DNA of 23,656 nucleotides from a virus, in IMG/VR virus record IMGVR_UViG_3300044638_006579, positions 1 to 23,656 of that record; one strand, given 5' to 3'. Below the pieces are notes generated by a model. That model made no database searches. It was not told the origin of the DNA and saw only the letters and a program-made list of their open reading frames with translations. Positions 1 through 23,656 of the stretch are shown piece by piece. Position 1 is the first letter of the stretch; each line of letters opens with the position of its first letter. Position numbers and translations under genes: made by a program.

Positions 1-612
1 GCACAATTAAATCAAAGTCCGGCTTTTGAGGTTGCTCGAGCAAAGGGGGCTACATACGACCAAGCATTAAAAACTGCTTCTAACGCATATAACCCAAGCA
101 TGCTCCGCACCTACGGTCCAGCAGTTGCTGCAGGTGTAGGGGCCCTTGGCCTGGCCGGTGGATTTAGCCCGAAAGAGGAACCACCTCCTGATAACGCTAA
201 TCGGCTGTATGGGTCGCAAAGCGGTGCTCAGTTGCTTGCCAGCAGCCCACAGATCTACGGCACCACTCCCGGTGGCGCTTTAACACAATACTACAACCCA
301 GGTTATATGGGATATGGCTTGCCAACTCGTCAATACTATCGGCCACAAATTGCCTTTGGCCAGCCACAGTATCGTCAGGGCTTTGCTGAAGGGGGTATTG
401 CCTCCCTTGCAAAAGGAGGTAGTACAAACTTCCCTCGTAAAACTGGCCCCATCAACGGGCCCGGCACTGGAACTTCGGACTCTATCCCTGCAATGCTTTC
501 GGACGGGGAGTTTGTGTTTACCGCCAAAGCAGTGCGCAACATGGGCAAAGGCTCACGGCGCTTGGGTGCCAAGCGTATGTATGCGCTGATGAAAGCGCTT
601 GAAGGGAAATAA
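1..612 (+). CDS. Virion/tail-associated protein, C-terminal part (partial)
   Basis: The reading frame is open from base 1, so the start lies outside the window; 203 residues are visible. The visible part is rich in Gly, Pro, Tyr and Gln. Its last 75 residues carry the signature GGIASLAKGG, then GPGTGTSDSIPAMLSDGEFV, then FTAKAVRNMG. This signature is common at the C-termini of tail and tape-measure-like virion proteins of tailed phages. The gene is followed after 2 nt by another virion gene, which fits a late structural operon. The methionine at 100 is internal and has no good ribosome site. The exact virion role cannot be told from this fragment. Confidence 0.6.
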   Translation, partial: AQLNQSPAFEVARAKGATYDQALKTASNAYNPSMLRTYGPAVAAGVGALGLAGGFSPKEEPPPDNANRLYGSQSGAQLLASSPQIYGTTPGGALTQYYNPGYMGYGLPTRQYYRPQIAFGQPQYRQGFAEGGIASLAKGGSTNFPRKTGPINGPGTGTSDSIPAMLSDGEFVFTAKAVRNMGKGSRRLGAKRMYALMKALEGK

Positions 613-614
613 CA

Positions 615-1499
615 ATGGCCGAAATTACCGAACAGATAGTCCGCGAAGCGCCGCAGATAGAGGCCTACAAGCTAGGCCTCTTAGAGTCTGCGAAAAAGCT
701 TTCTGAGCAACAGCTTCCGCTGCCTGCTTATCAAGTAAGCGGCATGACCGACCTGCAAAAGCAGGCGGCTCAACTTGCGGAACAAGGCATCGGTGGGTAT
801 CAGCCTTACCTGCAAGCCGGTCAAAAAGCGCTAGAGGCAGGCATTGGCGCAATAGGACAGTCTTTTGGAGCGCCGACCACGGCCCAACTACAGCAGTTCC
901 AAAACCCTTACCAAGAGCTTGTTACTCAGCAGGCACTTGCGCAAATGCAGCGCCAGGCAGACATTGCCCGTCAAGGCACTGCCGCACAGGCTGTTCGCGC
1001 GGGGGCGTTTGGTGGAACGCGTGAAGGTGTTCAGCGGGCAGAACTTGAGCGTGGCCTGCAAGACGTTATGAGCCAACGAATTGCTCAGGATCTTGCACAA
1101 AATTACGCACAGGCACAGAACTTGTTTTCCACCCAACAGCAAAGAGCGCAACAGGCAGGGCAACTCTACGGACAGTTAGGCGTGCAACAGGCCGCATTGG
1201 GGCAAAGCGCCCAACAGTTTGGTCTTCAGGATGTGCAGACATTGTCTGCCCTCGGTCAACAAGAGCAGGCCCTGGCACAGCAACAACTGGAGGCGCAGCG
1301 CGCCACGCAACTACAGTCCGCTTTGACGCCCTATCAGCAGTTGTCTTTCTTATCGGACATTTACAAAGGTGCCCCAGGCACACAGATTGCGTTGACGGCT
1401 CAGACAGCCCCACAGGCAAGCCCATTGCAACAGGCCGTAGGCCTGGGAGTTGGCGCACTGTCGGCAGCTACTGGCGCCAAAAAAGCCGGCCTCTTTTAA
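615..1499 (+). CDS. Gln/Ala-rich coiled-coil virion protein
   Basis: A 294-residue protein very rich in Gln and Ala, with long predicted helices (about residues 90-240) suited to coiled coils. Residues 128-138 (RAGAFGGTREG) are a motif I recognise from structural proteins of many podovirus-like phages, followed by an ELERGLQDVMSQR helix. There is no signal peptide; the C-terminal 30 residues are a Gly/Ala-rich hydrophobic stretch. The ATG at 615 follows GAAGGGAAA with good spacing. It sits between two other virion genes in a late operon, so an internal virion or tail-associated role is likely. The family assignment rests on motif memory and context. Confidence 0.6.
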   Translation: MAEITEQIVREAPQIEAYKLGLLESAKKLSEQQLPLPAYQVSGMTDLQKQAAQLAEQGIGGYQPYLQAGQKALEAGIGAIGQSFGAPTTAQLQQFQNPYQELVTQQALAQMQRQADIARQGTAAQAVRAGAFGGTREGVQRAELERGLQDVMSQRIAQDLAQNYAQAQNLFSTQQQRAQQAGQLYGQLGVQQAALGQSAQQFGLQDVQTLSALGQQEQALAQQQLEAQRATQLQSALTPYQQLSFLSDIYKGAPGTQIALTAQTAPQASPLQQAVGLGVGALSAATGAKKAGLF

Positions 1500-1508
1500 G
1501 GAGTGGAT

Positions 1509-3461
1509 ATGAAATCCAAAGTAATGGACAGGCCTATGTTTAAAGAGAACGGCGTGGATCCCGAGAATGTGGGAATCATGGCGGGCTTTAAAGACATGGA
1601 AGATGACGAGGACATGCCCAGCAAAATGCTGGAGTTGATGGGTGCCCAAGTTGAAGAAGACGACGAAGAGTACGAAGGTCAAGAGGCCGTCGAGCGCTCG
1701 CCTTCCTCGCCTGAAATCCTTATGAACAATCTTCGGGGAGACATGCGTTCGGTAGATGCACGCAAAGAAGAGTTAGCCGATTTGGTCGGCTATCGTGCGG
1801 CAGCCGAGACTCCCGATGAGGTCCTTGCCTTACTGCAGCCCGTGCTTGCACAGCAAGGTGCAATGCCTGCAGCTCCAACGGGTGCTCCGATGCCTGCTGG
1901 TATGCCTCCCATGCCTCCGGAGGCTGTTGGCGGTATTGGGGCACTCCCACAAGCAGAGATGGCACCTCCCATAGAAGGCGCGCCGTTGAACATGGCCAAT
2001 GGGGGAATCGTCCAGCGTTTTCAAGAAGGGTCTGATGAAGATGGCGTAACGCCAGCGGGGACACAGGCCCAGAGATTCTATTCCCCGGAATTTGTTGCTA
2101 AAGCACATTCAGAAATGGCTAACTTTATAGCTCAGGCTCCTGCAGTTGAGCCCGATCTTAGAGCACAGGTTGCACTAAGAAAACCGATCTATCAAGGATT
2201 ACTTGGTGACACAAAAGATTTGACACAAGCTCAAATCTTGTTTGACATCGCACAAGGAGCATTTCAATACGGTGCAAACGTAGATGAGCAGGGCCGTCCA
2301 ATTAGGGGCTCTCAAGCATCACGTCTGATGAGTGCGTTCCGTGGTGTGCCGGCAAGAATTGGTGCTCGCGCAGCGGAGATGGAAAAGCAAGAGCGCGCTG
2401 TAAGCCTTGCTGCACTGCAGGCCGCAGAGAAGGACATTTCTAATATTAGAGACGCTAATACAAAGTTAATGGAGGCAAAGCGCAGGATATACACAGACGC
2501 TCTTAAGGCTCCTCGAGACGCTGGTTTTGGCACCGGCGTTAAAGCTGTTGCCCTTAATACGATGGTTCAATTAGCCCCTGAGTATGAAGCTGGTACTTTA
2601 GATCCACAAAAAAGACGCTTATTTGAAACAGTAATAACTGAATACACACAGCCAGAATATACGGTGGATCCTGCGACAGGTAGAAACATTCTAGTTCGTC
2701 AGCCAGCATTGCCGAGCTATGTTCAAAATGCGATTGCAAATAGCCCATTTTCAAAAACGTCTAAAAAGGCTGGGCCTGCTGCTCCTGCGGGAGAAGCAGT
2801 TCCTGGCGTGGCTGGAACTACCGGCGCAGCAGGCGCCATTGTTCCGCAAATAATTAGTACAACAGGCGGAAATGTTGTTATTCCAGGAACACTTTTTGCG
2901 GGTGCTCCCCCTAAAAATCCGCCACCTATTTTGTATTCCACTGCGCAACCTTCCATGTTTAATGCTGCCAAGGAAGGTACTGGTGTTTTACTTAATATTC
3001 CAAAAGCATTTGCTGAAAGAGTTCCTATAGTAGGAGATTTTGTTAGCGGAGAAGAAAATATAGATGCTGTGATATTTTTAAGGGCCGCCGCTGGACAACT
3101 TAATAGGAGTCTTTCTACAGGTTTTAGATTTACCGAAGGCGAAAGAAAGCAAATTCAAAAAGACATTGATGCACTACCTGCTCTAATAGATACTCCAGAA
3201 GCCTATCAAAGACGCTTGATTGGTTTAGATACGCTACTTCGACAAATTAGAGCAAAAGAATACATGGACGGATATGAAAACCAAAACATAGGCGTCTCCG
3301 ATGTTAGAGCGGCAAGACGTCGTGTTTCTGAGGTTGATTTTGTAAGAGATCTTATGGGTGTTCCACCTAGAATTACTGATTTTGGCAGTAAAGAAGAATT
3401 TGATAAGTTGCCTGCAGGATCTGCCTTTATTAACAGCAAAGGCCAAATTGTTTTTAAATAG
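1509..3461 (+). CDS. Large virion-associated protein (650 aa)
   Basis: I chose ATG 1509 because AAGGAG (1498-1503) lies 5 nt before it; the in-frame GTG at 1503 is part of that ribosome site. Visible regions are a very acidic segment (residues 28-63), a helix with TPDEVLALLQPVL (101-113) of a type seen in podoviral virion proteins, a Met/Pro/Ala-rich linker (114-160) and NGGIVQRFQEG (164-174). GGI-x-x-FQ-x-G motifs also mark neighbouring virion proteins. The C-terminal half is mostly helical with another Gly/Pro/Ala-rich linker near 420-460. It probably is an internal or tail-associated virion protein. No enzymatic motif was recognised. Base use shifts to more A/T from about 2600, unlike the flanking genes. 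Confidence 0.6.
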   Translation: MKSKVMDRPMFKENGVDPENVGIMAGFKDMEDDEDMPSKMLELMGAQVEEDDEEYEGQEAVERSPSSPEILMNNLRGDMRSVDARKEELADLVGYRAAAETPDEVLALLQPVLAQQGAMPAAPTGAPMPAGMPPMPPEAVGGIGALPQAEMAPPIEGAPLNMANGGIVQRFQEGSDEDGVTPAGTQAQRFYSPEFVAKAHSEMANFIAQAPAVEPDLRAQVALRKPIYQGLLGDTKDLTQAQILFDIAQGAFQYGANVDEQGRPIRGSQASRLMSAFRGVPARIGARAAEMEKQERAVSLAALQAAEKDISNIRDANTKLMEAKRRIYTDALKAPRDAGFGTGVKAVALNTMVQLAPEYEAGTLDPQKRRLFETVITEYTQPEYTVDPATGRNILVRQPALPSYVQNAIANSPFSKTSKKAGPAAPAGEAVPGVAGTTGAAGAIVPQIISTTGGNVVIPGTLFAGAPPKNPPPILYSTAQPSMFNAAKEGTGVLLNIPKAFAERVPIVGDFVSGEENIDAVIFLRAAAGQLNRSLSTGFRFTEGERKQIQKDIDALPALIDTPEAYQRRLIGLDTLLRQIRAKEYMDGYENQNIGVSDVRAARRRVSEVDFVRDLMGVPPRITDFGSKEEFDKLPAGSAFINSKGQIVFK

Positions 3462-3475
3462 TAAAAGGATTGGAA

Positions 3476-6400
3476 ATGGCTCTTACTGCTGATCAAATTA
3501 GAGAAATAGAATCACGAGCGAGTAGTACTCCCCCTGCTCCCGTTCCTGGAATAGAAGCGGAGCAGGGTGTTTCCATGTACCCCCAAAGCTCTGACGTTTT
3601 AAAAGAAACGGCACTTGGAACTGCTGAAGGTGCGGCAAAGGGCTCTGCAGTTCTTGGAGGTGGGTTGACTGGATTTCGTTTGGGCATGACCGCATCCCCA
3701 TTCCTCGGACCTTTTGCACCGCTCGGTCCGATTGTCGGGACAGGCGTTGGACTGACTGCGGGGTTTATCGCTTCTCAGGGTATTGACAACCTATTTCCTG
3801 GTTTATCTCGCCAGGATTTAGCGCCTTATCGTGAAGGTGGCAAGACCTTTGGTGAGTCTCTTTCGTTTATGCCGGCGGCTTTCGGTATCCCACAGATGAC
3901 TGCCAACCGTGTAGCTAGTTTTATTTCTGGCATTGGAGAAGGTGCTCGTAAATACCCTAAAACATTTATTACTTCTGAAACAGTAGCAAGTGCCGGGGCA
4001 GGCATAGGTGGTGGCATGGCCGAAGCCTATGCTCCAGGTGAAAAGGGGACTCGTTTTGTTTCTGAAGTGGCCGGAGGTTTCTTTGCTCCAGGACGTTTTA
4101 TCATCAACGCCTCTGGTTCAGTCGCTGATTTTGCAGGAACCCTTATTCGCAGCACATCCAACACTTCCCGTGAGAACAGAGCCGCTAACCGCCTCCTGAC
4201 TATTCTGAATGAAGCCGGGGAAGATATTCCTACTTTAATTAGAGAGTTGGAAAAACCTCTTCCCGGTGCCTTAATCAGCAAAGAGGTCGGCCCGACAGCG
4301 GCACAGAAGACAGGTTCTCCAGTCCTGGGTGTCCTCGAGACAACCCTTGCGCGCGGTAATGCTAGATATGGCGCTGCAATTCAAAAGCAGGGCCTTGATT
4401 CAATCCGTGCTTACGAACTTTTGATTGAGCGCTTAAGCGACATCGGAACGCCTGATGCTTTCCGTAAGGCGGCAGAACTTCGTCAGGCTTACTTTAACCA
4501 ATTAATTGACGGGCGCGTGGCGTTGGCTGAGGCCGATTCAGCACAATCTATTGTTAAGATCAAACGCGATACCCCACAGGCTCGTGCTGAGATTGGCCAG
4601 ATCGTTCGTGACAACGTGACCAAAGCACTTGGCGACGCACGTGACTACGAGCGTCAGCTCTGGACGGACGCATGGAAAGATTCCATGAAGCGTAAGACTG
4701 TCGATGGTCAAACAGTGTTTGAGTTTCGTAAAGTAACTCCAAAAGCAACTGGTGAAGAATTTTTAAAGATTGCTACCGACATGACGCCGGAGCGGTTTAA
4801 TGACCTGCCGACGTTTGTGCGTTCCATTATGGGACGTTATGGCGTTACTGCTGACACCATCAATACTTATGCTCGGGGCAAACAAACTCCAGAATTTATT
4901 GAAACAGGTGTAGTGCCTGACCAATACATAACCACGGCCGCCGGACCACGGACCCAAAAGCGGGTTTCCGTATTCCCCCAAACAGATGTAGATGACTTGA
5001 TCAAGGTCCGTAGTGATCTTCTTGCATACGCAAGAGATTCTGCTTCTAAAGGTGAAGTGGCCAATGCTAACTTCTACGGTCGCATGGCAGAGGCTGTACT
5101 CAAAGACCTAAGCGATCCTAAACTTAAAACGGCCGCCTATGACAAGGCCCGTGACTTTTCTCGCACACTAAACGACTACTTTACTCGGACATATGCCAAC
5201 GATGTAGCAGCAGTGACCAAGAAAGGCGCAGACCGTTTGCCACCAGAGATCTTGGTACAGCGTGCCTTTGGTAGTGCCGCAGACACTACAGCTCTTCGCA
5301 TGGCGGACATCGAAGACGCTGTTGGCATGATGAAGTCTCAGTATGATGATGCGGTCAATAAATTTGGATTAAAGAGCCGCCAAGCACAGGAGCTCAAACC
5401 TTTTGCAGATATTGCAGCTGCCAATGTTGCTTCTATCCGTGACGCACAGACCCGTGTGTTACAGCTAGGCGCATCGAAGTTTATTGACCCCCTGACCAAC
5501 CGTGTTGACCCACGTCGTTTGCAGCTCTTCGTTAACGAGAACAAGTCCATGCTGGACCGCATGGGGCTGACCAATGACCTGTCTGATGCTGTTCGTGCAG
5601 AGAATGCTTTGCGTGGTATTGAGAGTCAAAACAGTGCTATTCGCAGCACACTTGAGAAACAGACGGCCTTTGCTCAGGTACTCAGGTTTGAGAATCCAAC
5701 TTCTGCTATCACAGACGCATTAAATAGCCGTAACCCTGTCAAGAACTTTAGCAATATGGTGAAGCTTGCTCGTACTGGGGGCACTGATGCGGTAGAGGGC
5801 CTGAAGGCAAGTCTTTACGATTACGCATTTACCAAAGCCGGGGGCGATACAAACTTTAGTCCTGCAGCGTTTGACAAGGCTTTATTCCAGCCTATCTCTC
5901 CAGGCCAGCCCTCTATTTTCAACATCCTTCGGTCGCAAAACGTTCTTACTTTGTCTGAAGCCAAGAATCTTCGCCGGCTTATTCAGCCGATGGAGCGTAT
6001 TGAAGTTGCAATGAAGAACAACCAGCTCACGGACGACGTCGTCCAAGGAGCAGATGCGGTCACCGAGCTTGCATTGCGTGTAATTGGTTCTCGGATTGGT
6101 TCGGTTGTTGCACCTTCTGGCCCAGGCTCACTAATCGCGGCAGGCGCTGGTTCAAAGTACATGCGCGACATCTTCGACAAGATGCCTACGTTGTTTATGC
6201 GTGGGATCATCGAGAAGGCTACACAAGACCCACGGTTCATGGCTTTACTACTTCGTCGTGGCCAAACCGAAAGAGATAAATTTCAACTTGCTCGTCAGCT
6301 TCATGGCTACCTTGGGGCCGCCGGTCTTAATTACGCTACGTTTACTGTCGAAGAGCCACAAGACGCTGCGTTGTCCCCGCAATCACTGCCCCCCACAAGT

Positions 6401-6604
6401 GCGGGCCAAATGCTTCGCAGCCTTCCTCCGGCCCCTCCAACTAGAGGTACTTTGGGCGTGATTCAACAAGGCCAACCAGGGCAAGCACCCAGTGGCCCGG
6501 CGCCAGCTCCGGCGGGTGGCGTACCAGGCCCACAGTCGTCCAATAGTAGACAGATGTTTCAATCGCTTTTCCCGATGGACATCGTGTCGTCGCTGCCCTC
6601 GTAA
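3476..6604 (+). CDS. Giant internal virion / DNA-ejection-like protein (1042 aa)
   Basis: ATG 3476 is preceded by AAGGA at 3465-3469 with 6 nt spacing; the upstream in-frame TTG at 3470 is a poorer choice. Residues 44-104 are a Gly/Ala-rich hydrophobic stretch with GxxxG spacing, like membrane-inserting segments of ejection proteins. The middle 700 residues are helical with many Arg/Asp/Gln. The tail is Pro-rich and contains two related short motifs, AGQMLRSLPP and SRQMFQSLFPMD, the second close to the end. Size, position last in the virion operon and hydrophobic N-terminus suggest a DNA-ejection or internal core protein of a short-tailed phage. No lytic transglycosylase motif was seen. Its last 46 bp overlap the opposing nuclease gene. 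Confidence 0.6.
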   Translation: MALTADQIREIESRASSTPPAPVPGIEAEQGVSMYPQSSDVLKETALGTAEGAAKGSAVLGGGLTGFRLGMTASPFLGPFAPLGPIVGTGVGLTAGFIASQGIDNLFPGLSRQDLAPYREGGKTFGESLSFMPAAFGIPQMTANRVASFISGIGEGARKYPKTFITSETVASAGAGIGGGMAEAYAPGEKGTRFVSEVAGGFFAPGRFIINASGSVADFAGTLIRSTSNTSRENRAANRLLTILNEAGEDIPTLIRELEKPLPGALISKEVGPTAAQKTGSPVLGVLETTLARGNARYGAAIQKQGLDSIRAYELLIERLSDIGTPDAFRKAAELRQAYFNQLIDGRVALAEADSAQSIVKIKRDTPQARAEIGQIVRDNVTKALGDARDYERQLWTDAWKDSMKRKTVDGQTVFEFRKVTPKATGEEFLKIATDMTPERFNDLPTFVRSIMGRYGVTADTINTYARGKQTPEFIETGVVPDQYITTAAGPRTQKRVSVFPQTDVDDLIKVRSDLLAYARDSASKGEVANANFYGRMAEAVLKDLSDPKLKTAAYDKARDFSRTLNDYFTRTYANDVAAVTKKGADRLPPEILVQRAFGSAADTTALRMADIEDAVGMMKSQYDDAVNKFGLKSRQAQELKPFADIAAANVASIRDAQTRVLQLGASKFIDPLTNRVDPRRLQLFVNENKSMLDRMGLTNDLSDAVRAENALRGIESQNSAIRSTLEKQTAFAQVLRFENPTSAITDALNSRNPVKNFSNMVKLARTGGTDAVEGLKASLYDYAFTKAGGDTNFSPAAFDKALFQPISPGQPSIFNILRSQNVLTLSEAKNLRRLIQPMERIEVAMKNNQLTDDVVQGADAVTELALRVIGSRIGSVVAPSGPGSLIAAGAGSKYMRDIFDKMPTLFMRGIIEKATQDPRFMALLLRRGQTERDKFQLARQLHGYLGAAGLNYATFTVEEPQDAALSPQSLPPTSAGQMLRSLPPAPPTRGTLGVIQQGQPGQAPSGPAPAPAGGVPGPQSSNSRQMFQSLFPMDIVSSLPS

Positions 6605-7269
6605 AACTTCTCGACGCGCTTCATCCACTCTTCTTTGTAGCGCACAAACTCTTGGCCGGCCGTGGAAAACTCCATGGTCGTGCCGTCCTGTACGGCCATC
6701 AAGACCACCCCATAGTCAATGTTTGTCCCGTGGATCACGTCATGAGCCAGTGCGTAGGCCGCTAACTGGTGGAAATAATCGTCAATCCAGTCCCTTTTCT
6801 TAGGCTTTACGCTCTGCTTAAAGTCCATAATGCAGGGTTTATCCCTATACACACAGACCAAATCGGTAGTCCCAGCGTACTTTCCAGGGTAATACAGGCT
6901 CACCTCTGACCCCCAGATCTCCTGCATGTTCTGAAAATACGTGTTAATTAACCGGTAACCCATCTCGTAGCCCTTGGTCATCAGCCAGTTTGTAGGCCTG
7001 GGCAGATCCCGGTACGCGATCATCCGTTCAATCACGTTATGCATGTGCGTCCCGACAGTAGCCGCCTCATTTTTAATCCGCTCCGCGTTCTCTGGCCCAA
7101 CCCTCGCGGCCCACGCATCAAGACCAGATTTGTCTTTCGTGCCAGACAGGATTGTGGTCACACTGGGCAGTTTTTGCTCTCCATAGACATACCGACGGCC
7201 TTTTTCAGTGTCTATTCGCTGTAAAGACTCATATTTGTATAGTTTTTTAGTCGGGATTAAATCAACCAT
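6559..7269 (-). CDS. PD-(D/E)XK exonuclease, RecB/Cas4-like
   Basis: A 236-residue nuclease with the RecB/Cas4 core in order: SVTTIL (36-41), GTHMH (73-77), Glu122, GTTD with Asp136, MDFK with Asp149 and Lys151, and Q168-x3-Y172. Asp136, Asp149 and Lys151 form the metal-dependent PD-(D/E)XK active site; the QxxxY motif is typical of the RecB/Cas4 group. It probably degrades or trims DNA ends during phage recombination or host DNA breakdown. ATG 7269 has AGGAG upstream on the minus strand. It overlaps the helicase stop by 13 bp, so the two are co-transcribed and may act together. It collides tail-to-tail with the virion operon. Confidence 0.85.
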   Translation of the reverse strand: MVDLIPTKKLYKYESLQRIDTEKGRRYVYGEQKLPSVTTILSGTKDKSGLDAWAARVGPENAERIKNEAATVGTHMHNVIERMIAYRDLPRPTNWLMTKGYEMGYRLINTYFQNMQEIWGSEVSLYYPGKYAGTTDLVCVYRDKPCIMDFKQSVKPKKRDWIDDYFHQLAAYALAHDVIHGTNIDYGVVLMAVQDGTTMEFSTAGQEFVRYKEEWMKRVEKFYEGSDDTMSIGKSD

Positions 7270-8708
7270 TGTTTTAGCTCCTCTCCCATCACCTGGGTAG
7301 CAATGTCAATCTTGTCCCTAAGTGCCTGCACGATCTTTTCGTCCACGGATTTGGGTGTAATTAGGTCGATATATGTCACGGACTTGGTCTGCCCAATGCG
7401 GTGGGCGCGGTCCTCCGACTGCAGCCGTACTTCAAGATCAAAGCTATTGCTAAAGTACACCACGATGCTGGCCGCCGTTAGGGTTAACCCGTATCCTCCG
7501 GTCTTTGGATTGCCTACAAAAAAGCGCAGCTCAGAGTCCGGGTCTTGAAATTCACGGACCACGCGCCTCCTTTCATCTTCATCTGTGTCGCCGTAGTAAG
7601 TGCCCACTGAGTTCATGCCATACGTTTTTGAGAGGGCCAGCTTTATGGCTTCGATGTCATGGCGGTAGTTAGCCCAGATAATCATCTTACCGTCGGATTC
7701 TTCTACGACAGACAAGAGCTCATCCACACGTTTATTGGGCAGGTCTACTACCTGGCCGTTGTCCAGCTTGACGTGACCACAAACAATCTGGTGTAGCCGC
7801 ATAAGCTGCGTCAGCGCGTTGACTGTTGATACCATACCCTGGTCAAGCTGTGCTAGGGCCATGGCCTTCATTTGGTTGTAGGCCTTCTCCTGCTCCTCCG
7901 TCAGCTCTACTTCACGCTTGGTGTAAAGCTTCTCCGGCAAGTCCAGGCACTCCTCCTTTGTCACCCGAAAAGCAAAGCGGTCGATCTTTTCCTTTAGTTC
8001 ATCCAGGCGTCTGTAACCCACGACCTGCTTGAAAGTGTGACTGGGCATGCTTCGCTCCACCGTCACGGCGTAACGGGCTTGGAAAGCGTAATAACTGGCA
8101 ATGCCAAGGCAATTTGGGGACAAAAATTCGCACTGTTGGTATAGGTCCATAGGCGACTTTGTCACAGGAGAACCGGTCATAATTCGTCGGTATTTGGCCT
8201 GTTTCCCTACCTTAACTGCGTTTTTTGACCGGGCAGCGGTGTGCGTCTTGATAGTGGTGCTCTCGTCAACTGCCATAAAGGCGTCGTGGCAAAGTAAGTA
8301 CCTACCCGCAAAGCGTACCCCTTTATCCGTAGAAAGCGCCTCGATGTTCATGATCAAGATTTTTAAGTCTTCTGATACTTCAAAGAGCCGATCAAGAGCT
8401 TCTTTCTCAGATTTACGCGGCGTCGGGTTCCATATTGCAACGCGATATTCAATGTGGTCGGGTAAATGCTTAGGGATTTCACTGTCCATCCAGTTTCGAT
8501 AGACACCTTTTGGTGCGACAATCAGGGCAGCGTTAACATTTCCTTGGTCATATAACATAGAAATGTTATTAATCACCATGAAGCTTTTTCCGGTTCCCAT
8601 GTCTGCAAAAAGCGCGGCCACAGGGCTTTTCCAGAACCTTGAGAGGTAGGCTTCTTGGTGCAAATACGGCTTGTTTTTATATGGGTACTTTTGTAAAAAT
8701 TGTTCCAT
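7257..8708 (-). CDS. SNF2-family (SF2) DNA helicase/translocase
   Basis: A 483-residue SNF2-type ATPase. Motif I is DMGTGKS (36-42), motif Ia IVAPKGVYRNW (63-73), motif II DEST (148-151, in place of DEAH), motif III TGSPVTKSPMDLY (178-190), motif V GGYGLTLTAA (404-413) and motif VI QSEDRAHRIGQ (430-440). Both RecA-like lobes are complete with no extra DNA-binding domains, the compact form common in phages. It should move along duplex DNA using ATP, with a role in replication, recombination or stripping of bound proteins. I chose ATG 8708; a GTG at 8759 would add 17 residues but has no ribosome site. The nuclease follows with a 13 bp overlap. Confidence 0.88.
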   Translation of the reverse strand: MEQFLQKYPYKNKPYLHQEAYLSRFWKSPVAALFADMGTGKSFMVINNISMLYDQGNVNAALIVAPKGVYRNWMDSEIPKHLPDHIEYRVAIWNPTPRKSEKEALDRLFEVSEDLKILIMNIEALSTDKGVRFAGRYLLCHDAFMAVDESTTIKTHTAARSKNAVKVGKQAKYRRIMTGSPVTKSPMDLYQQCEFLSPNCLGIASYYAFQARYAVTVERSMPSHTFKQVVGYRRLDELKEKIDRFAFRVTKEECLDLPEKLYTKREVELTEEQEKAYNQMKAMALAQLDQGMVSTVNALTQLMRLHQIVCGHVKLDNGQVVDLPNKRVDELLSVVEESDGKMIIWANYRHDIEAIKLALSKTYGMNSVGTYYGDTDEDERRRVVREFQDPDSELRFFVGNPKTGGYGLTLTAASIVVYFSNSFDLEVRLQSEDRAHRIGQTKSVTYIDLITPKSVDEKIVQALRDKIDIATQVMGEELKQWLI

Positions 8709-8731
8709 CGTTTCTCGCTTTCTAGCGGGAC

Positions 8732-8760
8732 TTGCAAACCCGTAAAAAAGAGTGTACACT
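8732..8760 (+). promoter_or_regulatory. Sigma70-like promoter for the replication operon
   Basis: TTGCAA (8732-8737) and TACACT (8755-8760) are separated by 17 bp. Transcription would start near 8767, leaving a short leader before AAAGGAG at 8777. It lies between the divergent helicase and replication genes. Each hexamer matches consensus in 4 of 6 positions, so this is plausible but unproven. Confidence 0.45.
8751..8760. promoter_or_regulatory. Perfect 10-bp palindrome in a divergent intergenic region
   Basis: AGTGTACACT is its own reverse complement and sits between the divergent starts at 8708 and 8792. It overlaps the proposed -10 element of the rightward promoter, so it could be an operator or give a -10-like TACACT on both strands. 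Related TGTACAC sequences occur at about 22141 and 22430 in the other divergent control region. Confidence 0.35.
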
Positions 8761-8791
8761 GGTTTTTCGAAATTAGAAAGGAGAAAGTAAA

Positions 8792-9139
8792 TTGCCTAAG
8801 GTTTTCGTCGTTACTGAAACAGGTCAACACAACATTACTTCGGCAATGGACTTTGGTGAAATTGAAATTATCTTGCCCCCACGGGCACAGGTTGCGTTTT
8901 CAGTTGCTCCAACAGTCATGCGTGTTCAACGTGTTTTAGAAAAGTTCTGCGATGATGATTATTTGTTGTTCATCGGAGACCCTACAGCAATAGGAATCAT
9001 AAGTGCAATTGCTGCAAGCAAAAACAATGGTAGATTTAAGTGCCTGAAGTGGGATAAGTTTGAGCGTCGTTACATCCCCATCCAGGTTGATTTGCACCCC
9101 AAGAAAGGAGAAAAGTATGAGTCTTACGAATATATTTGA
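8792..9139 (+). CDS. Conserved phage protein of unknown function (115 aa)
   Basis: The start is a TTG at 8792, set by a strong AAAGGAG at 8777-8783 with 8 nt spacing; no ATG fits as well. The protein begins MPKVFVVTETG and contains LLFIGDPTAIGIISAIAAS (about residues 58-76) and a C-terminal FKCLKWDKFERRYIPIQVDL. I recognise this pattern (N-terminal KVFVV, central I/V-G-x-P, C-terminal LxWDxxxxRYxPI) from many marine and freshwater phages, always as a protein of unknown function near replication genes. It is the first gene of the rightward replication operon and overlaps the next gene by 23 nt. No catalytic motif is visible. Confidence 0.7.
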   Translation: MPKVFVVTETGQHNITSAMDFGEIEIILPPRAQVAFSVAPTVMRVQRVLEKFCDDDYLLFIGDPTAIGIISAIAASKNNGRFKCLKWDKFERRYIPIQVDLHPKKGEKYESYEYI

Positions 9140-9671
9140 GGAAGATGCAAAAGTCTTTCAAGTAAAAGACGATGACCTATCTGGCCTCTCGTCCCTCGGC
9201 AAACGGGCCAAGGAACTTGAGAAAGAGGTTCTTGACATCGAACTTGAGTTAAAGGACCGCAAAGAAAAGTACCGTAAGCTAACGGAAGAAACAATTCCAG
9301 AAGCGTTGACCTCATTGAACATGAAGGCTTTTGTCATGGAAGATGGGTCAAAGATAGAAGTCAAGGCGTTCTACAGCGCTTCGATTTCCGAAGCACGTCG
9401 CGCAGAAGCATTTCAATGGCTGCGCGATCATGGCTTTGATGACATTATTAAAAATACCGTCAGCGTCCAGTTTGGTCGCGGCGAAGACGAGCTCTGTGTT
9501 CGTCTACTTAATCTCCTCGGTGGACAGGGCTTTCCGGCCAATCAAACCGAGAAGGTCGAACCTTCAACACTTAAAGCGTGGGTGAAGGAACAAACGGAAC
9601 GTGGCAACGCGTTTCCGCAGGAGCTTTTTGGCGCATACATTGGCAAAAAAGCAACCATCAAGTCAGCTTAA
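9117..9671 (+). CDS. Conserved coiled-coil phage protein, possibly gp5.5/HNS-inhibition-like
   Basis: ATG 9117 follows AAAGGAG with good spacing, giving 184 residues. Residues 25-65 form a charged coiled coil, followed by a strand-rich segment (70-90) and a conserved-looking core, GFDDIIKNTVSVQFGRGED (106-124). The C-terminus has VEPSTLKAWVKEQ (147-159) and FPQELFGAY. I recall this family being labelled as gp5.5-like (host H-NS inhibition) in phage annotations, but the evidence for that function is weak and T7 gp5.5 is only about 99 residues. It sits directly before the SSB-like gene, so a role on DNA is plausible. Confidence 0.6.
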   Translation: MSLTNIFEEDAKVFQVKDDDLSGLSSLGKRAKELEKEVLDIELELKDRKEKYRKLTEETIPEALTSLNMKAFVMEDGSKIEVKAFYSASISEARRAEAFQWLRDHGFDDIIKNTVSVQFGRGEDELCVRLLNLLGGQGFPANQTEKVEPSTLKAWVKEQTERGNAFPQELFGAYIGKKATIKSA

Positions 9672-9690
9672 CGAAAAAGGAAAATTAATC

Positions 9691-10467
9691 ATGACTAAAG
9701 CGCAACAAGCAGTAGCAGCGAAAGCCGAAACATCTAACGCATTGGTGCTGTCAACCAACTTTGAGGAAGATGCTTCGGCGGGTTTTGCAAACATGGGCCA
9801 GGAAGACTTTGCTCTTCCGTTTCTACGTTTGCTAACAAACACCTCTCCAGAAGTGGGTGAAGTAGATGGAGCAATGCCTGGAATGATTTACAACAGCGTC
9901 ACCGGTCAACTCTTCGACGGTAAGAAGGGTATTTTAGTTGTACCGACCGCCTACACTCGGCAGTACATTGAGTGGGCACCCCGTGGCTCGGGTAGTGGTG
10001 CGCCGATTGCAATTCATCCCGCGACTAGCGACATTCTCTCCAAAACCCATCGGGAGCCAGGAGATAACAAGGACTATCTGGATAGCGGCAATTACATCGA
10101 GAACACGGCCAATCATTATGTGATGGTGATTGACGAGGCAGGTGTGCCAAATCCGGCAATGATCGTGATGAAGTCCACGCAGCTCAAAAAGAGCCGCAAG
10201 TGGAACAGCATGATGATGTCCGTGAAGTTGCAAGGCAAGAACGGTTTGTACACCCCGCCAATGTACAGTCAGTTGTATCGCCTCTCCTCAGTGAGCGAGT
10301 CAAATGACAAGGGCAAATGGTTCGGGTGGGAAGTAGAACGTGTTGGTTCAGTTGAAGACGCGAACGTTTATCAGGCAGCCAAGGCATTTGCTACGTCTGT
10401 TAGCGCTGGTGAAGTTAAGGTCAAGCACCAAGACGAAGCCGACGTGAAAGAAAATATTCCGTTCTAA
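9691..10467 (+). CDS. Single-stranded DNA-binding-like protein
   Basis: A 258-residue protein read from ATG 9691 behind AAAAAGGAAAA. The last residues are an acidic tail ending KENIPF, closely like the DDDIPF tip by which bacterial SSB recruits partner proteins. The middle (about 60-225) is strand-rich with aromatic and basic residues, for example YTRQYIEWAPRG and KSRKWNSMMMSVKLQGKNG, as expected for an OB-type domain. Its place between a DNA-associated protein and the primase supports a replication SSB role. I infer the function from tail and context; no classic SSB signature in the core was recognised. The likely binding partners are the primase, helicase and polymerase encoded downstream. 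Confidence 0.6.
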   Translation: MTKAQQAVAAKAETSNALVLSTNFEEDASAGFANMGQEDFALPFLRLLTNTSPEVGEVDGAMPGMIYNSVTGQLFDGKKGILVVPTAYTRQYIEWAPRGSGSGAPIAIHPATSDILSKTHREPGDNKDYLDSGNYIENTANHYVMVIDEAGVPNPAMIVMKSTQLKKSRKWNSMMMSVKLQGKNGLYTPPMYSQLYRLSSVSESNDKGKWFGWEVERVGSVEDANVYQAAKAFATSVSAGEVKVKHQDEADVKENIPF

Positions 10468-10473
10468 AATAAA

Positions 10474-10493
10474 CGCCGGGGGAAACCCCGGCG
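10474..10493 (+). terminator. 8-bp GC hairpin with GAAA loop, possible attenuator or RNA-stability element
   Basis: CGCCGGGG (10474-10481), loop GAAA, CCCCGGCG (10486-10493): a perfect stem with a GNRA tetraloop between the SSB-like gene and the primase. No T run follows on the plus strand, so it is not a classic intrinsic terminator. It may protect the upstream mRNA 3' end and lower downstream expression. Confidence 0.5.
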
Positions 10494-10512
10494 CCTCAAC
10501 TGAGAAAGCAGA

Positions 10513-12042
10513 ATGACCGACATCACACGGTTTAAGGCGATATTTTCCGGATTGGATATTGCCTATGGAACTTACAAGATTGAGCGGGAAAAGGATTCAG
10601 GCAAGCAGGCCGGTAAGGCACTTGTTGTCCGAAAACCCCCAACAGATGACCTATGGCACAAGCACTTAGAAGGTGTTGAGCCGAGCCTGGGCATCATTCC
10701 TATCCGAGCAGACAACTCCTGCATTTGGGGATGTATTGATATTGACCAGTATCCTTTAGATCATGAGGGACTGGTGTCAAAGATTCGTAAACTAAACTTG
10801 CCGTTGGTGGTATGCCGAAGCAAGTCAGGTGGCGCACACGCCTTTCTGTTTGTAAAAGAACCAATCCCTGCTGCTGACATGCAGCGCTACTTGAACGCCT
10901 GTGCAGGACTGTTGGGCGAGTCAGGCCGGGAGATATTTCCAAAGCAGTCAGAGATCTTGGTGGATCGCGGTGACACAGGTAACTTCTTAAACCTGCCTTA
11001 CTTTGCGGGGGATAACGGAACGCGCTATGCCATCAAAGACGATGGTTCGGCTGCGAGCATGGAAGAGTTCTATGCTCTCTATGACACTCACGTCCAGGCG
11101 CTACCACTGACGTTTCCTGAGGAGCCAAAGCAGCCAGACCATCCGGTAAAGGATGGGCCACCTTGCCTGCAGGCGCTTTGCGCACAGGGCTTTCCTGAGG
11201 GAACACGGAACAACGGCCTTTTCAACATCGGCATCTATCTTAAAAAACTTGATGCCGCCGGTTGGGAAAACAAGATCATGGAGTACAACCAAAAGTACTT
11301 TGCCCCACCCCTTGGCATGAGCGAGCTGTCAATCATTACCAAACAGCTCAACAAAAAAGATTACAAGTACAAGTGCAAGGACGCGCCCATCAACAGCTTC
11401 TGCAATTCTGGTCTGTGCCGCACACGCAAGTATGGTGTAGGTGGGGATGGTCCAGACGCGCCACAGATGAGCGCCTTATCCAAATACAACTCAGAGCCTC
11501 CGCTTTGGTTTTTAGACGTTAATGGCAAACGCATCGAGCTTGAGACAGAGCACCTGTTTAACCAGATGGCCTTTCAAAAGTCCTGCCTGGAAAAAATCAA
11601 CGTCGTTCCCCCATCCCTGCGTAAGCAAGATTGGGAGCAGCTGCTCAATGCATTGCTAAAGGAAATGGTAGAGCTGGAGCAGATTCAAGAAGCCCCAGAG
11701 GACACCACTGTCACTGGTAGGTTTCTTGATCTTGTGGAAGAGTTCACTACTCACTTGCAGCAGGCCATGGACCGAGACGAGATCTTGCTTGGCCGTCCTT
11801 GGACGAATGAGGAAGAGGCGAAGACTTATTTCCGGATCAAGGACCTCGAGTCACATTTGAAGAGAAACAATTTCGTGGGGATGACTGCGCCGAAAATGGC
11901 ACAGCGCCTGCGCGATCTTGGCGGAGAACCTGCATCACTGTTTCTAAAAGGTCGCTCCACACGTTGCTGGCGGATACCGCGTTTCAACCGTCAGGACGCT
12001 CCATTTGAAACGCCAGAAATGAAGAAAGGAAGTCCATTTTGA
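10513..12042 (+). CDS. Archaeo-eukaryotic-type DNA primase (AEP superfamily)
   Basis: A 509-residue protein with AEP primase motifs: CIDID with catalytic Asp76 and Asp78, SKSGGAH (103-109) with the conserved His, and GNFLNLPYF (156-164). This arrangement resembles the primase of TOTE-type systems and phage AEP primases. Four cysteines, C218, C288, C297 and C302, frame a helical domain and may bind zinc or an iron-sulfur cluster, as in primase large subunits. The C-terminal 130 residues look helical, with a winged-helix-like end (GMTAPKMAQRLRDLGG). It should make primers for the polymerase encoded 1.7 kb downstream. ATG 10513 has only a weak ribosome site (GAGAAAG). The stop overlaps the next start. 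Confidence 0.82.
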   Translation: MTDITRFKAIFSGLDIAYGTYKIEREKDSGKQAGKALVVRKPPTDDLWHKHLEGVEPSLGIIPIRADNSCIWGCIDIDQYPLDHEGLVSKIRKLNLPLVVCRSKSGGAHAFLFVKEPIPAADMQRYLNACAGLLGESGREIFPKQSEILVDRGDTGNFLNLPYFAGDNGTRYAIKDDGSAASMEEFYALYDTHVQALPLTFPEEPKQPDHPVKDGPPCLQALCAQGFPEGTRNNGLFNIGIYLKKLDAAGWENKIMEYNQKYFAPPLGMSELSIITKQLNKKDYKYKCKDAPINSFCNSGLCRTRKYGVGGDGPDAPQMSALSKYNSEPPLWFLDVNGKRIELETEHLFNQMAFQKSCLEKINVVPPSLRKQDWEQLLNALLKEMVELEQIQEAPEDTTVTGRFLDLVEEFTTHLQQAMDRDEILLGRPWTNEEEAKTYFRIKDLESHLKRNNFVGMTAPKMAQRLRDLGGEPASLFLKGRSTRCWRIPRFNRQDAPFETPEMKKGSPF

Positions 12043-12296
12043 ACGAAGATCTTTTAAAAATTGATGGCATGGACAAGGCCCTGCTTGGGATTTGCATGAC
12101 CTGGAATGACCACGTGTTAGTTGAACGTCTTGTGTATAACGGACGTGTCATCACTGAGATATTGATTGAAAAAGGTATGTCCGAAGAAGACGCGCAGGAA
12201 TACATTGACTTCAACATCGTCGGTGCATACGTCGGGGACTCTACGCCAATCGTCATGTGGCCTGCCACGATGGAGGAGTTAGATGAACGTTCGTAA
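12039..12296 (+). CDS. Small conserved phage protein (85 aa), unknown function
   Basis: A TTG start at 12039 overlaps the primase stop (TTGA) and follows AAAGGA at 12026-12031. The protein begins MNEDLLKIDGMDKALLG and contains GRVITEILIEKGMSEEDAQEYIDFN and AYVGDSTPIVMW. I recognise this pattern from many phages, where it sits beside the primase or helicase with no known function. It is acidic and has no cysteine pair or enzyme motif. Translation is clearly coupled on both sides, since it overlaps the helicase start by 14 nt. An accessory replication role is only an inference from position. Confidence 0.7.
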   Translation: MNEDLLKIDGMDKALLGICMTWNDHVLVERLVYNGRVITEILIEKGMSEEDAQEYIDFNIVGAYVGDSTPIVMWPATMEELDERS

Positions 12297-13782
12297 AGTG
12301 TTTGGGCCTCCGGGCTCAGGCAAGACGACGTTCTTACTAAATGTCGTAGAGCTTGAGCTCAATAACGACGTCCCTGCGCAGAAGATTGGCTACTTTGCGT
12401 TCACACGTAAGGCTGCCAACGAGGCCAAAGAGCGGGCCCTGGCGAAGTTTCCACACCTCAATTCCGAGACGGACTTCCCATGGTTTCGCACTTTGCACAG
12501 CCTGGCCTATCGGTGCCTGGGCGTCACATCAAAAGACATTATGAAACCGGAGCATTATCGTGACTTTGCGAAACAAGCCGGCCTTGAGATTGCGGTCGAT
12601 TCGGGTGAGGAAGATTTTATTGTCCGGGCGGATAACCCCATACTTAATGAAATCAATATCGCGCGTATACGTGGTGAAGATCTCCGCACGCACTACAACC
12701 GATCCAAAATGGACATCGAGTGGTTCCACTTTGAGTATGTTGAGAGGGCGTATAGGCACTACAAAAATGCCCACGGCCTAATTGACTTCACGGACATGCT
12801 GGAGCTGGTGCTGCAGGAACCAGAGCGACTTCCAGCTTTGGATGTCCTCATCATTGATGAGTCACAGGATTTGTCCCGCCTGCAGTGGGACCTAGTGAGC
12901 GAGCTTTGCAAAAGGTCCAAGCGGGCTTTTTTAGCCGGGGACGATGACCAGGCGGTCTATACCTGGGCAGGCGCCGACGTGAAGTCTTTCTTAGACTTCG
13001 AAGGCGAGATCACCGTCCTCGACCAATCTTACCGCGTGCCTGCAAAAGTTCACGCGCTTGCTGGAGAAATTGTTAAGCGAATCCGAAAGCGCCAACCGAA
13101 AGTTTGGAACCCCAGGGACTACGATGGCCAGGTTCAGTACTACAACGCCTTTGAGAGCGTGGACATCAGCCAGGGGGAATGGCTTGTCATGGCGTCCACC
13201 AACTACATGCTCAACGACATGCACGACTGGATCAAATCCCAGGGCTTACTGTTCGAGCGCCAAGGACAACGGAGCATCTCGGAGACCATTCTCACTGCCG
13301 TTCTGGGGTGGGAGAGCCTGCGAAAGGGTAAAGAAATCCCCTTCCAGATCGCCCGGACTGTATATAAGTATCTTGGCACAGAATTCGTTAAAAAGGGACA
13401 CAAAACGCTCAAAGACGCAGACCCAGAGCGGCTCTACAGCCTGGCGACCCTAGAAAAGGACCACGGGCTATTGACAAATGTGATTTGGCATGAAGCGCTC
13501 ACCAAGATCGGGGAGGAGAAGCGTGACTACATCATTGCGCTCTTGCGCCGAGGAACACGGATCACGGGCAAGATCCCCATAAAGCTGTCCACAATCCATG
13601 GGGCCAAGGGTGGGGAGGCGGACAACGTCTTGCTGCTAACGGACCTATCACCAAAGTTTGCAAAAGATTATGAGAAAAATGCAGACGATATACACAGACT
13701 ATTCTACGTAGGGATCACACGTGCTAGACAGTCTTTGCATATTGTCCTGCCAAAGGACAAACAGAAAGGATTTCGCTTGTGA
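12283..13782 (+). CDS. UvrD/Rep-like superfamily 1 DNA helicase
   Basis: A 499-residue SF1 helicase. Walker A is GPPGSGKTT (8-16), motif Ia FTRKAANEA (40-48), then FRTLHSLAYR (68-77), Walker B IIDESQD (190-196), motif III GDDDQAVYTWAGAD (219-232), motif V STIHGAKGGEADNVLL (436-451) and motif VI RLFYVGITRAR (472-482). All motifs needed for ATP-driven 3'-5' unwinding are present. It is shorter than cellular UvrD (about 720 residues), with reduced 1B/2B insertions as in other phage helicases. It probably unwinds the fork for the polymerase. ATG 12283 is preceded by GGAGG inside the upstream gene; the stop overlaps the polymerase GTG start. Confidence 0.9.
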   Translation: MNVRKVFGPPGSGKTTFLLNVVELELNNDVPAQKIGYFAFTRKAANEAKERALAKFPHLNSETDFPWFRTLHSLAYRCLGVTSKDIMKPEHYRDFAKQAGLEIAVDSGEEDFIVRADNPILNEINIARIRGEDLRTHYNRSKMDIEWFHFEYVERAYRHYKNAHGLIDFTDMLELVLQEPERLPALDVLIIDESQDLSRLQWDLVSELCKRSKRAFLAGDDDQAVYTWAGADVKSFLDFEGEITVLDQSYRVPAKVHALAGEIVKRIRKRQPKVWNPRDYDGQVQYYNAFESVDISQGEWLVMASTNYMLNDMHDWIKSQGLLFERQGQRSISETILTAVLGWESLRKGKEIPFQIARTVYKYLGTEFVKKGHKTLKDADPERLYSLATLEKDHGLLTNVIWHEALTKIGEEKRDYIIALLRRGTRITGKIPIKLSTIHGAKGGEADNVLLLTDLSPKFAKDYEKNADDIHRLFYVGITRARQSLHIVLPKDKQKGFRL

Positions 13783-15644
13783 AGACTATGACGTTGTTTC
13801 CAACTACGTCTGAGTGGATACCACCAGACAGTTTTCCGGATTTATCTGAAGCAAAGGAGATTGCAATTGACCTCGAAACGTGTGACCCGAACATGGAAAG
13901 CATGGGTCCTGGCTGGCCTCGTAATGATGGCTATATCGTGGGCTACGCTGTCGCCGTGGATGGTTGGGCCGGCTATTTCCCTGTTGCTCACGGCGGGGGC
14001 GGCAACCTTGATCGCGGCTTGGTTGAACGTTGGGTTAGAAAAGTTCTTGAAACCCCAGCCGACAAAATCATGCACAACGCCGCCTATGACGCCGGGTGGC
14101 TTATGGCCAGTGGATTCACCATCAAAGGTCGAATCATTGACACTATGGTCGCAGCCCCATTACTTGACGAAAACCGGTTCTCATTTAGCCTCAATTCGCT
14201 TGGCTTCGAATACCTTAAAGAGACTAAATCAGAGCAAGCGCTTAAAGACGCGGCGAATGACTTTGGCGTCCACGCTAAGAAAGAGCTATGGAAACTCCCT
14301 GCTATGTACGTTGGAGCATATGCAGAGCAGGATGCTGCGCTCACACTCAAGCTTTGGAACCACTTTAAAATCCTTTTGCGAAAGGAAGAGGTCGATTCGA
14401 TCTTCTCGCTGGAGACCGATTTACTGCCTATCATCATTGAACTCACCCGTAAAGGGATAAGGTTTGATCGTGATAAATGCGAACAGCAGATTGAGGCAAT
14501 GCGCCGCAAGGAAGAGAAGTGTTTGTCCGAAATAAAGAAGACCGCCGGCGTCAAGGTGGACATTTGGGCAGCCGCCAGTATCTCGACAGCCTTTGACAAG
14601 CTTGGGATTCAATACCCCAAAAGTGCCACAGGCTTGCCTAGTTTTACTAAGTCTTTTTTAGACAGTCATCCTCATCCGATTGCCAGGCTTATTGTGGAAG
14701 CCCGTGAGCTGAACAAGACCCACGGAACGTTCCTTTCTCCCTACCTAAACTTCTCGGCCAAGGATGGCCGTATCCATTCGCATGTGAACCAGATTCGATC
14801 TGATGAGGGCGGAACCGTCACAGGGCGCCTATCCATGGCCAACCCGAATTTGCAGCAGGTCCCAGCTCGCCACGAGATTATCGGACCCCTGGTGCGCAGC
14901 CTGTTTTTGCCGGAAGAGGGGCAACTTTGGGCGGCCAACGACTTCTCCTCCCAAGAGCCCAGGCTTTTGGTCCATTACGCCACCCTTTTGGGGCTTCCTG
15001 GATCAGAGACCGTGGCCCAAGCCTATAGGGAAAACCCCGATACTGACTTCCACCAAATGGTGGCCGACATGGCCGGCATCGAGCGCAAGCAGGCCAAGAC
15101 CATCGGCCTGGGGCTCATGTACGGCATGGGCAAGCAAAAGCTCGCCAACCAGTTGGATATCCCGCTTGAGGAGGCCTCCGAGCTCATCGGGACCTTCCAT
15201 AGCAAGGTTCCATTCCTTCGGGGCACGGTAGATGCGGTAATGCGACGAATTGAAAATAGAGCTTCCGGAGGTGCAATCAGTACACTTTTGGGACGAAAGT
15301 GTCGGTTTCCCCTTTGGGAGCCCGCCGACTGGGGCATACACAAAGCGTTGCCTTACGAAGAAGCGGCCGCGAAGTACGGCTCAAGGATCAAGCGTGCCAT
15401 GACCTACAAGGGCCTAAACCGCCTGATTCAAGGATCGGCTGCTGACCAGACCAAGGCCGCCATGATTGCGCTGCACAAGGCCGGGTTTCGGATTCTGCTG
15501 CAAGTGCATGACGAGATCGCCCTGTCTGTGGACAACCAGGACCAGGCCAAGGAGGCCGCCGACATCATGGCCAAGGCCGTCAACCTGGAGGTGCCCTCAC
15601 GAGTAGACGTAGAGGCTGGACCTTCTTGGGGAGAAGCTGCATAA
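13779..15644 (+). CDS. polA: Family A DNA polymerase with 3'-5' exonuclease domain
   Basis: A 621-residue replicative polymerase, with GTG 13779 chosen from AGAAAGGA upstream and a GTGA overlap. Exonuclease: Asp31 and Glu33 (IDLET), HNAAYD (99-104), Y181AEQD185. Polymerase: TGRLSMANPNLQQVP (348-362), motif A with Asp388 (NDFSSQEPRLL), motif B R436-x3-K440-x3-L444-G-x2-Y448-G, motif C HDE (577-579). There is no 5'-3' exonuclease domain, as in T7-type polymerases. Motif B has leucine where E. coli Pol I has Phe762 and T7 has Tyr526. The neighbours supply primase, helicase and SSB. It is the last gene before the terminator. Confidence 0.95.
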   Translation: MKTMTLFPTTSEWIPPDSFPDLSEAKEIAIDLETCDPNMESMGPGWPRNDGYIVGYAVAVDGWAGYFPVAHGGGGNLDRGLVERWVRKVLETPADKIMHNAAYDAGWLMASGFTIKGRIIDTMVAAPLLDENRFSFSLNSLGFEYLKETKSEQALKDAANDFGVHAKKELWKLPAMYVGAYAEQDAALTLKLWNHFKILLRKEEVDSIFSLETDLLPIIIELTRKGIRFDRDKCEQQIEAMRRKEEKCLSEIKKTAGVKVDIWAAASISTAFDKLGIQYPKSATGLPSFTKSFLDSHPHPIARLIVEARELNKTHGTFLSPYLNFSAKDGRIHSHVNQIRSDEGGTVTGRLSMANPNLQQVPARHEIIGPLVRSLFLPEEGQLWAANDFSSQEPRLLVHYATLLGLPGSETVAQAYRENPDTDFHQMVADMAGIERKQAKTIGLGLMYGMGKQKLANQLDIPLEEASELIGTFHSKVPFLRGTVDAVMRRIENRASGGAISTLLGRKCRFPLWEPADWGIHKALPYEEAAAKYGSRIKRAMTYKGLNRLIQGSAADQTKAAMIALHKAGFRILLQVHDEIALSVDNQDQAKEAADIMAKAVNLEVPSRVDVEAGPSWGEAA

Positions 15645-15691
15645 TGGGCGAGAGAATTGCTTTCTCCTTTGTCTCCTCAAGCAAGACCTTC

Positions 15692-15721
15692 GGGCTGGAC
15701 TTTTGTCCGGCCCATTTTTTT
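15692..15721 (+). terminator. Intrinsic terminator after the replication operon
   Basis: A 9-bp stem (15692-15700 with 15705-15713, one G-T pair), TTTT loop, then A and seven T. It ends the helicase/polymerase operon, so the small-gene operon from 15756 needs its own promoter. A TTGTCC/GATAAA pair overlaps this hairpin and reaches about 15729, but its spacing is poor (15 bp). Confidence 0.88.
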
Positions 15722-15755
15722 GTGATAAATTAATACAGACAGAAAGGAGAAAAAG

Positions 15756-16037
15756 ATGCTTGCCTTTGGAAAGCGACGCAAACGCCGCCGTTCACGGACC
15801 AAGGAGAAGCGACCGCCATCACCCTCACGCCGCGAAACACCGTGGGTGACGTTGACCATTCGCGCAGAGCATTACGCGATGTTGCGTGAGCTTTCCGAAT
15901 ACAACGAGTGTACGATTAGTACTGCGGCAATGATTTTGATTGAAGCTGAGTTTATGCGTGTGTTAGCATTATCCGACCCAGAGAAAGCGAGAAAGATAGA
16001 AGATGAGATCAAAGAAAAATATGAGCGAGGTGACTGA
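15756..16037 (+). CDS. Probable ribbon-helix-helix DNA-binding protein
   Basis: A 93-residue protein behind a strong AGAAAGGAG. Residues 5-27 are a very basic tail (many Arg/Lys). Then comes PWVTLTIRAEHYAMLREL (29-46), a strand followed by a helix, and TISTAAMILIEAEFMRVL (53-70), a second helix. Strand-helix-helix of this length, with alternating polar and hydrophobic residues in the strand, is the CopG/Arc pattern. The last 20 residues are a charged helix. As the first gene after the terminator it could regulate this small-gene operon. The fold is inferred from sequence pattern only. Confidence 0.55.
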   Translation: MLAFGKRRKRRRSRTKEKRPPSPSRRETPWVTLTIRAEHYAMLRELSEYNECTISTAAMILIEAEFMRVLALSDPEKARKIEDEIKEKYERGD

Positions 16038-16281
16038 TTTCTATGTCGAGTTTTCAAAACTCGAAGTGGAATATGAAGCGTATGAGCCTGTATACGGCGC
16101 GTGCGAACCAGGATCAGGAGGCCTTGATTTAAGTGGTCCTACACGACTTAGTGAACAGATTTACATCAAAGCCGTGTACATACCGGTTGGTAAAGACAAG
16201 CGAATTGACATCCTCGATGGACTTACATCTGATGATATCGAAACGCTTGAAGATGAAATCCGTTCACAAAGGGGTGACTAG
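16021..16281 (+). CDS. Small acidic phage protein (86 aa), unknown function
   Basis: I chose ATG 16021 (MSEVTDFYVEFSKLEVEYEA), which overlaps the previous gene by 17 nt; ATG 16003 would add six residues. The protein is acidic, with KAVYIPVGKDKRIDILDGL followed by TSDDIETLEDEI near the end. The terminal ILDxLTxxDIxxLExE pattern is common in small phage proteins of unknown function. It has no cysteines apart from one, no membrane segment and no enzyme motif. The next gene starts directly after its stop. Its likely use is as an early accessory protein, but nothing in the sequence fixes this. Confidence 0.6.
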   Translation: MSEVTDFYVEFSKLEVEYEAYEPVYGACEPGSGGLDLSGPTRLSEQIYIKAVYIPVGKDKRIDILDGLTSDDIETLEDEIRSQRGD

Positions 16282-16518
16282 ATGAGATTAAGCGAGGCAG
16301 GACTTAGTTCTAACATCGACTACTGGAAAAACGTTTCCGAGCGCTACAGAAAACAACGCGACCAAGCGCTTAAAGAAGTCGAGCGGTTGCAGAAAATTTT
16401 GTTAGAAGAAACAGGCAAGGCATACGACGGCAACGACTGGTTGCGCCAGGTCAAAGCATCAGGGACCACGAACCGGTTTAGCTCGCGTATCAAAGCTTTT
16501 ATCAGGAGATTTAAATGA
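16282..16518 (+). CDS. Small coiled-coil protein (78 aa)
   Basis: Starts at ATG 16282 immediately after the previous stop, with AAAGGGG upstream. Residues 12-45 (DYWKNVSERYRKQRDQALKE and on) form a clear heptad coiled coil. The C-terminus is basic (RFSSRIKAFIRRFK) and may bind nucleic acid or membrane. It overlaps the next gene by ATGA, so translation is coupled. The product is not recognised as a named family. It could pair with the other short helical products made from 16515 and 18938, but that is speculation. Confidence 0.6.
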   Translation: MRLSEAGLSSNIDYWKNVSERYRKQRDQALKEVERLQKILLEETGKAYDGNDWLRQVKASGTTNRFSSRIKAFIRRFK

Positions 16519-16727
16519 CTTACGTAGAACGTTTACGCAGTGCAGCGCAACTAGTGGATAACCCTGAGGTGGCGTCTTTGCTTATTCTTGCAGGGGATCG
16601 AATTGAACAACTAAACATGTGGAAGCTAAAGTGGGCACAACTTGACCACGAGCACGCAGAGCTAGCGGGCCGCTACCACGAGCTAAAGGAACAGTTTGAT
16701 GCCTACAGAAGAAAACACGGAGATTGA
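16515..16727 (+). CDS. Small helical protein (70 aa), unknown function
   Basis: ATG 16515 overlaps the previous stop (ATGA) and follows AGGAGATTTAA. The N-terminal half has LRSAAQLVDNPEVASLLILAGDRIEQLN, a helical pattern often seen in short phage proteins of the form LR-x-A-A-x-x-x-x-x-x-x-x-x-L-L-x-x-A-A-D-x-I-E-x-L. The C-terminal half (AQLDHEHAELAGRYHELKEQ) is a coiled coil. The next gene starts inside its last codons in another frame. No function can be given. The repeated small-gene layout suggests host-modifying accessory proteins. Confidence 0.62.
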   Translation: MTYVERLRSAAQLVDNPEVASLLILAGDRIEQLNMWKLKWAQLDHEHAELAGRYHELKEQFDAYRRKHGD

Positions 16728-16884
16728 TTTGTCCTTTTGGGCAGGCAGTGGGTTGGCAGAGGAAAGACTGCGCAACCCGTTTAAGACCACGCAGGAGTTG
16801 GAGATTCTTTCTAGGTGGTATTGCAAGAACAAAAAGAAGTTTGGTATAGTTAATCCTGCGGAGTTTGAACCCGCACCTTTTTAA
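16699..16884 (+). CDS. Small phage protein (61 aa), unknown function
   Basis: ATG 16699 lies 8 nt after AAGGA inside the previous gene and overlaps it by 29 nt in a different frame. The sequence begins MPTEENTEIDLSFWAGSGLA and ends VNPAEFEPAPF. It has one cysteine in RWYCKNKKKFG and no clear domain. Its 3' half contains a good promoter-like sequence (16821-16850), so part of this gene may double as control DNA for the following genes. The reading frame is supported by ribosome site and tight packing, not by a known family. Confidence 0.5.
   Translation: MPTEENTEIDLSFWAGSGLAEERLRNPFKTTQELEILSRWYCKNKKKFGIVNPAEFEPAPF
16821..16850 (+). promoter_or_regulatory. Sigma70-like promoter inside a small gene
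   Basis: TTGCAA (16821-16826), 18 bp spacer, TATAGT (16845-16850), with TGG directly before the -10 forming an extended -10. Its -35 is identical to the one at 8732. It would drive the genes from 16900 onward, with a leader of about 43 nt including AGGAG at 16888. Confidence 0.5.
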
Positions 16885-16899
16885 TACAGGAGAAAGTTA

Positions 16900-17043
16900 A
16901 TGAACAGTCCTAACATCAGCCCCTACGTCTTAGACGCCTGGGTACGCAGCGGTCAGGCAGCAGAAGCAGCTAAAGAGCTTGCTTGGTTTGTTGTTATTGT
17001 CTTTATCGTCATCGGCCTTTTAGCCTGGCGAGGGGATAAGTAA
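16900..17043 (+). CDS. Single-pass membrane peptide (47 aa)
   Basis: ATG 16900 follows ACAGGAGAAAGTTA, the same extended ribosome site used by several genes here. Residues 1-26 are soluble and helical (MNSPNISPYVLDAWVRSGQA), residues 27-43 are a strongly hydrophobic helix, and the end is WRGDK. One membrane span with a short charged tail is predicted, N-terminus probably outside or peripheral. It overlaps the next start by 1 nt (TAATG). Size and topology would fit a small holin-like or host-membrane effector, but no lysin gene is near, so this remains open. Confidence 0.6.
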   Translation: MNSPNISPYVLDAWVRSGQAAEAAKELAWFVVIVFIVIGLLAWRGDK

Positions 17044-17249
17044 TGGCAGTTGAGATGACCGACTTTGAGCAAGGGGTATGGGAGTACTTGTGCTCACACA
17101 AGAAAACCCCAGTGCAAGCAAGAACAATCGCAAAGGCATGGATTGTGAGCGAGAATAAAGTTGCACGCACACTAAATCGATTTGTTGAGAGTGGTATTGC
17201 GGACCTGGTACGCATCGGCGCCAGGAAATTTTATAAGGTAAAGGAATGA
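17043..17249 (+). CDS. Small winged helix-turn-helix protein (68 aa)
   Basis: ATG 17043 follows GAGGGGATAAG. Residues 7-20 form a first helix, 24-32 (VQARTIAKA) and 36-50 (SENKVARTLNRFVES) an HTH pair, and 51-68 (GIADLVRIGARKFYKVKE) a beta wing. This is the compact winged-helix pattern seen in MarR/DprA-type DNA-binding domains. It probably is a small phage transcription regulator. The stop overlaps the next tiny gene as ATGA. Target sites are unknown; the palindromic TGTACAC-type sequences in this genome are candidates. Confidence 0.62.
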   Translation: MAVEMTDFEQGVWEYLCSHKKTPVQARTIAKAWIVSENKVARTLNRFVESGIADLVRIGARKFYKVKE

Positions 17250-17305
17250 AACATATGTGGATAGCTGCGATTGGCGGGATCATCATTGCACTGTTACTGG
17301 CATGA
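17246..17305 (+). CDS. 19-residue membrane peptide (tentative)
   Basis: A 60-nt frame with ATGA overlaps on both sides (17246-17249 and 17302-17305) and AAGGA directly before the ATG. It encodes a short peptide with a nearly all-hydrophobic core (WIAAIGGIIIALLLA). The precise start-stop coupling with both neighbours argues that it is translated. It could serve only to couple ribosomes to the next gene. Very short length makes this uncertain. Confidence 0.45.
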   Translation: MKHMWIAAIGGIIIALLLA

Positions 17306-17505
17306 GTGATGGTGGCAAGGGCTCCAGTCGGCGCCCACAAAACATTCCCAATGAAAGATTTTGGGAAAACTTTGATCGTATTTTTGGAGAAACAAATGCG
17401 CGAGAACAACGAACGGATAATGCAGGAGTACCTCATTGCGGCGATGACGTCCGGACTGAAACAAACGGGGGCGACGTACAACCTCCCAGAAAGCCTGGCG
17501 GTTGA
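17302..17505 (+). CDS. Conserved small phage protein, DGGKGS...NFDRIFG type
   Basis: From ATG 17302 (ATGA overlap) the protein begins MSDGGKGSSRRPQ and has FWENFDRIFG at residues 20-29. I recognise this as a widespread short phage protein with an N-terminal GGKGSxxRP and a (N)xDRIFG motif; relatives usually end soon after it. Here the frame continues for another 38 residues, all inside the next gene in a different frame. The extension is Gly/Thr/Asp/Pro-rich and looks unstructured. Function is unknown. The frame given upstream of 17302 has no support. Confidence 0.62.
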   Translation: MSDGGKGSSRRPQNIPNERFWENFDRIFGETNAREQRTDNAGVPHCGDDVRTETNGGDVQPPRKPGG

Positions 17506-17653
17506 ATATGGCCGTCTCTGCTATAACCAAGCTATCAAAGACGTCATGGTCCTATGCAAGCTGGCGTCAGACTTCGGACAAACAGGGCTCGAAATCTCCG
17601 ACGCGATCCAAGGCCTCGTCATTCACCAAAAAGGAAAGCATGTCTCCCTTTAG
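17396..17653 (+). CDS. Small helical protein (85 aa), unknown function
   Basis: ATG 17396 has TTGGAG 7 nt upstream, so the product is MRENNERIMQEYLIAAMTSG and on; the GTG at 17306 would add 30 residues that belong to the overlapping frame. The protein is mainly helical, with LAVEYGRLCYNQAIKDVMVL in the middle. It overlaps the previous gene by 110 nt and the next by 14 nt. No family is recognised. Its ribosome site lies within the codons for the conserved RIFG motif of the preceding protein. Confidence 0.55.
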   Translation: MRENNERIMQEYLIAAMTSGLKQTGATYNLPESLAVEYGRLCYNQAIKDVMVLCKLASDFGQTGLEISDAIQGLVIHQKGKHVSL

Positions 17654-17861
17654 GATTACAGGCTACACGCACTCCACACCGGAGTTCGAGCGCCTCGAAC
17701 GACTTAACAAAGAGCTTATTGAAGTGGTTGAGCTCTATTTAAAATGGGTCAATGTTGTCGAAGACCCGAGTGATACCACTTTAAAAGAACGACATGAATT
17801 GTGTATTGAATTACGGAACAAGGCTCAAGGAGCATTAGCAAAAATAAAGGAGAAAGCATGA
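17640..17861 (+). CDS. Small coiled-coil protein (73 aa)
   Basis: ATG 17640 follows AAAAAGGAAAGC. The product starts MSPFRITGYTHSTPEFERLE and is one long charged helix from about residue 14 to the end, with heptads in LNKELIEVVELYLKWVNVVE. It overlaps the next gene by ATGA. No domain or named family is recognised. The upstream extension of this frame to 17502 has no ribosome site and lies in the previous gene, so it is not used. Confidence 0.55.
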   Translation: MSPFRITGYTHSTPEFERLERLNKELIEVVELYLKWVNVVEDPSDTTLKERHELCIELRNKAQGALAKIKEKA

Positions 17862-18319
17862 AGCCAATTGAAGAATTTCCAGCAATCAAGAAAGCAGTTA
17901 ACGATGGCATTGCCGAGGGCTTGCATCGTCTGCACACCGAAACAGATGACCCGACCTACCTTGAGGCGCAGCAGTATGTCATTGGCGCAGTCAAGGCCCA
18001 CCTCGACGCTCTTATGAATAAAGTAAACCTGGAATCAGTTGCCCACGACACCCGTCTTGCGGTACGGAAAGAACGTGAGGCGTGTGTAAAGATATGCGAA
18101 GACTACGTGAAGGACATGGACAGGGAATATAAAGAAATAGGCGAAGAAATTGCAGGCACTATCCAAGCAAGGGGTAATGTACACGCCAATGAGTGGGTGG
18201 GGCTAACGGATGTGGAAATACATGAAATTAGACTCAAAACCTTGGATAGCGTAGCGACAAACTACGAAGCATACCGAGCCATTGAAGCCAAACTAAAGGA
18301 GAAGAACAGTGGCAATTAA
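17858..18319 (+). CDS. Hypothetical phage protein (153 aa)
   Basis: Starts at ATG 17858 (ATGA overlap) behind AAAGGAGAAAGC. The middle holds RKEREACVKICEDYVKDM followed by AGTIQARG. A helix with REA-x-x-x-C-x-x and a later A-x-x-IRARG is common near the end of short phage proteins, function unknown. A C-terminal helical segment (TLDSVATNYEAYRAIEAKL) follows. Two cysteines (in ACVKIC) lie on one helix face. No catalytic site or membrane segment is seen. It is one of the larger products of the small-gene operon. Confidence 0.6.
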   Translation: MKPIEEFPAIKKAVNDGIAEGLHRLHTETDDPTYLEAQQYVIGAVKAHLDALMNKVNLESVAHDTRLAVRKEREACVKICEDYVKDMDREYKEIGEEIAGTIQARGNVHANEWVGLTDVEIHEIRLKTLDSVATNYEAYRAIEAKLKEKNSGN

Positions 18320-18521
18320 TCGAGCTAATTTACTTGATGCGATAGAGCCGGGGTTAATTGAATTGTTTGGTGGAGGGTGCCCAACATCTAAAGAACAAGC
18401 AAAGCTAGAGGGCAAAAACTTTTACTTCGATGACCGACGTTGCCGTAACGGTCATTACGCCATGAAAAAACTTAATGGGCATTGCGCCCGTTGCATGAGG
18501 GGAAAGGAGAAGAACACATGA
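18309..18521 (+). CDS. Small zinc-binding protein (70 aa)
   Basis: A GTG start at 18309 is set by AAAGGAG with good spacing and overlaps the previous stop by 11 nt. The C-terminal half has C45-x3-H49-x9-C59-x2-C62 (CRNGH ... GHCARC), a treble-clef-like zinc site. The same CxxGH...GxCxxC pattern occurs in phage proteins beside endonuclease VII or HNH domains, but no nuclease residues are present here. It may be a nucleic-acid-binding accessory protein. The next gene starts with ATGA overlap. Confidence 0.6.
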   Translation: MAINRANLLDAIEPGLIELFGGGCPTSKEQAKLEGKNFYFDDRRCRNGHYAMKKLNGHCARCMRGKEKNT

Positions 18522-18721
18522 AACCCCTAGCATGGACAGCCGTGCTTGTGTTTGTGCTTTGGGTAGGATGGAGCGGTGGCTATACGAACGGCCTAGAAGA
18601 AGGACGCAGCAAGGCTTTGAGAATTAACCCGCCCAACGAAGACCTAGAGTTCGCATGTGTCGCGCTCTGGGCGAGCGAACAAAGTAAACGTTGGTATGAA
18701 AAGCGAGGACGAACAAAATGA
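18518..18721 (+). CDS. Membrane-anchored small protein (67 aa)
   Basis: ATG 18518 follows AAAGGAGAAGAACAC. Residues 4-19 (LAWTAVLVFVLWVGWS) form a hydrophobic helix right at the N-terminus; the remaining 48 residues are soluble and end in basic KRGRTK. There is no lipobox cysteine, so a signal anchor is more likely than a lipoprotein. Topology with a periplasmic C-terminal domain recalls i-spanin-type proteins, but the domain is short and lacks a coiled coil. Function is unknown. Confidence 0.52.
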   Translation: MKPLAWTAVLVFVLWVGWSGGYTNGLEEGRSKALRINPPNEDLEFACVALWASEQSKRWYEKRGRTK

Positions 18722-18969
18722 ATCTTTTTAACACGCTCGGTGTGCCCGACCTCGTTGCGAAACACGCCAAGATCCTGCCCGTCAACCTGCAAGACACAGA
18801 CGGCGATTACCCCAACGCAGCTCACCTCTACGTGTTCACCACAGTGGACCTGATCGCCTTTGTGGATGCAATCCAGGCGCGCACTTCGGACTATGTTTTT
18901 GATAGACTACGTACAACCCTCTTTACGGAGCCGGAAAATGGAACTCAAAGAAGCGATGCTGCGAGCTGA
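18718..18969 (+). CDS. Small phage protein (83 aa), unknown function
   Basis: ATG 18718 overlaps the previous stop (ATGA); the ribosome site is weak, so expression may depend on coupling. The product has YVFTTVDLIAFVDAIQARTSDYVFDRL near the C-terminal half, a strand followed by a helix. A 32-nt overlap with the next gene encodes its last ten residues. No family is recognised and no cysteine or membrane segment is present. Confidence 0.5.
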   Translation: MNLFNTLGVPDLVAKHAKILPVNLQDTDGDYPNAAHLYVFTTVDLIAFVDAIQARTSDYVFDRLRTTLFTEPENGTQRSDAAS

Positions 18970-19210
18970 AGCCTGGACCGAGAACATGACCACCTGGGAA
19001 AAAGAAGAATCCTTTTTTGGTGTTATGGAGGCCCTGCTTACACGCATCAAGTCGCTCGAGCAGCAGCTCGAGAGCGCGACCAGCTATGCAAAGCGCGTGA
19101 GCAAAGAAAACGAATGCTTATCTTTAGATCTAGGACTAAAGAACAAGGACCACGGCCCACTGACCGTGGCCGATATCATCAAAGACGCCCAGGACAAGTC
19201 CTCGTGGTAA
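18938..19210 (+). CDS. Small coiled-coil protein (90 aa)
   Basis: ATG 18938 follows ACGGAGCCGGAAA. Residues 1-20 are helical (MELKEAMLRAEAWTENMTTW), and 32-62 form a clear coiled coil (LTRIKSLEQQLESATSYAKR). The end, GPLTVADIIKDAQDKSSW, looks like a small capping helix. It may oligomerise. It overlaps the previous gene by 32 nt and the next by 7 nt. No family is recognised. Confidence 0.55.
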   Translation: MELKEAMLRAEAWTENMTTWEKEESFFGVMEALLTRIKSLEQQLESATSYAKRVSKENECLSLDLGLKNKDHGPLTVADIIKDAQDKSSW

Positions 19211-19476
19211 CACCCTTTGAGCAGGCGATCCTCAACGCCCTTGAGCAGCTCTCCGAAGAGGAGGAACAGACGGTTCCGGCCATGCAGCTCCTACAGATCC
19301 AAATCGGGGGCGTGAACTACCAGTGTTTCTCGTCCGTGATTTCCGAGGAAGACGATGACATTCCCAAGATCGAGGCCATACAGATCGGGGACATCATTCC
19401 CATGAGCACGGTTATCTCGTGGCTGCAAAAGGCTCAAGACTCATGGCTCAAGGGCCATAACAAGGGTTTGCAATGA
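19204..19476 (+). CDS. Small acidic phage protein (90 aa), unknown function
   Basis: I chose GTG 19204 (MVTPFEQAILNALEQLSEEE), which has AGGACAAG upstream and overlaps the previous stop by 7 nt; the same frame is open further upstream but lies in the preceding gene. The protein has IQIGGVNYQCFSSVISEEDD, a strand-rich segment, and ends with a helix (VISWLQKAQDSWLKGHNKG). It is acidic overall. The next gene begins with ATGA overlap. Function is not recognised. Confidence 0.55.
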   Translation: MVTPFEQAILNALEQLSEEEEQTVPAMQLLQIQIGGVNYQCFSSVISEEDDDIPKIEAIQIGDIIPMSTVISWLQKAQDSWLKGHNKGLQ

Positions 19477-19631
19477 CCGTCCCCTCCTGGTTAATCGCCT
19501 TTATTGGTGTGCAGTATGCAGTGGTAATGCTTTTGTTTTACCGCGATGGCCAGCCCTGGATGGCGGTCACGTATTTCGGTTACATGCTGGGCAACGTGGG
19601 GTTGGCGATGATTGCCCTGGGCCACAAATAG
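19473..19631 (+). CDS. Two-span membrane peptide (52 aa)
   Basis: ATG 19473 overlaps the previous stop (ATGA). The peptide has a hydrophobic helix at 5-22 (SWLIAFIGVQYAVVMLLF), a short polar turn YRDGQP, and a second helix at 30-50 (VTYFGYMLGNVGLAMIAL). The W-L-x-x-x-I-G-x-x-Y ... A-x-x-Y-x-GY-x-x-x-N-x-G-L pattern is one I have seen in other phages. Two spans with a tight hairpin could be a holin-like or host-membrane protein. It is the last gene before the pentamer array, which starts 5 nt after its stop. Confidence 0.6.
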   Translation: MTVPSWLIAFIGVQYAVVMLLFYRDGQPWMAVTYFGYMLGNVGLAMIALGHK

Positions 19632-19636
19632 TTTGA

Positions 19637-19801
19637 GGTATGGCATGCCAAGACAAGGCATGGTCAGGTAGTGTGGGGTTCGGTAGGGCGCGGTTCGGTG
19701 TGGTTAGTTGCGGTTAGGCTAGGCGCGGCACGGTTCGGAAAGGTAGGGCTCGGCAGGGTTAGGCTGGGTATGGTGAGACGTGGTTCGGTATGGTGAGGGT
19801 T
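19637..19801. repeat. 33-unit degenerate pentamer array, GGYNN
   Basis: 165 bp split without any slip into 33 units of 5 bp. Position 1 is G in 32 units, position 2 is G in 29, position 3 is C or T in 31; positions 4 and 5 vary freely. Examples are GGTAT, GGCAT, GGTTC, GGTAG. It is not coding: stop codons interrupt it. The G-rich strand is the transcribed-sense strand for the flanking genes. The spacing GG-N3-GG would also allow two-layer G-quadruplexes. Confidence 0.9.
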
Positions 19802-19803
19802 TT

Positions 19804-19860
19804 TTAATGGAACCTGGCTGGGTTTGAGAAGGTTCCATTAAGGAACCCTTAGGGGTTTTT
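19804..19860 (+). promoter_or_regulatory. Attenuator-like alternative hairpins ending in a T run
   Basis: Segment 1 (19804-19814) pairs perfectly over 11 bp with segment 2 (19831-19841). GGTTCC in segment 2 (19831-19836) can instead pair with GGAACC in segment 3 (19842-19847). Segment 3 (AACCC, 19844-19848) can pair with GGGTT (19853-19857), followed by a T run to 19860, forming a short terminator. The 1:2 plus 3:4 and the 2:3 foldings exclude each other. Confidence 0.55.
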
Positions 19861-19878
19861 GTTAAGCTAGGCAGCAAT

Positions 19879-19928
19879 GGTAGGGCGCGGTAAGTCTAGC
19901 TGAGGTCCGGTAGTGCGTGGTACGGTTT
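19879..19928. repeat. Second pentamer array, 10 GGYNN units
   Basis: Ten 5-bp units (from GGTAG GGCGC GGTAA to GGTAC GGTTT) with the same rule as the larger array: position 3 is C or T in all ten, position 1 is G in nine, position 2 is G in eight. It follows the hairpins by 18 nt and ends 35 nt before the start codon at 19964. A small CCCC/GGGG hairpin (19929-19942) comes directly after it. Confidence 0.75.
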
Positions 19929-19963
19929 CCCCACCTTTGGGGTTTATATAGGAGAAAGTAAGA

Positions 19964-20581
19964 ATGGCTAAGTCCAATTTGAAAGTTGTTAGTGAAGTGA
20001 CCAATGGTGGCAAGAGCGCCATTGAACAGGGTTTCCCTTATGCTGTAGCTGTAAGGGCCCAAGGTGCAGCGGATCTATTGTTCCACCGCTGGAACTGCGA
20101 GTCAGTCGATGCGAAGTCCAAGGCCGCCAAGAACTCGGCTGCCAAGAAGACCGATGACATCGAGTCCTATGTCTGGAGGAACGAAAAAAATGAGCTCTGC
20201 ATCCCAGGGGAGTATTTTAGGCAGTCCATTATCCATGCTGCGAAGTTTAAGCAAGACCCCCGCTCACCGCGTAAGTCCGCGATGGATTTGTTCAAAGCCG
20301 GGGTTGTATCGCTTACTCAGCTGGCGTCACTTGGTAGCGATGAGTGGGACTACCTTGACACTCGTCGGGTCACAGTACAGCGAGCCGGAGTCAATAGAAC
20401 CCGACCTGCCATGCGCATCGGATGGGAAGTGGATCTACAATTTCAAATACTCACCCCTGAGTATATCGACCCCACTCTTTTTCAAGACGTACTGAACACG
20501 GCCGGACGCTTAGTTGGCGTCGGGGATTTTCGCCCAACGTACGGACGCTTTAACGTCACCAACTTCGAGGTGCTGTCATGA
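19964..20581 (+). CDS. Conserved phage protein with RAMP/Cas7-like C-terminus (205 aa)
   Basis: ATG 19964 follows TATAGGAGAAAGTAAGA. Visible parts: a strand AVAVRAQGAADLLFHRWN (28-45), a lysine-rich loop (50-63), CIPGEYFRQSIIHAAKF (80-96), DPRSPRKSAMDLFKAGVV, a strand GWEVDLQFQIL, a helix, then GRLVGVGDFRPTYGRF and a last strand. PG-x-x-x-(R/K)-x-x-x-x-x-A and a glycine-rich GxGxFxPxYGxF before a terminal strand recall the RAMP (Cas7-type, ferredoxin-like) RNA-binding fold. That is inference; I know the protein only as a widespread phage hypothetical. It stands alone, without other Cas genes, after the pentamer arrays, and overlaps the next gene by ATGA. Confidence 0.6.
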   Translation: MAKSNLKVVSEVTNGGKSAIEQGFPYAVAVRAQGAADLLFHRWNCESVDAKSKAAKNSAAKKTDDIESYVWRNEKNELCIPGEYFRQSIIHAAKFKQDPRSPRKSAMDLFKAGVVSLTQLASLGSDEWDYLDTRRVTVQRAGVNRTRPAMRIGWEVDLQFQILTPEYIDPTLFQDVLNTAGRLVGVGDFRPTYGRFNVTNFEVLS

Positions 20582-21018
20582 TTAAAAAGCCTGCAAAAAA
20601 GGCGAAAAGTACGTCCCTATCCCGTACGGTAAAGAGTACGCAAAAAAGTACCGTTAAGAAGGCTAAACTCACGCCCCTATCCCGTACGGGAAAGCGTACG
20701 AAAAAGCGTACGACTAGGAGTGCGCCCAAGGCGGTCAAGCTCACTCCGCTATCTAAGTTTCTTGAAACATGGGACAAGGACCAAGGCCCAGTACCCACGC
20801 TTTATGACACGGCCGGCAAGCTCGATGAGGTTGTCAATACCCTGACGGATATCCAGCATCTGATGGACTCGGCCTTGGATGACTGCCTAAGCCTTAACAA
20901 CGAAGCACGGTCTATGGCTTTAATGCACCTAGCCTACGGGATGATCAAGGGCGTGGTAGATAAGCTCGACCCGCTGACCACGGACCTTTACCGCATCAAC
21001 CGGGCCATCTCAAAGTAG
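20578..21018 (+). CDS. Very basic histone-H1-like protein with helical C-terminus (146 aa)
   Basis: ATG 20578 overlaps the previous stop. Residues 1-60 are dominated by Lys, Arg, Thr and Ser and hold a threefold imperfect repeat of the form (K)AK-x-T-x-LSRT or VKLTPLSK, separated by KSTxKST or KRTKKRT runs. This tail would bind nucleic acid without much sequence preference. Residues 75-145 are acidic and helical (LDEVVNTLTDIQHLMDSALD, then MIKGVVDKLDPL). The coding DNA repeats GTACGG/CGTACG many times because of the Ser/Arg-Thr codons. It is coupled to the possible RAMP-like gene and may work with it. The end overlaps the opposing gene by 9 bp. Confidence 0.6.
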   Translation: MIKKPAKKAKSTSLSRTVKSTQKSTVKKAKLTPLSRTGKRTKKRTTRSAPKAVKLTPLSKFLETWDKDQGPVPTLYDTAGKLDEVVNTLTDIQHLMDSALDDCLSLNNEARSMALMHLAYGMIKGVVDKLDPLTTDLYRINRAISK

Positions 21019-21462
21019 GGTCTTCTTCCTGCGACCTGGGGCCCTTGCCGGCTCCAGGGTCATCACGTCTATCGGGCCGCCCGTCACAGGGTCAAAGATC
21101 GACGCAATCTCGATGGCCTCCCTCGGACTCTTGCCTAGGTGCATCGACGCCAAGGCGTACGCAGAACCTGTTCCAACCGAGAAGAAGTCACCACGGACCT
21201 TGACCGGGTGGATCGTGCTCTCGTAGACGTAAATGCCGTCTGCGCGCAGCTCCAAGATGTCCACCTCGATGGGCTCATCGAAGTCCCCGTTTCGTTCGAC
21301 CGAATCGTAAAACTTCAACAGTTTGTCCAAGTCCCCCGCCCCGCCGAAGATGCAGTTCTTGCCCCGGCGAAGCTTTTCAATGTAGTACTTCACGTCGTCG
21401 CCCGAGACCTGGCTGTCTGCCGCAATCTCAAGAGTACTAAGCCGCGCCGCTATCGTCGTCAT
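21010..21462 (-). CDS. Proteasome-beta/HslV-like Ntn hydrolase
   Basis: From ATG 21462, with GGAGA 7 nt before it, the product begins MTTIAARLSTLEIAADSQVS. Removal of Met exposes Thr as nucleophile, exactly as in HslV (TTI...D-x-Q). Asp16 and Lys30 (EKLRRG) match the conserved Asp17/Lys33 pair, CIFGGAGD (37-44) matches the following glycine-rich strand, and FSVGTGSAYALASMHLG (94-110) plus EAIEIASIFDPVTGGPIDVM match the later core. At 150 residues it is a little shorter than HslV (about 175). No unfoldase partner is visible, so it may self-assemble or use host HslU or ClpX. The start lies inside the HNH gene. Confidence 0.75.
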   Translation of the reverse strand: MTTIAARLSTLEIAADSQVSGDDVKYYIEKLRRGKNCIFGGAGDLDKLLKFYDSVERNGDFDEPIEVDILELRADGIYVYESTIHPVKVRGDFFSVGTGSAYALASMHLGKSPREAIEIASIFDPVTGGPIDVMTLEPARAPGRRKKTLL

Positions 21463-21844
21463 CACCCGTCTCCTTGCCTGTCATGTCCTTAGTGATCATC
21501 CGACCACGGCTCTCGTTCCAATGCAAAATCCTGTGACAATTGGAACACAGGGGAATGCACTTCTTAACCTCTTCGTACACCCTCACCCAATTGCTGTCGG
21601 CCGCCATCCGATTGACCGACCCCTGAGTACCATCCCGCACCACGTGATGGAAGTCAATAATGGCCGGATGAGACACCCCACAATGGTGGCAGGGCTGAGA
21701 GGACTTGAACTCGATCCACTTAGCCTTACCAAGCCGCTTATTTCGGGCTACACGGGCTTTGACGGCCTCTTTGTTACGTTGATAGTAGGACTTCTTGTAG
21801 AGGCTGTCCTTGACCTTTTTAACGGCCTTGTCTTTGTATGGCAC
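21437..21844 (-). CDS. HNH endonuclease
   Basis: A GTG start at 21844 is fixed by GGGAGGATTGCT just upstream. The 135-residue protein has a basic N-terminal helix region (1-47), then C52-x2-C55, DFHH (64-67) and C100-x2-C103-H104, the zinc-stabilised HNH (beta-beta-alpha-metal) fold with the catalytic His at 66/67. It may be a homing-type or packaging-linked nuclease; HNH proteins near terminases often assist packaging in phages. The C-terminus is an acidic DDDDSGAA tail encoded in the overlap (26 bp) with the Ntn hydrolase gene, so the two are translated together. Confidence 0.85.
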   Translation of the reverse strand: MPYKDKAVKKVKDSLYKKSYYQRNKEAVKARVARNKRLGKAKWIEFKSSQPCHHCGVSHPAIIDFHHVVRDGTQGSVNRMAADSNWVRVYEEVKKCIPLCSNCHRILHWNESRGRMITKDMTGKETGDDDDSGAA

Positions 21845-22166
21845 AGCAATCCTCCCACGGACGCGAACCGAAGGGGTGATTGTGACGCATTAAAAGTGAA
21901 TGTCCACTACTTTCTAAGAGCCATGGGCCGTGAACCACGGGTGCGGTTTGGTGAAAAAAGGGCGAAAAAAGGGGGTAAAAGTTGACCGAAATAGTAGGGA
22001 TTGAGAGGGGTGTTTTTGAGGGGAAAATGGACCACGGATCAAGGGCCACGGACCAGGGATTTTTGGCTAAAAAGGCTTGCGTTAGCCGCTTGCGGCAGGT
22101 GAGTAGATAATGGGGACAGATTAAGGATTTGGTGCAATGAATGTACACTTCTTGCGGCAAACCGGG

Positions 22167-22202
22167 TTCCTATAGAGTGAAAACATAAAATGAAAATATT
22201 TA
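22167..22202 (-). promoter_or_regulatory. Left arm of a 35-36 bp divergent inverted repeat
   Basis: This arm matches the reverse complement of 22351-22385 with 33 identities, two mismatches and one gap; the inner 18 bp (22185-22202 and 22351-22368) match perfectly. Read leftward it runs from an A/T-rich block to TCACTCTATAGGAA, so it points toward the HNH/protease genes. It resembles a promoter (host or phage polymerase), but the type is not settled. Confidence 0.6.
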
Positions 22203-22232
22203 AAAGTATGCACTTCTAAAAGTATGTACTTT
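22201..22232. repeat. Tandem 16-bp direct repeat with operator-like AAGT-N4-ACTT cores
   Basis: 22201-22216 and 22217-22232 are adjacent copies differing at two positions (C/T). Each contains an inverted AAGT-N4-ACTT core (22204-22215, 22220-22231), 16 bp apart, about one and a half helical turns. They abut the left inverted arm, as expected for a repressor or activator site controlling the leftward or both promoters. Confidence 0.6.
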
Positions 22233-22259
22233 GGTGTGATAGGTGCAATAACGTTTAAT

Positions 22260-22272
22260 AATCAATGACTTA
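22260..22272 (+). promoter_or_regulatory. Exact match to the IHF consensus
   Basis: AATCAATGACTTA fits WATCAANNNNTTR at every fixed position and lies between the two inverted arms in A/T-rich DNA. Host IHF bending here could bring the two divergent elements together. Confidence 0.4.
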
Positions 22273-22350
22273 TGCATCACGTCAAAAAAATGAGTAACGT
22301 AAGGCGTAATGGATTTACGGGGTGCGCGCGCGGCAATTCCTGTAGTAAAA

Positions 22351-22385
22351 TAAATATTTTCATTTTATCTTTTTACTTATAGGAA
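22351..22385 (+). promoter_or_regulatory. Right arm of the divergent inverted repeat
   Basis: Partner of 22167-22202 in opposite orientation. Read rightward it runs from the A/T-rich block to TTTTTACTTATAGGAAAC and points toward the two small paralogs and terminase. TATAGGAA at the inner end of both arms recalls initiation regions of single-subunit phage RNA polymerase promoters, but no such polymerase is in this window. Confidence 0.6.
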
Positions 22386-22402
22386 ACTGAAAAACGGGGT
22401 AT

Positions 22403-22430
22403 TTGACATCGTGGTAAGATTTGTATTAAT
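22403..22430 (+). promoter_or_regulatory. Sigma70-like promoter with perfect TTGACA
   Basis: TTGACA (22403-22408), 16 bp spacer, ATTAAT (22425-22430) preceded by TGT as an extended -10. Transcription would start near 22437, upstream of GGAGG at 22455, which supports the GTG start at 22465 rather than the ATG at 22429. It should drive the paralog pair and the terminase genes. Confidence 0.55.
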
Positions 22431-22464
22431 GTACACCTTACCTACATACTTGATGGAGGCTTTA

Positions 22465-22722
22465 GTGTTGAGGGATAAAGAGGTTGAAAATTCCAATCCG
22501 AAAATCCGGATTAGGGAGTTTCATGTGACCCATACCGTCTCGGGCAGGAATCGGTTCCCGTTTAAGAAAATGCTCGTTGGGGATTTTTTCCGGGTGTTTA
22601 CTTTTCGGGAATCTGTGTCGATACGAAGCGCGCTGCAGTCCTTTTACAAGCGGTACCCTGGAAGGCAGTTTACGACCCGGCAACGGGATGACGGCGAATG
22701 GGTTTGCAGGAGAGTAATGTGA
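22465..22722 (+). CDS. Small conserved phage protein, PFxxMxxGD family, copy 1
   Basis: I chose GTG 22465, 5 nt after GGAGG (22455-22459); earlier ATGs overlap the promoter and have no ribosome site. The 85-residue product has FPFKKMLVGD (31-40), a helix with R54-x-A56-L57 and YKR (61-63), and ends EWVCRR (78-83). The same frame of motifs occurs in the next gene. I recognise the PF-x-x-M-x-x-GD-x-F type from many phages, where it is a short protein of unknown function sometimes guessed to be a regulator. The stop overlaps the next start (GTGA). Confidence 0.65.
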   Translation: MLRDKEVENSNPKIRIREFHVTHTVSGRNRFPFKKMLVGDFFRVFTFRESVSIRSALQSFYKRYPGRQFTTRQRDDGEWVCRRVM

Positions 22723-22988
22723 ATCAGACCAAGAGACAGGTGGAGCTAGAGTGGAATCAACCTAATTTCAAGGAGTTCACCCGGCAGCATTACCTTAAAA
22801 AATATGGGTGGCGAACAATCTACCCCTTTGATGACATGAATATCGGGGACTACATGTACCTTGAATCGGAAGAGGAAGCCAAGAAGGTGCGCATGGCCCT
22901 GACCCGGTGGTACAAAGACCATGACGATGTAAAGTGCTATGTGATCTCTGTCGGGCTAGAAGAGTGGGTTTGTCGGAGGTACGAATAA
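22719..22988 (+). CDS. Small conserved phage protein, PFxxMxxGD family, copy 2
   Basis: GTG 22719 follows AGGAGAG and overlaps the previous stop; ATG 22698 is the other option but lies in the upstream gene without a ribosome site. The 89-residue product has YPFDDMNIGD (35-44), R58-M-A60-L61 and YKD (65-67), and ends EWVCRR (82-87) plus YE. It aligns with the preceding protein over its last 55 residues, so the two arose by tandem duplication. It lacks the basic character of copy 1 (this one is more acidic). The stop overlaps the terminase start by 1 nt (TAATG). Confidence 0.68.
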   Translation: MNQTKRQVELEWNQPNFKEFTRQHYLKKYGWRTIYPFDDMNIGDYMYLESEEEAKKVRMALTRWYKDHDDVKCYVISVGLEEWVCRRYE

Positions 22989-23656
22989 TGGCCAAAAAAG
23001 ACGTTTGGAATGTCCCGCCAGTTATCGGGGACAAGTTAGCGAAGCGCCTGGCCACGCCAGTAGCCCCACTAAAGAAGCAAAAGACCTTGACGGCCAGGGA
23101 ATGGACCTTTGTCAAAGAGCTTGTGTCCGGGGATGGCGCGATAACCTTGAAAGAGGCTGCAATCCGTGCCGGGTTTAATCCGCAATCAGCGAGCGGAATA
23201 GCAACTAGGCTTACATCTCCTGACCGATGCCCACATATCGTCGCCGCGATCCAGGAATACAGGGCCGAGCTTGCAGCCAAGTACAACACGACCTACGAGC
23301 GTCACATGCGAGACCTTTTGACCATTCGGGATGCTGCGTTGGCAGCGGGCGCTTTCGGTGCGGCCGTGCAAGCGGAGTACCGCCGAGGACAGGCCTTGGG
23401 CACGATCTATGTGGACCGCAAAGAGATTCGCGTGGGCACGATTGATTCCATGAGCAAAGAGCAGGTGATGGAGAAGCTTGATGAGATTAAAAAGCTTTAC
23501 GGTGGGCCGCCCCCAAAGGACATTTTGGAAATGGAAGTTACCGAAGTTATCGAATCAAAACAGGATCCGGAACCGGAACCACAATCGCTGCAGGAGGCGT
23601 TACGAAATGTCGAAAAATCCCGAAGGATTGCTGCACAAGAGGCTAAAAGAAAACTT
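22988..23656 (+). CDS. terS: Terminase small subunit (partial)
   Basis: ATG 22988 overlaps the previous stop by one base. The frame stays open to the window end (223 codons), so the stop lies outside. Residues 34-90 hold the DNA-binding domain: LTAREWTFVKELVSGDG, a helix-turn-helix LKEAAIRAGFNPQSASGIA, then a helix ending HIVAAIQEYRAE. This is the Terminase_2/small-subunit pattern (a TAREW-x-F-V-x-E-L block and an A-A-x-x-A-G-F-N-x-x-S-A turn). Residues 105-170 are the oligomerisation region, with MSKEQVMEKLDEI. The C-terminus is acidic and Pro/Glu-rich. It recognises phage DNA for packaging; the large subunit should follow. Confidence 0.82.
   Translation, partial: MAKKDVWNVPPVIGDKLAKRLATPVAPLKKQKTLTAREWTFVKELVSGDGAITLKEAAIRAGFNPQSASGIATRLTSPDRCPHIVAAIQEYRAELAAKYNTTYERHMRDLLTIRDAALAAGAFGAAVQAEYRRGQALGTIYVDRKEIRVGTIDSMSKEQVMEKLDEIKKLYGGPPPKDILEMEVTEVIESKQDPEPEPQSLQEALRNVEKSRRIAAQEAKRKL

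Follow-up and report, generated by a model that had tools for sequence, protein, structure and literature searches.

A VIPR guide-array locus with long GGYNN repeats in an environmental viral contig

VIPR, made public in April 2026, is a form of RNA-guided DNA recognition that is related to CRISPR and thought to precede it (PMC13142463); phages appear to direct it at competing phages. The system consists of a protein, Vipr, and of vrRNAs composed of 9–16 YNNGG repeats followed by a structured tail; the NN dinucleotides of these RNAs read double-stranded DNA, with one base skipped per unit, and VIPR thereby represses competing mobile elements (PMC13142463). Seven VIPR types have been published, as well as five vap families besides that of the SUSP1 group, and staggered arrays of overlapping vrRNAs and arrays interspersed with hammerheads are also mentioned (PMC13142463). 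We rely on the same preprint for expression of the RNA, assembly of the RNP, binding to DNA, and repression.

Here we analyzed a pentanucleotide array and its surroundings in a viral contig, hereafter the window, which is an entire IMG/VR record of 23,656 bases. The window contains a RAMP-superfamily Vipr homologue, intergenic YNNGG repeats (GGY constant, NN variable) adjoining the vipr gene, and a structured 3′ element after the repeats, which differs from the SUSP1 pseudoknot. Set against the 9–16 repeats per vrRNA, array 1 has 33 units and array 2 about 11–12. Based on homology, protein fold, array anatomy, and strand coupling, membership of the locus in VIPR is close to certain, which places it in a system made public in 2026. 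Our analysis establishes that the array exists and that a Vipr family of known fold is linked to it, as well as the coupling of strands, the closing stem, and the in-phase gain and loss of units.

Arrays and structured elements of the locus

Array 1 (19,637–19,801, + strand), delimited by unit scoring and by alignment with relatives, comprises 33 GGYNN units. An earlier note, made from the letters of this DNA alone, had described 33 in-register pentamers, 32 of them with G as first base, 29 with G as second, and 31 with C or T as third, and had placed their start 5 nt after a stop codon; both descriptions proved exact. The resulting score is 92 of 99 GGY positions, compared to no more than 63 when the letters were shuffled and to 54 for the best 33-unit stretch on the other strand of the window. 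Autocorrelation, which the note had proposed as a check, reached 0.53–0.59 at each multiple of 5 and about 0.2–0.3 elsewhere. Tandem Repeats Finder returned almost no signal (10-bp period, score 37), which identifies the array as degenerate rather than as a simple tandem repeat; adjacent units of the arrays are not copies of one another, and 7 of the 33 units are imperfect. When folded as RNA and compared to shuffles, array 1 appeared unstructured (z = +0.4), as expected of a guide.

The stop codon 5 nt upstream of array 1 ends a 52-aa ORF (19,473–19,631, + strand), which is a CDS in the annotation of phage DSL-LC04 and is not known to belong to the VIPR system. A reading of array 1 as coding sequence was rejected, since the array sits between this ORF and vipr and is not a gene. 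No match was obtained in an Rfam search of the window, no sigma-70-like promoter was seen upstream of the array, and nothing useful was found in the literature on pentanucleotide repeats in phages.

Substitutions were compared between array 1 of the window and that of six close relatives. G1 and G2 were almost invariant, GG being the least changed positions, while Y3 changed frequently and mostly between C and T. Positions 4 and 5, which had looked random in the window taken by itself, changed less often than Y3 among these relatives (transitions in the window array: 36 of 169 at Y3 vs. 22 of 337 at NN; Fisher P = 2 × 10−6, with related sequences treated as independent). The ~7 units at the 5′ end (GGTAT GGCAT GCCAA GACAA GGCAT GGTCA GG) and the 3′ units (GGTAT GGTGA ... 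GGTAT GGTGA GG) are conserved among close relatives. All gaps of the relatives relative to array 1 are multiples of five (5, 10, or 25 nt), and two 1-nt insertions occur in the opposite direction; arrays gain and lose units in phase, and the earlier suggestion that the spacing is under selection was, in our judgment, right.

Downstream of array 1, the order of elements is a long stem, array 2, a small hairpin, and the 205-aa vipr gene. The 18-bp stem (19,797–19,848, + strand; 19,797–19,814 paired with 19,831–19,848) closes the 3′ end of array 1 and is supported both by covariation, with 95.4% of cells paired, five pairs changed on both sides, and none of 500 shuffles scoring as high, and by RNA folding of positions 19,782–19,945 (z = −2.8 vs. 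shuffles). The loop of this stem holds a further GGYNN array in L143, L135, and DSL-LC04, of which only a remnant is left in the window and in L134 after deletion, indicating that a guide module can disappear in one piece. Array 2 (19,870–19,928, + strand; ~11–12 units), recovered by unit scoring and alignment, had been missed by the earlier note. Its register is clean from 19,879, and its 5′ end is out of phase through a 1-nt deletion relative to L133 and L134. Array 2 is followed by a terminator-like or tail-stem hairpin, CCCCACCTTTGGGG (19,929–19,942, + strand), whose position is kept in relatives.

Linkage of the arrays to a RAMP-fold protein family

The vipr gene (19,964–20,581, + strand) encodes a 205-aa RAMP-fold protein (P0001; phrog_4652), assigned by PHROG, PDB profile, AlphaFold, and Foldseek analyses. 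Its product matched phrog_4652 with E = 2 × 10−15, and a profile built from an alignment of 66 homologues matched one solved structure in the PDB, 36pp, entitled ‘SUSP1 Vipr protein’ (E = 6 × 10−38). In Foldseek, the AlphaFold model (pLDDT 92.8) retrieved type VII and type III Cas7 chains (E-values from 1 × 10−7 to 1 × 10−5, down to 1.1 × 10−7), i.e., the modeled protein adopts the RAMP/Cas7 fold known from the backbones of Class 1 CRISPR systems. A C-terminal motif conserved across the Vipr family, G(x)G(D/E)xRP...GxF, resembles the RAMP glycine-rich loop and reads GVGDFRPTYGRF in the window. The ORF is intact, and its homologues in independent contigs are 91–100% identical.

A candidate accessory gene of 146 aa (20,578–21,018, + strand) occupies the vap position and overlaps the vipr stop. 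The protein is predicted to combine a Lys-rich disordered N-terminus with a helical C-terminal domain, and the gene was seen to follow vipr in the nearest relatives only. It showed no detectable sequence relationship to the SUSP1-group vap (Alf5_085), the one vap family with which it was compared, and no relative in Pfam, PHROG, or the PDB, while its low-confidence helical model yielded no significant fold match. Adjoining the cassette on the opposite strand are genes for an HslV-like peptidase (phrog_1040; 21,010–21,465, − strand) and an HNH endonuclease (phrog_3106; 21,437–21,844, − strand), in the same order as in DSL-LC04.

A scan of viral contigs for the DNA pattern alone (GGYNN × 10), along the lines that the earlier note had proposed, returned at least 120 loci, and 86 of 120 among the matches listed carried a Vipr-family homologue. 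The arrays lie in gaps beside the vipr-family gene and on its strand. As a control, the reversed pattern YGGNN × 10, whose composition is identical, yielded 100 loci, 14 of them with Vipr; these were mostly simple repeats, with usually 1–3 distinct units in ten compared to 7–10 in the GGYNN loci. Searching with the protein only, we found same-strand arrays near the gene at 77 of the 81 viral loci, counting the window, and at all 18 loci from bacterial genomes, and opposite-strand arrays at a single viral locus. The earlier note had named absence of the 5-bp period from related phages as refuting; with the period present in 77 of 81, this check favored the observation. Array lengths in relatives are broadly spread from 7 to 175 units, which does not support a fixed length of 33 or multiples of 11 (33 being three times 11). 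The longest tract seen is an uninterrupted 175-unit GGYNN array (L194:8901–9775).

Named phages that carry both array and Vipr include DSL-LC04, Felix O1-group coliphages, salmonella phages, Medea1, and LESphi2, together with mycobacteriophage Saal, several Gordonia phages, and Cy-LDV1. Their annotations list Vipr as a hypothetical protein and, in one case, as a helix-turn-helix regulator. In Gordonia phage Pipp (gp43; L126:4108-4377) and in Trine (gp40; L130:4097-4900), CDSs have been annotated that overlap GGYNN arrays; the translation of Pipp gp43 is an Ala/Arg/Gly-rich sequence, and this gene is probably a mis-annotated vrRNA array.

Other loci show additional structure. At L202:3309-3999, L200:2486-2819, and L198:1036-1603, arrays of 15–60 units are separated by a near-identical element of ~85 nt, which folds as a three-way junction with no evident hammerhead core. 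These spacers gave no match when searched against Rfam for ribozyme identity, and the element may serve in processing. In Felix O1-group loci (L124:4357-4754 and similar), GGGTAGTTAGTCTCAGCTACATTAAAATGAGACT follows each array; judged by eye, pairing would be possible between its GTAG and CTAC in the loop of the hairpin, which is consistent with the pseudoknot tail of SUSP1.

Targeting code and competing interpretations

For the targeting code, NN strings from 269 arrays were compared to 4.4 Mb of collected loci on both strands, with arrays masked, and 12-unit windows with at least 21 of 24 NN matches were retained. At a 1-nt skip, 69 windows passed this threshold, compared to 16, 4, and 4 at skips of 0, 2, and 3 nt, and to 5 when unit order was shuffled. 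After low-complexity guides were removed and windows merged, the one-base skip left 40 target sites from 8 guides, and the 0-, 2-, and 3-nt rules left 3, 3, and 2. For related arrays, a one-base-skip code with targets in related phages is therefore established.

These targets are genes of related phages. Judging from their translations, they appear to encode a helicase, a RecA/AAA-like ATPase, and a primase, and further targets lie at the vipr 3′ ends of rival phages; within the vipr targets, the skipped base is the third codon position. For five guides, the rival site matched 21–24 of 24–26 NN bases, whereas the homologous site in the phage’s own genome matched 17–19. The matched tracts span 12–14 units inside arrays of 15–47 units and end one to five units before the array 3′ end in seven of eight arrays, even where these have 23, 35, or 47 units. 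By analogy with these relatives, the guide tract of array 1 probably ends a few units short of its 3′ end. The eighth target, a single site of a 75-unit array, is probably due to chance. Two arrays located directly behind vipr (L198:951-1035 and L202:2825-2919) match the vipr 3′ ends of other loci under the skip rule (L168, L173, L211, L177, L208, and L209), and fit their own vipr end more poorly, which points to VIPR being directed against VIPR. Arrays 1 and 2 of the window had no target among the collected loci (4.4 Mb), and exact 8-unit probes against viral contigs (units 8–15, 17–24, 20–27, and 23–30 of array 1 and units 0–7 of array 2, counted from 0) revealed no convincing target, their matches stopping at the probed units or lacking a convincing extension.

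Taken as a whole, these results are very probably best explained by a VIPR guide array, i.e., the array would represent the variable part of one or more vrRNAs. Such a vrRNA would be transcribed from the vipr gene strand, and Vipr subunits with their RAMP/Cas7 fold would oligomerize along it, approximately one per 5-nt unit, each gripping a GGY triplet. The exposed NN dinucleotides would then pair with double-stranded DNA as NNxNNxNNx, with one target base, usually a codon wobble position, skipped per unit, and binding of the complex to a gene of a competing phage would block its transcription. GGY would accordingly be held constant as the register, and NN would carry the targeting information. 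By analogy with the preprint and with related arrays, we infer that the locus represses a rival phage, and that array 1 is expressed and used to this end. Four observations speak against this reading: the searches described above yielded no target for the window arrays, the 33 units exceed the published 9–16, the gene after vipr does not resemble the SUSP1-group accessory gene, and a sigma-70-like promoter was not seen upstream.

The earlier note had raised, as one possible use, an RNA leader bound by a ring or filament protein in the manner of TRAP. In an autoregulatory form of this idea, such a protein would recognize GGY triplets within the 5′ leader of the mRNA that encodes it and thereby switch a downstream attenuator. 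TRAP repeats have a spacing similar to that of the array, the array lies within the presumed vipr leader and is followed by a hairpin, and the bound protein is probably Vipr itself. RNA is also probably the functional form, and the RAMP-fold family is genetically tied to the array, so that the idea of an RNA read every 5 nt by an oligomeric protein stands in part. The TRAP mechanism itself does not, and we consider it very unlikely: the protein has a RAMP and not a TRAP fold, and in many relatives the arrays are downstream of the gene, in tracts of up to 175 units, where they cannot act as its leader. A protein reading only GGY would likewise not produce NN that are more conserved than Y3 and that, in related loci, fit genes of rivals under the skip rule. 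Together with the published system, NN conservation and skip-rule matches instead assign the register to GGY and the targeting to NN (PMC13142463), and the attenuation reading was wrong.

The two other possibilities raised in that note, tandem two-layer G-quadruplexes and half-turn-phased DNA, account neither for the linked gene family nor for the gene-strand orientation or the NN-target matches. A GG every 5 nt could form two-tetrad quadruplexes from G2N3 repeats, but this predicts neither the pyrimidine at position 3 nor the matches of NN to targets, nor a linked RAMP gene (present at 86 of 120 pattern-selected loci among the matches listed), and we regard quadruplexes as a highly improbable basis for the array. 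It is similarly hard to credit a phased DNA element or a slippage-born repeat without RNA function: 5 bp does correspond to half a helical turn, and whole-unit gains and losses occur, but array strand is coupled to gene strand at 77 of 81 viral and 18 of 18 genome loci, neighboring units are not duplicates, and the excess of NN matches is confined to one skip rule and disappears when unit order is shuffled. Less improbable, though still unlikely, is that the locus has decayed, the former vrRNA array now being degenerate and without a live target. The 7 imperfect units of 33, the reduction of the loop array to a remnant, the base missing from array 2 relative to L134, and the lack of a target for the window arrays in collected loci and viral-contig probes are all compatible with decay. 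The intact vipr ORF, 91–100% identical in independent contigs, the conservation of NN relative to Y3, and the covarying stem argue against it.

Comparison with known systems

Starting from a locus found by sequence alone and using separate environmental data, we re-derived main claims made for VIPR: array and RAMP protein co-occur, only a one-base skip gives targets, these targets belong to related rival phages, with vipr genes among them, and the site in the own genome fits the guides less well. The GGYNN signature is common in viral contigs, yet the annotations of named phages (Felix O1 group, mycobacteriophages, and Gordonia phages) do not record it, and in some cases it is probably mis-annotated as protein.

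The Cas7-family RAMPs of type III and type VII CRISPR effectors (Csm3, Cas7) share with the window protein the fold, the glycine-rich loop, and the principle of a protein backbone reading RNA at a fixed period. Cas7-family CRISPR effectors have a 6-nt period, a contiguous spacer, and a CRISPR array, whereas the window locus has a 5-nt period and no CRISPR repeats. An identity as CRISPR-Cas was rejected, as no CRISPR-like direct repeats occurred among the tandem repeats of the window and no cas1/cas2-like product among those ORFs that the family search covered. TRAP also uses triplet repeats with 2-nt spacers that are read by an oligomeric protein, but its fold is unrelated to that of Vipr, and TRAP is not known to have its spacers read or to target DNA.

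A close relative is found in phage DSL-LC04 (OR003939, 22.4–23.0 kb), with a Vipr 97% identical to that of the window, the same gene order, and homologous arrays. Compared to the window, its array 1 lacks whole units (10- and 25-nt gaps), its second array is intact inside the stem loop, and the locus is annotated only as hypothetical and HTH proteins. The window resembles the type II VIPR of Escherichia phage SUSP1 (PMC13142463; PDB 36pp) in several respects: both encode a RAMP-fold Vipr and have same-strand GGY/NN arrays in the intergenic space next to its gene; in both, the repeats are followed by a structured element and vipr by a short second gene; and targets are read with a 1-nt skip, here in related arrays. 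The window differs in its 33-unit array compared to 9–16 repeats, in a long stem closing the array where SUSP1 has a pseudoknot tail, and in a downstream gene that bears no relation to its SUSP1-group counterpart (Alf5_085). Tentatively, these differences may reflect a clade layout absent from the main text of the preprint, in which long arrays run without interruption (33 units here and as many as 175 in relatives), hold several guides in a single register, and end in a long stem that can accommodate another array in its loop, and in which a Lys-rich accessory protein replaces that of SUSP1. Only the unusual array length and the dissimilar accessory gene might represent something new.
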